Positions 1 through 59,009 of a DNA stretch of 59,009 nt are shown here, one piece after another; positions within the stretch are counted from its first letter, which is position 1; each line of letters starts with the position of its first letter. The stretch comes from Fusobacteriaceae bacterium (GTDB taxonomy: Bacteria > Fusobacteriota > Fusobacteriia > Fusobacteriales > Fusobacteriaceae): NCBI GenBank assembly GCA_031272775.1, contig JAISTB010000004.1, positions 1 to 59,009 of the forward strand, read 5' to 3'. The notes under the pieces were generated by a model, which saw only the letters and a program-made list of their open reading frames with translations, was not told the DNA's origin and did not search any database. A program made the position numbers and the translations under genes.

Positions 1-106
1 AGCATAGCTACGGAGGTACACCCGGATCCATTCCGAACCCGGCAGTTAAGTCCGTAAACGCTGAAAGTACTTGGAGGGCAGCCTCCCGGGATGACAGGAA
101 CTTGCC
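1..106 (+). rRNA. rrf: 5S rRNA, 3' part (cut by window edge)
   Basis: The conserved 5S blocks CATTCCGAACCCGGCAGTTAAG and GCTGAAAGTACTTGG are present in order, and the sequence ends in the usual 3' stem region CAGGAACTTGCC. The 5' end lies outside the window. It is the last gene of an rRNA operon reading into this segment. A run of seven T follows at 111-117. Confidence 0.93.
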
Positions 107-122
107 AAGCTTTTTTTATACG

Positions 123-155
123 AAAAAACCCGGCCGTTGGCCGGGCGTCATTTTT
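123..155. terminator. Probably bidirectional terminator between 5S rRNA and marR-like gene
   Basis: A perfect 7-bp stem CCCGGCC/GGCCGGG (129-135 with 139-145, loop GTT) has an A run on its left and a T run on its right at 151-155. Read on the minus strand it ends the MarR-family gene with a six-T tract; read on the plus strand it could end the rRNA transcript. Confidence 0.75.
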
Positions 156-168
156 CCGGATTCCCGCT

Positions 169-705
169 TCAGCCCTTGGACACGATGATTTTCGTATATT
201 CCTGAAGCACCTTGAAAAAGGTGTCCATTTCCCTAGGGCTGAATTTTTTCATGAGCTTTTTGAACGTCTTGACCACGTCCACATTGTCGTAATGCTTGTG
301 GCACAGCGTAAATTTCTTCGCCTTGTCCGTCGGGTGCAGATAAAAGAACTTGGCGTTTTTGTCGGAGATCTCTCGATAGACGTAACCGCCGTTGATCAGG
401 GTTTTCACGGTCTGGGAGAGGGCGCTCGGGGTCTTTTCCCATTTTTTGGCGAGTTCCCCTACGGTAATGCCCGGATTTTCCACGATATCCACGAGGACGT
501 GGGCTTCGACCACGCTGAGTTTTCCCTCGTTTGAGCCGTAGTCCTTCTTGACATTGGAGTAGGAGGAATAGGTCCAGACAAATTTATACAGGATTTCAAA
601 TTTCGGATTGAGCTTCGCGAAGCGCGCTATGATGTCTTCTTCAGGTTCGTTTTCCGCTATCCACACATTCTTGATTTCATCGATAAAAAAGTTTTCTTTA
701 CTCAT
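169..705 (-). CDS. MarR-family transcriptional regulator
   Basis: This 178-residue protein has the MarR layout: N-terminal helices, then a winged helix (about residues 70-140) with the recognition stretch GELAKKWEKTPSALSQTV and a wing around YVYREISDKNAKFFYLHPT, then a C-terminal dimerisation helix. MarR proteins bind short palindromes as dimers and usually act as ligand-relieved repressors. The gene is transcribed away from the DUF401 gene, whose promoter lies in the shared 244-bp gap and carries an AT palindrome just after the -10 box. Nearly the same promoter recurs before the permease at 3642 and the PatB copy at 5510, so I infer that it controls all three units. The start is supported by GAGG upstream of ATG at 703-705. 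The ligand is unknown. Confidence 0.85.
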   Translation of the reverse strand: MSKENFFIDEIKNVWIAENEPEEDIIARFAKLNPKFEILYKFVWTYSSYSNVKKDYGSNEGKLSVVEAHVLVDIVENPGITVGELAKKWEKTPSALSQTVKTLINGGYVYREISDKNAKFFYLHPTDKAKKFTLCHKHYDNVDVVKTFKKLMKKFSPREMDTFFKVLQEYTKIIVSKG

Positions 706-849
706 CCCATGACCTCAATTCATTTTCCTTCTTGATGTTGGTACAATTTTATCATAATTCAACGGGTTTGGCAAACAAAAATTGCTTTTTGCGCAAAGAA
801 ATTCATGAATTTGATTTTCTCCGGCAACAAAAGAATCCAAAAAAAACGC

Positions 850-903
850 TTGACATTTTAGATTCTTAGTATATAATGTAATTAACATTTAATATTCTAA
901 AAT
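850..903 (+). promoter_or_regulatory. Promoter P1 with putative MarR operator
   Basis: TTGACA (850-855), a 16-nt spacer and TATAAT (872-877) form a near-ideal sigma-70 promoter. The perfect palindrome ATTAACATTTAAT (881-893) lies over the expected start of transcription. A wider inverted repeat ATTTTAGA (855-862)/TCTAAAAT (896-903) brackets the promoter. The same layout recurs at 3479 and 5249. Confidence 0.8.
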
Positions 904-949
904 ATAAGGGCATATTGACATAAACTTTATACTGGACAGGGTGATATCC

Positions 950-2149
950 ATGGAAATGCTAAAATTGGTCGTCGTTTTTGCCGGAATCATGATTTTTATC
1001 CGAAAACCGCTCTGGTTTGCCATATCGGTCGGCGTCGTGATCGCCGTGTTGATTTTTCGGATTCCTTTTTTTACCTCACTTTCCCTCGCCAAAAAAGCGG
1101 TCACGAGCTGGGATACCGTCTCGCTCGTCCTGGCCTTTTATACGATCACCTTTGTGCAAAGAATGATGGAAAGCCGGAAGATGATCAAGACGGCCGAAGT
1201 CGCCGTTGACAATCTCTTCAACAGCAAACGGATCACCTGCATGCTGACGCCTTTCGTAATCGGCCTGCTGCCGGCGGCGGGCGCGGTCCTCATCGCGGCC
1301 CCCATTGTGGAAAACGCGGCGGGGGACAATTTGAGCGTACCCGAAAAGACCTTCGTGACCTCGTATTTCCGGCATATCTCCGAGGCCTTTATGCCTACGT
1401 ATTCGGGCATTCTGCTGGCCTTACAGCTCTCCAAAGTCGATATGACAAAATTCGTGCTCGGGATGCTTCCGATGATGGCTTGCCTCTTTGCCCTGGGCTA
1501 TATTTTCTATATCCGCAAGATTCCCAAAATCGAGACCGCGCCGAAAAAGTCCGACAAGGGCGAGGACGTCAAAAACTTCTGCCTCGGTTTGTGGCCCATT
1601 ATCGTAACGATCATCATCGTGCTGACGACCCATATCGCGGTCTACAAGGCGGTCATTCCCGTGATCGTGGTTCTCGCCTTCACGCGCAAGTTTTCCCTGA
1701 AGGAAATTCTGCCGTTCTTCCGGACGGCCTTTGAGTCCAAACAGATCGTCAATACGATCATTATCATGATTTTCAAGGAATTGCTGACCTATACGGGCAT
1801 CATCGGGCGTATGCCCGGGTATTTCTCAAAACTGCCGGTACCCACCGTCGTCATCTTCGGGATTATTTTCCTCGTGGTACCCATTGTAAGCGGATCCCAG
1901 GCGACCATCGCCCTGGCGCTGCCGCTGGCTTACGCCGCCATGCCCAATGGGGGCCTGCCTTTGATGATTTTCCTCATGTGTCTCGTCTATATCGCCATGC
2001 AAATGTCCCCAACCCATGTCTGTCTTGCCATTGTCGTAGAGCGCTTCAAGGTATCCTTTATCGATCTCGTCAGGAAGACGGTCCCCGTGGCGCTGTCATT
2101 TATCGCCATTTGCAGCGTTTATTCTTATCTCTTGTATTTTATCGGCTGA
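950..2149 (+). CDS. DUF401-family integral membrane protein (putative transporter)
   Basis: This strongly hydrophobic protein of 399 residues has about ten predicted membrane segments and reads as a DUF401-type protein, a family distantly related to the ion-transporter superfamily of GntP/ArsB-like carriers. Glycine/proline-rich re-entrant-looking stretches occur at GLLPAAGAVLIAAPIVENAA and VVPIVSGSQATIALALPLAY, in positions expected of the two halves of such carriers. The ATG at 950 is preferred over the in-frame GTG at 941 because AGGGTG sits about six bases before it. It is the first gene after promoter P1 and is followed by a PatB-like gene, so export or import of an amino-acid-derived acid is plausible. 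The substrate is not shown by the sequence. Confidence 0.7.
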   Translation: MEMLKLVVVFAGIMIFIRKPLWFAISVGVVIAVLIFRIPFFTSLSLAKKAVTSWDTVSLVLAFYTITFVQRMMESRKMIKTAEVAVDNLFNSKRITCMLTPFVIGLLPAAGAVLIAAPIVENAAGDNLSVPEKTFVTSYFRHISEAFMPTYSGILLALQLSKVDMTKFVLGMLPMMACLFALGYIFYIRKIPKIETAPKKSDKGEDVKNFCLGLWPIIVTIIIVLTTHIAVYKAVIPVIVVLAFTRKFSLKEILPFFRTAFESKQIVNTIIIMIFKELLTYTGIIGRMPGYFSKLPVPTVVIFGIIFLVVPIVSGSQATIALALPLAYAAMPNGGLPLMIFLMCLVYIAMQMSPTHVCLAIVVERFKVSFIDLVRKTVPVALSFIAICSVYSYLLYFIG

Positions 2150-2208
2150 TCTGCTATGATAAAGTATGGTTGGAAAGGTGAAAATGATATCAGGAGGTGT
2201 TTTTCGTT

Positions 2209-3396
2209 ATGCAATATGATTTTACGACAAAGGTTTCACGAAAAGGACAGGGGTCTTCCAAGTGGGAGCAGATGTACGGCTGGAATCCCAATGTCAAAGA
2301 AGGCGTCGTTCCGCTTTCCGTAGCGGACATGGAATTCAAGATGATCCCCGAGGTCATCGCCGGACTCAAGGAATTTCTCGATGTGGCGATCCTGGGCTAT
2401 ACGAAGTCGCCGCCCTCGTTTATCGACGCGGTCCAGTCCTGGTGCGAACGCCGTTACGGCTATAAGCTCGAAAAAGACTGGCTCATCGCGACGCCGGGCG
2501 TCGTCAACGCCTTTTACGCCGCGGTCAACGCTTTTACGAAACCCGGCGAAGGGGTCGTCCTCATGCGCCCCATCTATTATCCCATGTCGGCCGCCATCAA
2601 CAAAAACGGGCGTAAACTGGTCAATTGTCCGCTGATCGAAACCGACGGCTATTACACGATTGATTTTGAGAAATTTGACGCGCTTTCGGCCGCCCCCGAC
2701 GTAAAACTGCTGATCTTTTGCAGCCCGCACAATCCCGTGGGTCGCGTCTGGACGAAGGAAGAGCTGGAAAAACTGGCCGCCATCGCGATCAAGAACAACC
2801 TGATTGTCGTATCGGACGAGATTCACTGCGATCTCATCATGCCGGGATATCAACACACGGTCATGGCCACGCTGGGTAAAGAAATCGAGAACCGCCTGAT
2901 CACGTGCTTCGCGCCTTCCAAGACCTTCAATCTCGCCGGTCTCGCCACCTCGGCCGTCGTCATCGCCGACGCCGGATTGCGTAATACCTACAATGACACG
3001 TTGCAGGTCATGCGCAGCGCCAACGTCAATATCCTCGGCTACAAGGCCTGTGAGATCGCCTATAACGAGGGGGAAGCCTGGCTGGCCGAGCTCATTCAGG
3101 TACTGGACGCCAATCAAAAACTCGTCAAAAGCTATTTTGAGGAAAATTTCCCGAAAATCAAAGCGCCCCTTATTGAGGGAACCTACCTGCAATGGCTGGA
3201 TTTTCGTCCTTTGGGCCTCTCCGACGAGGAATTGGAGCGCTTTATGCACATGGACGCGGAATTCTTCACGGACGAAGGCTATGTCTTCGGACCGGAAGGA
3301 AGCGGCTTCGAGCGGATCAATCTCGCGGCCCCGACTTCCGTGATCAGGGAATCCGTCGAACGCCTCGGCGCCGCCCTCAAAAAGATTTACCGATAA
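2209..3396 (+). CDS. patB: PatB/MalY-type PLP-dependent C-S lyase/aminotransferase, copy 1
   Basis: A fold-type I PLP enzyme of 395 residues. SPHNPVGR (172-179), SDEIHCD (202-208) and the PLP lysine in APSKTFNLAG (K238) are all present, and the opening ADMEF motif is typical of the MalY/PatB group. Family members are cystathionine beta-lyases or cysteine-S-conjugate beta-lyases releasing thiol, pyruvate and ammonia; some are aminotransferases. The start is ATG 2209, since the strong AGGAGGTG at 2192-2199 contains the alternative GTG. The gene is the first copy of a duplicated pair: about four of five residues match the protein at 5510. It follows the DUF401 gene at short distance and is followed by a terminator. 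The actual substrate is not determined. Confidence 0.85.
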   Translation: MQYDFTTKVSRKGQGSSKWEQMYGWNPNVKEGVVPLSVADMEFKMIPEVIAGLKEFLDVAILGYTKSPPSFIDAVQSWCERRYGYKLEKDWLIATPGVVNAFYAAVNAFTKPGEGVVLMRPIYYPMSAAINKNGRKLVNCPLIETDGYYTIDFEKFDALSAAPDVKLLIFCSPHNPVGRVWTKEELEKLAAIAIKNNLIVVSDEIHCDLIMPGYQHTVMATLGKEIENRLITCFAPSKTFNLAGLATSAVVIADAGLRNTYNDTLQVMRSANVNILGYKACEIAYNEGEAWLAELIQVLDANQKLVKSYFEENFPKIKAPLIEGTYLQWLDFRPLGLSDEELERFMHMDAEFFTDEGYVFGPEGSGFERINLAAPTSVIRESVERLGAALKKIYR

Positions 3397-3419
3397 ATCC
3401 GACAAATCCTTCTTCAAGG

Positions 3420-3448
3420 CCGTCGCGGACATTTCTGCGGCGGTTTTT
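3420..3448 (+). terminator. Rho-independent terminator after patB copy 1
   Basis: A 9-bp G+C-rich stem (3420-3428 with 3435-3443, two G-T pairs) is followed by TTTTT. It separates the DUF401-patB unit from the next promoter. Confidence 0.75.
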
Positions 3449-3478
3449 GTATACATAAAAATATTCTTAGACGCCTAC

Positions 3479-3530
3479 TTGACATTTTGGAAATCTAATG
3501 TATAATGATATTAACAATTAAATATCTTAA
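3479..3530 (+). promoter_or_regulatory. Promoter P2 with putative MarR operator
   Basis: TTGACA (3479-3484), 16-nt spacer, TATAAT (3501-3506), then ATTAACAATTAAAT (3510-3523) at the expected transcription start. It differs from promoter P3 at only a few positions over more than 50 bp. An upstream GTATACATAAAAA (from 3449) is also shared with P3. Confidence 0.8.
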
Positions 3531-3576
3531 ATTTTCATCCAGTTTTCAAAATTTTTACAGACAGGGGAGCGCACAA

Positions 3577-3645
3577 CTGAAAACGAGCGAAATCGCGGAC
3601 TTACATGGCAGGGGAAGACCAAACTTTCAGGAGGAAAGAATATGA
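3577..3645 (+). other. Possible 22-codon leader ORF (CTG start) ending on the permease start
   Basis: A reading frame opens at CTG 3577 behind AGGGGAG and closes with a TGA that overlaps the ATG of the permease (ATGA at 3642-3645), an arrangement suited to translational coupling. It encodes KTSEIADLHGRGRP near its start. The paralogous leader at 5349 keeps most of these codons, with an ATG start and with several of the differences silent or conservative. It may be a regulatory leader peptide or the relic of a lost gene start. Confidence 0.35.
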
Positions 3646-4988
3646 GTGAAACATTGACATCGACAAAGGACTTGAAAAGAACACTCGGCTTCTGGGATCT
3701 CATGGGGGCGTCAGTCGGCCAGATTATCGGCGCGGGGATCATGTCCCTGACCGGAGTCGCCATCGGCATGACCGGCCGGTCCGTTCCCATCGCGTTTATC
3801 GTTTCCGCCATTATGGTAGTCGTTTCCTGGTACCCCGCCACATTGATCAACTCCATCGGTCGTTTCCGGGGAGGGCAATATTCCATTATCGGTAGTCTGG
3901 TCAGCGAAAAATTGACCGGCGCCTGGACAATCATCTTTATTCTGAGAAACGTATCGCTTTCCATGTACTGCCTGTCCTTCGCGGACTACGCGCTGCCGTT
4001 TCTGCCGATGCTTCCGAGAAAATCCATCGCCATCGGGATCCTGGTTCTCATGTATGTGCTGAATTATTTGGGGATCGACGCCTTCGCCAAATTACAGAAC
4101 GTGATCGTATTCGCGCTTGTTCTGGCTCTGACGTTGTTTTCCATTTACGGACTGCGGAAAGTCAATATGGGTTCCTACATGGACGACACGTGGATGATGG
4201 GCGGTTGGCTCGGTCTGGCCAGATCCGCCGCGCAACTGACCTTTGCCACGGGAGGCGCCAACGTGATCATCAATCTTTCTGGCGAGGCGAAAAATCCTGC
4301 CCGGGATATTCCGTGGGTAATGATCACGTCCACAATCGGCGTCGCGGTGCTTTACGCGTTCATGGCAACCATCGCGGCGGGCGTATTGCCGACTCATGAA
4401 GTGGCCAATCAGCCGCTGACAAAAGTTGCCCAGACATTCCTTCCCCGCGGACTCTATGTATTCTTTATCATCGGGGGCGCGTGGATGGCCTTGATCTCGA
4501 CGCTCAATTCGCAGTTGGCGTCCTGCACGAAACCGTTGATGCAAGCCTGTAACGACGGCTGGCTTCCGAACAAGATCGCCAGATTGCATAAAAAATACCG
4601 GACGCCGGTTATTCTGCTGACCATATTCTTTATGGTCGGTCTGCTTCCCATCGTGTTCAATTTCTCGATCAGCGTTCTTTCGAGAATCACATCGACTCTC
4701 GGCAGCGTGACCAGTATGTTTATCGCGGCCGGATTGCTCAATATCAAAAAAAGATATCCGAAACAATGGGCAAAATCCGTTCTGCACTGCAGCGACGGCA
4801 TGAGAACGTTCTGGGTAGTTGTCGCCTGTCTGATTCTCCTGATGCAGGCTATTCTCCTCGGAAGCAGTCTCCCGCTGCCGATGCTGATCGGCAATATCGT
4901 TGTGGTTGTCGTGGGCTTCATTTTTGCCGAAGTGCGCTTTAAGAGCGGCAATGTGCATATTGAAAACAGCGTGGAAGTCGAGGAGTAA
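3642..4988 (+). CDS. APC-superfamily amino-acid permease, copy 1
   Basis: A 448-residue protein with about twelve predicted membrane helices. The first helix carries GQIIGAGIM, the glycine-rich substrate-binding turn of APC (amino acid-polyamine-organocation) carriers, followed by SLTGVAIGMTG. FATGGANVIINLSGEAKNP matches the helix 6 region, where family members keep a Phe/Gly-rich turn and a glutamate. It would import an amino acid across the inner membrane by cation coupling or exchange. It is transcribed from P2, follows the PatB-like gene and is a close paralogue of the permease at 6733. A sulfur amino acid or a related PatB substrate is a reasonable guess from context only. AGGAGG lies ahead of ATG 3642. 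Confidence 0.85.
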   Translation: MSETLTSTKDLKRTLGFWDLMGASVGQIIGAGIMSLTGVAIGMTGRSVPIAFIVSAIMVVVSWYPATLINSIGRFRGGQYSIIGSLVSEKLTGAWTIIFILRNVSLSMYCLSFADYALPFLPMLPRKSIAIGILVLMYVLNYLGIDAFAKLQNVIVFALVLALTLFSIYGLRKVNMGSYMDDTWMMGGWLGLARSAAQLTFATGGANVIINLSGEAKNPARDIPWVMITSTIGVAVLYAFMATIAAGVLPTHEVANQPLTKVAQTFLPRGLYVFFIIGGAWMALISTLNSQLASCTKPLMQACNDGWLPNKIARLHKKYRTPVILLTIFFMVGLLPIVFNFSISVLSRITSTLGSVTSMFIAAGLLNIKKRYPKQWAKSVLHCSDGMRTFWVVVACLILLMQAILLGSSLPLPMLIGNIVVVVVGFIFAEVRFKSGNVHIENSVEVEE

Positions 4989-5034
4989 AAATCAGCCTTG
5001 ACCTCTTTCCGCGTATTCTGTCATTCTCACCAAA

Positions 5035-5070
5035 AATTCCGCCGCGGAGTAATTCGCGACGGAATTTTGT
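5035..5070 (+). terminator. Terminator after permease copy 1
   Basis: A 12-bp stem with one mismatch (5035-5046 with 5055-5066) is followed by TTTTG. It is the counterpart of the terminator at 8134: both are preceded by a TTGACCTCTT sequence, so the downstream region was duplicated together with the gene. The remaining 5071-5248 is A+T-rich and I see nothing else in it. Confidence 0.7.
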
Positions 5071-5248
5071 ATTTAATTTCCTTAATCGTGTATTTGCTGT
5101 CACATGACGCCGGGCCGGTTTTTTTTTGACGCACGAAAAAAATACGGATTTTTTGGTATTTGTGATGACTTTAACTCATATATTACTACAGAAATCAGGA
5201 ATTATTTGTATACATAAAAAATCAGTCAAAATTATTTCGATTTCCCTC

Positions 5249-5300
5249 TTGACATTTTAGAAATTTAATGTATAATGATATTAACAATTAAATATCTTAA
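5249..5300 (+). promoter_or_regulatory. Promoter P3 with putative MarR operator
   Basis: TTGACA (5249-5254), 16-nt spacer, TATAAT (5271-5276), then ATTAACAATTAAAT (5280-5293). It is nearly identical to P2 and closely similar to P1. The left arm ATTTTAGA is the same as in P1. Confidence 0.8.
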
Positions 5301-5348
5301 GTTTTTCATCAAGTTTTCAACAACTTTTACGGACAGGGGAGTGCACAA

Positions 5349-5447
5349 ATGAAGACGCGAGAAATCAAAGACTTACATGGCAGGGGGAGACGACGCAAAT
5401 CCGAAAAAACCGCGGTAGACAGCCGGGGTGGGGTTTGCGGGGGTTGA
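5349..5447 (+). other. Possible 32-codon leader ORF before patB copy 2
   Basis: ATG 5349 lies seven bases after AGGGGAG and opens a frame reading MKTREIKDLHGRGRRRK in its first half, ending at TGA 5445-5447. The first part is the paralogue of the leader ORF at 3577. Compared with that leader, about 100 bp (roughly 5389-5486) are inserted before the common AACTTTCAGGAGG ribosome-binding region. Function is unknown; the conserved basic DLHGRGR stretch is the notable part. Confidence 0.35.
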
Positions 5448-5509
5448 ACTTGCTTTTTTCTTTACCGCAATGATTTCATTTAACCGAACTTTCAGGAGGT
5501 GCACAGGTA

Positions 5510-6697
5510 ATGAGTTACGATTTTACATCGAAAGTATCAAGAAAAGGACAGGGATCAAGCAAATGGGAACAGATGTACGGCTGGAATCCCAACACGAAAG
5601 AAGGCGTCGTTCCTTTGTCCGTGGCGGACATGGAATTCAAGATGATGCCGGAAGTCATCGAGGGATTGAAGAAATTCCTTGACGTAGCGATTCTCGGCTA
5701 CACGAAACTGCCCCCGGGATTCGTCAGCGCGGTCATGAGCTGGACCGAGCGGCGCTACGGCTACAAGATCAAGAAAGAATGGCTTGTGGCGACGCCGGGC
5801 GTCGTAAACGCCTTTTACGCGGCGGTCAACGCCTTCACGGAACCGGGAGACGGCGTTATCGTTATGCGACCCATCTACTATCCCATGTCGGCCGCCATCG
5901 ACCGGAACAAACGGACGCTGGTCAATTGCCCGTTGATCGAAACCGACGGTTATTATACGATCGATTTTGACAAATTTGACGAGCTCTCGGCCGATCCCAA
6001 CGTCAAAATGCTGATTTTCTGCAGCCCGCACAATCCCGTTGGCCGCGTCTGGACAAAGGAAGAGCTGGAAAAACTGGCCGCCATCGCGGTCAAGAACAAC
6101 CTGGTTGTCGTATCGGACGAGATCCACTGCGACCTCATCATGCCCGGAAACAAGCACACGGTTATGGCCACCATCGGTAAAGACATCGAAGACAGACTGA
6201 TCACGTGCTTCGCGCCTTCCAAGACCTTCAACCTGGCCGGGCTTGCGACCTCCGCCATCATCATCGCCAACGACAAAATGCGCGACAAGTATAACGACAC
6301 GCTACTCACCATGCGGAGCGCCAGCGTCAATATCCTCGGCTACAAGGCCTGCGAGATTGCCTATACCGAAGGGGAAAAATGGCTTGACGAATTGATCGCC
6401 GTTTTGGACGCGAACCAGAAACTCGTGAAGAAATATTTTGAGGACAATTTCCCGAAGCTGAAAGCGCCCCTGATCGAGGGTACCTACCTGCAATGGCTCG
6501 ATTTCAGAGCTCTGGGGCTCTCCGATGAAGCGCTGGAAGAATTCATGCACATGGACGCGGAGTTCTTTACGGATGAGGGTTATGTATTCGGCCCCGAGGG
6601 AAGCGGTTTTGAACGGGTAAACCTCGCCGCCCCCACGGAAGTCATCAAAGAAGCCATAGAGCGCTTGGGCGCATCCCTCAAAAAGATCTATAAATAA
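5510..6697 (+). CDS. patB: PatB/MalY-type PLP-dependent C-S lyase/aminotransferase, copy 2
   Basis: A second 395-residue member of the MalY/PatB family, with the same motifs as copy 1: ADMEF near the N-terminus, SPHNPVGR, SDEIHCD and the PLP-binding lysine in PSKTFNLAG. Differences from copy 1 are scattered and mostly conservative, which suggests an active duplicate rather than a decaying one. The start ATG 5510 follows CAGGAGGTG. Unlike copy 1, this gene lies directly behind a MarR-type promoter (P3) and is followed by its permease after only 35 bp, so P3-patB-permease-terminator forms a complete operon. Confidence 0.85.
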   Translation: MSYDFTSKVSRKGQGSSKWEQMYGWNPNTKEGVVPLSVADMEFKMMPEVIEGLKKFLDVAILGYTKLPPGFVSAVMSWTERRYGYKIKKEWLVATPGVVNAFYAAVNAFTEPGDGVIVMRPIYYPMSAAIDRNKRTLVNCPLIETDGYYTIDFDKFDELSADPNVKMLIFCSPHNPVGRVWTKEELEKLAAIAVKNNLVVVSDEIHCDLIMPGNKHTVMATIGKDIEDRLITCFAPSKTFNLAGLATSAIIIANDKMRDKYNDTLLTMRSASVNILGYKACEIAYTEGEKWLDELIAVLDANQKLVKKYFEDNFPKLKAPLIEGTYLQWLDFRALGLSDEALEEFMHMDAEFFTDEGYVFGPEGSGFERVNLAAPTEVIKEAIERLGASLKKIYK

Positions 6698-6732
6698 AAA
6701 AATACGCAATTAAACCCCCAGGAGGAAATAAA

Positions 6733-8079
6733 ATGAGTGAAAGATTAACCTCTACAAAAGATTTGAAAAGAACACTCGGATTTTGGGATTTAATGGGCGC
6801 TGCCGTAGGCCAGATTATCGGCGCGGGGATCATGTCCCTGACCGGCGTCGCCATCGGTATGACCGGACGGTCCGTTCCCATCGCGTTTATGTTGGCGGCG
6901 TTTATGACGGTATTTTCCTGGCTGCCGATGACAATGGTCAATTCCGCGGCGAGATATCGCGGCGGAAACTATTCCGTAATCAGCACGCTGGTGAACAAAA
7001 AGTTGACCGGCGCGTATCTGATCATCTACATCCTTTCGAACGTATCACTTTCCATGTACTGCCTGTCCTTTGCGGACTACGCGCTGCCCTTTGTGCCGGT
7101 CGTTCCCCGGAAGTTGCTGGCTCTGGGCATCCTGGCCTTCATGTATATTCTGAATTGCGCCGGAATCGACGCCTTCGCGAAGGTACAAAACGTAATCGTG
7201 CTTTGTCTTGTTATCGCGCTTGCGGCGTTTTCCGCCTATGGTTTCGGGAAAATCGACTGGAAGACCTATATGGACAGCACATTTATGATGGGCGGAAAAT
7301 TGGGCTTGGCGCGAGCGGCCTGTCAGTTGACCTTTGCGACCGGCGGCGCCAGTATGATCGTAAATCTTTCCGGAGAAGCGAAAAATCCAGCTTCCGATAT
7401 TCCGAAGGTCATGATCATTTCCACGGTCAGCGTCGCGATTCTGTACGGCTTCATGGCTTGTATCGCGGCCGGCGTATTGCCGACCCATGAAGTGGCGAAC
7501 CAGTCTCTCGTTAAGGTTGCCAGCACCATTTTGCCGAAGCCGATGTATGTCTTCTTCATTATCGGCGGCGCGTGGATGGCTCTGATCTCCACCCTGAATT
7601 CCCAGTTGGCCGCCATCACAAAGCCCTTTATGCAAGGCGCAAATGACGGATGGTTGCCGAGTTGGGTCGCCACGCTGCACAAGACAAGAAGAACCCCCAT
7701 CGTTCTGTTGACCATGTTCCTGTTCGTAGGTGGAATTCCCATTATCACCGGGCTTCCGATCTCCGTACTGTCCAGACTGGTTACGACCGTAGGATCGGTG
7801 ACGAACTGCATGCTCGCGTCGAGTCTGCTGTTTATCGATAAAAAGCTGCCGAAGGAACTGTGGGCCAATTCCCCGATGCATGTCAGCGACGGTCTGCGAA
7901 AATTCCTTGTAATCTTCGCGATCCTGATCTTCGCCATGCAGGGAATCCTGCTCGGAAGCTCGCTGCCGACAAATATCCTGCTGCTGAACATCGCGACCGT
8001 TATCGTGGCTTTGATCTTCGCGTATGTCCGCTACGGAAGCGGCAAAGTGAAAATCGAGGAAAGCTGGGAAGCCAGATAA
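6733..8079 (+). CDS. APC-superfamily amino-acid permease, copy 2
   Basis: A 448-residue paralogue of the permease at 3642, with the same length, the same GQIIGAGIM turn in helix 1 and the same ATGGASMIVNLSGEAKNP region in helix 6. It is predicted to be an inner-membrane amino-acid carrier with about twelve helices. It lies 35 bp behind patB copy 2, with CAGGAGG before ATG 6733, so uptake and breakdown of one amino acid are probably co-expressed. The divergence between the two permeases is greatest in hydrophobic segments and in the helix 3 region (RGGNYSV against RGGQYSI), so the substrate ranges could differ. Confidence 0.85.
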   Translation: MSERLTSTKDLKRTLGFWDLMGAAVGQIIGAGIMSLTGVAIGMTGRSVPIAFMLAAFMTVFSWLPMTMVNSAARYRGGNYSVISTLVNKKLTGAYLIIYILSNVSLSMYCLSFADYALPFVPVVPRKLLALGILAFMYILNCAGIDAFAKVQNVIVLCLVIALAAFSAYGFGKIDWKTYMDSTFMMGGKLGLARAACQLTFATGGASMIVNLSGEAKNPASDIPKVMIISTVSVAILYGFMACIAAGVLPTHEVANQSLVKVASTILPKPMYVFFIIGGAWMALISTLNSQLAAITKPFMQGANDGWLPSWVATLHKTRRTPIVLLTMFLFVGGIPIITGLPISVLSRLVTTVGSVTNCMLASSLLFIDKKLPKELWANSPMHVSDGLRKFLVIFAILIFAMQGILLGSSLPTNILLLNIATVIVALIFAYVRYGSGKVKIEESWEAR

Positions 8080-8133
8080 GGACTTTATACCAAAACGTTG
8101 ACCTCTTCCTATGTATCATATAATTCTCATCCA

Positions 8134-8170
8134 AAAGCCCGCCGCGGATCAATTCGCGGCGGGCTTTCCT
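8134..8170 (+). terminator. Terminator after permease copy 2
   Basis: A perfect 13-bp stem (8134-8146 with 8155-8167, loop GATCAATT) runs into CTTTCCTTT. It ends the P3 operon and faces the minus-strand group starting at 8208. Confidence 0.8.
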
Positions 8171-8207
8171 TTAACCGGATGCGGAAGACCGGCAAGGGTT
8201 GAGAAGC

Positions 8208-8477
8208 TCAACAACCCTTCCGACATTTTCCGATATCGAGAATTTCATCGTCAAAATTTGCGATGACAATGGTTCTTTTCACTTCCGGAACACGCTTTTT
8301 CATTTCTTCCAGAACCAGCTTCTTCCCTTCGTCTGAAAGAGCGGAACCGTAATAGCTTCCGGTTAATTTCACCTTCAGGATCTGCCGGTCGTATTCGACA
8401 AGCACAATTCCGCCCTTGCGGGCAGCCAATACGGGCCGGATGTTTTCATTGAGCGTTTTTTCAATTTTTTGTATCAT
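8208..8477 (-). CDS. NifU C-terminal-domain-like protein lacking the CxxC motif
   Basis: An 89-residue protein that aligns along its length with the NifU C-terminal (Nfu) domain: IRPVLAARKGGIVLVEYD, KVKLTGSYYGSALSD and VPEVKRTIVI stand where Nfu proteins have the GGD/LVE, GACxxC and VPEV segments. The cluster-binding cysteines are missing: the expected C-x-x-C is Y42-Y-G-S45. Two cysteines occur only at the end (C85, C89). A normal Nfu scaffold holds a 4Fe-4S cluster; this one probably cannot do so in the usual way. It is the last gene of the minus-strand group with 4-hydroxybutyrate dehydrogenase. AAGGAG before ATG 8477 supports the start. Confidence 0.6.
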   Translation of the reverse strand: MIQKIEKTLNENIRPVLAARKGGIVLVEYDRQILKVKLTGSYYGSALSDEGKKLVLEEMKKRVPEVKRTIVIANFDDEILDIGKCRKGC

Positions 8478-8506
8478 CGTCTATACTCCTTGCCTTAAGC
8501 CTCCGC

Positions 8507-8767
8507 CTATTTTCCCCCGGTCCGCTCATCGCGCGCATACATACCCGCGATACAGACCAGGACGATAATGTTTGGCAGCAACATGGAAGCATCGGAATGG
8601 TATATCCTGAAAATGTTGAGCAATACGACCGCGAAGGCTAAAAAATAGGTGATTCTCGTAATGGGCCTTGAACGTTTTTCTGTTTTCAGGTAAATGATCC
8701 CGTTTGCCACAGACAGGATCATCACGATGACAACACCGGCTATAATGCATTTCAAGTATGGATTCAT
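8507..8767 (-). CDS. Small membrane protein of unknown function
   Basis: An 86-residue protein with three predicted membrane helices (about residues 5-27, 37-57 and 60-77) and a charged C-terminus ARDERTGGK. I do not recognise a family. The frame is open further upstream, but that would run into the dehydrogenase gene; ATG 8765-8767, behind GGGATGG, is the sensible start and lies 37 bp after the dehydrogenase stop. It is followed 29 bp later by the NifU-like gene, so it appears to belong to the same transcript. Confidence 0.55.
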   Translation of the reverse strand: MNPYLKCIIAGVVIVMILSVANGIIYLKTEKRSRPITRITYFLAFAVVLLNIFRIYHSDASMLLPNIIVLVCIAGMYARDERTGGK

Positions 8768-8804
8768 CAGACACCATCCCGTTACTTTGCGTGTTCGCGT
8801 CAAA

Positions 8805-9917
8805 TCAGAACAGTTCTTTGTAGATCTTGTAAACACGCGACTTGTCCAGTTCAACAAAATTGTTTGCCATCAATCTTCCCTGATTAACCATGACGGACTC
8901 TGTAAATTCTTCAAGGTTCTTTTCGGTTACGCCGTATTCATGCAGCGGTTTTCGTAGAATAATGGTGTTCAGCAGTTTTTCCAGAACCGTGTAAACCTCA
9001 TTGGTTGCGCACCCTAGAATTTTTGCGATAAACGCGTTGAGAACGGCAATATCGCCGTCAGATTTCAGTTCCATGTAGTTTTTCATGACCCCGATAAAGA
9101 TCGCGTAATTCGCTTCCCCGTGCGGCACATGGTACGCCGCGCCCAGCGGATAACTCAACGCATGCACGGCGCCCACGCCGGCATTTCCAAAGGCGATCCC
9201 GGCGTAGTTGCTCGCGGTAAGAAAATCGCTCAGCAGAGCTGTTCTCGCCTCTTTTCCGTTCTTCTCGATCGCTTTGTATCCGGCCAAAATCATTTCAATC
9301 GCTTTGTATCCGAATAATTTCGTCATTTCATTGGCCTTGGGGGAAAGACTGGATTCGATCGCGTGAATCAGCGCGTCTATGGAGCTCGTGGCAAAAAATT
9401 TGAAGGGCAGATCCGTCAGCAGTTCAGGAATTAAAACCGCGCTGTCGGCGTAGAGCTCATCCACGGCCAGTCCTTTTTTTGTTCCCCTGCTGTTCAAAGC
9501 CAGAATCGCTATGTTAGTGACTTCGCTGCCGGTTCCGCACGTGGTCGGAACCAAAACCAATTCCCTGATTTTCTTGATCTCCAGTTTCCCGTCATACAAA
9601 TCGAGAACGGGAGATACATTTTTGAGGACAAACAGTTTGGCAATGTCTAGTACGGTACCGCCGCCGATGGCAATAATCCTTTCGGGAGAAGATTTTATGT
9701 CCCTATAGATCGCTTCCACCATATCGTCGGAAGGTTCCCCCGCTCCGTATTTTTCCTGGAAGATCACATCACACGGCAAGTTCAGCTTTCCGAATGAGGG
9801 CTTGTAAATATACTCGTTTGTAATCACGAGGTCGCCCTGTCCGAGTTTGAATTCCTCCGAAAAATCTTTGCATGTGGCAAATTTATATATTGATGGTTTC
9901 AACATGAATTGCCTCAT
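8805..9917 (-). CDS. 4hbD: 4-hydroxybutyrate dehydrogenase (iron-type alcohol dehydrogenase family)
   Basis: A 370-residue group III alcohol dehydrogenase. The nucleotide site is AIGGGTVLDIAK, and PTTCGTGSEVTN and the metal-ligand histidines in DALIHAIES, GAVHALSYPLGA and HVPHGEAN are all present. The N-terminus (LKPSIYKFATCKDF, LVITNEYIYKP, FQEKYGAGEPSDDM) closely follows the clostridial NAD-dependent 4-hydroxybutyrate dehydrogenase of the succinate/4-aminobutyrate fermentation pathway, which interconverts 4-hydroxybutyrate and succinate semialdehyde in the cytoplasm. AGGAGG precedes ATG 9917. A permease gene lies 35 bp upstream. I see no other gene of that pathway in the window, so the direction in vivo is open. 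Confidence 0.82.
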   Translation of the reverse strand: MRQFMLKPSIYKFATCKDFSEEFKLGQGDLVITNEYIYKPSFGKLNLPCDVIFQEKYGAGEPSDDMVEAIYRDIKSSPERIIAIGGGTVLDIAKLFVLKNVSPVLDLYDGKLEIKKIRELVLVPTTCGTGSEVTNIAILALNSRGTKKGLAVDELYADSAVLIPELLTDLPFKFFATSSIDALIHAIESSLSPKANEMTKLFGYKAIEMILAGYKAIEKNGKEARTALLSDFLTASNYAGIAFGNAGVGAVHALSYPLGAAYHVPHGEANYAIFIGVMKNYMELKSDGDIAVLNAFIAKILGCATNEVYTVLEKLLNTIILRKPLHEYGVTEKNLEEFTESVMVNQGRLMANNFVELDKSRVYKIYKELF

Positions 9918-9952
9918 AAAACTCCTCCTTTTATTCCGTCATTCTCGCGCCT

Positions 9953-11437
9953 TCACTCTGCCGGCGATTTTTGGAGCTTATAATCATGGTAAACCTCAGA
10001 GGCTTCCAGTAGGAGCCAGAGCACAACGCCCATCAACAAAGACCAGGCCGGCGTGGTGCAAGCCAAAACCGCAGCCATGACACAGGCAATTCCCCGCTCA
10101 TTGGGGGTATTCGCCATTCTCATGCCTATGTTGCCGCAAGCAAAGCATTGCACGGCCATGGTGATCCCGAAGAAAATGGCAAAGGCGGGTTTGATCAGGG
10201 TAACCACCGGGAGGATCATAACGGCAATTACGGTCGAAGCCCGGAATGTGCAGACGCCGCCCCAATAGGTTCTCATGGTCTTGTAGCCCCGTTTATACCG
10301 TTCCGTTACGGTCAGCAAACCCGAAGCCCACAACGGTCCGCACAGCGGTACCCAAGGGGCAAACAGAGACATGATGGCGTTTCTCATAAAGCTCACAAGG
10401 TTGGATCGCCCGGCGTCAAAGATAACCGTCTCATCAGGTCGGTTGGCCGTCGCTTCCGTAACAACCTCCTTGGCCAGTACAAAATCTGAGAAGGAAATGA
10501 TGTAGATCGTGATGGCAAGCGGGATCGCATTGATGAAATACTTGATCTCGGGGAATCCGATTCCAAAAATCGTGAAATGCTCCATTACAAAGCCGAAATT
10601 AAGCGGCGTCATGCCCCACTGGATCTGCGGCACCGGAATTTCCTTCAAGAGCACAGGCGCAAGGATAATGGCAAACAATTGCGCCGGAACAACCCCCTGA
10701 TTTCGCAACAAGCGCCAGTATTTGTTTTCTTCCGCTTTTCGCGCAAAGGTTTTATTGAACAAGAACAAATAAGAAAGCAGACAAGCGATCACGACGGTCC
10801 ACGGCGCCCGTGGCATCCGGGCCTGAATTACATTCATTCCGGCGGTTACTCCAGCGCCCAGTACGACGCCCGCCTTTATAGATTGCGGTATGCCTTCCAC
10901 GAGTTTGCGTCCCAGTCCGGTTACGCCCATGATCAGAAAACTAAGGGCAACCAGCATCTGCAGCGCGATCATGGCATGGATTCTGTCCACGTTTCCCGCG
11001 GCATAATCGGGCATGGCATACGTTCCCAGATATTTCAGGGTCAGCGGCAGGGCCGGCGTTATCCAGCCCGGAACGACCGGATCGCCCAGCAGGGATGGCA
11101 GATAATAACAGCAGGCGTTCAAGACGCCGAAGGTAAGCGTCATCAAGAATATTCCGTTTTCGGTCAAGCCCAAAGCGCTAATGTTTTCCGGTACTTCGAG
11201 ACCGAAGGTGGTCATGGTTGTCATGACGCCGGCGCCGAGACAAGCTACGCCGAGAAATAACGCCGCCGCGAATTCCGTCCATTGCCATTCATGGTGGATC
11301 AGAGGAATGCGCAGCATGAAGGGGCCCAATTTGATTCCGGGTTGCTCTTCGCCGAACTTTCTTTTTTTGAGCGGAAAGGTTTCAGTCATAAACCCTTCCG
11401 GCACATCATTCTTCACTTTCTTCTCTTCAGTGCTCAT
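9953..11437 (-). CDS. SLC23/NCS2-like permease
   Basis: A 494-residue protein with a charged N-terminus of about 50 residues and roughly a dozen hydrophobic helices. The segment ITPALPLTLKYLG and the IPQSIKAGVVLGAGVTAGMN stretch resemble the SLC23/NCS2 fold of nucleobase-ascorbate carriers, where a similar IP.....G...G turn leads into the core domain. The usual NCS2 signature is not clear, so the family assignment is tentative and the substrate unknown. It lies directly upstream of 4-hydroxybutyrate dehydrogenase, so uptake of a C4 hydroxy acid or related carboxylate is a contextual guess. AAAGGAGG before ATG 11437 fixes the start. Confidence 0.55.
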   Translation of the reverse strand: MSTEEKKVKNDVPEGFMTETFPLKKRKFGEEQPGIKLGPFMLRIPLIHHEWQWTEFAAALFLGVACLGAGVMTTMTTFGLEVPENISALGLTENGIFLMTLTFGVLNACCYYLPSLLGDPVVPGWITPALPLTLKYLGTYAMPDYAAGNVDRIHAMIALQMLVALSFLIMGVTGLGRKLVEGIPQSIKAGVVLGAGVTAGMNVIQARMPRAPWTVVIACLLSYLFLFNKTFARKAEENKYWRLLRNQGVVPAQLFAIILAPVLLKEIPVPQIQWGMTPLNFGFVMEHFTIFGIGFPEIKYFINAIPLAITIYIISFSDFVLAKEVVTEATANRPDETVIFDAGRSNLVSFMRNAIMSLFAPWVPLCGPLWASGLLTVTERYKRGYKTMRTYWGGVCTFRASTVIAVMILPVVTLIKPAFAIFFGITMAVQCFACGNIGMRMANTPNERGIACVMAAVLACTTPAWSLLMGVVLWLLLEASEVYHDYKLQKSPAE

Positions 11438-11486
11438 TCAAGCCCTCCTTTGAAAAATAATAAATAAATGACAGAAATATCAGCCG

Positions 11487-12080
11487 TTACGTTGGGTTGC
11501 CTTCTGTATCAAATAAATTGTAATGTGCGCTCAGTCGGAGGAATTCCTTGCCGCCGGCGGCGGAAATCCTTTTGAACAATTCATGCCGGTATTCTTTTTG
11601 ACCGTTGATATACCGCTCAAACTGCTCCAGAATATCTTTGCCCGTCAAAATTTCGTTGTTTTCACATGCGGCCAAAAATAGATGCGTCGCGTAATACAGT
11701 TCCCAAAGGGGATCTTTGAACTGTCGGATCAGTTTTTTGCTCTTTCCGCATTTTTTCTCGATTAGCTCCATATACGCGCTCAAGCGCTCGTATTCGTCAA
11801 TGACCGTCTGATCCAAAGCGCGTCCGCATATTTCCCGTACCGATAAGGTCTGTTCACGTAGGAGCTTTGCGCTTTTCTTTTCCCCGCTTCCGTCGGTGAT
11901 AATCCGGATTGCTTTTGCGCTGGGATTCACATGGTTGTTGATTTTCATAAAGGAAAAGGCGAAGCGGTCAACCGTCTCACGCAATTGTCTGTTCCGTTTC
12001 CGGGTATATGCCCAACACAGAATAACGGAAAAAATCGTCACGACATATCCGGTTTTGATGAGCAATCCAAAATTTATCAT
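11487..12080 (-). CDS. Unknown protein with one N-terminal membrane anchor
   Basis: A 197-residue protein with a single predicted membrane helix at about residues 8-25 followed by a basic patch (YTRKRNRQ) and a mostly helical, charged cytoplasmic part. I do not recognise a domain. It is the first gene of the minus-strand group ending at 8208, separated by 49 bp from the permease gene. It is transcribed divergently from the membrane-protein gene at 12175 across a 94-bp gap that holds a perfect 8-bp-arm palindrome. The start is ATG 12078-12080, with AAGGAACGGG upstream. Confidence 0.55.
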   Translation of the reverse strand: MINFGLLIKTGYVVTIFSVILCWAYTRKRNRQLRETVDRFAFSFMKINNHVNPSAKAIRIITDGSGEKKSAKLLREQTLSVREICGRALDQTVIDEYERLSAYMELIEKKCGKSKKLIRQFKDPLWELYYATHLFLAACENNEILTGKDILEQFERYINGQKEYRHELFKRISAAGGKEFLRLSAHYNLFDTEGNPT

Positions 12081-12106
12081 GCGCTTTCCCGTTCCTTAAT
12101 TTTTTC

Positions 12107-12156
12107 TTGACATTTTCCCGATCTTCTTCCATAATATATAGTAAATCATACTATAT
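12107..12156 (+). promoter_or_regulatory. Promoter with palindromic operator-like element
   Basis: TTGACA (12107-12112), 17-nt spacer and CATAAT (12130-12135) point to the gene at 12175. Just downstream lies ATATAGTA-AATCA-TACTATAT (12136-12156), a perfect inverted repeat covering the expected transcription start. It sits between two divergent genes, so a regulator bound here could affect both. Confidence 0.65.
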
Positions 12157-12174
12157 TCACGTGGAGGCGAAGAC

Positions 12175-12747
12175 ATGGAGCAAAAACCGGGAAGAGCGAA
12201 ATATGTTTTGGGTAGCCTCTTTTTTCTGGCCGTTCTGGTCGGTGAGGCCTGTCTGACAAAAAAGCAGTTTCCGGCCCTGTGGTCTTCTCCGGTCCGGCCC
12301 GCGGTCCGGGTTGAGCTTGTTGCCATGTGCACGATCCTGATCCTCATCGTGCTCGGAATCGCCGGGAGAGGGTATCATTCCAAAAAACTTTGTACGACCG
12401 TACTGATTCTGTACACAGTCTATGCGGTATATAATATTATACGCTACAAGTTTTATATTGAGCTCTATGCCGGAGGATTTGAGAAGCCTCTCAAAAGCTA
12501 CGGACCGGCTCTGGAATGCGCGAAATTGGTTCTTATCTTTATGGGAATTGTCGCAAATATCCCTATGGTGCAAAAATTTACCGGTGAAGAATACGCAGAT
12601 CATTTTGTAACGATTATGGAACGCCAAAAGGTGGAGTGGGCAAAGGCCGGGGCCAAAAATGCGAAAAATGAATTGAAGGAAGCCGCCCGCAAGCTGAAAT
12701 CTGAGTTGTCGGAAGAAGAATACGATGAGATGTTAAAAAATTTGTAG
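12175..12747 (+). CDS. Unknown membrane protein with charged C-terminal tail
   Basis: A 190-residue protein with about four predicted membrane helices in the first 125 residues and a cytoplasmic lysine/glutamate-rich tail ending SELSEEEYDEMLKNL, which recalls the short C-terminal oligomerisation (SHOCT-like) helices found in many unrelated membrane proteins. No family is recognised. GTGGAGGCG precedes ATG 12175. It has its own good promoter and faces the divergent anchored protein at 11487. Downstream begins the hairpin island. Confidence 0.6.
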   Translation: MEQKPGRAKYVLGSLFFLAVLVGEACLTKKQFPALWSSPVRPAVRVELVAMCTILILIVLGIAGRGYHSKKLCTTVLILYTVYAVYNIIRYKFYIELYAGGFEKPLKSYGPALECAKLVLIFMGIVANIPMVQKFTGEEYADHFVTIMERQKVEWAKAGAKNAKNELKEAARKLKSELSEEEYDEMLKNL

Positions 12748-12839
12748 CACTTTCCTCTGTCTAAAGTATACAACATTTTGTCAAGATTAACAAGATCAAG
12801 GCGATGAAATTTATTCACTAAAGCTAATCGCCAAATGCG

Positions 12840-13235
12840 CTCCAGCCACGCATATATGGCTCTCTCACAATGTCTCGACTGTGGCTCGCTACGATGCGGG
12901 ATTTACCGCGAACATGGCTTCGACCTCATTGTCGGCCATAGGCCGACATTTCCCCTTGCGAAGGGGAAACTGCAAGGAATTTTTGTCTTTTTGAAAAAAT
13001 CTGCGCGGAGCGCAGATTCAACCTTATTGGCGAGATGGTCATTTGCTTGCAAGACTTTCGGGTCAGTGGCGAAGCCCTCAATAAAGACTCTACCTTGAAG
13101 GCTCCCCTTCGCAAGGGGAGGTTCGTGGCTTCTTACGTTTGCAAGGACGTAGTCCGCAGCAAATGTTAGAAGACCACGATGTCTCGGCGTCAGCGAACGA
13201 AGTGAGCCACAGCCGAGGCTCCGAGCGACGGTAAG
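12840..13235. repeat. Gene-free island of nested inverted repeats (MITE/REP-like)
   Basis: The 520-bp stretch between the genes ending at 12747 and 13270 contains no credible gene. It holds perfect hairpins TGTCGGCC/GGCCGACA (12930-12948), TTTCCCCTT/AAGGGGAAA (12949-12969), AATCTGCGC/GCGCAGATT (12998-13018) and CTCCCCTT/AAGGGGAG (13102-13120). The second and fourth are inverted copies of each other. An outer imperfect inverted repeat pairs CTCGACTGTGGCTCGCTACG (12874-12893) with the reverse complement of 13198-13217, four mismatches in 20. This architecture fits a non-autonomous palindromic element. No target-site duplication was identified. Confidence 0.6.
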
Positions 13236-13269
13236 CAGGCTTCACGTTAAGCAAAGTCGGTTCGGCTGA

Positions 13270-13785
13270 TCAAAAAATTTCCGCATCCAGCATCTTCTCC
13301 ATCTCCAACTCCAGCACCGACCCCGCCCAGCTGTGATTCTCCTTCTCCGAAACCTTTTGAAAACCCAGTCGGGCATAGAGATCCAGCGCCCGGTCCAAAT
13401 CGCTGGTCGTATCGAGATAGACGCTGCGGAATCCTTTCTTTTTTGCGTAGTCAAGGGCATTATCCAGCATTTCCCGTCCGAGACCCAGGCCCCGGACGTC
13501 CGGGTGCAGCAAAAACCAGCGCAGTTGCGCCCGTTCGCCGCGATTGACGATCGCGATGGACCCCACGATTTCCCCGTCAACTTCCGCGAGCCACAGACGA
13601 TCGCGTTCGGGATTGTAGGCCATCAGGAAATCAAAGAGCGATTTTGCCACATAAGCCTCAAAAGTCGTCGTGTACCGGTATTCCTTCCCGTAAATCCAGG
13701 CGTGCATATACGTGATCCAGCCGATGTCTCCGGGCCTGATGTCCGTCCGGATCGTGACGTCGGTTCTTTTGAGTTTCTTTTCCAT
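13270..13785 (-). CDS. GNAT-family N-acetyltransferase
   Basis: A 171-residue protein with the GNAT fold order: LWLAEVDGEIVGSIAIV is strand 3-4, LRWFLLHPDVRGLGLGREML is motif A with the R-G-x-G-x-G pyrophosphate loop that holds acetyl-CoA, and RALDLYARLGFQKV is motif B. Length is normal for the family. The acceptor substrate cannot be told from the sequence. AGGAGG lies ahead of ATG 13785. The gene stands alone between the hairpin island and the divergent ATPase pair, and shows no link in function to either. Confidence 0.82.
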   Translation of the reverse strand: MEKKLKRTDVTIRTDIRPGDIGWITYMHAWIYGKEYRYTTTFEAYVAKSLFDFLMAYNPERDRLWLAEVDGEIVGSIAIVNRGERAQLRWFLLHPDVRGLGLGREMLDNALDYAKKKGFRSVYLDTTSDLDRALDLYARLGFQKVSEKENHSWAGSVLELEMEKMLDAEIF

Positions 13786-13866
13786 CTTCCCGCGCCTCCT
13801 TGTGAGTTTAGAAGTAGTGTAGCATATTTTGGAAATTTGGGCAAGGAAAAAGCGCTTTTTTTATGA

Positions 13867-13895
13867 TAGACAAAGCGGAAAATATAGTTTATAAT
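13867..13895 (+). promoter_or_regulatory. Promoter of the ATPase/TOPRIM-like pair
   Basis: TAGACA (13867-13872), 17-nt spacer and TATAAT (13890-13895), followed by AAAGGAGT and ATG 13926. The promoter lies inside the longest open frame, which shows that the extended start at 13863 is not used. Confidence 0.65.
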
Positions 13896-13925
13896 GTGAA
13901 AAAGACAATTTTAAAGGAGTCTCAA

Positions 13926-15134
13926 ATGATAGAATCCATTATATTGAGGAATTTCAAAGCCTTCAGGAATGCGGAAATGAAAGATATACCGCCGTTTTGT
14001 GTAATTGTTGGGGCCAACGGGTCCGGGAAAAGCACAATTTTCAATGTGTTGGGGTTCCTGAAGGACGCAATGGCCAGTAATGTCAATGTGGCGCTTTCCA
14101 AACTGGGAGGCAGTCGCGGGCTGCAGGAAGTCAGAACGCGCGGCGCGGCATACAACGAGTCTGTTGAGATTACGCTGAAATTCAGAAACGAAAAAGTTGT
14201 GAACGATAAAAACAAACAACTGCTCATTACCTATCAACTGAAATTGAACGAAAGAAACGGAAGGGCATATGTCGAGCAGGAAATCTTAAGTTATCGGAGA
14301 GGATCAAAAGGACAGCCTTGGCGATTTTTGGATTTTTCTGACGGCAAAGGAAAAGCAGTGACCAATGAGGCTGAAAAAGTATCCGATGTGAACCAGCTCG
14401 ATAGGGAGGAGCAGTCATTGAAATCCAATGACATACTGGCAATCAAGGGACTTGCTCAATTTGAACGCTTTCCGGCTGTTGTGGCTTTAGGCGAACTGAT
14501 CGAAAACTGGTATGTTTCTGATTTTCATATCAGCAAAGCCAGACCTGAGCAGGAAGCCAATTTTGCGGAGCATCTTTCCCGGGAAGGGGAGAATCTGTCG
14601 CTGGTAGTCGAATATTTATATAAGCATCATCCGGATAAATTTGCGATAATCCTGGATAAAATGAAAAAACGTATCCCGGGGATCAATCATGTGGAGGCAA
14701 AAACTACAGAAGAAGGCCGCGTTTTGCTGAAATTCCAGGATGGCGCCTTTGAGGATCCCTTTCTCGCAAAATTTGTCTCTGACGGAACAATAAAAATGCT
14801 CGCGTACTTGGTGCTGCTGAATGATCCGAAACCCTATCCGCTGCTCTGCGTGGAAGAGCCGGAAAACCAGCTGTATCCCAAGTTGCTGCAGGAACTTGCC
14901 GAGGAGTTTCGTGAATACGCGAATCGGGGAGAACAAGTCATGGTTTCCACCCATTCTCCGGATTTTCTCAATGCCGCGCGATTGGACGAAGTCTTCTGGC
15001 TCGAGAAAAAAGACGGCTATACGGAAATCAGGCGGGCTTCCGACAACGAGCAGATCAAGGCGTTCATGGAAGACGGAGATCAGATGGGATATCTGTGGAA
15101 TCAAGGCTTCTTCGGGGATGTTGATCCCAAATGA
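13926..15134 (+). CDS. AAA/ABC-type ATPase (AAA_21, OLD-like), likely defence ATPase
   Basis: A 402-residue ATPase of the SMC/OLD branch. It starts MIESIILRNFKAF, the opening typical of this group, with Walker A GANGSGKST at 29-37, a signature-like FVSDGTIKMLAYL around 283-295, Walker B LLCVEEPE (306-313) and the H-loop STHSPDF (341-347). Such AAA_21 proteins are the sensor/ATPase parts of several two-gene anti-phage systems (PARIS, Septu, OLD/Gabija relatives). The stop overlaps the next start (ATGA at 15131-15134), so the partner DUF4276-like protein is translationally coupled. The pair has its own promoter and sits beside a repeat island, a setting compatible with horizontal gain. Defence is inferred, not shown. 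Confidence 0.75.
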   Translation: MIESIILRNFKAFRNAEMKDIPPFCVIVGANGSGKSTIFNVLGFLKDAMASNVNVALSKLGGSRGLQEVRTRGAAYNESVEITLKFRNEKVVNDKNKQLLITYQLKLNERNGRAYVEQEILSYRRGSKGQPWRFLDFSDGKGKAVTNEAEKVSDVNQLDREEQSLKSNDILAIKGLAQFERFPAVVALGELIENWYVSDFHISKARPEQEANFAEHLSREGENLSLVVEYLYKHHPDKFAIILDKMKKRIPGINHVEAKTTEEGRVLLKFQDGAFEDPFLAKFVSDGTIKMLAYLVLLNDPKPYPLLCVEEPENQLYPKLLQELAEEFREYANRGEQVMVSTHSPDFLNAARLDEVFWLEKKDGYTEIRRASDNEQIKAFMEDGDQMGYLWNQGFFGDVDPK

Positions 15135-15691
15135 GGACGCTGGCTTGTTTTTTGGAAGAACCTTCCGCCAGGGCTTTTCTCGAAGGCGTCCTTCCCCGTA
15201 TACTTCCGGAAGACGTAGAAGTACGATATGTCGTTTTTCAGGGAAAACAGGATTTGGAGAAACAAATTGAAAGAAAATTGCGCTGCTGGAAGAAACCCGA
15301 CACGCTGTTTCTTGTAATGAGAGATCAGGATGCGGCAATTTGTACCAAAGTCAAGGAAAAATTGGCGCATTTATGCATGGCGGCCGGGAAACCCGATACT
15401 TTGGTCAGAATCGCCTGCCACGAATTGGAAAGTTTTTATATCGGCGACTTATCCGCAACCGGAAAGGCTTTGGGCTTGAATGGCTTGGCGACGCTTTCCG
15501 GAAAGGCTGGATACAGGAACCCGGATAAGATTCAACATCCGTCAAGAGAACTGGATAGATTAACGCGCGGGATTTATCAAAAAATAGGCAGTTCCCGGGA
15601 AATCGGGAAAATCATTTCTATCGAAGGAAATGCTTCACAAAGTTTTAATGTGCTGATTTCTGGGATTCGAAGGATTTGCGGGATCGCTTGA
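15131..15691 (+). CDS. DUF4276-like (TOPRIM-type) partner of the ATPase
   Basis: A 186-residue protein resembling DUF4276. The N-terminal acidic pair E9/E10 in FLEEPSARAFLEGVLPRIL, the DxD in LVMRDQDAA (D65, D67) and the conserved ACHELESFYIGD stretch correspond to the glutamate, DxD and helper segments of a TOPRIM-like metal site. TOPRIM partners of AAA ATPases act as nucleases or effectors in OLD, Gabija and PARIS systems; by analogy this would be the effector. It overlaps the ATPase gene by four bases and appears nowhere else in the window. No terminator is evident in the 63 bp before the convergent thiD. Confidence 0.65.
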   Translation: MRTLACFLEEPSARAFLEGVLPRILPEDVEVRYVVFQGKQDLEKQIERKLRCWKKPDTLFLVMRDQDAAICTKVKEKLAHLCMAAGKPDTLVRIACHELESFYIGDLSATGKALGLNGLATLSGKAGYRNPDKIQHPSRELDRLTRGIYQKIGSSREIGKIISIEGNASQSFNVLISGIRRICGIA

Positions 15692-15754
15692 CTTGCCGAA
15701 AAACCACCCCCATGCACAGGAGTCTGAAATTTTTCTTGATAAAGATGAACAAAT

Positions 15755-16546
15755 TTACCCTTTGATTGCCAGCCGCCACATGTGATCGAGAGGTCCCGCG
15801 CCCTGACCGAGGTCCAGCATTTGAGCCAGCGCCCCCGTCAGATAGTCCTTGGCTCGGCTGACGCTTTGAGCCAGCGGGAAGCCTGCCGCCAGATTGCAGG
15901 CAATGGCCGACGAAAGCGTACAACCGGTACCGTGCGTATTGGGATTGGCTATCCGTTCGGCATGGAACCACTGGGCCTTTCCGTCTTCAATGAGGACGTC
16001 GGACGCGTCCGCGACATTATGGCCGCCTTTGACGAGAACGGATGTCCCGGTTTGTTCGGAAATGGCGAAGCCCGCCTGTACCATATCGGCTTCATTGCGG
16101 ACCGGACATCCCCAGAGCATTTCGGCCTCGGGAATATTGGGCGTAATGACGGTCGCCAGAGGGAGCAGCGTTTTGATCAGCGCCTCCTGCGCGCCGGGGG
16201 CCAGGAGCCTCGCGCCCGAAGTGGCCGCCATGACGGGATCCGCCACGATGTTTTTCGCATGATAAAAGCGAAGCCTTTCGGCAATCGCTTCGATCAGGGC
16301 GCTGTCCGCCACCATGCCGATTTTGACGGCGTCGGGGTAAATATCGGTAAATATGCAATCCAGCTGGTTTTTGAGAAAGGCCGGCGTCACGCCAAGGATA
16401 TCGCTCACGCCGAGGGTATTTTGCGCGGTAAGGGCGGTGATGGCGCTCATGGCGTACATCCTGTGGGCCGTCATGGTTTTTATGTCCGCCTGGATTCCCG
16501 CTCCGCCGCTACAGTCGGAACCCGCAATGGTCAATACTTTATACAT
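15755..16546 (-). CDS. thiD: Hydroxymethylpyrimidine/phosphomethylpyrimidine kinase ThiD
   Basis: A ribokinase-fold kinase of 263 residues that phosphorylates hydroxymethylpyrimidine (HMP) to HMP-P and then HMP-PP for thiamine synthesis. The N-terminus TIAGSDCSGGAGIQADIKT, the VADPVMAATSG core and the NTHGTGCTLSSAIA anion hole with catalytic cysteine region are all intact. The chosen ATG at 16544-16546 follows AGGGGATTTTCG and overlaps the end of the HAD gene; the longer open frame would reach far into that gene. It is the last gene of the TPP-controlled salvage operon and, together with cytX, supplies the pyrimidine half. Confidence 0.93.
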   Translation of the reverse strand: MYKVLTIAGSDCSGGAGIQADIKTMTAHRMYAMSAITALTAQNTLGVSDILGVTPAFLKNQLDCIFTDIYPDAVKIGMVADSALIEAIAERLRFYHAKNIVADPVMAATSGARLLAPGAQEALIKTLLPLATVITPNIPEAEMLWGCPVRNEADMVQAGFAISEQTGTSVLVKGGHNVADASDVLIEDGKAQWFHAERIANPNTHGTGCTLSSAIACNLAAGFPLAQSVSRAKDYLTGALAQMLDLGQGAGPLDHMWRLAIKG

Positions 16547-17195
16547 CGAAAATCCCCTCCGTTTCATCAAATGTCGTAATGGCCGCGTCGGCCAGCCCTT
16601 CGATTTCCTCCCGCGCGTCCCGGTACCAGTCGTCATAGACGGCGACTACCTGATATCCCGCGTTTTTCGCTGTCCTCATGGCGTAGGGGGCGTCTTCGAA
16701 GACGACGGTTTCCCCGGGCAACGTGCCCAGACGCTCCCGAGCCCGATCAAAGATCAGGGGTTCCGCCTTCCCGGTCTCCAACTCGACGGCCGTAAACATA
16801 TCCGGTATATAGGCCGAGATTCCGCAACGCTCGAGGGCAGGCGCCAAAAGCCAGCGAAAATTTGAGGTAGCGATACACATGGGAATGCCTCGCGCCTTCA
16901 GCTTTGCCAAAAAAGGCAGGACGCCGGGCTTGGCTTCCACGGTAAAGGCGTAAAACTCCCGGACCATGTCCGTGATTTCTTCCAAAATCTGCGGGATCTC
17001 CCCGGGCAGGCCGTAGGTCTTTTTCAAGTAAGCGGCCACTTCCGCCATCTCCAAGGCCTGAAGGGTTTGCGAAAGGCCCGCCTCGGCTTCGACGCCCCGT
17101 TTTCGCAGGAACATCGCCCCCAGATCCTTCCAGATTGCCATGGAATCCAGCAGCGTCCCGTCTGCGTCAAAAACCGCCCCCCGTAGCTTGATCAT
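16539..17195 (-). CDS. HAD-superfamily phosphatase in the thiamine operon
   Basis: A 218-residue HAD hydrolase of the phosphoglucomutase-like subgroup. Motif I is FDADGTLLDSM, motif II CIATSNF, and motifs III/IV are seen at KAEPLIFDRAR and VVFEDAPYAMRTAKNAG, with a helical cap between. It overlaps thiE by four bases and thiD by eight, so it is embedded in the thiamine salvage operon. Anaerobes that salvage thiamine often need a phosphatase acting on thiamine phosphate or pyrimidine phosphates; that role here is inferred from position only. A kinase for TMP (thiL) or pyrophosphorylation is not encoded in the window. Confidence 0.8.
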   Translation of the reverse strand: MIKLRGAVFDADGTLLDSMAIWKDLGAMFLRKRGVEAEAGLSQTLQALEMAEVAAYLKKTYGLPGEIPQILEEITDMVREFYAFTVEAKPGVLPFLAKLKARGIPMCIATSNFRWLLAPALERCGISAYIPDMFTAVELETGKAEPLIFDRARERLGTLPGETVVFEDAPYAMRTAKNAGYQVVAVYDDWYRDAREEIEGLADAAITTFDETEGIFDV

Positions 17196-17842
17196 ATTTT
17201 CCTCACCCTCACGATGTCCTCAATCGCCGTTTTCAATGCGCGACATTCGCGCTCGATATCCCGCGCCGCGAATACGGCCGATACCAGGGCGACCCCGGCG
17301 ATTCCCGTATCGCACAACGTCGGCAAATTTTCTTTCGTAATGCCCCCGATGGCGACGACAGGGATCCGGACCGCCTTGCAAATGGACGCCAGCGTCTCTT
17401 TTGAAACGGTTATGGCGTCGGGTTTCGTGGCCGTGGGAAATACCGCGCCGACGCCAAGATAATCGGCCCCCTGCGCTTCGGCGCGCAGGGCGTCTTCAAC
17501 AGTCTGGGCGGAAACGCCCAGCAGCATATCCCCGGGGATCCGCTTCCGGACAACCTCCACGGGCTCGTCGCTTTGCCCGATATGTACCCCGTCCGCTCCC
17601 GTGGCGATGGCGATATCCACATTGTCGTTGACGATAAAGGGAACGTCGTAGCGGCGGCACAGATTCTTTATTTCACGGGCTTCCGCGAGGAAATCCGCAA
17701 AAGGCAGGTCCTTTTCCCGCAGCTGTACGCAGGAGACGCCTCCTTTCAAGGCGGATTCCACCTGCAGGGCCAGGGAGTTTTCCCCGATCCAGGCCCGGTC
17801 CGTGACCGCGTAAAACGTCAGATATCCGCTATCGGAGCGCAT
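17192..17842 (-). CDS. thiE: Thiamine-phosphate synthase ThiE
   Basis: This 216-residue TIM-barrel enzyme joins HMP-PP and hydroxyethylthiazole phosphate to give thiamine phosphate. Family landmarks are visible in order: FYAVTDRAW, CVQLREKDLP, PFIVNDNVDIA, GADGVHIGQSD, LGVSAQTVEDA, ADYLGVGAVFPTATKPDA and VVAIGGITKEN. The gene overlaps thiM by 14 bp and the HAD gene by 4 bp, which points to strict co-translation. As with its neighbours it is expected to be regulated by the TPP riboswitch before cytX. Confidence 0.94.
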   Translation of the reverse strand: MRSDSGYLTFYAVTDRAWIGENSLALQVESALKGGVSCVQLREKDLPFADFLAEAREIKNLCRRYDVPFIVNDNVDIAIATGADGVHIGQSDEPVEVVRKRIPGDMLLGVSAQTVEDALRAEAQGADYLGVGAVFPTATKPDAITVSKETLASICKAVRIPVVAIGGITKENLPTLCDTGIAGVALVSAVFAARDIERECRALKTAIEDIVRVRKI

Positions 17843-18650
17843 ATTTCGCCCCCGCTTCCAGCGCCTCCCCCGTCATGGCGTAGACGGCGTCCAGCAAATA
17901 TTGCCGGAAGGCGCCGTTTCCGTCTTTTTCCGTCATGCGGGCCCGGGCGGTCTCTCCGGCGAAACCCATGGCGACAACGGCGGCCGCGGCCGCGGTCAGC
18001 AGATCGTCGGGATTTGCGGTGAGGTAAGCCGCGACCAGGGCCGAGAGCATACAGCCCGTGCCGGTGATCCGGCTCATATCGGGATGACCGTTCCGGATCA
18101 CATAGGCCGTATCTTTGTCGGCCACAAGGTCGATTGCGCCCGTGGCGATAATGAGCGCCCCCGTTTCCCGGGAAAAGCTCTTGACAAAGGAAACCGCGTT
18201 CTCAAGATTTTCGTCGGTCACCTTGTCGGCCACGTTGGCGTCGACGCCCTGGGTCCCCGAGGTTCCGGCGGCAATGGCTTTGATTTCCGAGATATTTCCG
18301 CGAATGGCGGTAAATCTGATTTCATGAAGCAACCCGGTCGCCGTTTCCGTCCTGAGCGTCGAAGCCCCGGCTCCCACGGGATCGAGCACGACCATGTGCC
18401 TGAGTTCGTTGGCTTTCTTGCCCGCCGCGAACATGGCGGGAATCGTGCGCCGGTTGAGCGTCCCGATATTGATGGCGAGCCCCCCGCAAATCGAGGTAAT
18501 ATCAGCGGCTTCGTCGATCTCGTCGGCCATGATGGGGGCCGCCCCCGAGGCCAGCAGGATATTGGCCACGTCGTTGACCGTGACGTAATTCGTGATGTTA
18601 TGAATCAGCGCGCCGTTTTTCCGTAAATTTTCCAGTTTTTCCTTAAACAT
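17829..18650 (-). CDS. thiM: Hydroxyethylthiazole kinase ThiM
   Basis: A 273-residue ribokinase-fold kinase that phosphorylates 4-methyl-5-hydroxyethylthiazole, the salvaged thiazole half of thiamine. IHNITNYVTVNDVAN, LVLDPVGAGAS-type (here VVLDPVGAGASTLR), RGNISEIKA and the RITGTGCMLSALVAAYL anion-hole segment are conserved. It overlaps cytX by eight bases upstream and thiE by 14 downstream. Presence of thiM with thiD and thiE, and absence of thiC or thiG/H here, suggests salvage rather than full synthesis, as far as this window shows. Confidence 0.94.
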   Translation of the reverse strand: MFKEKLENLRKNGALIHNITNYVTVNDVANILLASGAAPIMADEIDEAADITSICGGLAINIGTLNRRTIPAMFAAGKKANELRHMVVLDPVGAGASTLRTETATGLLHEIRFTAIRGNISEIKAIAAGTSGTQGVDANVADKVTDENLENAVSFVKSFSRETGALIIATGAIDLVADKDTAYVIRNGHPDMSRITGTGCMLSALVAAYLTANPDDLLTAAAAAVVAMGFAGETARARMTEKDGNGAFRQYLLDAVYAMTGEALEAGAKYALR

Positions 18651-19821
18651 GAAGAACTCCTTTCATAAAAAATTTTCTGACCACAATACACAGTCCACCC
18701 GTAAGTATCATCACGGGAAGCGTATTTCCAAGAGGGGTGTCGATCTTCAGAAAGATCCTGTACAGGACGAAGCCCACGAGCCAGATCAGAAGATTGCCCA
18801 AATCATAAGCCTTTTTCCCGGCGTCCCGCCCGAGGATAAAATAATCGACGATGAGGATCGCGATCATCGGCGCGAAGACGGAGCCGATCAGATAGAGGAA
18901 GCCCTCCATTCGCGTAATCGGCGTAAAAACCGCGAGCAGTATCCCCAGAATGCAAACAAGGGCGGCCGCGGGCTTTTCCCGGAAATGCCGGGAGACGCTC
19001 TCGCTGCTGACTCCAGCCGACCAGACGTCCAGAAACGTCGTCGTTACTGTGGAAAAGACCACGATGAACAACGCAATGGCGGCAAGCCCGACGCCCGACA
19101 TGATCTTGGCGATATCGCTTTCTCCGGTGTAGAGGGCCGCGCCCATGCCGATGGCGTACATCCAGCAGCTCGTCGCGAAATAGACGAGAGCGCTGACGGC
19201 AGGGGCTTTCCCGGGATCCTTTGAAGAGCGGGTGTAATCGGAGATCAAGGGGAGCCACGAAAGGGGCATGGCGGCCGAAAGTTCCACGGCGACCCCGAAA
19301 GAAAGCGCTTCCGCCGAGGGCAGCGATTTTCCCCCCTTGAAGACGATCGTGGAGAGAACCAGCGTCAGCAGAAAGAGCGCGCTCATGGCCGCGAGATTCA
19401 ATTTTTGCAAATGCCTGAAATCAATGAGGATCCAGACGAGAACCAGCGCCCCGATGGCGCATTCCCAGAGAGAGACCCCCAAAAAAGGCGCGGCGGTCGC
19501 GGCCGATTCCCCGCCCGAAGCGATCATGATCGCGGTCCAGCCCGCCAGTTGCAGCACATTCAGCAGGGAAAAAAGCAGCGAGCCCTTTTGCCCGAAGGAG
19601 ATCTTGACGGTCTCCATGGCGCTTTTTCCGGTCCTCGCCCCGATGACCCCCGCGAGATAGAGCAGCCCGCAGCCGATTACGTGCCCCGCGATAATGGCGG
19701 CAAAACCCTTTTTCAAACCCAGCGGCGCGAAAAGCGCTCCGGTCAGGATCTCGGCGATGGAGACCGCCGCCCCGAACCAGATCAGGCCCTGGGACAGGGT
19801 AGAGCTTTTCTCTTGTTCCAT
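18643..19821 (-). CDS. cytX: CytX, putative hydroxymethylpyrimidine transporter (NCS1 family)
   Basis: A 392-residue NCS1-family carrier with about twelve helices. WFGAAVSIAEILTGALFAP is the first-helix region and PLSWLPLISDYTRSSKDP carries the conserved DYTR motif of the CytX branch. These proteins are predicted to take up the HMP precursor of thiamine across the inner membrane. The gene is the first in the salvage operon; AAAGGAGGAATT precedes ATG 19821. Its leader holds a TPP aptamer and an adjoining terminator, so expression should fall when thiamine pyrophosphate is abundant. Confidence 0.9.
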   Translation of the reverse strand: MEQEKSSTLSQGLIWFGAAVSIAEILTGALFAPLGLKKGFAAIIAGHVIGCGLLYLAGVIGARTGKSAMETVKISFGQKGSLLFSLLNVLQLAGWTAIMIASGGESAATAAPFLGVSLWECAIGALVLVWILIDFRHLQKLNLAAMSALFLLTLVLSTIVFKGGKSLPSAEALSFGVAVELSAAMPLSWLPLISDYTRSSKDPGKAPAVSALVYFATSCWMYAIGMGAALYTGESDIAKIMSGVGLAAIALFIVVFSTVTTTFLDVWSAGVSSESVSRHFREKPAAALVCILGILLAVFTPITRMEGFLYLIGSVFAPMIAILIVDYFILGRDAGKKAYDLGNLLIWLVGFVLYRIFLKIDTPLGNTLPVMILTGGLCIVVRKFFMKGVLHV

Positions 19822-19881
19822 AATTCCTCCTTTAGTATGGGGAACAGGGGGAAATCCGACGGATTCGGCTTATTTTTTCCG

Positions 19882-19914
19882 ACAAAAAAGGTTGAAATAT
19901 GAATTTCAACCTTT
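19882..19914 (-). terminator. Terminator of the TPP riboswitch expression platform
   Basis: On the minus strand a perfect 12-bp stem AAAGGTTGAAAT/ATTTCAACCTTT (19903-19914 with 19887-19898) is followed by a T run. It sits 16 bases after the TPP aptamer and 60 bases before cytX, where a ligand-controlled attenuator is expected. Confidence 0.88.
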
Positions 19915-19930
19915 TACGTTTGCTGTCAAA

Positions 19931-20007
19931 ACTTCCTACGGCGGCATTATCCGCATCAGGTCAAAAGGGTCGAATAAATTCCTCTCAGCCGGTCCCCCGG
20001 CTCCCCT
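19931..20007 (-). ncRNA. TPP (THI-box) riboswitch aptamer
   Basis: The minus strand reads GGGGAGCC, then GGCTGAGAGGA, ACCCTTTTGACCTGAT, GGATAATGCC and GTAGGAAGT, the conserved blocks of the thi-box in the correct order. It lies just before cytX-thiM-thiE-HAD-thiD and about 30 bp after the ferritin stop, with no terminator between, so read-through from ferritin is possible. Confidence 0.96.
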
Positions 20008-20036
20008 GTTTCTTGATTATTCGGTTTTTTTGATCT

Positions 20037-20561
20037 TCAGGTATCGGAGGACGTCCCCGCGAAGGGATCCGTAAAGGTCCTGCCCGCGAATTCCGTATCC
20101 AGCGTGTAGATCTGACTCACGTTGTCGCCGATCAACCGCAGCTTGGTGAGAATTTCATTGGCCGTGGCCTCTTCCTCCACCTGCTCGTTCACATACCACA
20201 TGATAAAGTTGTAACTCGCGTGGTCGGCTTCTTTGAGGCTGACCGTGGCGATGTTGTTGATAAGATCCGTCACATGCTGTTCGTGCTTCAAAACCTGCTC
20301 ATAGACTTCGACCAGCGTCTTCCATTTGCCCTCGGGCTTTTTTACCGCGTCGAAGGACGGCTGATAATCCCGGTCCAGAAGAAAATCGTAAATGTGCGTC
20401 CCGTGGGCCATCTCTTCCTTGGCCTGAATCCTGAGCCAGTTGGCGAAGCCCTTGAAGCCCTGAATGTCCGCCCAGGCCGACATGGCCAGATAGAGATAGG
20501 CCGAGTAGAATTCCGCGTTGATTTGGTCGTTTAAAACCTTTGCCACTTTTTCTTTAATCAT
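20037..20561 (-). CDS. ftnA: Non-haem bacterial ferritin
   Basis: A 174-residue ferritin that stores iron in a 24-subunit shell. The ferroxidase-centre residues are visible: the glutamate in NAEFYSAYLYL, the EEMAHG pair of glutamate and histidine, and the glutamates/glutamine of the YVNEQVEEEA helix. The length and four-helix pattern are normal. AAGGAG precedes ATG 20561 and a good promoter lies about 40 bp upstream. The next element downstream on the same strand is the thiamine riboswitch. Confidence 0.94.
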   Translation of the reverse strand: MIKEKVAKVLNDQINAEFYSAYLYLAMSAWADIQGFKGFANWLRIQAKEEMAHGTHIYDFLLDRDYQPSFDAVKKPEGKWKTLVEVYEQVLKHEQHVTDLINNIATVSLKEADHASYNFIMWYVNEQVEEEATANEILTKLRLIGDNVSQIYTLDTEFAGRTFTDPFAGTSSDT

Positions 20562-20595
20562 AGCTCACTCCTTTGTGTCAATGTCTCTTTTCCCA

Positions 20596-20623
20596 ATTAT
20601 ACCACATTTTTTCTTTTATGCAA
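20596..20623 (-). promoter_or_regulatory. Promoter of the ferritin gene
   Basis: On the minus strand TTGCAT (20618-20623), a 16-nt spacer and TATAAT (20596-20601) precede the ferritin gene. No Fur-box-like palindrome is obvious nearby. Confidence 0.7.
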
Positions 20624-20689
20624 CAGAAAGATTTTTCAGCGATTTTACCGCATATTTTACCGCTTTTTTCAGAAAAAATATTTTTCAGC

Positions 20690-20718
20690 TTTTCAAAACA
20701 AAAATTTTGTGCTATAAT
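20690..20718 (+). promoter_or_regulatory. Promoter of tRNA-Pro
   Basis: TTTTCA (20690-20695), 17-nt spacer and TATAAT (20713-20718) lie about 35 bp before the tRNA gene. The spacer and flanks are very A+T-rich. Confidence 0.6.
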
Positions 20719-20753
20719 ATTAAAGCTGTGCGGATGATCGCGCAGCAACTTGA

Positions 20754-20830
20754 CGGAATGTAGTTCAGCCCGGTAGAATGCTTGCATGGGGTGCAAGAGG
20801 CCGCTGGTTCGAATCCAGTCATTCCGACCA
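20754..20830 (+). tRNA. tRNA-Pro (anticodon GGG)
   Basis: The sequence folds into a normal cloverleaf: acceptor CGGAATG/CATTCCG, anticodon stem CTTGC/GCAAG around loop ATGGGGT (anticodon GGG), T arm CTGGTTCGAATCCAG, and an encoded 3' ACCA. It reads Pro codon CCC and, by wobble, CCU. Confidence 0.95.
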
Positions 20831-20840
20831 TGAAAACAAC

Positions 20841-20872
20841 AAAGCCTCTCGGAAACTCCGAAAGGCTTTTTT
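20841..20872 (+). terminator. Terminator after tRNA-Pro
   Basis: A stem AAAGCCT-C-TCGGA/TCCGA-A-AGGCTTT with loop AAC is followed by TTTTTTC. The remaining sequence up to 21080 is A+T-rich with no gene that I can support. Confidence 0.85.
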
Positions 20873-21083
20873 CTTTCAAAAAATCCTTACTTGTTGACCA
20901 CTTTCCCCGAAATGCCAAAAATATAAAAAAATATAAAATTTATAAAATCCAATAAATATTGAAAACAGGCGTGACAGTGTTTATTTTATGGATTGATTTC
21001 AAATTTGTAACAATTAATGGTATATGCAAAGTAATAAAAAACATCCGATGACTTTTTCTCATGAGAATTCTCCGCCCGGAAAT

Positions 21084-21112
21084 TTGCTTTTTTTTGAAAA
21101 GCGTACTATAAT
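21084..21112 (+). promoter_or_regulatory. Promoter of the GntR-family gene
   Basis: TTGCTT (21084-21089), 17-nt spacer and TATAAT (21107-21112), about 50 bp before the start at 21166. Confidence 0.65.
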
Positions 21113-21165
21113 AAGAGTGACGATAAAGAAAACGTCGGAAATTTATCCCTACACAGGAGCGCGAC

Positions 21166-21837
21166 ATGATCATCGAAAAGACGAAATCCATGCGGGAGCA
21201 GGCTTATGAAATCCTGAGAAAAATGATTCTCGACGGGGAAATCCCGCCGGGAGAACGGATCAAGGAAATCGAGTATTCCCACAAGTTTCAGATCAGCAGG
21301 ACCCCGATCCGTGAGGCCTTGAGGATGCTGGAACTCGAGGGTCTCGTGGAAAACAACGACACGGGCGGCGTTATTGTGAAAAAAGTCACGGGCGGAGAAC
21401 TCCGGGAGCTCTACCGGATCCGGATCGCGCTCGAAGACATCGTGCTGGAGGAAGTTGTCAAATACGCGACCGAAGAGGACATCGCGGTCATTGAGCGGAT
21501 TATCCGCGATACGGCGGAGCAGATGAAGAAAAAGAACGACAAAAATGTCTTTCGGCTCTTCTCCCGCTTCAATCTGGAACTCCACCGGATTTCCCGCTTG
21601 CAGAGGGTTACGGACATGGTGAAAAACATGACGTCCTACCTTGAGCAGATCCGCCGGATGTCCATAGAAAACAAGGACAGACAGCAGGCGGCCTTCGCCG
21701 ATCATTCGGAAATGCTGGAGCTCATCAAAAACAAAGACCTCGACCGGCTCCTTGACCTGAATCATCGGCATCTGACCCGGTCCATGGACTTTGTTTCGAA
21801 ATACTTCGGCCAGATCAACGAGCCCAAAGCTGAATAA
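21166..21837 (+). CDS. GntR-family (FCD-type) regulator of the citrate cluster
   Basis: A 223-residue FadR/FCD-type GntR regulator. The winged helix covers about residues 8-75, with the family phrase EYSHKFQISRTPIREALRMLELEGLV. The all-helical FCD ligand domain follows: YRIRIALEDIVLEEV, then FSRFNLELHRISR and ADHSEMLELI with the metal/ligand histidines. FCD regulators sense carboxylic acids, often with a bound metal. It is directly upstream of oadA-citDEF-tct and has its own promoter and terminator, so it very likely responds to citrate or a breakdown product. Candidate operators lie around the promoter at 21966. Confidence 0.88.
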   Translation: MIIEKTKSMREQAYEILRKMILDGEIPPGERIKEIEYSHKFQISRTPIREALRMLELEGLVENNDTGGVIVKKVTGGELRELYRIRIALEDIVLEEVVKYATEEDIAVIERIIRDTAEQMKKKNDKNVFRLFSRFNLELHRISRLQRVTDMVKNMTSYLEQIRRMSIENKDRQQAAFADHSEMLELIKNKDLDRLLDLNHRHLTRSMDFVSKYFGQINEPKAE

Positions 21838-21842
21838 CCGTC

Positions 21843-21884
21843 AAAACCGCCATAATAAACCGCACAGCATTATAGCGGTTTTCT
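21843..21884 (+). terminator. Terminator after the GntR gene
   Basis: A 14-bp stem with one mismatch (AAAACCGCCATAAT with ATTATAGCGGTTTT) closes a 12-nt loop and runs into TTTTCTT. Confidence 0.75.
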
Positions 21885-21965
21885 TATATCAGACATTTTG
21901 ATTTGAAAGCGAACATTAAACGCGTTATCCATACCATTTGACCATAAAAAATACAAAAATTTCAG

Positions 21966-21994
21966 TTGACATCCGGGTAAAAATGTTGTATATT
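21966..21994 (+). promoter_or_regulatory. Promoter of the oadA-cit-tct cluster
   Basis: TTGACA (21966-21971), 17-nt spacer and TATATT (21989-21994). GTATATTCATAC overlaps the -10 box and is a GTAT/ATAC palindrome; GTACACTGAATAC follows about 15 bp later. Such short dyads are typical GntR-type binding sites, so they may be operators of the adjacent regulator. Confidence 0.65.
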
Positions 21995-22104
21995 CATACT
22001 AAGACCTGTACACTGAATACTGTATCCAAAGTTTTCGGGAAGCAGCGTCATTGAAGGGTTTGAGACGGGATATACGCCTTTTTCCGGTAAAAGGAGGAAG
22101 CATT

Positions 22105-23439
22105 ATGTCAGCAGTAAAAATCACGGAAACCTGTTTGCGGGACGGACACCAGTCCCTCCTGGCCACAAGACTGAAAACATCCGAGATGCTACCGATCATT
22201 GAAAAAATGGACGAAGTCGGCTATCACGCCATGGAAATCTGGGGCGGGGCGACCTTTGACTCCGCCATCCGCTACCTCAACGAAGATCCCTGGGAAAGAC
22301 TCCGGGAAATCAAGAAAAGAACGAAAAAAACAAAGCTGCAAATGCTTGTGCGGGGCCAAAATTTAGTGGGATACCGGCATTACGCCGACGATGTCGTGGA
22401 GCTCTTCGTCGCCAAATCCATTGAAAACGGCATCGACATCATCCGGACCTTCGACGCCCTCAACGATCTGAGGAACCTCGAGTCCTCCATCGCGGCCACA
22501 AAGAAGTACGGCGGCCACTGCCAGGGTTGTATCGCCTACGCCACGAGCCCGGTCCACACGATAGACTATTATGTGAATAAGGTCAAAGGATTGGAGCAAC
22601 TGGGCGTGGATTCCATCTGTATCAAGGATATGGCGGGGATCCTGCTCCCCAACGAGGCCTACGCCCTGATCAAAGAACTCAAAAAAATCACGGCGCTTCC
22701 CATCGAGATGCACACCCATTGCACGAGCGGCGTGGCGCAACTCATGTACCAGAAATCCGTCGAAGCGGGCGCGGATTGCATCGATACGGCCATTTCGACG
22801 CTTTCCAGCGGAACGAGCCAGCCGGCCACCGAAGTTTTCCAGGCGACCTGGCAGGGGACGGATCTCGATCCCGGGCTCAATATGGCCCTTCTCGAGGAAA
22901 TCGCCGATTATTTCAAGCCGATCCGGGCCGAATACGTGAAAGAGGGCATTTTGAAAATCAACGCCATGTATACGGACCCCAAGGCCCTGATCTACCAGAT
23001 CCCCGGCGGCATGCTGTCCAATCTCATGGCCCAGCTCGAAGGCATGAAGGCCTTTTCCAAATACGAGGCCGTGCTGAAGGAAGTGCCTCTCGTGAGAAAA
23101 GACCTCGGCTATCCGCCGCTGGTGACGCCCATGTCCCAGATGGTGGGCGCCCAGGCCGTATTTAACGTCATGATGGGCGAACGCTACAAAGTGGTCCCCA
23201 AAGAAATCAAAAACTATGTCAAAGGTCTCTACGGACAGCCGCCCGCGCCCTTTGACCCCGAGATCCAGAAAAAGATCATCGGCGACGACGTCCCGGTGAC
23301 CGTACGCCCGGCGGATCTTTTGGCGCCGGAGCTCCCGAAATGTCAGGAAGAAATCGGCGCCCTGGCCAAAACGCCCGAAGATCTCCTGATGTACGCGATT
23401 TATCCCGATATCGCGAAAAAATACCTGGAAACCAGATAA
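22105..23439 (+). CDS. oadA: Oxaloacetate decarboxylase alpha / carboxyltransferase subunit without biotin domain
   Basis: A 444-residue carboxyltransferase TIM barrel plus its helical conserved domain. RDGHQSLLATR, the metal-site MHTHCTSG and the GGMLSNL region are those of oxaloacetate decarboxylase alpha and pyruvate carboxylase subunit B. It would move CO2 from oxaloacetate to biotin, giving pyruvate. The protein ends at YPDIAKKYLETR and lacks the usual C-terminal biotinyl domain with its MKM motif, so a separate biotin carrier and the sodium-pump beta subunit must be encoded elsewhere. ATG 22105 follows AAGGAGG. It is first in the citrate fermentation operon. Confidence 0.88.
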   Translation: MSAVKITETCLRDGHQSLLATRLKTSEMLPIIEKMDEVGYHAMEIWGGATFDSAIRYLNEDPWERLREIKKRTKKTKLQMLVRGQNLVGYRHYADDVVELFVAKSIENGIDIIRTFDALNDLRNLESSIAATKKYGGHCQGCIAYATSPVHTIDYYVNKVKGLEQLGVDSICIKDMAGILLPNEAYALIKELKKITALPIEMHTHCTSGVAQLMYQKSVEAGADCIDTAISTLSSGTSQPATEVFQATWQGTDLDPGLNMALLEEIADYFKPIRAEYVKEGILKINAMYTDPKALIYQIPGGMLSNLMAQLEGMKAFSKYEAVLKEVPLVRKDLGYPPLVTPMSQMVGAQAVFNVMMGERYKVVPKEIKNYVKGLYGQPPAPFDPEIQKKIIGDDVPVTVRPADLLAPELPKCQEEIGALAKTPEDLLMYAIYPDIAKKYLETR

Positions 23440-23475
23440 AAAAACAGAAAACATCTCCATAAATGAGGTAAAGCA

Positions 23476-23751
23476 ATGAGCAGAACAGGCATTTGCGGAA
23501 ACGAAAAGGATTCGGACGTCCTTGTGACCGTCGATCTCGATCACAGCGGCGTCGACATTACCCTCGACTCCAAACTGAAAAAAATGTTCGGCCCCCTGAT
23601 GGTACAGGCCGTAAAGGACGCGCTGGCGGAACTGGGCCTGGAAAACGCCGCCGTCACGGTCAAAGATTTCGGCGCTTTGGATTTCGCGATCCGGGCCCGG
23701 GTCAAGACCGCCGTCAAACGGGCGCAAAGGGGAGGCGATGGGAATTGCTGA
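23476..23751 (+). CDS. citD: Citrate lyase acyl carrier protein (gamma subunit) CitD
   Basis: A 91-residue acyl carrier subunit. The GNEKDSDVLVTVD stretch contains the serine (S13) that in known CitD proteins carries the phosphoribosyl-dephospho-CoA group, and ALDFAIRARVKTAVKRA is the typical C-terminal strand-helix. It carries acetyl and citryl thioesters between the other two subunits. The end overlaps citE by seven bases. Enzymes that make and attach the prosthetic group (citG, citX) and the activating ligase citC are not in this window. Confidence 0.9.
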   Translation: MSRTGICGNEKDSDVLVTVDLDHSGVDITLDSKLKKMFGPLMVQAVKDALAELGLENAAVTVKDFGALDFAIRARVKTAVKRAQRGGDGNC

Positions 23752-24626
23752 AAAAATCCAAGCGAACCATGCTCTTTTCTCCGGCCGATACGCCGAAGAA
23801 CCTCTTTACGGCCCATCTTTACGGCGCGGACTGCGTGATCTTCGATCTGGAGGACGCCGTCAAATACGCCGAAAAGGACGCGGCCCGGGATTTGCTGGCC
23901 GAGGCCTTGCGCGTCATGGACTACGGCGATACCCAGATCTACGCCCGGATTAACCCGCTCTACACGGAATTCGGCCGGGCCGACGTGGAGACCCTCGTCC
24001 CCGCGGGCCTGCGGCGGATGCGCCTCGCCATGTGCGAGAAGCCGGAACAGGTCAGGGAGCTCGACGCGCTTTTGACGGAACTTGAAACAAAATACGGAAT
24101 AGAACCGGGTTCCTGCCAGATCCAATGCTCGCTGGAAACGCCCCTGGGCGTCACAAACGCCTTGGCCGTAGCGACGGCCTCCAAAAGGGTCGAGTCCGTC
24201 TCCTTCGGGGCCGAGGACTTTACCCGCTCCATCGGGGCCCAACGGACCAAGGCGGGGAATGAGATTTTCCTCGCCCGGAACATGGTCGTCATGGCGGCCG
24301 CCATCGCGGGCGTCGACGCCGTGGATACGGTCTGGGCCGACATCAATGACGAGGCAGGGTTCCGGGAAGAAGTCCGGATGGCCATGAACCTCGGATTTGC
24401 CGGAAAATCCTGCATTCACCCATCGCAGATCAAAATTGTACACGAAGTCTTTACGCCCTCGCGGGAGGAAATCGAAAAGTCCCTCGCGATCCTCGAGGCG
24501 GCAAAAGACGCGGATATCGAAAAAGGCGGCGTCATCACCGTAAACGGCAAAATGGTGGATATTCCGGTGATCGCCAAAGCGGAAAAAGTCGTGCGTCTCG
24601 CGAGGGGCGCGGGCATTATTGCATGA
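23745..24626 (+). CDS. citE: Citrate lyase beta subunit (citryl-ACP lyase) CitE
   Basis: A 293-residue HpcH/HpaI-type TIM barrel that cleaves citryl-ACP into oxaloacetate and acetyl-ACP. RTMLFSPADTPK, the CVIFDLEDAV acidic metal site, RINPL, SVSFGAEDFTRSIG and GKSCIHPSQI are all present. The start is taken as TTG 23745, nine bases after AGGGGAGG and overlapping the citD stop; the next ATG would remove the conserved N-terminus. It forms the usual citD-citE-citF series. Confidence 0.93.
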   Translation: MLKKSKRTMLFSPADTPKNLFTAHLYGADCVIFDLEDAVKYAEKDAARDLLAEALRVMDYGDTQIYARINPLYTEFGRADVETLVPAGLRRMRLAMCEKPEQVRELDALLTELETKYGIEPGSCQIQCSLETPLGVTNALAVATASKRVESVSFGAEDFTRSIGAQRTKAGNEIFLARNMVVMAAAIAGVDAVDTVWADINDEAGFREEVRMAMNLGFAGKSCIHPSQIKIVHEVFTPSREEIEKSLAILEAAKDADIEKGGVITVNGKMVDIPVIAKAEKVVRLARGAGIIA

Positions 24627-24637
24627 GGAGGAGCGAT

Positions 24638-26206
24638 ATGGCAACGGAACAGCAAGTAATTACAAAATCCGGGATTACGCTCCCGTCACGGATCGACGGC
24701 TACGGCGAGGTCAAACCCTTCGCCGGAGCCTTCGCCACGGCGCCTCAGGGAAAAAAATACGCGCCCGCCAAGGGGACTTGCCCGCCCGGGACCGTCAAAG
24801 TCCTCGGAAATATCGCGGAAGCCATCGAAAAAACAGGTCTCAGAGACGGTATGACGATTTCCTTTCATCACCATTTGCGAAACGGCGACTATGTCCTGAA
24901 CCTCGTGATGGATGAGATCGCCCGTCTCGGTATCAAAAATCTCACGATTTGCGCCTCTTCGTTGACCAACGCCCACGAGCCGCTCCTTGAGCACATTAAG
25001 TCCGGCGTGGTTACGGGGCTTCAGACCTCAGGTCTGCGGGGAGGCATCGCCAAAGCGGTCTCCCGTCAGAATATTTTAGGGAAACCGGTCATTTTCCGGA
25101 CCCACGGCGGCAGAGCCCGGGCCATAGAGGCGGGCGAGACAAAAATCGACGTGGCCTTTGTGGCGGCGCCGGTCAGCGATCCCATGGGCAACATCAACGG
25201 TTGCGAGGGAAAATCGGCCTTCGGTTCCATGGGCTATCCCATGGTGGACGCCGGCTACGCTGAAAAGGTCGTTGTCATCACCGACAATCTCGTTCCCTTT
25301 CCGCTGAAACGGATCAGTATCCCCATGACCCTGATCGACTACGTCGTTCCGGTGGAATCCATCGGAGATCCCGAGCAGATCTCGGCGGGCGCGATCCGGA
25401 TCACGAAAAACCCGCAGGAACTCCTGATCGCGGAGCGGGCCGCCCAAGTCCTTATCGCGGCCGGAGCCGTCAAAAACGGCTTTTCGTTCCAGGCGGGGAC
25501 CGGAGGGGCTTCTCTCGCGGTTTGCCGCTTTATCAAAGACTATATGCGGGAAAATCAAATCAAAGGGTCTTTCGGCGCAGGCGGCATTACGGCCACCATG
25601 GTGGAGCTCCTCAATGAGGGCTATTTCGAAACCCTGCTCGATACCCAGAGCTTTGACGACAGTTCGGCCAAATCCATGGCCGTCAACGCCTCCCATGTGG
25701 AGATGTCGGCCTCCATGTACGCCAACCCCCACAACAAGGGCTGTACGGCTCATATGCTGGATATCATGATCCTCTCGGCCACGGAAATTGACGAGGAATT
25801 CAACATCAATTCCCTGACGGATTCCAACGGCACGATTATGGGGGCTCTGGGCGGCGCGCCCGATACGGCGGCCGGGGCAAAACTCACTCTTGTGGTCGCG
25901 CCCTCCATGCGAAAGCGGATCCCCATTGTGAAGGACCATGTGACGCATATCAGTACGCCCGGCGAGACCGTGGACGTCCTTGTGACCGAACGGGGGGTCT
26001 GTGTCAACCCCAGGCGGACGGATTTGATCCGGGCGCTGACGGAAGCGGGGATTCCGCTGAAAAGCATGGCGGATCTGCGCCGGGAAGTGGAAAAGCTGAC
26101 CGGAGTACCGGCAAAACCCGAATATACCGACGTCATCGTCGGCGTCGTCGAATACCGGGACGGAACCGTCCTTGACGTCATTCGGCAGATCAAAGAAAAT
26201 CAATAA
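24638..26206 (+). CDS. citF: Citrate lyase alpha subunit (acetyl-ACP:citrate ACP-transferase) CitF
   Basis: A 522-residue CoA-transferase-type protein that exchanges the acetyl group on the carrier for citrate. GMTISFHHHLRNGD, GLRGGIAKAVS, GGRARAIEAGE, FQAGTGGASLAVC and TERGVCVNPRR match CitF along its length. ATG 24638, after AGGAGGAG, is preferred to ATG 24623, which overlaps the citE stop but has no good ribosome site. Together with citD and citE it converts citrate to acetate and oxaloacetate; OadA then makes pyruvate. Confidence 0.95.
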   Translation: MATEQQVITKSGITLPSRIDGYGEVKPFAGAFATAPQGKKYAPAKGTCPPGTVKVLGNIAEAIEKTGLRDGMTISFHHHLRNGDYVLNLVMDEIARLGIKNLTICASSLTNAHEPLLEHIKSGVVTGLQTSGLRGGIAKAVSRQNILGKPVIFRTHGGRARAIEAGETKIDVAFVAAPVSDPMGNINGCEGKSAFGSMGYPMVDAGYAEKVVVITDNLVPFPLKRISIPMTLIDYVVPVESIGDPEQISAGAIRITKNPQELLIAERAAQVLIAAGAVKNGFSFQAGTGGASLAVCRFIKDYMRENQIKGSFGAGGITATMVELLNEGYFETLLDTQSFDDSSAKSMAVNASHVEMSASMYANPHNKGCTAHMLDIMILSATEIDEEFNINSLTDSNGTIMGALGGAPDTAAGAKLTLVVAPSMRKRIPIVKDHVTHISTPGETVDVLVTERGVCVNPRRTDLIRALTEAGIPLKSMADLRREVEKLTGVPAKPEYTDVIVGVVEYRDGTVLDVIRQIKENQ

Positions 26207-26250
26207 ATTCAATACTACATTAGAGAATACATTCCGTGGGAGGCGCCCGA

Positions 26251-26799
26251 TTGGACGGAAAATGGAAGCGGACAGCGCTCATATTCTGTGTGATGTGCAA
26301 GCTGGGGTGTTTTACCTTCGGCGGCGGGTGGAGCATAATCGCTCAAATGCAGACTGAATTTGTAGAAAAACGGCCCTGGCTGACCGAAGAGCAGATTGTG
26401 GACTTCACTTCCCTCGCAAGGACCTTTCCCGGGATCATGGTCATCAATTTCGCGGTCATGTCGGGCTACACGCTGGCGGGAATCCCCGGCGCATTTGCGG
26501 CGGCCGTGGGTCTGTCGCTGCCGGCGGTGGTCGCCATCGGCCTTGTGACATACTTTTACGCAAGCCTCAAGGGAAATCCCCGGGCGGAAAAAATCCTGAA
26601 CGGCGTCCGGGCCTCGGTAATCCCCATTATTCTCTCCGCGGGCATCAAGCTCTGGAAAGCCGCGGTCAAAGGGAAAGCCAGCCGGATACTGCTCGCGGTC
26701 TCCTTCGCGCTCTGCGCCTTTACCGGCGCAAACAAGCTCCTTGTGATCGGGCTGGGCGTCGCGGCGGGACTCGTCCTCTGGAAAAGGAGGCGGTCCTGA
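26251..26799 (+). CDS. Chromate-transporter family protein, N-terminal-type half
   Basis: A 182-residue half-size CHR protein. FTFGGGWSIIAQMQTEF is the conserved first motif, followed by RTFPGIMVINFAVMSGY, and about five to six helices are predicted. Short CHR proteins occur as adjacent pairs that work together in the membrane with opposite orientation. A TTG start at 26251 is chosen because GGGAGG ends eight bases before it. The gene lies between citF and tctC, and its last base pair overlaps its partner. The family name reflects chromate efflux, but in a citrate operon another oxyanion or a carboxylate is equally possible. Confidence 0.82.
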   Translation: MDGKWKRTALIFCVMCKLGCFTFGGGWSIIAQMQTEFVEKRPWLTEEQIVDFTSLARTFPGIMVINFAVMSGYTLAGIPGAFAAAVGLSLPAVVAIGLVTYFYASLKGNPRAEKILNGVRASVIPIILSAGIKLWKAAVKGKASRILLAVSFALCAFTGANKLLVIGLGVAAGLVLWKRRRS

Positions 26800-27329
26800 T
26801 GCTGTGTCTGCTGCTCTTCCTGTCCTTCGCGAAAATCGCCTTTTTCAGCTTTGGCGGGCTCACCATGGTTCCGGTCATCAACGACGTCGTCCTCCGTTAC
26901 GGCTGGATGACGCCGACGGAAGTCATGGACATCGTCGCCATCGCGGAAATGACGCCGGGCTCTCTGGGGATCAACTGCGCGACCTTTGTGGGCCTTCGCG
27001 CGGGCGGCATACCGGGCGCGCTTTCGGCAAGCCTCGGCGCCATGGTTCCCTCCCTTACGCTCTGCATGGTCGCGACGTACTTTATCATGCGGCTTCGCGG
27101 CAATACGCTTCTGGAGACCGTTATGGCCGCCATCCGGCCCGTTTGTCTCGGCATGATCTTTGCGCTCATGATTACCCTGGGGAAAACGACATATTTTGCG
27201 GCAACCCTCGGCGTCCGCTGGAATCTTGTCCTGATCGGCGTCGTCGCGGGATTCTGCCTTCTGAAAATCCGGTTGACCATACCCAAAACCATACTCATCT
27301 CAGCGGTACTGGGTCTGCTTTTGGGATAA
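26799..27329 (+). CDS. Chromate-transporter family protein, C-terminal-type half
   Basis: A 176-residue half-size CHR protein with the motifs FFSFGGLTMVPVINDVV and EMTPGSLGINCATFVG, about five to six predicted helices and the family's hydrophobic C-terminal pair. Its start overlaps the stop of the first half by one base (TGATG at 26797-26801), so the two halves are probably made in equal amounts and assemble as a dimer. Neighbouring genes are citrate lyase and tricarboxylate transport, not metal-resistance genes. Confidence 0.82.
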   Translation: MLCLLLFLSFAKIAFFSFGGLTMVPVINDVVLRYGWMTPTEVMDIVAIAEMTPGSLGINCATFVGLRAGGIPGALSASLGAMVPSLTLCMVATYFIMRLRGNTLLETVMAAIRPVCLGMIFALMITLGKTTYFAATLGVRWNLVLIGVVAGFCLLKIRLTIPKTILISAVLGLLLG

Positions 27330-27370
27330 TATACCATACTACACACTACAAAATTTTAAGGAGAGTTGTT

Positions 27371-28333
27371 ATGAAGAGAAGAAATGTCATCTTGATGCTG
27401 CTTGCGCTGATTTTCGGCGTCTGCGCCACGGCTTCCGGAAAAGCCGCCGGCGATTGGAAATGGGAACGGAAAATTGAGATCATCTGCCCCTGGGGCGCCG
27501 GAGGCGGAGCGGACACCACGCTTCGGGCCTTTACGAGCGCGTTGGAAAAAGTCATCGGCGTACCCGTAGTCGTAAACAACAAAGCTGGCGCGGGCGGCGT
27601 GACAGGCGTTGAATTCGCCTCGAAACAGCCCACGGACGGCTACACCTATGTGCTGTGCACTCCCTCGCCGCTGCTGGCTCAGATTACCGGCCAGACGGAC
27701 TATGACGTGTACGGGACGATCCACCCGCTGACCCAGCTGGTACACGACGTGAACATTTTTGTGACCAGCAAAGATTCCCCCTACAGCACCTATGAAGAAC
27801 TGAAGGAATACTGCAAGAAGAACCCCGGCAAGGTAAAATGCGGCGTTATGACCATTACGGGTCTCGACGCGGCCTGCGTCGCCGCCGCCTGGCAGGGCGA
27901 CGTGGAAGCGGTGGCCTATACGGAAGGGGCCCAGCTCAACGCCGACATCCTCGGCGGACATGTGGCTCTGGGCTGCGTAGGACCCGCCGAAGTATCGGCC
28001 CTGATCGAATCGGGCGACATGAAAGCGATCCTGAGCTGCACGGAACAGAGACTGACGCTGCCGAAGCTGGATAAAGTGCAGTGCGCCGGCGAAGTGGGCT
28101 TGAACGCCTTCTTCGGACCCGCCAGAGGGATTTTCTACATCAAGGGAACGCCCGAAGCGGCGCTGAAGGCCTTCGAAGCGGCTGCGGAAAAAGCCGTTGC
28201 CAGCAAAGAATTCCAGAATTGGGCCAAGGAACAGGGCCTGGACCAGAGACCGGGCTGGAAGAACACGGCCGACTATCAGGCCGCCTGGGATAAAGATTAC
28301 AAGGATCTTTCCGCTTTGTTCGGCAAGAAATAA
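27371..28333 (+). CDS. tctC: Tricarboxylate-binding periplasmic protein TctC
   Basis: A 320-residue TctC/Bug-family binding protein with a signal peptide (MKRRNVILMLLALIFGVCAT, cleavage likely near residue 22-26). IICPWGAGGGADTTLRAF is the typical opening that lines the carboxylate site, followed by NKAGAGGVTGVEFASKQP. It binds citrate or a related tricarboxylate outside the inner membrane and hands it to TctAB. ATG 27371 follows AAGGAGAG. A hairpin after the stop may protect this highly needed part of the transcript. Confidence 0.9.
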   Translation: MKRRNVILMLLALIFGVCATASGKAAGDWKWERKIEIICPWGAGGGADTTLRAFTSALEKVIGVPVVVNNKAGAGGVTGVEFASKQPTDGYTYVLCTPSPLLAQITGQTDYDVYGTIHPLTQLVHDVNIFVTSKDSPYSTYEELKEYCKKNPGKVKCGVMTITGLDAACVAAAWQGDVEAVAYTEGAQLNADILGGHVALGCVGPAEVSALIESGDMKAILSCTEQRLTLPKLDKVQCAGEVGLNAFFGPARGIFYIKGTPEAALKAFEAAAEKAVASKEFQNWAKEQGLDQRPGWKNTADYQAAWDKDYKDLSALFGKK

Positions 28334-28357
28334 AGCCTGCTTTTCAGGAATCTCCGG

Positions 28358-28386
28358 ATGGGGAGTGCGACCGTACTCCCCATTCT
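28358..28386 (+). other. Intercistronic hairpin between tctC and tctB
   Basis: A perfect 9-bp stem ATGGGGAGT/ACTCCCCAT (28358-28366 with 28375-28383) is followed by only TCTTT. It is more likely an attenuator or mRNA 3'-end stabiliser than a full terminator, which would give more binding protein than membrane subunits. Confidence 0.6.
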
Positions 28387-28412
28387 TTAAAAAAAGGAAC
28401 AGGTGAATGTGA

Positions 28413-28922
28413 ATGGATATACTCTTTTCCGGCGCGCTGCTCATTTTTTCCGTCTATTGCTTTATTCTCGTGGGGACAACGTCTCCCGCGCCGACGCCGA
28501 CGGAACTGGGCGCAGCCTTTTGGCCGCGGATTATTTTATTCTTTCTGATCGTTTTGACGATCGTGAATCTGTACAACATTTTGAAAAACGCGAAGCAGGA
28601 AAAAAAGGACGCCAAAGCGCTCTTTGCCGATCTGAATCTCAAGGCCTTTGTCAGGAGCAAGCTCTTTGTGGGGATGATCCTCGTGGCGGCAATGGCGCTG
28701 CTTTATTCGAAAATCGGCTTTATTCCCGTCAGCTTTTTGTTTTTGTTCTCTTACGGCCTCTTGATCGGCGCGAAACAAAAGGGAAAACTGGTCCTGTTTT
28801 CGCTGGTCATCACGGCCATTATCTATGTGCTGTTCCAGGGGGCGCTGAAAATCATGCTGGCCCGTGGAATCGGACCTTTCCGCAGTTTTGCGCTCTTTAC
28901 GGAAAGCTTGTTGATGTTTTGA
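28413..28922 (+). CDS. tctB: Tricarboxylate transport small membrane subunit TctB
   Basis: A 169-residue membrane protein with four predicted helices, matching the TctB family of the tripartite tricarboxylate transporter (TTT). TPTELGAAFWPRIILFFL is the typical first loop and second helix, and a charged cytoplasmic loop (KNAKQEKKDAKA) follows. TctB stabilises or assists the large subunit TctA. It lies between tctC and tctA with 18 bp to tctA, as in most TTT operons. Confidence 0.85.
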   Translation: MDILFSGALLIFSVYCFILVGTTSPAPTPTELGAAFWPRIILFFLIVLTIVNLYNILKNAKQEKKDAKALFADLNLKAFVRSKLFVGMILVAAMALLYSKIGFIPVSFLFLFSYGLLIGAKQKGKLVLFSLVITAIIYVLFQGALKIMLARGIGPFRSFALFTESLLMF

Positions 28923-28940
28923 GGAAGGGGGAGATGACTT

Positions 28941-30434
28941 ATGTTTAAATTACTGGTTATGGGTCTGAAAATTGTACTTACGCCCTCGACCTTTCTGCTG
29001 ATCGCCGCGGGGACCATACTGGGGACCGTATTCGGCGCCATGCCCGGCGTATCGGCGGCCATGGCCGTGGCGCTCTGCCTGCCTTTCGCCTACGCCATGA
29101 ATCCGGTCGTAGCCATCGCCTTTATGAGCAGCGTCTATTGCGCGGCCATTACCGGCGGCGGCATCACGGCAATTCTGTTCAAGATCCCCGGAACGCCTTC
29201 CAACGCCCCGACGACCTTTGACGGCTATCCCATGGCCCAGCGGGGGGAAGCGGGCAAGGCCCTGGGCTATTCCTTGATCGCCTCCGCCGTAGGCGGACAG
29301 CTGGCGGCCCTGGCCATGGCCCTGGTGACGCCGCAGCTGGCCAATATCGGGCTTAAATTCGGCCCTTCGGAACTCTTTGCCGTAGCCTTTTTGGGGCTCT
29401 CGGTGCTTTCGTATCTCGACAGCGACAAGATGGTCAAAACCTTGATTTCGGGACTTCTGGGGCTTTTTCTCGCCTGCGTCGGCATGGATCCCATGCTGGG
29501 CGTACCGAGATTCACCTGGGGAAATTCCACGCTGCTGTCGGGAATCGAGATGATCCCCATTATGATCGGGCTTTTCGCCGTGACGGAAGTATTGAAGGAA
29601 ACCCAGGACAGGAGCAAGCTTGAAGCCCTCGACACGAAAAGCGACGGGAAAATGGCGACGGTTCTGCCCTCATTCCTCGAATTGTGGAAAACAAAATGGA
29701 CGATGCTGCGATCCTCCACGCTGGGCACGATTGTCGGGATCCTACCCGGCGCCGGCGCGACCATCGCGTCATTTCTGTCCTATGCCATAGAAAAAAAGGT
29801 CGGGAAAAACGCCAAAGACCTGGGAACCGGGATCCCCGACGGCATTGTGGCCTCGGAATGCGCCAATAACGCCGCCACCGCAGGCTCCATGGTACCGCTT
29901 TTGTCTCTCGGCATCCCCGGCGGCAACGCGGCGGCCATTATGCTGACGGCCCTTGTCGTCAAGGGCGTGCAGCTGGGCCCCATTCTCATGAAGACCCAGC
30001 CTCGCTATATGGCGGCGGTCTTCGGCTCCATGTTCCTGACCAATATCATCATGGTCATCGTATCGATGCTGATCGCCAAGATCTTCGCGAAAATTTTGGG
30101 CGTCCCCTATTATATTCTGGGTCCCGTGATCATCATGCTCGCTACGATCGGATCCTACGCCCTCGCCAACAATACCGGCGACGTGGTCCTGATGGCGACG
30201 GCCGGCATTATCGGCTACGCCTTCGTAAAGCTCGGTTACAATCCCGCCGCGCTGGTGCTGGGGCTTGTGCTGGGGCAAATGTGCGAGTCCAATTTCCGCC
30301 GGGCCTATACGCTCACCAACGGCAATATGAAGGCGGTTTTCGCGAGACCGATCACCGCGGTTATCGTGCTGATCTGCGTCGCCATGCTGCTGACGCCGCT
30401 GTTCAAGTCGCTTGTCGGAAAAAAGAAAGCGTAA
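28941..30434 (+). CDS. tctA: Tricarboxylate transport large membrane subunit TctA
   Basis: A 497-residue inner-membrane protein with about twelve helices. GAMPGVSAAMAVALCLPFAY, YCAAITGGGITAILFKIPGT (the G-rich TctA signature with PGTPSNAPT) and GILPGAGATIASFLSYA plus ECANNAATAGSMVPLLSLGI form the two symmetrical signature regions. It carries the tricarboxylate in with cations. GAGGAAGGGGGAG precedes ATG 28941. It closes the citrate operon, followed by a strong terminator. Confidence 0.95.
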   Translation: MFKLLVMGLKIVLTPSTFLLIAAGTILGTVFGAMPGVSAAMAVALCLPFAYAMNPVVAIAFMSSVYCAAITGGGITAILFKIPGTPSNAPTTFDGYPMAQRGEAGKALGYSLIASAVGGQLAALAMALVTPQLANIGLKFGPSELFAVAFLGLSVLSYLDSDKMVKTLISGLLGLFLACVGMDPMLGVPRFTWGNSTLLSGIEMIPIMIGLFAVTEVLKETQDRSKLEALDTKSDGKMATVLPSFLELWKTKWTMLRSSTLGTIVGILPGAGATIASFLSYAIEKKVGKNAKDLGTGIPDGIVASECANNAATAGSMVPLLSLGIPGGNAAAIMLTALVVKGVQLGPILMKTQPRYMAAVFGSMFLTNIIMVIVSMLIAKIFAKILGVPYYILGPVIIMLATIGSYALANNTGDVVLMATAGIIGYAFVKLGYNPAALVLGLVLGQMCESNFRRAYTLTNGNMKAVFARPITAVIVLICVAMLLTPLFKSLVGKKKA

Positions 30435-30438
30435 ACTT

Positions 30439-30470
30439 AAAAACCGCCGTTTCAAAACGGCGGTTTTTTT
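30439..30470. terminator. Terminator after tctA, usable in both directions
   Basis: A perfect 12-bp stem AAACCGCCGTTT/AAACGGCGGTTT (30441-30452 with 30455-30466) ends in seven T on the plus strand and in five T when read on the minus strand. It ends the citrate operon and also the candidate minus-strand RNA. Confidence 0.88.
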
Positions 30471-30586
30471 CCGGATTTTTCCCCAGAAATAGCGCAGGGA
30501 CGGCAACAGCCGCCCCCTGTGTGAGATCTATCCCATAAAGGATCTATATGGAAAGAATCTATTGTTTCCTGTTATTTCCTTTGGTT
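30440..30586 (-). ncRNA. Candidate small RNA
   Basis: A strong minus-strand promoter at 30592-30619 would start a transcript of about 145 nt that ends at the terminator at 30441-30466. No reading frame of useful length lies in it. It contains a second G+C-rich hairpin (CAGGGGGCGGC with GCCGTCCCTG, about 30493-30520 on the plus strand). I do not recognise a known RNA family in it. Confidence 0.45.
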
Positions 30587-30591
30587 CTACC

Positions 30592-30619
30592 ATATTACCA
30601 TATTTTTGGGATTTGTCAA
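30592..30619 (-). promoter_or_regulatory. Minus-strand promoter of the candidate small RNA
   Basis: TTGACA (30614-30619), a 16-nt spacer and TAATAT (30592-30597) on the minus strand. It lies just after the stop of the ACT-domain gene and reads away from it towards tctA. Confidence 0.65.
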
Positions 30620-30642
30620 GGGGAATTTTATTTTTTTTTGTC

Positions 30643-31080
30643 TTATTCGACGCTGACGAGATTGACCCTCGAAACGCCGTCGATCTCGCTGACCCGGCGG
30701 ATAAAGCCTTCGATGCTGATATTCATTTCGCTGACGTCCATGCTCATGGTCACCACGGCCTTCGTATGGATCGGAATATTCTGGTTGATCGTGATGATGT
30801 TGCAATTGGAGGAGAGCACAAGACGCAGCACATTGGAGAGCACGCCTTTTTTGTGGTGCAGGATAAAGGAAATCACCGCCTTTTTCTGGATCATATTGCT
30901 TGTCGGCAAGAATACGTAATCTTTGTATTTATAATACGTACTCCGTGAAATGCCGACTTTTTTGGCCGCCTCGCTGACTTTGAGGAATTCCTTTTCCTCC
31001 ATGAGGCGGTTGACTTCCACGACTTTGAGGAACACGTCAGGTAATACGCTTTTGTCCACAATCAGGTAATTGTCCAGCAT
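30643..31080 (-). CDS. UPF0735 (PheB-like) ACT-domain protein
   Basis: A 145-residue protein of the UPF0735 family: an N-terminal helix-turn-helix-like part (VSEAAKKVGISRSTYYKYKDYVF, about 36-58 of the protein) and a C-terminal ACT domain (about 70-145) that in other proteins binds amino acids. Such proteins are often encoded beside aromatic or threonine pathway genes and may be amino-acid-responsive regulators. It lies 35 bp after thrB on the same strand, and hom starts divergently upstream of thrC. GAGGAGG precedes ATG 31080. DNA binding here is inferred from the fold only. Confidence 0.82.
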   Translation of the reverse strand: MLDNYLIVDKSVLPDVFLKVVEVNRLMEEKEFLKVSEAAKKVGISRSTYYKYKDYVFLPTSNMIQKKAVISFILHHKKGVLSNVLRLVLSSNCNIITINQNIPIHTKAVVTMSMDVSEMNISIEGFIRRVSEIDGVSRVNLVSVE

Positions 31081-31115
31081 TTTGTCCTCCTCTCCGGTAA
31101 TGTTTGAGCCTCTTT

Positions 31116-31991
31116 CTACAGGAATGTCGCGCCGTTCCGGTCCGTTTTCAGGAGTTTCGCGGACCAGCCGCCCTTGAGCGCTTTGAGCTTTTCTTCAATA
31201 ATGGCGGCGCTTTGGTCTCTTTCGATGACGTTCATCAAGGTGGGGCCGCTCCCCGAGATGAAGAAGCAGACGCTGTCCGTTTCCCGGCAAAGGGCCCTGA
31301 CCTCTTCGTATTCCGGGATGAGTTTTTTGCGGTAGGGCTCGTGGATGCGGTCGTCCATGACGAGGCGGAGCAGATCGCAGTCGTAATTTTCAAAGGCCTT
31401 GAGGATAACGCCCAAACGCGAAAGGCTGTAGACGACGTCGGCCCGGGAATAGACCTCGGGGAGCGCCTGCCTCGCCTCTTTCGTTTGCGTCTCAAAGTCC
31501 GGGATCAACGCGAGAAAGGAAAAACGCTCGTCCATCCGGTATCGCTCAAGATACGCGCGCCCCCCCGCCGTGCATGAGGCCGTAAGTCCGCCGTAGAGCG
31601 AGGGCGACACGTTGTCGGGGTGGCCTTCGATGGCGGTCGCGATGGAAAAGACATCCTTGTCGTTGACCTCAGTTCCCGTGAGGCCGTAGGCGCCGAGGAT
31701 GCCCGCGACGATACAGGCCGAAGAACTGCCCAGCCCGCGGGAAACGGGTATTTCAGACTTGATTTGGATCGACACGCCGGGAACGCTTTTCCGCAAATGG
31801 GAAAGGCCCGCGAGAAAACTTGTGTAGACGAGGTTGTTTTTGCCCCGGTATTTTTCTTCACAACCGGTGATCTCAAGCCCTTCGGCGATTTCCGTGAACG
31901 TAAAATCCGCGTAGAGGGCAAAGGCCATGCCCAAGGTATCAAAGCCGGGGCCGATGTTGGCGCTCGTGGCGGGGACTCTGACCGTAATCAT
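31116..31991 (-). CDS. thrB: Homoserine kinase ThrB
   Basis: A 291-residue GHMP kinase that phosphorylates homoserine for threonine synthesis. The start VRVPATSANIGPGFDTLG, the ATP loop PVSRGLGSSSACIVAG, EGHPDNVSPSLYGG and the C-terminal ISGSGPTLMNV glycine motif are all intact. It overlaps thrC by four bases and precedes the ACT regulator, forming thrC-thrB-regulator on the minus strand opposite hom and aspartokinase. Confidence 0.95.
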   Translation of the reverse strand: MITVRVPATSANIGPGFDTLGMAFALYADFTFTEIAEGLEITGCEEKYRGKNNLVYTSFLAGLSHLRKSVPGVSIQIKSEIPVSRGLGSSSACIVAGILGAYGLTGTEVNDKDVFSIATAIEGHPDNVSPSLYGGLTASCTAGGRAYLERYRMDERFSFLALIPDFETQTKEARQALPEVYSRADVVYSLSRLGVILKAFENYDCDLLRLVMDDRIHEPYRKKLIPEYEEVRALCRETDSVCFFISGSGPTLMNVIERDQSAAIIEEKLKALKGGWSAKLLKTDRNGATFL

Positions 31992-33493
31992 GAGCGCATC
32001 CCCCCGAGGGCCTTGAGGACCGAAGCGGCCATTTGGGAAATATCGACAACGCCGTCATGGAGGACAGGTTTTGTCTGTAATGTTTCGAGACTTCGGGGAA
32101 TGGACGTCCCCGTGAGCTCAGCCAGTCTTCGCATCTGCGCGAAGGGATCGGCCGTCTCTTGCGGGCCGTCGATGGCCGTCAGCACATCCGTCGCGAATTT
32201 GTACGGCGAGGCCGTGGAAAGGATCACGGTCCGACAGCCGCCCAAAAGTTCGGACCGCCTGTTCCGGCAATCTTCAAACGCGCGCCAGGCCACTGCCGTA
32301 TGCGGATCGAGCACATAGCGCTCTTTTTGAAAAACCTCGCGGATTGTCTGTCGGGTGGCGTCATCATCCGCGCAAGCCCCCGCGAAGATCTCACGGATCG
32401 TTGAAAACAGTCCGCCGCCCGCTTGATAGACGCCTTTTTCCCTGAGGTCGCCCATGAGACCCGCCACCTTGGCGTGATCGCCTCCGCTTGCGCCGTAAAG
32501 CAGGCGCTCGAGGTTGCTTGAAATCAGAATATCCATCGACGGGGAAATCGTCGTCAGAAAATCCCGCTTCCGGTCATATCTGCCCGTCTCTAAAAAATCC
32601 GTCAGGACGTTATTGGCGTTTGACGCGCAAATAAAGCGGTTTACCGGCAGGCCCATGCGGTATGCGTACCAGCCTGACAGGATATTGCCGAAATTCCCCG
32701 TGGGGACGACGAAATTGATTTTTTCACCGGCCCGGATCACGCCTGAGTCCACAAGGCGCAGGTACGCCCACACATAGTAGACGGTCTGGGCGGCCAGACG
32801 GCCGATGTTGATGGAATTGGCGCTGGAGAGCTGAATATTTGCGGTATCCAGAGCCTTCAAAAAAGCGGCGTCCCCGAAGAGGGCCTTGACGCCGCTCTGG
32901 GCGTCGTCAAAATTCCCGCGGATCGCTGCGACGCCTACGTTCCGGCCTTCCTGGGTCAGCATTTGCAATGCCTGGATCCGGCTCACTTTCTCATGGGGGT
33001 AAAAGACGAAAATTTTCGTGCGGGGCGCGTCCTTGAAGCCTTCTAGGGCCGCTTTACCGGTATCTCCGGAGGTCGCGGTCACGATGAGGATGTCTTTTTT
33101 GAGTCCCGTCGCCTCAAGGGACAGCCGGATCAGCTGGGGCAACATTTGCAGGCCGAAATCTTTGAAGGCGCAGGTGGGCCCGTGAAAGAGTTCCAGAATA
33201 TGCGCTTCCCGCAGGGCCGTCAAATTCGCCGGTTCCGCCGCGGCAAATTTACCGTCATAGGCTAAAGATACGGCTTCCGTCAGGGCTTCATCGGGAAAAT
33301 CCAGAAATTTCCCCAAGACCGCTTTGGCTGTCTCCGCGTAAGATTTGCCCTCCAGAGCGCGCCAATCGAGGGGCGATTCGGCCGATTGTTCAAGAACAAA
33401 GAGGCCGCCGTCGGGGGCGAGACCCTCCAAAATGGCATTTGCCGCTGATTTCCGGATGTTTCCGGATCTTGTGCTTTCGTAAATTTTTTGCAT
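31988..33493 (-). CDS. thrC: Threonine synthase ThrC
   Basis: A 501-residue PLP enzyme that turns O-phosphohomoserine into threonine. YESTRSGNIRKSAANAILEG is the typical ThrC beginning, and GPTCAFKDFGLQMLPQ holds the PLP lysine. ATSGDTGKAALEGF and VPTGNFGNILSGWYA are the phosphate- and PLP-binding loops. The start is ATG 33491-33493, after GGGAGGAAACGCAAA; the longer frame would run into the divergent promoter region. The length fits the longer (fungal/Gram-negative) ThrC class. Confidence 0.95.
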   Translation of the reverse strand: MQKIYESTRSGNIRKSAANAILEGLAPDGGLFVLEQSAESPLDWRALEGKSYAETAKAVLGKFLDFPDEALTEAVSLAYDGKFAAAEPANLTALREAHILELFHGPTCAFKDFGLQMLPQLIRLSLEATGLKKDILIVTATSGDTGKAALEGFKDAPRTKIFVFYPHEKVSRIQALQMLTQEGRNVGVAAIRGNFDDAQSGVKALFGDAAFLKALDTANIQLSSANSINIGRLAAQTVYYVWAYLRLVDSGVIRAGEKINFVVPTGNFGNILSGWYAYRMGLPVNRFICASNANNVLTDFLETGRYDRKRDFLTTISPSMDILISSNLERLLYGASGGDHAKVAGLMGDLREKGVYQAGGGLFSTIREIFAGACADDDATRQTIREVFQKERYVLDPHTAVAWRAFEDCRNRRSELLGGCRTVILSTASPYKFATDVLTAIDGPQETADPFAQMRRLAELTGTSIPRSLETLQTKPVLHDGVVDISQMAASVLKALGGMRS

Positions 33494-33528
33494 TTTGCGT
33501 TTCCTCCCGAATATTCGTGAAATTATCA

Positions 33529-33593
33529 TTGACCAATTCCACTGTTATATGATACAATGTTTTTACAGAAAATACAAGTGTTTTTCCTGTAAA
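33529..33593 (+). promoter_or_regulatory. Divergent thr/hom control region with inverted repeat
   Basis: On the plus strand TTGACC (33529-33534), 18-nt spacer and TACAAT (33553-33558) precede hom. Right after it TTTTACAGAAAA (33561-33572) and TTTTTCCTGTAAA (33581-33593) form an inverted repeat with one extra base. On the minus strand TTGTAT and TATCAT, 17 nt apart, within the same region could serve thrC. A regulator bound at the repeat could control both arms. Confidence 0.6.
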
Positions 33594-33626
33594 GACATTT
33601 TTTTATTTTGCAAGGGGGAGTACAGC

Positions 33627-34793
33627 ATGAAGATAGCCATATTGGGGTTTGGAACGGTTGGAAGCGGCGTTTATGACATCATCACCAACCAGACATCCCC
33701 GCTGTTGGCCAACATCAAAGTTGCAAAAATCCTGATCCGGAAAGGGAAAGAGAAAAAACTGCCGATTATGGTCGATGACATCGCGGATATCGTAAATGAT
33801 CCCGAAATTGCCCTCGTTGTGGAAAGTATGGGCGGGCTCCATCCCGCGTACGAATACATCAAACTGGCCCTGACTCATGGAAAGCATGTGGTCACGGCCA
33901 ATAAAGCCGTTTTGGCGAGAAATATCGCGGAATTTGAGGCTTTGGCCAAAGAAAACGGCGTATTTTTGTCTTTCGAGGCCAGTACGGCGGGGGGCATCCC
34001 CTGGATCGCCTCGGTGGAAAAGGCCCGTCGTATCGATGCCGTTTCACGGTTTTACGGGATATTGAACGGGACGACGAACTATATTCTGGATTCCATGGAC
34101 GAGCGGGAGGAAGATTTTGCCGACGCCCTGGCAAAGGCCCAGGAATTGGGCTACGCCGAGGCCGATCCTTCGGCGGATATCGACGGGGTCGACGTTAAAA
34201 ATAAAGTCGTCATTTCCTGCGCCATCGCCTTCAATTCCGTCGTCGATATTGATTCCTTTCCTTGCTACGGCATCCGGAACATCGACAAGCGGGATATCGC
34301 CTATTTCAAGCGGGAAAACCGCATCGTGAAGCTGATCGGCGAGGCCAGCCGCTTCGGCGACAAGTATGAGGCCTTCGTGATGCCCAACGCCTTCACCCGG
34401 GACGCCATGGAAGCCACGGTGCGCCGGAACCTCAATATCGTCACGCTCTGCGGCAGCACCATCGGGGAGCTCAAATTTTACGGTCAGGGCGCGGGCAAAT
34501 TTCCCACGGCAAACGCCGTCATACAGGATATTCTCGACATTTTTTCCGAAAAGACGGAATATACCATTGACGTCAAGCGGAAAATCGACTATGATGATAC
34601 GCAAAGCAAAAACAACTATATATTGAGAACCGGCCGGGCGCTGACGAATCCTCTGTTTCGCGCCGTGATCCCCTTTGAGGGGCTGTACTACCACCATGCC
34701 GACGGCCTGACGATCCGGGAGATGCGGGGGCTGGCCGAGCAGGCCGGTGAAGCGGACAAGCGGTTCTTTATCATAAAACAAGCGGATTTTTAG
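33627..34793 (+). CDS. hom: Homoserine dehydrogenase
   Basis: A 388-residue NAD(P)-dependent enzyme that reduces aspartate semialdehyde to homoserine. AILGFGTVGSGVYDII is the nucleotide fold, HGKHVVTANKAVLA the active-site region, and GILNGTTNYILDSMDE with the AEADPSADIDGVD stretch are the substrate-domain signatures. The C-terminal part is short, with only about 50 residues after FPTANAVIQDI..., so the regulatory ACT domain looks reduced or atypical. ATG 33627 follows AAGGGGGAG. It is co-directional with aspartokinase 8 bp downstream. Confidence 0.95.
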   Translation: MKIAILGFGTVGSGVYDIITNQTSPLLANIKVAKILIRKGKEKKLPIMVDDIADIVNDPEIALVVESMGGLHPAYEYIKLALTHGKHVVTANKAVLARNIAEFEALAKENGVFLSFEASTAGGIPWIASVEKARRIDAVSRFYGILNGTTNYILDSMDEREEDFADALAKAQELGYAEADPSADIDGVDVKNKVVISCAIAFNSVVDIDSFPCYGIRNIDKRDIAYFKRENRIVKLIGEASRFGDKYEAFVMPNAFTRDAMEATVRRNLNIVTLCGSTIGELKFYGQGAGKFPTANAVIQDILDIFSEKTEYTIDVKRKIDYDDTQSKNNYILRTGRALTNPLFRAVIPFEGLYYHHADGLTIREMRGLAEQAGEADKRFFIIKQADF

Positions 34794-34801
34794 GAGGCCT
34801 C

Positions 34802-36124
34802 ATGCTGAAAATTGTGAAATTCGGCGGCTCGTCGGTCGCCAACAGCGAACAGTTCAAAAAAGTCAAAGACATTGTATTATCCGATGAAAGCCGGCAGTTT
34901 GTGGTGATCAGCGCCTCAGGAAAGGGAAAGGGCGCCGACAACAAGATCACGGACCTGCTTTTTTTGTGCCACGCCCATTTGGAGTACAATATCGCCTGCG
35001 ACAACATTTATCAGATCATCCGGGACCGGTTTACGGGCATCAAGCGGGATCTCGACCTGACGTACGACATTGAGGGGGAATTGGATCTGATCCGTTCCGA
35101 ACTCAATAAAGATACCGATATCCATTACCTCGTGAGCCGCGGCGAATACCTGACGGCCCTCCTGATGGCGGAATATCTGGGCTATCACTTTGTGGACGCC
35201 AAGGACCTGATTTTTTTCAATTATGACGGAACCATCGATTATCCGAGGATCAAAAGCAAGCTCTCGGAGATCACGAAAACACAAAGCAAGCTGGTGATTC
35301 CCGGCTTTTACGGCTCCCTTCCCAACGGGGCGCTTCGGATCATGTCCCGGGGCGGCGGCGACGTCACGGGCTCCATCATGGCCAATGTGGTCAGCGCCGA
35401 TATCTATGAGAATTGGACGGACGTTTCGGGGATTCTGACCGCCGATCCGCGCATCGTGAAAAACCCCCGGCACATCAACGCCATTACGTACAGCGAGCTC
35501 AGGGAGCTCTCGTACATGGGGGCCAGCGTGCTCCACGAGGAAGCCGTATTTCCCGTAAAAGAAAAAAACATCCCGATCCATATCCTGAACACGAACCGGC
35601 CCGCCGACGAAGGGACCTATATTTTCGATAAATGCGAGGACAACGAGCCCGACAATATCGTAACCGGCATCGCGGGGAAGAAAAATTTTTCCATCCTCAC
35701 GATCCAGAAAAACCGGCTCGAAAACAAAGTCGGAATCATCAAAAAAGCCCTCGATATCCTGGAAAAATACAGAATTCCCGTCGAACACATTCCGACGGGG
35801 ATCGATTCCTTTTCCGTGATCGTCGACAACGCCAAAATCAAGCCGAATATCTATGAAATCATGATGGAGCTGAAAACCAATTGCGAGGCCGATGACGTCT
35901 CGATTATCGAGCATATTGCCCTGATCGCCACCGTGGGACGGAACATGAAACGGCGCTCCGGCGTCTCAGGACGGCTCTTCAGCGCCCTCGGGAAGCGGGG
36001 AATCAATATTTACGCCATTTCCCAGACCAGCGAGGAGATCAACATCATCACGGGCGTGGCCGAAAGCGCCTACGAAGATACGATCCGGGCCATTTACGAG
36101 GAATTTGTGGGGTGCACAAAATAA
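34802..36124 (+). CDS. lysC: Aspartate kinase
   Basis: A 440-residue aspartokinase that starts the aspartate amino-acid family pathway. VKFGGSSVANSEQFKK is the amino-acid kinase start, SRGGGDVTGSIMANVVSADIYENWTDV the substrate loop, and two ACT domains follow (about 300-370 and 375-440, the second with VGRNMKRRSGVSGRLFSALG), which normally give feedback inhibition. GGAGG lies just before ATG 34802. With hom it forms one arm of the divergent threonine unit, so threonine is the likely effector, though lysine cannot be excluded. Confidence 0.94.
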   Translation: MLKIVKFGGSSVANSEQFKKVKDIVLSDESRQFVVISASGKGKGADNKITDLLFLCHAHLEYNIACDNIYQIIRDRFTGIKRDLDLTYDIEGELDLIRSELNKDTDIHYLVSRGEYLTALLMAEYLGYHFVDAKDLIFFNYDGTIDYPRIKSKLSEITKTQSKLVIPGFYGSLPNGALRIMSRGGGDVTGSIMANVVSADIYENWTDVSGILTADPRIVKNPRHINAITYSELRELSYMGASVLHEEAVFPVKEKNIPIHILNTNRPADEGTYIFDKCEDNEPDNIVTGIAGKKNFSILTIQKNRLENKVGIIKKALDILEKYRIPVEHIPTGIDSFSVIVDNAKIKPNIYEIMMELKTNCEADDVSIIEHIALIATVGRNMKRRSGVSGRLFSALGKRGINIYAISQTSEEINIITGVAESAYEDTIRAIYEEFVGCTK

Positions 36125-36137
36125 TTCGTGCATTTAC

Positions 36138-36166
36138 TTGACGTAGCCTCTAATTTGTGATAGTAT
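36138..36166 (+). promoter_or_regulatory. Promoter of the RelB-like gene
   Basis: TTGACG (36138-36143), 17-nt spacer and TAGTAT (36161-36166), about 30 bp before ATG 36198. Confidence 0.55.
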
Positions 36167-36197
36167 GTATCTATATCTCAATAACGAGGTGATTAGC

Positions 36198-36485
36198 ATG
36201 TCCGATACAACAAATTTGAGTATTCGAATAGATCGCAATTTAAAAGAAGAAGCGGATAAAATTTTCAATGATCTCGGTATGAACCTGACAACGGCAATTA
36301 CCGTTTTTATCCGTCAGGCAGTTAGACAGCGGAAAATACCGTTTGAGCTGACTTTGGGAGAAAATGAATCCGCACGAAAAATTACGATGGCGGAAGCAGT
36401 GGCTGCCACTGAGCGGATTTGGCAAGCTTCCATCAAAAATGGGACCGATAAGATGACGCTTGCGGAAATTGAGGCGGAAATTTGA
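36198..36485 (+). CDS. RelB/DinJ-family antitoxin, without adjacent toxin
   Basis: A 95-residue protein with the RelB/DinJ ribbon-helix-helix start LSIRIDRNLKEEADKIFNDLGMNLTTAITVFIRQAV, the strand and two helices that bind DNA as a dimer, and a flexible C-terminal part that would wrap around a RelE/YafQ-type toxin. GAGGTGAT precedes ATG 36198. No toxin gene follows: the next 130 bp contain only short frames and the next gene is unrelated. It is either a solitary regulator or the remnant of a lost toxin-antitoxin module. The region is more A+T-rich than its neighbours. Confidence 0.8.
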   Translation: MSDTTNLSIRIDRNLKEEADKIFNDLGMNLTTAITVFIRQAVRQRKIPFELTLGENESARKITMAEAVAATERIWQASIKNGTDKMTLAEIEAEI

Positions 36486-36625
36486 AGCATTATCCGAAAG
36501 AGGATTTTATCAAGACGCCGACGGAATTTCTGTCATTATGTACGATGTCAGAGAAATAAAGGCCCTCCCTTAATCGTGGCATGAATTTTGAGCTGAAGCG
36601 CAAATAAAAAGGAGGAATGTTCAGG

Positions 36626-37144
36626 ATGGACGCAGATATCATCAGAATAATGGACTGCGGGCAGGTTATTGAAATAAGATATGAAAATTGTATACAATAT
36701 GCCGGACGCGACAGTATCGGGGGCGTTGCGTTGGGATTCCGACTGATGCAGCGGGCGATACGGGATTTGAGTCCCGGGATCATTCCCGAAAGAAAGTCAT
36801 TCAAGATCAGAACCTGCTTTCCGGGACCCGGGACGAAGGACGCTGTAGAATTCATCACTAGGGCGGTAACAAGAGGGGAATATCTTGTGGATCAGGCGTT
36901 CCTTCACCAGGCGCCTGAAGCCGTGATCGGCAGATTGGGTTTTGAGGTGACAATCGGAGACGCGACGGCGCGCTATGTGACCATGGACGGCGCAATGAGC
37001 GAAGAATTCATCCGTATCGGTCGCCTGAACAAGACTGACAGGATCACGTTCGAGGAAAAGCTGCGCTGGACCCAACTCAAAGAGAGTCTGGCGCGGACGC
37101 TTATGGACACGCCGACGGAAGTGACGATTTTGCGGTTGGAGTAG
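36626..37144 (+). CDS. Possible FmdE-like protein, degenerate
   Basis: A 172-residue protein with weak likeness to the FmdE (formylmethanofuran dehydrogenase subunit E) domain. ENCIQYAGRDSIGGVALGFRLMQRAI stands where FmdE proteins have a GHLCPGLALG-type motif, and IRTCFPGPGTKDAVEFITRAVT where they have the SCAVDAIQ..TGCT motif; the cysteine/histidine ligands are mostly replaced. It could also be an unrelated family that I do not know. ATG 36626 is chosen because AGGAGG is ten bases ahead, while ATG 36617 is too close to it. It is followed by a strong terminator and stands alone. Confidence 0.5.
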   Translation: MDADIIRIMDCGQVIEIRYENCIQYAGRDSIGGVALGFRLMQRAIRDLSPGIIPERKSFKIRTCFPGPGTKDAVEFITRAVTRGEYLVDQAFLHQAPEAVIGRLGFEVTIGDATARYVTMDGAMSEEFIRIGRLNKTDRITFEEKLRWTQLKESLARTLMDTPTEVTILRLE

Positions 37145-37150
37145 ACCCTA

Positions 37151-37197
37151 AGCAAATAAAAAATCCCCCTTCAACAGGGAGATTTTTTTTATTTGCT
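37151..37197. terminator. Bidirectional terminator between convergent genes
   Basis: AGCAAATAAAAAATCCCCCT (37151-37170) pairs over nearly its whole length with AGGGAGATTTTTTTTATTTGCT (37176-37197), loop TCAAC. T-rich arms on both strands let it end the genes at 37144 (+) and 37209 (-). Confidence 0.85.
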
Positions 37198-37208
37198 TTT
37201 GGCTGCCC

Positions 37209-38129
37209 TTATTTCGTTAAAATCAGCGATTTGATATCCACTTTCTTCTCGATCATCCCGTTTTGGAGCATGAAGTCCATGGTTTTTTCCATGGCGCTGA
37301 CGTCGCTGTCCCGTATCGTGTTGTCAAAATCGTAGAGCGGATACATTTTGAGCACGGCCTCTTTATCGAGGTCGGTCTCTTTGGCGCTGAGGGCGATCAC
37401 TTCGTCGTAATTTTCCGCCATGTACGCGAGGATATCCTTTCGCGCCTGGAGAAACGCTTCCACGACTTCCGGATTGCTCTTCAGGTATTTTTCGCTGGTC
37501 GCCGACACAATTACGGGATCAATGAGCCCTTCGCCGGTCGCGACGATATAATTTCCGGCGAGTTCCGCGTTGTAGGCGGCGGGTCCCGCAAGCAGCGCGA
37601 TGTCTATGCTGCCGTTATCGAGGGCCGCCTTGGCGTTGGGGATGTCCATCTTGATAAATTCCACATCGGACTCTTTCAAGCCGTTTTTGGCCAGAAACGC
37701 CAGGAGCAGCTCATGCAGGATGGTCCCCTTGGGTCCCGCGACCTTTTTCCCTTTAAGAGAAGCCGCGTCCGTCGGAATTTTTGTCTTGGAAAACAGCATA
37801 TACGCGCCGGGCGCGCGGCTGTAGACGTCGATGATCTTGATGTCCAGACCGTTTGCGGCGGCCAGAATGACCGACGTCGCGCCTACCGCGTGCAGAAACT
37901 GGATATCTCCGGACGCCAGCGCGTTTGTCTGGTCCGGTCCCGCCGTCAGCGTGGAGTATTCCACCTCCAACCCCCATTTCTCAAAGGCTTTCTGAAAAAT
38001 TCCTTTTTCCCTTTCCACAATGGACGGCACATTCAGCGGCGATTTTACGTAGGTCACGCCGATTTTGTCCTTGGAAAAGGCCAAAGCGCACAACAGCAAC
38101 ATACCGACAACGACTAAAACTTTTTTCAT
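37209..38129 (-). CDS. ABC transporter substrate-binding protein (NMT1/SsuA/TauA type)
   Basis: A 306-residue periplasmic binding protein with a signal peptide (VLVVVGMLLLCALAFS). The fold and segments GVTYVKSPLNVPSIVE, ALASGDIQFLHAVGATSVILAA and LKGKKVAGPKGTILHELLLAFLAKNGL are those of the nitrate/sulfonate/taurine or NMT1-like family. It would feed the permease and ATPase directly upstream (38155-39622). The ligand is not evident; a lysine/aspartate-rich binding region does not settle it. The gene is the last of the minus-strand ABC group and is followed by a terminator. Confidence 0.85.
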   Translation of the reverse strand: MKKVLVVVGMLLLCALAFSKDKIGVTYVKSPLNVPSIVEREKGIFQKAFEKWGLEVEYSTLTAGPDQTNALASGDIQFLHAVGATSVILAAANGLDIKIIDVYSRAPGAYMLFSKTKIPTDAASLKGKKVAGPKGTILHELLLAFLAKNGLKESDVEFIKMDIPNAKAALDNGSIDIALLAGPAAYNAELAGNYIVATGEGLIDPVIVSATSEKYLKSNPEVVEAFLQARKDILAYMAENYDEVIALSAKETDLDKEAVLKMYPLYDFDNTIRDSDVSAMEKTMDFMLQNGMIEKKVDIKSLILTK

Positions 38130-38154
38130 GATTCTCCTTTCATCTTTCGTCTGT

Positions 38155-38868
38155 TTACTTTAATTGAGTTAAAATGTCCTGTTTTACCGTAATCATTTTC
38201 TGATCAAGCAGGTCCCGCGGATAGGGATAGTCTTCGAGAGAATATTCTTTTTTCACGCCGCCCCGCTCAAAGATGATGATTTTCTTTCCCAATAACAGAC
38301 TTTCGTCGATATTGTGAGTCACAAAGACGATGTCCTTTTGGGTCAGCGCCTGGATTTTCAGCAGTTCCCGCTGCATGGCCTCTCGCGTGAAATAATCCAG
38401 CGCGGCAAAGGGCTCGTCCATCAGAATGATGTCCGGCTCATAGAAAAAGGCCCTCGCGATGGCTACCCGCTGCTGCATGCCGCCTGACAGCTGCGCGGGC
38501 TTCGCCCGGGCGAAATCCTTTAACCCGACGAGCTCAAGCCACTTCCATACGTTTTCCCGATCCGCTGTCGAAGGTTTTTTTCCGAGGACGACCGCGATAT
38601 TGTCATAGGCGCTCAGCCAGGGCAGCAGACGCGGCTCCTGGAAAACGAAGCCGATTCTTTTGTTGCCGGGGATTTCCAATACGCCGCCGTCTATGGATTC
38701 AAGTTCTGAAAGCATACGCAGAAATGTCGTCTTTCCGCTGCCGCTTTTCCCCAAAATGGCGGTGATTCCCCCGATGCAGCATTCGAAGCTGAGGCCTTCA
38801 AATACGCTGATCGTCTCATGATCAATGACAAAGGATTTGTTGAGATTTCTTACTGCTATGCCGCTAAT
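38155..38868 (-). CDS. ABC transporter ATPase (SsuB/TauB type) with apparent ATT start
   Basis: A nitrate/taurine-type ATPase: Walker A ILGKSGSGKTT, Q-loop FVFQEPRLLPWLSAYDN, signature LSGGMQQRVAIARAF, Walker B IILMDEPFAALD and switch FVTHNIDES. The frame contains no ATG, GTG or TTG between the upstream stop and the TTG inside Walker A (38752-38754), yet the protein clearly continues upstream (AVRNLNKSF, the usual beginning). The best candidate is ATT at 38866-38868, six bases after GAGGGG, giving 237 residues, the normal family length; ATC 38874 and ATA 38859 fit the ribosome site less well. It overlaps the permease stop. Poor initiation may keep the amount low. Confidence 0.85.
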   Translation of the reverse strand: MSGIAVRNLNKSFVIDHETISVFEGLSFECCIGGITAILGKSGSGKTTFLRMLSELESIDGGVLEIPGNKRIGFVFQEPRLLPWLSAYDNIAVVLGKKPSTADRENVWKWLELVGLKDFARAKPAQLSGGMQQRVAIARAFFYEPDIILMDEPFAALDYFTREAMQRELLKIQALTQKDIVFVTHNIDESLLLGKKIIIFERGGVKKEYSLEDYPYPRDLLDQKMITVKQDILTQLK

Positions 38869-39622
38869 TTTGATCCCCTCCCCAGTTGAATCGCTTCAAC
38901 ATCAGCTGAAACAGCAAATCCGTCAAGAATCCCGTCAGGCCGATAAAGACAATGCCGACAATAATTTTGTCCGAGCGGGACATCTGCTGGGCGTCAATGA
39001 TGAAATACCCCAACCCGGCTGAAGCGGCCACCATTTCCGCTCCGATAATGGCCCGCCAGGCGTATCCGAGACCGATGCGCATGCCGACCACAATATCCGG
39101 AATCGCGTTAGGCAGGATAATTTTCGTAAAGCGCTTCCATTTTGAAAAGCGGAAAATTTTCCCGACCTCAAGGAGTTTCGGATCGCAACTTCCGATGCCT
39201 TTTTTGATGCTGAGAAACATCGGGAAAAAGGTCGCGAGGAAAATGATGATCAGCTTTGTCGTTTCGCCGATCCCGAACCACAAAATGAGGAGCGCGATCA
39301 GGGAAAGGGGCGGCACATGCCGCATAAACTCGAAGATTCCCTTGTACCAGCCGAAGGTCTTTTCTTTGATTCCCGCCAGAGCGCCAAGGATAAAAGCCGC
39401 GCCGAAAGAGAGGGCATAGCCCGTAAACACGCGTTTCACGCTGGTTCCCACATGTTTGGCGAGTTCCCCGCTCCGGAGCATTTTCGCGAAGGCGAGGGCC
39501 ACTTTTTGCGGACTCGGAAACACATAACTGTTCCAGACGCCCGCTTGGGACAAAATCTGCCAAAGGCACAGCAGAATCAACAGAAAGACAAGGCTTTTCG
39601 TTTTCGCGCGCAGAAAGCTCAT
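38864..39622 (-). CDS. ABC transporter permease (SsuC/TauC type)
   Basis: A 252-residue permease with six predicted helices and the EAA-type coupling loop (LLEVGKIFRFSKWKRFTKIILPNAIPDIVVGMRIG region), typical of nitrate/sulfonate/taurine transporters. LSLIALLILWFGIGETTKLI is the conserved central helix. It overlaps the cysteine-rich gene upstream by four bases and the ATPase downstream by five, so the three are translated together. Substrate unknown. Confidence 0.9.
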   Translation of the reverse strand: MSFLRAKTKSLVFLLILLCLWQILSQAGVWNSYVFPSPQKVALAFAKMLRSGELAKHVGTSVKRVFTGYALSFGAAFILGALAGIKEKTFGWYKGIFEFMRHVPPLSLIALLILWFGIGETTKLIIIFLATFFPMFLSIKKGIGSCDPKLLEVGKIFRFSKWKRFTKIILPNAIPDIVVGMRIGLGYAWRAIIGAEMVAASAGLGYFIIDAQQMSRSDKIIVGIVFIGLTGFLTDLLFQLMLKRFNWGGDQN

Positions 39623-40230
39623 GGGATCCCATCTCCGTTATGGCAACCGTCCGGACAGTACAGCAGCTCAATGATTCTGATCCCGCCAAGATCCGGATTG
39701 CCGCCCAATTGATCAATTTTTTCCTTCGAAGGCAACGAAAGGACAGCGTCGGCGTATTCGGCGAAGAACCCCGGCGGAATGGGACTCTCCTTCAAGTCCG
39801 ACGGCATGGTCTCGATTTGATAAATCCCAACGAATTCCTTCCAGGTAAAAAATCTTGTCCCGGAAAGGCCTAAGCGCTCTCCGTAAGCTTTGAGCGAATC
39901 GCAGGGCGTGACGATATACAGGCGGCCTTTTCCGGCGTACCGCCGGTGGATTTCCAGCGCGGATTCGATCAGAATCGGGTGGATCGCCGGCGCCGCGAAC
40001 GAGTCGGGCCCGTGATTTTGCAGGAAATATTCCCGCGCCTTGGGGCAGCGTCCGTCCAAAAGACATTTACCGGCTTGTTCCAGCGCCCTTCGGTATTTGG
40101 ATTTGACCAGGTCCGTGATTTTCCGGCGGCAGGCCACGACATGAAAGCCCTTCGCTGAAAGCTCGTTTTCAAGAGAATCCGCGGGGTACATTGCCGTAAC
40201 GACCGGATTCAGCCAGAGATAATTTTCCAT
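39619..40230 (-). CDS. Cysteine-containing protein resembling the [FeFe]-hydrogenase H-cluster domain
   Basis: A 203-residue protein with six cysteines (34, 56, 62, 110, 192, 196). IVTPCDSLKAYGERL resembles the MPCxxKK motif, and ELLYCPDGCHNGDGIP resembles the ExMxCxxGCxxGGG motif near the end of hydrogenase large subunits. The accessory ferredoxin domains are absent and the first H-cluster motif is not obvious, so catalysis is unlikely; a metal-cluster or metal-delivery role tied to the ABC transporter is possible. ATG 40228-40230 is preferred to the longer frame, which would cover the promoter. It overlaps the permease by four bases. Function is unknown. Confidence 0.55.
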   Translation of the reverse strand: MENYLWLNPVVTAMYPADSLENELSAKGFHVVACRRKITDLVKSKYRRALEQAGKCLLDGRCPKAREYFLQNHGPDSFAAPAIHPILIESALEIHRRYAGKGRLYIVTPCDSLKAYGERLGLSGTRFFTWKEFVGIYQIETMPSDLKESPIPPGFFAEYADAVLSLPSKEKIDQLGGNPDLGGIRIIELLYCPDGCHNGDGIP

Positions 40231-40263
40231 ACTGCCCACCGTTTTGTGATTTGTGACGTTACT

Positions 40264-40315
40264 ATTATAGAACATTTTATTTTAAAAGTCAAACTAAATT
40301 TTAAACAAATTGTTT
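40264..40315 (-). promoter_or_regulatory. Promoter of the ABC subgroup with palindrome upstream
   Basis: On the minus strand TTGACT (40287-40292), 17-nt spacer and TATAAT (40264-40269). Just upstream lies AAACAA-A-TTGTTT (40303-40315), a perfect dyad in an A+T-rich stretch, suitable for a regulator. It gives the genes 40230-37209 their own expression apart from the two ABC genes upstream. Confidence 0.75.
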
Positions 40316-40344
40316 GACATTGCTGATAATTTGAAAAAAGTGTA

Positions 40345-41094
40345 TTATTTCGCGGACGAACTGAGGGGGCGGACAAAAAGAACGCTGAAGAGCGAGAAAA
40401 GAAGCTGGTTCAAAAGAAAAATGACGCCGATCCAAGCGAAGATGGACGCCGTTTCCAGATAAAGCTTGCTGAAGAAGATTTTTCCGCCGATGGAGGCGGA
40501 TTTTTGGGCGAGCAGTTCGGCCGAGACGAGAAGTTTCAGATTGAGCGTAGCGGTCGCGGGAAACTGGGCGGAAAACCGGTGGAAAATGCCCGGAAGATCC
40601 ACGAAACGGATCCGTTGCCAGCCCGTTATCCGGTAGACCCGGCAAATGTCTCCGATTTCCAGTTCATTGACATCGAGGGCGTCGAGAAAGCCGCCGCAGA
40701 GAATCGGAATCAGGACGGCCGCCGAAATCGTGAAAGGTACCAGGGCCGCGTCACCCCATATCATGACGAGAATGATCAGAATTACGGAAGGGGTAGCGTT
40801 GACGAGAGAAAAAATCGGGGAAAGCAAGCCCCGGACAGATTTGCTGCGGACCGCGCAGAGGGAGAGCGCAAGCGCCGCGAGCAGCGAAAAGGAAAAAGAC
40901 AGAATCAGATCCCGCAGCGTACGGAAAATCACGGGCCGGTCGTCGCGGCAAATCACGAGGAACGCGCGGAAAACCGGGCCGATTCCCGGAAAAATCAGGG
41001 GATTTCCCGCCAGACGGGCCGCGCCTTCCCACAACAAGAGTAAAATCGCATATTTCAAAACCTTACTGGTCGGCGTCAACAAAAATTTTCTCAT
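40345..41094 (-). CDS. ABC transporter permease, second copy of the cluster
   Basis: A 249-residue permease with about six predicted helices. PIFSLVNATPSVILIILVMIWG is the conserved central helix and LEIGDICRVYRITGWQRIRFVDLPGI the EAA-type coupling loop, so it contacts an ATPase. ATG 41094, after GGAGGAAGG, is inside the end of the binding-protein gene; the longer frame extends further into it and is less likely. No ATPase is encoded next to it, so it probably shares the one at 38155. Confidence 0.82.
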   Translation of the reverse strand: MRKFLLTPTSKVLKYAILLLLWEGAARLAGNPLIFPGIGPVFRAFLVICRDDRPVIFRTLRDLILSFSFSLLAALALSLCAVRSKSVRGLLSPIFSLVNATPSVILIILVMIWGDAALVPFTISAAVLIPILCGGFLDALDVNELEIGDICRVYRITGWQRIRFVDLPGIFHRFSAQFPATATLNLKLLVSAELLAQKSASIGGKIFFSKLYLETASIFAWIGVIFLLNQLLFSLFSVLFVRPLSSSAK

Positions 41095-42088
41095 TGGGAA
41101 GCCTTCCTCCGAGGGTTTTGAGGTCCCACGCGCCCAATTTTTCAAAATACAGCCTGTAAGGCGTCCGGACCTCGCTTCCCGTCACAAAGCGGATATTGGA
41201 CCGCCGCAGGGAATCGGCGTCAATCTGTCGGAAGGGGTTCGGCAGCGACGCCGCCGCATAAAAAGACGCCATCCTGTCCCGGACGGTCTCCGCCGGGAGC
41301 GCCGCGAGGCTTCCGCCCGCTTCGGCGAGAACCTCGGCAAAGGCCTTGACAAAGGCTTTGTTTTCCAAATAAAAACTTTCCTTCACAACGAGGGTCGATT
41401 GCGGATATCCCATGGAATCTCCGGTCATTTGCTTCCATTCTTCGTTGAGATCAAAGAGAATTTTCAGGGGAAGCCGCGTATTTCCGGCAAGCAAATTCGT
41501 CACGGCAGGCTCCGGCAGCAAAAGGCAGGGTTTGATTTCCCTGTCGTTTTTTTGTCCGGCCATCCAGGCCGCCACGATTTCTTCGGCGTTGGAAAAGTAC
41601 TTCAGCTGGAAATCCCCGTCGGGATCGAGGCCCTTTTCTTTCAAAATGAGACGGAAGGTAATGTCGGGCGTCAGTCCCTTTCCCATGGCGTAGATTTGCC
41701 GCCCTTTGAGATCGGACCATGTCCCGGCGTCCAGGGTTCCCAACAAATAAAAAGCGCCCCAACCGACGCCGCCGAGGATCTTGTAGGCCTTTGTCCGCTC
41801 ATACAGCAAGGCCGCCATATTGGAAGGCACAATGGCCAGATCCGGCGTCTGCCGGAGGAGTCGGGTCATGAGCTCGTCGGGCAGGGCGGTCAGCGCGCAA
41901 GAGACGGTTTTCCCCGCCAGCGTAAACGTCAGGGCGTCCCTGTCCGGAGCGGCTTCGGCGGCCAGTTTCGCCAGCGCGAGAGACGGCAGGCCCGCCGGAA
42001 AGATAAAGCGGACGTCCTCTTTGGGAAAAAGAGCGTCTCCCATCAAAAGAAAACAGGACAACAGCAGAAGCCAAAATTTTTTGCTCAT
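41063..42088 (-). CDS. ABC transporter substrate-binding protein, second copy
   Basis: A 341-residue secreted binding protein with a signal peptide (KKFWLLLLSCFLLMGDAL). FIFPAGLPSLALAKLAAEAA, PDLAIVPSNMAALLYE and SDLKGRQIYAMGKGLTPDITFRLIL follow the NMT1/TauA-like pattern, which binds small organic or anionic ligands. It overlaps the permease at 40345 by about 30 bp. The two members are only distantly alike to the binding protein at 37209, which suggests a second substrate or a second route for one substrate. Confidence 0.8.
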   Translation of the reverse strand: MSKKFWLLLLSCFLLMGDALFPKEDVRFIFPAGLPSLALAKLAAEAAPDRDALTFTLAGKTVSCALTALPDELMTRLLRQTPDLAIVPSNMAALLYERTKAYKILGGVGWGAFYLLGTLDAGTWSDLKGRQIYAMGKGLTPDITFRLILKEKGLDPDGDFQLKYFSNAEEIVAAWMAGQKNDREIKPCLLLPEPAVTNLLAGNTRLPLKILFDLNEEWKQMTGDSMGYPQSTLVVKESFYLENKAFVKAFAEVLAEAGGSLAALPAETVRDRMASFYAAASLPNPFRQIDADSLRRSNIRFVTGSEVRTPYRLYFEKLGAWDLKTLGGRLPNEKIFVDADQ

Positions 42089-42130
42089 TTCAACCCTCCC
42101 CGGGACAGGATCGGCAACAGGGAATTCTGA

Positions 42131-42658
42131 TCAATTCTTCCGGTAAAATTTGTTCAGGTTCTTTTTGCCGTCCTTGCCGTTCACCATGAATTTGATCTTG
42201 TTGATCTCGGGCAGTTCGGCCACCGAATTGACGAGCGACGTGATGATCAAGGCGTTTTGCGGGGTTTCCGCCTCCAGCTCGCTGACCGAGAGGTTGAAAT
42301 CCACATAAACCGTATTGTCTTCGGTAATATAACAATTGAGCGGGATGATCTTGCCGGCCGGGACAAAGCCCTTTGCCGCCAGGACCTCAAGATCCTTGGC
42401 CACAATGGCGCGGATCCTGTCCCGCTTGGATTCGCTCTGACCGATCTCCGCTTCCTCCCGCGTCAGGGACTTCCCGTCGGCGGCCGGAGACCAGACCGTG
42501 ATTTTCTCCGTCTTTGTCACGATCTCTTTTTTCGCGATGGCCTTGATGGAGCGGATATCTCCCGCCTTGCGGCTCGAGAGATACACGAAACCCGTCGCCA
42601 CAAAGAGCAGCCACACGATGATATAAAACGTCAGTTTTTTAAAATGCCTTCCCAGCAT
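42131..42658 (-). CDS. GerMN-domain protein with N-terminal anchor
   Basis: A 175-residue protein with one membrane helix (about residues 9-27) and a C-terminal GerMN domain (about 90-170). Typical GerMN segments are INCY-type PLNCYITEDNTVYVDFNLSV and ALIITSLVNSVAELPEINKIKFMVNG. In sporulating bacteria GerM binds in the envelope during spore development, but the domain also occurs in non-sporulating bacteria beside amidases. Here it directly follows a cell-wall amidase, so a role in peptidoglycan turnover is likely. ATG 42656-42658 has AGGGGG upstream. Confidence 0.8.
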   Translation of the reverse strand: MLGRHFKKLTFYIIVWLLFVATGFVYLSSRKAGDIRSIKAIAKKEIVTKTEKITVWSPAADGKSLTREEAEIGQSESKRDRIRAIVAKDLEVLAAKGFVPAGKIIPLNCYITEDNTVYVDFNLSVSELEAETPQNALIITSLVNSVAELPEINKIKFMVNGKDGKKNLNKFYRKN

Positions 42659-42677
42659 GGATCCCCCTGCCGCGGAA

Positions 42678-43706
42678 CTATTCAAAGAATGCCCGCACCT
42701 GGGCCGCCACGGCTTTCGCCACGGCCCTTTGGTTTTTATTGTTGAGGAGTTGTTTCAGATCCTGCCCGTTGGTGATGTAGCCCAGTTCCAGAAGGACCCC
42801 CGGTCCGTCGAAGCCCCGGAGCACCGCGAAATTTGCCCCGTGTATCCCTCTGTTGGGGAGCCGGAGCGAACGGGCGATGGCTTCCACCGTGGGGTTCGCG
42901 AACTGAACGGATTTCTCCTGGTTTTTCTTGTAAGCCAGAGAGCCCATGATCTGCTTGATCTCGCTGTCCTTCTTGCCGCCGTACTCACTGAAGCTGTTTT
43001 CAAAAGCCGCGATTTTGGCCGCGTAAGCCGAGGGCTTTTCCGTCGAAAAATAGTAGATTTCCGAGCCTGAAGCCTCCGAGCGGTTGGGCGCGGCGTTGAT
43101 GTGGACGCTGATGAAAAAGTCCGTCTTGATCCGGTTTGCCATGGCGGGCCGTTCCGAAAGCGGAATAAACACGTCGCTGTCCCTGGTCATAATGACCTTG
43201 AAATCCTCCGAAAGCTCCGCCCGCAGGTATTTGGCCACCGCGAGGGCAATATCCTTTTCCTCGTGGGCCTTGTTTTTGCTGACGGCGCCGGAGTCTTTGC
43301 CGCCGTGTCCGGCGTCAATGGCGATCGTATACTGCTTGCGGCCGTTGTCGAGGGTGATGACGGTACCTTTGCCGCGCTGGGAGACCTCATAGGTCACGTC
43401 TTTGGCGAGCGTCACAAAAACCCCCACCGATGAGCCGTGATCCACGACCTGGATGTCGTCATAATATTTGCTTTTGCCTCCCCCTGCCTTTACTTTGGGC
43501 GCGAGGTTCGTTTTGGGATATTCGAGATAGAGCAGGCGGGTAAATTTGTCGTATTCCACCTTGGGCTTCCGGATATCACCTTTTTTCTCGTCAAATTCCA
43601 CCGCGACCTTGCTTCTTGAGACCTTGACCGCCGAAATGGTGCCGGCCTGGCACAAGAAAGCAAAGAAAACAAACACAAAGCAAATCCAACGTTTTTTCAT
43701 ATTCAC
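42678..43706 (-). CDS. N-acetylmuramoyl-L-alanine amidase (Amidase_3, AmiC-like)
   Basis: A 342-residue secreted amidase that cuts the bond between muramic acid and the stem peptide. It has a signal peptide (RWICFVFVFFAFLCQAGT), an AMIN-like N-terminal region (about 25-125), and a zinc-dependent Amidase_3 domain: AIDAGHGGKDSGA (first His), the glutamate in HEEKDIALAVA, FISVHINAAPN (second His) and VLLELGYITNGQD. It lies 18 bp after yajC and 19 bp before the GerMN gene. Confidence 0.92.
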   Translation of the reverse strand: MNMKKRWICFVFVFFAFLCQAGTISAVKVSRSKVAVEFDEKKGDIRKPKVEYDKFTRLLYLEYPKTNLAPKVKAGGGKSKYYDDIQVVDHGSSVGVFVTLAKDVTYEVSQRGKGTVITLDNGRKQYTIAIDAGHGGKDSGAVSKNKAHEEKDIALAVAKYLRAELSEDFKVIMTRDSDVFIPLSERPAMANRIKTDFFISVHINAAPNRSEASGSEIYYFSTEKPSAYAAKIAAFENSFSEYGGKKDSEIKQIMGSLAYKKNQEKSVQFANPTVEAIARSLRLPNRGIHGANFAVLRGFDGPGVLLELGYITNGQDLKQLLNNKNQRAVAKAVAAQVRAFFE

Positions 43707-43724
43707 CCCGCGATCATTCGCAAA

Positions 43725-44183
43725 TCAGGCATCAGATCCGTTATCGTCCGTTTTGTCCTCCACGATTTCCGCTTCTTCAATGGCTTCAGCGGCTTTGGCC
43801 GGCGCTTCCTTTACCGCAGGCGCCTCTTTTTCGGCGCTTTTTTTACCGAAAAGCCCGCCGAAGAGCGAGGTCTTCTCTTTCTTTTCCGGCGCCGCTCTGA
43901 ATGTGTTCTCGTCGACGGCGAACTGGATCCCCTCTTTGAGGATTTTGACCTGAACGCCGTTGCTGATCTTGATGTAGGCGAAGCGGTCGTCGATCTTCAC
44001 GACTTTTCCGAAAATGCCGGATTTCATCATGATTTCCTGTCCCGGTTTGATGGCTTCCAGTTTTTCCTTTTCCTTCTTTTCTTTTTTCTTGCCGGACATG
44101 ACCGAGAAAATGAGAAATACGCCCATCACCATAATGATAGGCATCATTGAGAATCCGCCCTGTCCACCCTGTAATAACGACAT
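43725..44183 (-). CDS. yajC: YajC, Sec-translocon accessory subunit
   Basis: A 152-residue protein with one N-terminal membrane helix (PIIMVMGVFLIFSVM), followed by KKKEKKEKEKLEAIKPGQEIMMKSGIFGKVVKIDDRFAYIKI, the characteristic YajC core. The C-terminal half is longer than usual and rich in alanine, lysine and glutamate. YajC associates with SecDF, but secD and secF are not in the window. It has its own promoter after dnaJ. Confidence 0.9.
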   Translation of the reverse strand: MSLLQGGQGGFSMMPIIMVMGVFLIFSVMSGKKKEKKEKEKLEAIKPGQEIMMKSGIFGKVVKIDDRFAYIKISNGVQVKILKEGIQFAVDENTFRAAPEKKEKTSLFGGLFGKKSAEKEAPAVKEAPAKAAEAIEEAEIVEDKTDDNGSDA

Positions 44184-44262
44184 GTATGTCCTCCTTTTGT
44201 ATGCGCGTCCCGAGCCTCTTTCAAGGCGGGAGAACGTCTGTTCCGATAAATTTCCACAGTTT

Positions 44263-44291
44263 AGTATACCATATCCGCGAGCATTTTACAA
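44263..44291 (-). promoter_or_regulatory. Promoter of yajC-amidase-GerMN
   Basis: On the minus strand TTGTAA (44286-44291), 17-nt spacer and TATACT (44263-44268). It separates the heat-shock genes from the envelope genes downstream. Confidence 0.7.
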
Positions 44292-44307
44292 TTGCAAATC
44301 CCTTTCC

Positions 44308-45462
44308 CTAGGAAAAGAAATTTTTGATCTTGTCCTTCCAGGTTTCTTTCTTGTAATTTTTTTCGCTCAGGCAGGCGTCAAACTCCTTGAGTTTCTTTTT
44401 TTGTTCCTCGGTCAATTCCACAGGCGTTTCGATAATAACTTCGATGATCTCGTCCCCCGCGACGCCCGAGCGCTCGGGCGTAATCCCCTCGCCCCGGAGC
44501 TTGAATTTTTTGCCGGTCTGGGTTCCCGCGGGGATTTTCACGTTCCGGGTCCCGTTCAGTACCGGAACTTCCACTTCGCCGCCGAGGACAGCGGTCGCGT
44601 AGGAAATGGGAATCTGGCAGAAAATGTCGTTTTCCACGCGCTCGAAGATCTTGTGCTTCTTGACTCGCACGAAGATATAGAGATCCCCGTTGGGGCCTCC
44701 GTGTTCGCTGGCTTCGCCCATGTCCCGGATCAAAAGCCGCTGCCCCGACTGGATGCCTGCGGGGATGTGCCGCTTGATCTCGGTATTCTCGACCTTTGTG
44801 CCGCTTCCGCCGCAGCTCGCGCATTTTTTCTCATAGATCTTGCCGCTGCCGTGACACTGGTCGCACTCGCCTTCCTGGGCGATCTGCCCGAATATGGTCC
44901 GCTGTACGGTCCGGATCCTGCCGGTTCCGCCGCACTTGGGACAGGTCTTGGCCGGAGAGGAGGGATCGCCCCCTGTTCCGCCGCAGACCGGACATTTGAC
45001 TTTCCTGCGGTAGCGGATCGTCTTGTCGACGCCGAAAGCCGCTTCTTCCAGCGTAATTTCAATCTGATAGGTCAGATCCTCGCCGGGCTCGGCGTAGCTG
45101 CCCTGACTCCGGCCGAATCCGCCGAAATTCCCGAATCCGCCGAAGCCCCTGCCGCCGAAAACGCTGGCGAAAATATCGTCGATATTGATATCGCCGAATC
45201 CGCCCGCTCCCGGCCCGCCCTGGCGGAAGGCGTCATGGCCGAATCTGTCATATTGCGCTTTCTTTTCGGGATCGGAGAGGACGCTGTACGCTTCGTTGAT
45301 CTCTTTGAATTTTTCCTCGGCTTCCTTCTTCTTGCTTTCCTCAGCGCTGCCGAACTTGTCGGGATGCCACTGGAGCGCGAGTTTTTTGTAGGCGTTTTTG
45401 AGCTCATCGGCCGAAGCATTTTTTTCTACGCCCAGCACTTCGTAATAATCTCTCTTCTCCAT
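44308..45462 (-). CDS. dnaJ: Chaperone DnaJ
   Basis: A 384-residue type I DnaJ. The J domain has WHPDK at about 32-36; a Gly/Phe-rich linker follows (FGGRGFGGFGNFGGFG). Four zinc-finger repeats are clear: CPVCGGTG, CPKCGGTG, CDQCHGSG and CASCGGSG. Its J domain stimulates DnaK ATPase and it delivers unfolded substrates. It follows dnaK by about 100 bp in the CIRCE-controlled operon. Confidence 0.97.
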   Translation of the reverse strand: MEKRDYYEVLGVEKNASADELKNAYKKLALQWHPDKFGSAEESKKKEAEEKFKEINEAYSVLSDPEKKAQYDRFGHDAFRQGGPGAGGFGDINIDDIFASVFGGRGFGGFGNFGGFGRSQGSYAEPGEDLTYQIEITLEEAAFGVDKTIRYRRKVKCPVCGGTGGDPSSPAKTCPKCGGTGRIRTVQRTIFGQIAQEGECDQCHGSGKIYEKKCASCGGSGTKVENTEIKRHIPAGIQSGQRLLIRDMGEASEHGGPNGDLYIFVRVKKHKIFERVENDIFCQIPISYATAVLGGEVEVPVLNGTRNVKIPAGTQTGKKFKLRGEGITPERSGVAGDEIIEVIIETPVELTEEQKKKLKEFDACLSEKNYKKETWKDKIKNFFS

Positions 45463-45530
45463 TTTTCCTCCATCATTTCATCCTCGGCCGGTCCATGGGG
45501 GCCGCCGTTTTTTCTATGGTACAGACGAAT

Positions 45531-45556
45531 CAGGGCGGCCCCTTGGGGCTGCCCTG
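45531..45556 (-). other. Intercistronic hairpin between dnaK and dnaJ
   Basis: A 12-bp stem with one mismatch (CAGGGCAGCCCC with GGGGCCGCCCTG on the minus strand) and a two-base loop. There is no T run, so it probably marks mRNA processing or stability rather than termination, giving more DnaK than DnaJ. Confidence 0.55.
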
Positions 45557-45568
45557 TAGGGTAAATCT

Positions 45569-47422
<1,854 letters not shown>

Positions 47423-47475
47423 TTACCTCCTGGTCTCTATATCACATAATTATCTAACTTAAACAATATTTTTCC

Positions 47476-48192
47476 CTACCCCTTCTTACACACCTTTACC
47501 ATGGCGGGGCGGATGACCTTCCCCTTCATCGTATAGCCCTTCTGCAGTTCCTGGATAACGGCGTCGTCGGGGAAATCGGGGTTGTCCTCGACCATTACGG
47601 CGTGGTGATAGACGGGATCGTAGGGTTTGCCGACAGTTTCGATGGGCTCGACCCCTTCGGACTGCATGATGCCGTTGAGATTCGTGAGGATCATGTCGAC
47701 GCCCTTTAGCAGTCCCTCAAAGTCTTTGGCGCTCTCCGAGGCTTCCATAGCCCTGTGGAGGTTGTCAACGCCGTCAAGGAGTTTCGTGATGATCTTTTCC
47801 GAGGCGAATTTCCGCAGCTCATCCAATTCTTTTTCCTTGCGTTTCGTGAAGTTCTGGAATTCCGCCTGTTTTCTTAAATACGCGCCTTTCCATTCTTCCA
47901 CTTCCGCCTTGAGACGCCCCTCAATCTCTTCGGGCGTGGGCTCCGGCGGCAGATCGGCCGCCTTGTCTCCGGCGGCTTCTTTTTCCGCCCGCTCCAGCGC
48001 TTCCTGCTTTTCCCGGATCTCCCGCTCAAGGATATCGTTCAGCGCCGATCCGTCTTTGGCCTCTTCCGCCGGCTTTTCCTCCGGCGCCTGCCGCCCGCTT
48101 TCGGCGTCTTCCGGCCCCTCGATGGGGATTTCTACGCCGCCGCCGGCCATCTCCGCCTGTGTTTCCAACTCATTCCGTTCTTTTTCCGACAT
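47476..48192 (-). CDS. grpE: Nucleotide exchange factor GrpE
   Basis: A 238-residue GrpE that releases ADP from DnaK. A charged, low-complexity N-terminus (about 1-90) is followed by the long helix (AEVEWKGAYLRKQAEFQNFTKRKEKELDEL) and the beta domain with VEPIETVGKPYDPVYHHAVM and YTMKGKVIRPAMVKV. ATG 48190-48192, after AGAGGAAAACC, is chosen; the longer frame would overlap the end of hrcA. Confidence 0.95.
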   Translation of the reverse strand: MSEKERNELETQAEMAGGGVEIPIEGPEDAESGRQAPEEKPAEEAKDGSALNDILEREIREKQEALERAEKEAAGDKAADLPPEPTPEEIEGRLKAEVEEWKGAYLRKQAEFQNFTKRKEKELDELRKFASEKIITKLLDGVDNLHRAMEASESAKDFEGLLKGVDMILTNLNGIMQSEGVEPIETVGKPYDPVYHHAVMVEDNPDFPDDAVIQELQKGYTMKGKVIRPAMVKVCKKG

Positions 48193-48232
48193 GGTTTTCC
48201 TCTCTTTATTATTGATTATTTTTATTCTTTGC

Positions 48233-49288
48233 TCATTCGATGGCGCCCTCGACGCTCTCAATACTTTTTTCCATATCCGTAATGACTTTGTTGACTTCCT
48301 TCGTCACGTGCTTGATGAGGCCCATGGTCTTGGAATAGGGCATTCGCTTGGGCCCGATCACCCCCAGTATTCCCTGGGCGTTGCCGATCCGGTATACGGA
48401 ATAGACGAAGCTGAAATCCTCAAGGCCCTTGATGCCCAACTCTTCGCCGAAAATCACGTCCACACCGCCGTTTTCGGTTTTACGGTTGCGGACGGCCTCC
48501 TCAAAGATCTGGGTCACGTCGCCGCGGTGATTGAAAAATTCAATGACGTCGGAAACCTCGCTGACATTTTTGTCCTTGAAGATCCCCGGGACGTTGTGCA
48601 CGAAGAATTTGCCCTCGGCGTCTTCCATATCTCCGCCCCGGCTTGCGCCGCCGTCCTCGTCGATGATGCTCTCATAGTGGCTCGCGAGAATGAAGCGTTC
48701 GACTTCCGTTGCGGACAGATTGCCCTTGCCGAGCTCTCCCGCCAGCTTTTCGCCGATGACGGCCAGTTCCTCGCGGTCAATGGGATTGGCCAGCGTGATC
48801 GTCTTCGTCCGGATATTCCTGCTGTCCCGGATGATGACGGCCGCCACCGTGTGGGCGTCGACATGGATCAATTCCACCCGCCGGACCCTGTCCACATAAG
48901 CGCTGGGTTCCACTACGATCCCCGCGAAATTTGTGAGCTTGGAAAGGAGCGTCGACGTTTTTTTCAAAACAATATCCAGCTCGCCGATCCGCTGCTCATA
49001 GGCCAGTTCGATGTTGGCTTTTTCCTCCTGGGTGATCTTTTCGATCTTCAAAAGCTCGCTCAAATAATATTTGTAGCCCTTGTCCGTGGGGATCCTGCCC
49101 GAAGAAGTATGGGTCTTCTCAATGTAGCCCAGATCCTCGAGGTCCGCCATCACGTTACGGATCGTGGCGGAAGACAGGTCTATCCCGTATTTTTTGACCA
49201 GGGTGCGCGAGCCGATCGTGTCCCCGTACGTCAGATAGTAGTTGATGATCGCGTTTAAGACCAGTTTTTCCCTATCGGTAATTGACAT
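48233..49288 (-). CDS. hrcA: Heat-inducible transcription repressor HrcA
   Basis: A 351-residue HrcA, the CIRCE-binding repressor of chaperone genes. The N-terminal winged helix (LNAIINYYLTYGDTIGSRTL, then LSSATIRNVMADLEDLGYIEKTHTSSGRIPTDKGYKYYL) and the GAF-like remainder are typical. ATG 49288, with AAGGCGGTGG upstream, is chosen because the longer ATG at 49315 falls inside the CIRCE operator. As first gene of its own regulon it is autoregulated. Confidence 0.96.
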   Translation of the reverse strand: MSITDREKLVLNAIINYYLTYGDTIGSRTLVKKYGIDLSSATIRNVMADLEDLGYIEKTHTSSGRIPTDKGYKYYLSELLKIEKITQEEKANIELAYEQRIGELDIVLKKTSTLLSKLTNFAGIVVEPSAYVDRVRRVELIHVDAHTVAAVIIRDSRNIRTKTITLANPIDREELAVIGEKLAGELGKGNLSATEVERFILASHYESIIDEDGGASRGGDMEDAEGKFFVHNVPGIFKDKNVSEVSDVIEFFNHRGDVTQIFEEAVRNRKTENGGVDVIFGEELGIKGLEDFSFVYSVYRIGNAQGILGVIGPKRMPYSKTMGLIKHVTKEVNKVITDMEKSIESVEGAIE

Positions 49289-49304
49289 ATTCCACCGCCT
49301 TTTG

Positions 49305-49331
49305 TTAGCACTCATTTACATAGAGTGCTAA
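49305..49331. promoter_or_regulatory. CIRCE operator
   Basis: TTAGCACTC-N9-GAGTGCTAA (49305-49313 and 49323-49331), the exact consensus CIRCE. It lies between the hrcA start and its promoter, where HrcA binds to block the heat-shock operon. Confidence 0.98.
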
Positions 49332-49340
49332 TCTTCTTAC

Positions 49341-49369
49341 ATAATACTTTCTTTTTCCGCATTTGTCAA
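49341..49369 (-). promoter_or_regulatory. Vegetative promoter of the hrcA operon
   Basis: On the minus strand TTGACA (49364-49369), 17-nt spacer and TATTAT (49341-49346), directly upstream of CIRCE. Heat control is therefore by repression and not by a special sigma factor. Confidence 0.9.
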
Positions 49370-49408
49370 GCATTTTCGTAAAAATTTTTAAATTTTCTCC
49401 GCCGCCGG

Positions 49409-49437
49409 TTTTCAAAGTCGGATTTTTGTGATAAAAT
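49409..49437 (+). promoter_or_regulatory. Promoter of galU
   Basis: TTTTCA (49409-49414), 17-nt spacer and TAAAAT (49432-49437), divergent from the heat-shock promoter. Confidence 0.55.
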
Positions 49438-49475
49438 AGGCTGTACCGGATATTATTGAGGGGGAAGATCGCGCG

Positions 49476-50369
49476 ATGAAAGTCAAAAAAGCCGTAATAC
49501 CCGCGGCGGGTCTGGGAACGAGAGTCCTGCCCGCCACAAAGGCCCAGCCCAAGGAAATGCTGGTGATTGTGGACAAGCCTTCGTTGCAGTATATCGTGGA
49601 GGAGCTCGTGGACTCCGGCATCGAGGACATTATCATTATCACGGGACGAAACAAGAAATCCATCGAGGACCATTTCGACTATTCCTACGAGATCGAGGAG
49701 ACGTTGAAGCGGGAAAACAAGCTGGAGCTTCTTGAAAAGATCACTTATCTTTCGAGTATGGCCAATATTTTTTACGTGCGGCAGAACCATCCGCTGGGGC
49801 TCGGCCACGCGGTATTGAAGGCAAAGCCCTTTATCGGCGACGAACCCTTTGTCGTGGCCCTCGGGGACGATATCATCCGGAATCCCGGCGAGCCCGTGGC
49901 AAAGCAGCTGATCGGCGTCTATGAAAAATACGGCTGCTCCGTCGTCGGCTGCCAGGAGGTTGAAGAGGAGAATGTGTCAAAGTACGGCATCGTAAAACCC
50001 GTGACGCCGCTGGACGCCCGGACGTACAGGATTTGTGATTTTGTGGAAAAACCGGCGACAACGGACGCGCCCTCACGCCTCGCCTGCCTCGGCAGGTACC
50101 TGCTGACGGGCAAAATCTTCGATTATCTCGAAAAGGGCAGGATCGGGGCCGGTGGCGAAATCCAACTGACCGACGCCATCGTGGATATGCTCCGGGATGG
50201 CGAAGAGGTGGTATCTTACAACTTCCAGGGAAAACGATATGACATCGGGAACAAAATCGGATTGCTGAAGGCAAACATCGAATTCGGGCTGTTTAACCCC
50301 GAAACCGGCGAAGAGCTGAAGGCTTATCTCAATGGCGAACTGAAAACATTTTTGGAAAAAATACAATAA
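49476..50369 (+). CDS. galU: UTP-glucose-1-phosphate uridylyltransferase GalU
   Basis: A 297-residue enzyme making UDP-glucose from UTP and glucose-1-phosphate for envelope polysaccharides. PAAGLGTRVLPATKAQPKEML is the nucleotide loop; IIITGRNKKSIEDHFD, QNHPLGLGHAVLKA and VALGDDI are family landmarks, along with VEKPATTDAPSRLACLGRYL. GAGGGGGA lies ahead of ATG 49476. The gene is monocistronic, with its own promoter and a good terminator. Confidence 0.96.
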   Translation: MKVKKAVIPAAGLGTRVLPATKAQPKEMLVIVDKPSLQYIVEELVDSGIEDIIIITGRNKKSIEDHFDYSYEIEETLKRENKLELLEKITYLSSMANIFYVRQNHPLGLGHAVLKAKPFIGDEPFVVALGDDIIRNPGEPVAKQLIGVYEKYGCSVVGCQEVEEENVSKYGIVKPVTPLDARTYRICDFVEKPATTDAPSRLACLGRYLLTGKIFDYLEKGRIGAGGEIQLTDAIVDMLRDGEEVVSYNFQGKRYDIGNKIGLLKANIEFGLFNPETGEELKAYLNGELKTFLEKIQ

Positions 50370-50378
50370 GATTTCAGG

Positions 50379-50407
50379 AACTCCTTCAATTTTTGAGGGA
50401 GTTTTTT
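50379..50407 (+). terminator. Terminator after galU
   Basis: An 11-bp stem (50379-50389 with 50393-50403, one G-T pair) with a three-base loop is followed by a T run to 50407. Confidence 0.88.
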
Positions 50408-50566
50408 ACGAGGTTTTATCCGCAATAGAAAAACAAATGCCATTTTTTGTATGCTATAAACGGATTTCGAAAAAAAATAAAAAAATTTTATGGCCTTGAA
50501 ACATAGATAAACAGCCTGATTTGAATTTTTTTTGTCCAAAAAATCCAATTGTGGCGAAAAGTTCTT

Positions 50567-50603
50567 TTGCTTTTTGTCACAATTGCCTATATACTATAGG
50601 TAA
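50567..50603 (+). promoter_or_regulatory. Promoter with CsoR/RcnR-type operator
   Basis: TTGCTT (50567-50572), 17-nt spacer and TATACT (50590-50595). TTGCCTATA-TAC-TATAGGTAA (50583-50603) is an inverted repeat with eight of nine arm bases matching, and it covers the -10 box. This suits autorepression by the regulator encoded 37 bp downstream. Confidence 0.75.
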
Positions 50604-50640
50604 AGCAAAAGTCAATTTCAATTGCCCGAAGGGAGGAAAA

Positions 50641-50952
50641 ATGGATAAAGACAAAAAAAAGCAATCCGACGAATTTTTTTGCGTCACGGACAGCGCGCAA
50701 AAACAAAAACTCCTCCTTCGCTTGAAAAGAATTGAAGGGCAAATCCGTGGCGTCATCCATATGATCGAAGAAGACCGGCACTGCGACGACGTCCTGAATC
50801 AGATTGCCTCGGTGAAGGCGGCCCTCAACGGCGTCAGCAAGGTAATCCTGGAGACGCACATTTCAAACCATCTGCTGGCCGAAATCAAAAACGGCGGCAA
50901 GGAAGATAAAATTCTGAGCGATTTTTTATACACATTGAACAAATTGCTCTGA
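50641..50952 (+). CDS. CsoR/RcnR-family metal- or aldehyde-sensing repressor
   Basis: A 103-residue, all-helical repressor (DUF156). LKRIEGQIRGVIHMIEEDRHCDDVLNQIASV is the family core. The metal-site residues are C48, H73 and H77 (ETHISNHLL), a Cys-His-His pattern nearer to RcnR (nickel/cobalt) or FrmR-type (formaldehyde) members than to copper CsoR, which needs a second cysteine. When ligand binds, these tetramers leave their operator. ATG 50641 follows GGGAGG; the longer frame covers the promoter. No efflux gene is adjacent; a two-component system follows 63 bp later, so the target may be the system itself. Confidence 0.85.
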   Translation: MDKDKKKQSDEFFCVTDSAQKQKLLLRLKRIEGQIRGVIHMIEEDRHCDDVLNQIASVKAALNGVSKVILETHISNHLLAEIKNGGKEDKILSDFLYTLNKLL

Positions 50953-51015
50953 TCCCGACAAGCCATTCCTGATATTGATTCATAGTAATGTAACGCTTTT
51001 GAAAAGGAGGTATGA

Positions 51016-51687
51016 ATGAAGAAGATTTTAGTAATCGATGACGAATGGAAAATCAGAAAACTGATCAAAGACTATCTCACGCGGGAAGAGTACAGTGTCG
51101 ATGAAGGGGAAGACGGGGAAAAGGGACTGGAATTATTTTTCAAGAAGAAGTATGATCTGGTGATTTTGGACATCATGATGCCCAAAATAGACGGCTGGAG
51201 CGTCTGCCGGAAAATCCGGGAGGAATCCCAGGCGCCGATCATCATGCTGTCGGCCAGATCCGACGAGAGCGATCAGCTCTTCGGCTTTGAGTTGCAGACC
51301 GACGACTACATCGTCAAGCCTTTCAACCCCAAGCTCCTGGTGGCCAAGGTCAAGGCCCTGCTGCGGCGGGACGGGAAGACGGACAACAACGTCAACCTCG
51401 ACGTGGGCGACATCAAGCTCGACAGTTCCAAACGGGAAGTGCGGCTGCGGGACAAGATTCTGGAACTCACGCCCAAAGAATACGACCTGTTGTATTTCTT
51501 TATTGAAAACAACGGCATCGCCCTTTCCCGGGAAAAGATCCTCAACTCCGTCTGGGGCTGGGATTACTACGGAGATCTGCGGACTGTGGACACGCACATC
51601 AAACGACTCCGCCGCAAGATCGGCGAGGAATATGTGCAGACGGTCCGGGGATTCGGCTACAAATTTGAAGTCAAGAGCAACGACTGA
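51016..51687 (+). CDS. OmpR-family response regulator
   Basis: A 223-residue two-component regulator. The receiver has the acidic pair D8/D9, the phospho-acceptor D52 in LVILDIMMPK, and K104-type DDYIVKPF. The C-terminal winged helix has ELTPKEYDLLYFFIENNG and RTVDTHIKRLRRKIGEEYVQTVRGFGYKF. AAAAGGAGG precedes ATG 51016. Its kinase follows after 41 bp. The signal is unknown, but the upstream metal/aldehyde sensor suggests a stress context. Confidence 0.95.
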   Translation: MKKILVIDDEWKIRKLIKDYLTREEYSVDEGEDGEKGLELFFKKKYDLVILDIMMPKIDGWSVCRKIREESQAPIIMLSARSDESDQLFGFELQTDDYIVKPFNPKLLVAKVKALLRRDGKTDNNVNLDVGDIKLDSSKREVRLRDKILELTPKEYDLLYFFIENNGIALSREKILNSVWGWDYYGDLRTVDTHIKRLRRKIGEEYVQTVRGFGYKFEVKSND

Positions 51688-51728
51688 CAAAAGGCCTGCT
51701 AAAATATCGGTAACTTGAGGGGTCCTTT

Positions 51729-53162
51729 ATGAAACTACGCTGGAAACTATTTTCCATCATCCTCGGCACGGTGGGATTTATTTTGCTGGGGATCCTGGTC
51801 GTAAATTCCGTATATCTCGAACGCTTCTTCGTCCGGGAGCAAAAGGAAAAACTGCTGGAAATCGGGCGGGTCCTGACGGATCCCGCCTATGTGGTGGATC
51901 TGCAAAATATCGAAATGCACTCCAACGTCTCCATTTCCATCAAAAAGCTCGAAATGCTCAACCAGTTTGAAAAGAGCTCCATGATGAGCCGGAGCGAAAT
52001 TGACGACATTTCCGGGCTCCTGAAACAGGGCAAGATGATCTTCAGCGAAGTGCGCTTTCTCGATTATCGCGGGAAGAGCCTGATTTTGTTTATCCCTTAC
52101 CGGGAAGATATGTATTTTGAGATCCTGAGTCCGCTCAACTTCCTTGAGGAAGGCGCCGGCGCCTCCACGAAATACAATGTGCGCCTCGTGGTCGTGATCT
52201 TTATTTTCGGCTGCCTCGCGTCCTTCGTCTTCGCGAAAAAGATTTCCCAGCCCCTTGTGGAGCTGAAAAACATCGCCAACAACATCTCGCGTTCCGATTT
52301 CAGCCAGAAATTTGAGTACGGCAGCAGGGACGAGGTGGGGCAACTGGGCATTTCCATCAACAAAATGGCCGAAGAGTTGGAGAACAACATCACGGAAATC
52401 AACAACAAAAACCTCATGCTCGAAAAAGAAGTCGAACACGAGAAACGTCTTGAAAAAATGCGCAAGGAATTTATCGCCAACGTGAGCCATGAACTCAAAA
52501 CGCCCATTGCCATTATCCAGGGCTATGCCCAGGGGCTGGCCGAAGGCGTCGTGGCCGCCGAAGACATGGATTTTTACACGAGCACGATCATGGAAGAAAG
52601 CGTCAAGATGAACAACCTTGTGCAGGAGCTCCTGCTCGTTTCCAAGATGGAGTCCAGCCGCATGGAATTCAACCGGCGGCATATGGACTACTATCCGACG
52701 ATACAGGATTTCATCCGAAAATTCTCCCGGGACAACAAAAAAATCTATTACGCGGGTCCCGGCGAAATCCGGGTCGTCTGCGACGACAAATTCATCGACC
52801 GGGTCATGAATAATTTTATCGTCAACGCGCTCAAATACTCGACGGAGAACAGCGATATCGGCATAGAGGTCACTGAGGAAGCGGAAGATTTCAAGATCGC
52901 GGTCAAAAACGAGACGGACCGGCTGAATCCCGAGGACCTCGGCGACATCTGGATCCCCTTTTACCGCAAAGACGCCGCGAGAGACAGGGACGGCCACGGA
53001 TTGGGGCTTTCCATCGTAAAGGGCATCCTCGAAAACCACAAATGCCCCTACGGAACGGAAATGAAGGATAAAGTCGTGAGCTTCTGGTTCAAGCTCCCCA
53101 AGGCTGTGGAACCGCCCGATGACGAAGATGACGACGAATTTGACGAGGGGGAAGACGCGTGA
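51729..53162 (+). CDS. Membrane sensor histidine kinase
   Basis: A 477-residue kinase: helix 1 (about 8-28), an extracytoplasmic sensor (about 30-150), helix 2 (about 151-169), HAMP linker (KISQPLVELKNIANNISRSD), HisKA with phospho-acceptor H254 in FIANVSHELKTPIAIIQGY, and a HATPase domain with N-box VMNNFIVNALKYS, and GHGLGLSIVKGI. The C-terminus ends in an unusual run of acidic residues (PPDDEDDDEFDEGEDA), probably a flexible tail. It overlaps cdd by four bases. Confidence 0.95.
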   Translation: MKLRWKLFSIILGTVGFILLGILVVNSVYLERFFVREQKEKLLEIGRVLTDPAYVVDLQNIEMHSNVSISIKKLEMLNQFEKSSMMSRSEIDDISGLLKQGKMIFSEVRFLDYRGKSLILFIPYREDMYFEILSPLNFLEEGAGASTKYNVRLVVVIFIFGCLASFVFAKKISQPLVELKNIANNISRSDFSQKFEYGSRDEVGQLGISINKMAEELENNITEINNKNLMLEKEVEHEKRLEKMRKEFIANVSHELKTPIAIIQGYAQGLAEGVVAAEDMDFYTSTIMEESVKMNNLVQELLLVSKMESSRMEFNRRHMDYYPTIQDFIRKFSRDNKKIYYAGPGEIRVVCDDKFIDRVMNNFIVNALKYSTENSDIGIEVTEEAEDFKIAVKNETDRLNPEDLGDIWIPFYRKDAARDRDGHGLGLSIVKGILENHKCPYGTEMKDKVVSFWFKLPKAVEPPDDEDDDEFDEGEDA

Positions 53163-53569
53163 AAGAGCAAGCGACGGAAGCGCGGATCAAAGAGCTGATC
53201 GAAAAATGCCTTGAGATACGAAAAAACGCCTATGCGCCTTATTCGGGCTTTGCCGTGGGGGCAGTGCTCGTAGATCACGCGGGCAGAGAGTTTTCCGGGG
53301 TAAACGTCGAAAACGCCTCCTTCGGCCTGACGGTCTGCGCCGAGCGAAACGCCGTGGCGGCCGCCGTGGCAGGCGGCATGAAACAGATCAAGCTTCTCTG
53401 CGTCGCGGCCGACGCGCCCGCTCCGGTCACGCCCTGCGGGGCCTGCCGACAGGTGATCGCCGAATTTGCGGACGAAGACGCCGTCATCATCGCGGCAAAC
53501 TTAGATAAAAACTATAAACTTTATAAGGTTTCGGATTTGCTCCCCGAGGGCTTCAAGCTGAAACCATGA
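53159..53569 (+). CDS. cdd: Cytidine deaminase
   Basis: A 136-residue zinc enzyme that deaminates cytidine and deoxycytidine to uridine forms. PYSGFAVGAVLV, the zinc/catalytic CAERNAV motif (C-A-E) and the PCGACRQVIAEF motif (PCxxC) are complete. The start is GTG 53159 (GTGA overlap with the kinase stop). Size is that of the tetrameric class. It is followed by a hairpin terminator. Confidence 0.95.
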   Translation: MKEQATEARIKELIEKCLEIRKNAYAPYSGFAVGAVLVDHAGREFSGVNVENASFGLTVCAERNAVAAAVAGGMKQIKLLCVAADAPAPVTPCGACRQVIAEFADEDAVIIAANLDKNYKLYKVSDLLPEGFKLKP

Positions 53570-53585
53570 GCATTCCCATGATATG

Positions 53586-53621
53586 AAAATCCCTGATAGC
53601 GGCATCCATTGGGGATTTTTT
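53586..53621 (+). terminator. Terminator after cdd
   Basis: AAAATCCC (53586-53593) pairs with GGGGATTTT, loop of about 17 nt, followed by T6. The stem is short, so it may be partial. Confidence 0.65.
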
Positions 53622-53643
53622 ACTGACAGTGAGGTGACGATAC

Positions 53644-54234
53644 TTGAGACACAATCCGATCAAATTGACGGGAGACTGGAACGAGGGCTACGCCCTGGAT
53701 TACAACGCGAAAAAAATCACGTACACGGGAACGAACATTTTCGGTTATCCCAAGCTCATCTATGACTATACGGAGATCGGCAAACTGCTCTATGAAATGA
53801 AAGAATTTGACGATGACGACAAATGCGTGCGTCTGGCGGAGATCATGGCCGACTTCATCAAAAACCACTGGGGGATCAGGGACCGGATCGACGGGATCAT
53901 CGTCGCGCCGACTTCGACGGATATGCCCAATTCGCCGCTCTACAAGCTGGCAAAACGGATCGGCAGTCTCGTGGACAGACCGGTCTCCCTGCATTTTTTC
54001 GCGAAGCTCTCGGTACGGGAGATCAAAGCCCTCGATACCGAAGAAAAAATGGATATTTTCAAGAATAACATGAAAAAAATGAAAAAACTGCAAACCCGGG
54101 GAAACATCCTCATCCTCGACGACTTTTACAACACGGGGACAACCATGCGGAGCATCGCGGGACTCATGCGGGAGGACATCAATCTGGACGCCCTCTACGT
54201 GCTGACCGCCGTGCTCAACAAAAAAATCGACTGA
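53644..54234 (+). CDS. Phosphoribosyltransferase-domain protein
   Basis: A 196-residue protein with a type I phosphoribosyltransferase fold: the PRPP motif is NILILDDFYNTGTTMRSIA (about 152-170), preceded by GIIVAPTSTDMPNSPLYKLAKRIG. ComF-like and other PRTase proteins have this pattern, but the amino-acceptor part is not recognised, so the substrate (base or something else) is unclear. The start is TTG 53644, twelve bases after GAGGTGA. It is followed closely by the YhcH-type gene. Confidence 0.75.
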   Translation: MRHNPIKLTGDWNEGYALDYNAKKITYTGTNIFGYPKLIYDYTEIGKLLYEMKEFDDDDKCVRLAEIMADFIKNHWGIRDRIDGIIVAPTSTDMPNSPLYKLAKRIGSLVDRPVSLHFFAKLSVREIKALDTEEKMDIFKNNMKKMKKLQTRGNILILDDFYNTGTTMRSIAGLMREDINLDALYVLTAVLNKKID

Positions 54235-54244
54235 GGAGGTTATC

Positions 54245-54724
54245 ATGATTTACGACGAAATCCGGCGCCTTGACCGCTACCGGGGGATCCACCCGAATCT
54301 TGACACGGCCATTGACGCCATTTTACACGGGGTACTGGATACCCGCAAAAAGGGGCGAAACGTCATTGACGGCGATCTGGTCTATTTCAGCTACCCCGGC
54401 GACATGCGCTCAAAGCCCGTGGAGGAGGCCAAAATCGAGGGACATCGGATCTGCGCCGACATCCATATGCTCTTTGCCGACGAGGAAATCCTCGGCTATA
54501 CGCCGGCGGGAAACGTCCGGGAGAAAAGCTATACGGAAAAATTCGACTTCGCGGAGTACGAGGGGGTCTGCGATACCTTCGTCGCCCTCAGGCCCGGGAT
54601 GTTTGTGATTTTCTTTCCCGGGGAGCCCCACCAGCCCCTGATCACCCGCGGCGAGCCCCGGGCGGTCGACAAGGTCATCTTCAAAGTCAATCTCGCGGCA
54701 ACGAAGGGAGAGGACAATCTTTGA
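54245..54724 (+). CDS. YhcH/YjgK/YiaL-family (DUF386) protein
   Basis: A 159-residue cupin-like protein of the YhcH/EbgC family. VYFSYPGDMRSKPVEEAKIEGHRICADIHMLFADEE is the typical N-terminal half and FVIFFPGEPHQPLITRGEPRAVDKVIFKV contains the conserved PGE.H metal-site residues. Relatives are found in sialic-acid and other sugar operons, possibly as anomerases or isomerases. It is separated by 10 bp from the phosphoribosyltransferase gene, and GGAGG precedes ATG 54245. A sugar role here is not shown. Confidence 0.85.
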   Translation: MIYDEIRRLDRYRGIHPNLDTAIDAILHGVLDTRKKGRNVIDGDLVYFSYPGDMRSKPVEEAKIEGHRICADIHMLFADEEILGYTPAGNVREKSYTEKFDFAEYEGVCDTFVALRPGMFVIFFPGEPHQPLITRGEPRAVDKVIFKVNLAATKGEDNL

Positions 54725-54757
54725 CCGGAAACGGCTGAAAAATAATCCGGATTTTAC

Positions 54758-54786
54758 TTGAAGAATCTGAAGAAATGCTGTACACT
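54758..54786 (+). promoter_or_regulatory. Promoter of the pyruvate kinase gene
   Basis: TTGAAG (54758-54763), 17-nt spacer and TACACT (54781-54786). It lies within the longest open frame, in support of the later start at 54824. Confidence 0.5.
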
Positions 54787-54823
54787 TATACTGGAGAAGT
54801 TTTTTTGTAAGGGGGAGTTTTTT

Positions 54824-56233
54824 TTGAAAAAAACAAAAATCGTCTGCACGATCGGACCTGCGTCGGATTCCAAAGAAACCATGCGGGAAATGCTCAGGGC
54901 CGGCATGAATATGATGCGGCTCAATTTTTCCCACGGCAGTTATGAAGAACACGGCGAACGGATCAAGGCCTTCCGGGAAGTAAAGAAGGAACTGGGGATC
55001 CGGGCCGCAATTATGCTGGACAACAAAGGACCCGAAATCCGGACCATGACCCTCGAGGGGGGCCGGGACGTCCGGATTGTGGCGGGACAGGAATTTATCA
55101 TTACGACGGACAAAACCCTCGTGGGCAACAGTCAGAAAGTTGCGGTCACCTATGAGGGCTTCGCCCGGGATCTGAAACTGCACGATACGATCCTCATCGA
55201 CGACGGGCTGCTGGAATTTACCGTGACGGAAATCGGCGACGCCGAAGTCAAATGTATCGCCCGCAACGACGGGGATTTAGGCGAACACAAGGGCGTCAAC
55301 CTGCCCAATATTTCAGTCAATCTGCCGGCTCTGTCCGAAAAAGACGTCAGGGACCTTGTTTTCGGTTGTCAACAGGGCGTCGACTATATCGCCGCTTCTT
55401 TCATCCGCAAGGCTTCAGACGTGCTGGCCGTGCGCAAGGTACTGGAAGCCAACGGCGGCGAGGACATCCGGATTATCGCCAAAATCGAAAACCAGGAGGG
55501 CCTCGACAATTTTGACGAGATCCTCAACGCGTCTGACGGCGTCATGGTGGCCCGGGGAGACCTCGGCGTGGAAATCCCGCTGGAGGATGTGCCCTTTGCC
55601 CAGAAAATGATGATCGCCCAATGCAACCGGGCCGGTAAAATCGTGATTACCGCGACGCAAATGCTCGATTCCATGATCCACAACCCCCGACCCACCCGGG
55701 CCGAGGTCAATGACGTCACCAACGCCATATTGGACGGGACCGACGCCGTGATGCTCTCGGGGGAGAGCGCCAAGGGCAGCTACCCCGTGGAGGCCGTTCG
55801 CGTCATGGGGAAGATCGCGGAAAAAACAGATCCCCTGATCCGGGATAAAGTCGTCAAAGACGACGAGGCGACCATTACCTCGGCCATAGCCCGGGGCGCG
55901 GCCGATGTGGCGGAAACCCTCGGCGCCAAGGTCATCGCCGTGGCGACCCAGTCGGGACGGGCGGCCATGGAAATGCGGGAATACTGCCCCAAGGCCACGA
56001 TCCTCGCGATCACGAACCGCGAAAAAACAGCCAACCAGCTGATGGTGGCCCGCGGCGTCGTCCCTTGGCTCGATCCCAACCCCGAGACGCTCAAGTCCTT
56101 CTTCGAGCTGTCGGAAACGACGGCCAAAAAACTCAAGCTGGCCGAAATCGGCGACATTATTGTGGCCATCTGCGGCGAGAGCGTATTCAAGCCCGGTACG
56201 ACAAACTCGATCAAGATCATGCAAATCAAATAG
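54824..56233 (+). CDS. pyk: Pyruvate kinase
   Basis: A 469-residue glycolytic enzyme making pyruvate and ATP from phosphoenolpyruvate and ADP. KTKIVCTIGPASDSKETM, MMRLNFSHGSYEEH, IIAKIENQEGLDNFDEIL, VMVARGDLGVEIP and TNAILDGTDAVMLSGESAKGSYP are the A-domain motifs, and the C-terminal domain ends FKPGTTNSIKIMQIK; there is no extra phosphotransferase-like tail. The start is TTG 54824, after AAGGGGGAG; the longer frame passes through the promoter. Enolase follows after 40 bp, placing the last two steps of glycolysis in one unit. Confidence 0.96.
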   Translation: MKKTKIVCTIGPASDSKETMREMLRAGMNMMRLNFSHGSYEEHGERIKAFREVKKELGIRAAIMLDNKGPEIRTMTLEGGRDVRIVAGQEFIITTDKTLVGNSQKVAVTYEGFARDLKLHDTILIDDGLLEFTVTEIGDAEVKCIARNDGDLGEHKGVNLPNISVNLPALSEKDVRDLVFGCQQGVDYIAASFIRKASDVLAVRKVLEANGGEDIRIIAKIENQEGLDNFDEILNASDGVMVARGDLGVEIPLEDVPFAQKMMIAQCNRAGKIVITATQMLDSMIHNPRPTRAEVNDVTNAILDGTDAVMLSGESAKGSYPVEAVRVMGKIAEKTDPLIRDKVVKDDEATITSAIARGAADVAETLGAKVIAVATQSGRAAMEMREYCPKATILAITNREKTANQLMVARGVVPWLDPNPETLKSFFELSETTAKKLKLAEIGDIIVAICGESVFKPGTTNSIKIMQIK

Positions 56234-56258
56234 TGTGTAGTGCTTTCAAATAATATAA

Positions 56259-57620
<1,362 letters not shown>

Positions 57621-57631
57621 CATTTTTCGGC

Positions 57632-57660
57632 AAAGGATCCCTTCGGGGATCTTTTGTTTT
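57632..57660 (+). terminator. Terminator after enolase
   Basis: A 10-bp stem AAAGGATCCC/GGGATCTTTT with a TTCG tetraloop (57632-57655) is followed by GTTTT. Confidence 0.88.
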
Positions 57661-57712
57661 GGCGAAATCCAGCCGATTTATGTTACAAATGTGTGAGAAT
57701 TTAAGAAAAAAC

Positions 57713-57741
57713 TTGCATTTTTTCAAAATTTGTTATATGAT
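57713..57741 (+). promoter_or_regulatory. Promoter of the unknown gene at 57817
   Basis: TTGCAT (57713-57718), 17-nt spacer and TATGAT (57736-57741) in A+T-rich DNA. Confidence 0.6.
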
Positions 57742-57816
57742 ATAAATGAGAAAACAAAAAAGAATAGATGACGCAAAGTCGAAATATCCTATTAGAGCAA
57801 CGAAAAGGCGGACACG

Positions 57817-58407
57817 ATGAGAAGAGGGTTGAGGTTTTTTTCCAAATTAAGGCGACAATTCAAAATATTATGTATTTTTTGTTTTATTTCCGCCTTTTTT
57901 TGCCTTTTCGGAAAACTGGGTACGGACAGAAAATGGAACCGGATCATCATCGAAAAGGAGAGCGACGGCGACCGGATCGTCGTCTATCCCGAGGACAGGG
58001 AGGCCGCGACCCGCAAGAACAGACGGCCCCTTTTTGAGCAGTCCGAAAACGGGAGCGCCCTGTACAAGGACTACCTGAAGAATCTCGAGATCCTCAAGCA
58101 CTTTACGACCGACCGGGAATTGATCATCGCTGAAAATCTGTCGAACATCGTCAGGGCCATTACGGTTTCCATCGACCAGGACGCCAACATCGTCATCTCC
58201 GGAGACAACGCGAAAACCGACGGGGAAAACGGGGAATTCGGCGGGCGCTGGGCGAATTTCGGCCGCTCGGCCCGGGAAGGTTTTCTCGGCGGCGGTCCCG
58301 GCGTCACCACCGAACGGGAAGGAGAAAAGCCCGGGCAGATGGAAGAGTTGGAAATCCTTAAAAATTTGCGGAAAAGCCTGACAAATAAGCGCGGCATGAA
58401 AAATTAA
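57817..58407 (+). CDS. Unknown protein with N-terminal membrane anchor
   Basis: A 196-residue protein that starts with a basic stretch (MRRGLRFFSKLRRQ) and a single hydrophobic helix (about 16-33), followed by a charged hydrophilic part with a Gly-rich segment FGGRWANFGRSAREGFLGGG. No family is recognised. A helical stretch (NLEILKHFTTDRELIIAENL) precedes a likely strand region (AITVSIDQDANIVISGDN). The weak ribosome site (ACACG) before ATG 57817 leaves the exact start open. It lies between enolase and the rRNA promoter. Confidence 0.55.
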   Translation: MRRGLRFFSKLRRQFKILCIFCFISAFFCLFGKLGTDRKWNRIIIEKESDGDRIVVYPEDREAATRKNRRPLFEQSENGSALYKDYLKNLEILKHFTTDRELIIAENLSNIVRAITVSIDQDANIVISGDNAKTDGENGEFGGRWANFGRSAREGFLGGGPGVTTEREGEKPGQMEELEILKNLRKSLTNKRGMKN

Positions 58408-58417
58408 AAAAAACTGC

Positions 58418-58446
58418 TTGACGGAAAATTATATTTGTGGTATCAT
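58418..58446 (+). promoter_or_regulatory. rRNA operon promoter
   Basis: TTGACG (58418-58423), 17-nt spacer and TATCAT (58441-58446), preceded by an A-rich tract. It lies about 145 bp before the start of 16S rRNA, with a leader containing a GAGTCGAAAAACTC hairpin just ahead of the mature 5' end. Confidence 0.75.
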
Positions 58447-58590
58447 AACTATTGTCCTGAAATTTTGGGGACAAGGACATTAACAACAGAATAGAGAAAG
58501 ACAAAGCATAACCTGAACGAAACAATAATAAAGGTGTTATTTAACTCAAAGGTCGTGGACCGGAGAGATTTGAGTCGAAAAACTCGTTTT

Positions 58591-59009
<419 letters not shown>

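Follow-up and report, generated by a model that had tools for sequence, protein, structure and literature searches.

What does a small protein with the cysteine motifs of [FeFe]-hydrogenase do in an ABC importer operon of a Fusobacteriaceae bacterium, and is it a hydrogenase at all? The gene lies on the minus strand at positions 39619..40230 of the window, the whole stretch of 59,009 nucleotides analysed here, and the gene and its protein are named hydL and HydL in this analysis. HydL starts with ATG and is a 203-residue, single-domain relative of the H-cluster domain, as indicated by profile hits to hydrogenases and by hhalign. The original prediction had rested on two cysteine motifs, which are indeed present as TPC-D-S-L-K and CPDGCHNGDG, and had overlooked a third one, RCP. 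The motifs are R61-C62-P63, TP-C110-DSLK and C192-PDG-C196-HNGDG; since RCP precedes the TPC and CxxxC motifs, HydL has three H-cluster motif positions in the hydrogenase order. Cys-62 (minus-strand codon 40045..40047) of RCP aligns with the cluster-ligating cysteine of TSCCP, Cys-110 (39901..39903, minus) of TPC aligns with MPC/GPC, Cys-192 (39655..39657, minus) is the first cysteine of C-x3-C, and Cys-196 (39643..39645, minus) aligns with the cysteine that bridges to the [2Fe] subcluster in hydrogenases. All four are invariant in A1, the alignment and profile of the three complete HydL sequences (window, G082 and G086), and are the sole cysteines common to all of them. The combined three-motif pattern was found in none of 200,000 shuffles of HydL, and HydL alone carries it among the 214 reading frames of at least 100 residues in the window. 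The C-terminus reads ...CHNGDGIP, with nothing beyond the last motif.

The A1 profile finds [FeFe]-hydrogenases, both those of the 470–590-residue type and longer sensor-like ones, with E-values of 1.9e-8 in G011 (profile positions 16–193), 1.3e-8 in G141, 6.5e-9 in G473 and 2.9e-8 in G429. The best full-span alignment covers positions 19–200, with all four cysteines in register with the four cubane ligands. Shuffled or reversed hydrogenases and unrelated open reading frames score at most 8.9 bits against A1, with the exception of one kinase-like protein at 19.5 bits. Alignment of the HydL profile with five hydrogenases by hhalign gives an E-value of 5.1e-7 and a probability of 92% over 116 columns. 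PF02906 (Fe_hyd_lg_C) comes close to its cut-off of 22.1 bits with one HydL homologue (20.5 bits, E 4.1e-4) and gives 16.4 bits with another; it does not match the HydL of the window. Because the A1 profile, hhalign and the near-cut-off PF02906 matches agree, the homology is solid even though no library names the window protein, and descent from a common ancestor with the H-cluster domain of [FeFe]-hydrogenase is well supported at the level of sequence. HydL resembles [FeFe]-hydrogenases (groups B and C/D) in domain order, in the four cluster cysteines, in the proline of the PC motif and in a near end-to-end profile alignment. A structural comparison with HydA had been suggested as a check: the profile comparison argues against an unrelated fold, but the model predicted from the single sequence is too poor to confirm the H-domain fold (mean pLDDT 46, low confidence). 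A fold search with this model returned nothing at E <0.001 and ranked Thermotoga maritima HydA fifth (E 0.22), and, the model being of low confidence, the search is not counted as evidence.

The same alignments show what distinguishes HydL from a hydrogenase. The lysine of the [2Fe] pocket at position K358 (CpI numbering) is replaced by leucine at Cys+3. After the last cysteine, HydL reads NGDG where hydrogenases read xGGG, so that GDG stands for GGG. The position of the proton-shuttle cysteine (C299 of CpI) is occupied by arginine in all HydL relatives; group C and D [FeFe]-hydrogenases also lack this cysteine (PMC10407848). HydL starts at the H domain, lacks the N-terminal ferredoxin-type cluster domain and has no further conserved cysteine. 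Some algal [FeFe]-hydrogenases lack the ferredoxin domain as well. None of the four HydL genomes (G000, G002, G082 and G086) has a match over the cut-off to HydF, the scaffold required for the [2Fe] subcluster, whereas HydF scores at least 515 bits in the positive comparison genomes G041, G009, G011 and G062. No PF02906 hydrogenase was found in G082 or G086, the genomes of about 1.3 Mb. Thus, HydL differs from [FeFe]-hydrogenases in its 203-residue length, its pocket residues, its score below the PF02906 cut-off and its HydF-less host genomes, and it is almost certainly not a hydrogenase, its hydrogen chemistry having been lost. The H-cluster likeness that had first drawn attention to the protein therefore holds for the H-domain homology and the conserved four-cysteine cluster site; it lends no support to an H-cluster or to hydrogen chemistry, as neither HydF nor the residues of the [2Fe] pocket are present. 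With the pocket residues lost, no HydF and two genomes without a hydrogenase, HydL would be expected to hold at most the [4Fe-4S] part, like Nar1, and probably carries a [4Fe-4S] cluster and no H-cluster.

The genome of the window (G000) also encodes two canonical [FeFe]-hydrogenases with all H-cluster motifs (C9:56350-57219 and C5:137155-138030). HydF above the cut-off is absent from G000, G001 and G002, which belong to one genus, although G000 and G001 have hydrogenases. For the hydrogenases of G000, either HydF has diverged or the enzymes lack the [2Fe] cluster.

The hydL gene is the first of four on the minus strand, followed by genes for a permease (38864..39622; PF00528, SsuC/TauC/SaoP-like and under those cut-offs), an ATPase (38155..38874) and a periplasmic binding protein of the SsuA/NMT1 family (37209..38129). 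Just upstream of hydL, the operon starts with a sigma-70 promoter, TTGACT-17-TATAAT (11/12), at 40264..40292 (minus strand), and 3' of the binding-protein gene it ends with a terminator-like hairpin of 13 pairs at 37158..37188 (minus strand). The ATPase gene apparently starts with ATC (38874) or ATT (38868) after GGAGGGG, because the first in-frame ATG, GTG or TTG lies at Walker A. Gene order and tight spacing are alike in all four HydL genomes, and promoter-like sites lie upstream of hydL in the three relatives as well. The survey of gene neighbourhoods, together with the promoter and the terminator, thus bears out the importer operon proposed from the window alone. The further statement that HydL, permease and ATPase are translated as one piece stands in the sense of translational coupling: the hydL TGA overlaps the permease ATG as ATGA at 39619-39622, and a GGAG Shine–Dalgarno-like sequence for the permease lies inside the final hydL codons. 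It does not stand as a fusion, since hydL ends in this TGA and HydL and the permease are separate proteins, and the operon includes the binding-protein gene as well.

In G082 and G086, the hydL operon adjoins sufCBDSU, in two different orientations. The 13-mer AATTTAGTTTGAC lies at 40288-40300 of the window, ahead of the hydL promoter, and at 8776-8788 of L006, ahead of the suf promoter of G082; it occurs as a single exact copy in each of the two stretches, shares bases with the -35 box, and could be a chance match. Just upstream of hydL, on the same strand, the stretch 40345-42088 encodes a second binding protein, weakly like menaquinone-biosynthesis and TAXI proteins, and a permease. No ATPase gene accompanies them, and the ATPase of the hydL operon might serve this pair too; the pair is not conserved beside hydL in G002, G082 and G086. 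Just beyond the operon terminator, a 175-residue open reading frame on the opposite strand (36617-37144) has no Pfam match. Elsewhere in the window, a TPP riboswitch lies on the minus strand at 19916-20017, and 5S and 16S rRNA genes lie at the two contig ends.

A search of Fusobacteriota genomes found full-length HydL homologues in G082 and G086, with identity figures of 41% and 39%, respectively; both are 1.3 Mb genomes of the same order as the window genome. In G002, of the window's own genus, the homologue is divided over two contig ends and apparently frameshifted close to its start. The HydL-bearing genomes thus are G000, G002, G082 and G086, from two families, and most Fusobacteriota genomes searched lack HydL. 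The stretches L008 and L009 of G002 have 33% and 28% G+C, compared with 52.6% in the window, despite placement in the same genus. The window HydL as a single query gave no meaningful match in Pfam, NCBIfam or PDB sequences, and a plasmid search and one pattern scan of viral contigs gave no HydL-like match. A 254-residue kinase-like match in L018 (E 4.8e-4) was judged to be due to chance. Outside Fusobacteriota, a partial sampling of 389 genomes across the domain and of three further phyla yielded long hydrogenase-type proteins only. Two pattern scans of GTDB contigs returned nothing; since the homologues known from the 1.3 Mb genomes fit the patterns and yet were missed, this result does not amount to absence. 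With the taxonomic sampling also partial, absence of HydL elsewhere is not established. A brief literature search, itself weak evidence of absence, found no described pairing of such a protein with an importer.

Relatives of the binding protein occur in 21 of the 98 genomes of the phylum. Operons lacking hydL have the order permease–ATPase–binding protein and start without it. When the three importer proteins are concatenated and their tree is rooted on the remote operon of G087, the operons with HydL, four in number and drawn from two families, group together as a single clade (support 0.86), with 14 HydL-less operons beside it. A single gain combined with transfer, or else a single loss, explains the distribution. 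To judge from these sequences, hydL travels with this importer. The importer resembles SsuABC and TauABC in its permease, ATPase and NMT1/SsuA-type binding protein, which matches the structures of SsuA (2x26, 1.2e-16) and TauA (6ssy, 6.6e-12), and differs from SsuABC in that the binding protein scores 163.2 on TIGR01728, slightly short of the 163.5 cut-off. Neither an SsuD nor a TauD gene was recognised in the hydL operon. In TauA, the amine of taurine is held by the side chains of E106, T132 and D205 (PMC6906117). These residues align with Tyr, Ile and Ile in the binding protein, while the sulfonate-holding glycines are kept, and taurine is thus an unlikely substrate. The permease and the ATPase are also distantly related to the SAO importer proteins SaoA and SaoP; this system was rejected as an assignment, as the models NF040729 and NF040733 score far under their cut-offs (149.7 vs 295 and 135.7 vs 360) and other Sao models have no match in the operon.

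The likeliest explanation, to which we give somewhat less than an even chance as a whole, sees in HydL a [4Fe-4S] redox protein of the cytosol that is coupled to the importer and acts on or with the imported compound. HydL would consist of a diverged H-cluster domain standing alone, with Cys-62, Cys-110, Cys-192 and Cys-196 as the ligands of one cubane [4Fe-4S] cluster and with no [2Fe] subcluster. Its gene would be read from its own promoter, ahead of the genes of the SsuABC-type importer, and the protein would work in the cytosol, take electrons from a ferredoxin, and reduce or otherwise process the imported compound or hand electrons to whatever does. The substrate-processing role, taken by itself, is put forward tentatively by analogy; of the roles first suggested, which were sensing, reduction or insertion of the imported substrate, reduction or processing is preferred because the products of accessory genes in operons of the SsuABC type commonly act on the substrate and because there is an anaerobic precedent. 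In this precedent, ssuCAB is accompanied by IsrBHDK, a nitrogenase-like enzyme that reduces isethionate (PMC11423573). The likeness lies in a metallocluster protein family put to new use, next to an SsuABC importer, for anaerobic reduction of the imported compound, and is one of analogy only; IsrBHDK has several subunits and no sequence relation to HydL. Against a processing role, a fully cysteine-ligated cubane leaves no open substrate site, no other catalytic residues were recognised in HydL, and the sister importers manage without it.

The translational overlap with the permease favours co-assembly, and would also fit a HydL that senses redox or Fe-S status and gates the importer, its oxidised or apo form stopping uptake via the permease or ATPase, or its vacated pocket binding the substrate as feedback. 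Diverged H-domains do occur in sensor-like proteins, and several of those matched by the A1 profile are fusions with kinase, sigma-54 or PAS-like modules; the suf operon beside the G082 and G086 homologues points the same way. However, HydL has neither an output domain nor a DNA-binding domain, and the ATPase carries no extra regulatory domain, being 226–240 residues long with HydL and 232–243 without it. Gating is considered unlikely.

The position of the operon beside sufCBDSU in both 1.3 Mb genomes, in two orientations, would also suit a role like that of Nar1, in which HydL carries or assembles clusters and the importer feeds a sulfur or iron source for them. Nar1 (IOP1/CIAO3) is hydrogenase-like; its H-cluster site holds a [4Fe-4S] cluster, and [2Fe]H is missing along with the maturases for it (PMC12621388). 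The retained H-domain [4Fe-4S] site is what is predicted for HydL. In contrast to Nar1, HydL has neither the second, N-terminal four-cysteine cluster site nor the C-terminal tail with its targeting tryptophan, and Nar1 is eukaryotic whereas HydL is bacterial and importer-linked. The suf neighbourhood was moreover seen in one genus only, the window lacking it, and HydL is missing from most Fusobacteriota genomes searched; this role is considered quite improbable. A similarly low probability is given to a reading in which HydL would be the first known of a class of importer-coupled H-cluster proteins with a single domain. In these, the imported molecule or an imported cofactor would bind in the [2Fe] cavity, now empty, and the hydrogenase scaffold would serve the ABC importer as a processing or gating subunit.

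Since four cysteines can bind zinc, the H-domain fold may have been kept with zinc or disulfides at its centre, HydL then being a structural or chaperone-like transporter subunit; this is very unlikely, as the ligands are the four of the cubane site around which the fold is built, the lineage is anaerobic and the CxxxC-G context is kept. Although the window genome has two canonical hydrogenases and no HydF above the cut-off, the idea that HydL itself works as a hydrogenase, or stands in for HydF as the scaffold of the H-cluster, is rejected as barely credible, given the lost catalytic pocket residues, the two HydL genomes without any hydrogenase, and G001, which has hydrogenases with neither HydF nor HydL.

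Among hydrogenase-like proteins without hydrogen chemistry, the best known is eukaryotic Nar1, and a bacterial, bare cluster domain tied to a nutrient importer would be another re-use of the hydrogenase fold. HydL is small, and its four iron atoms, its interaction with the permease and the phenotype of its deletion are directly testable predictions. HydL would tie the substrate taken up by an importer to iron-sulfur chemistry in anaerobes, among them probably the genus Sneathia, which has small genomes and comes from the human urogenital tract.
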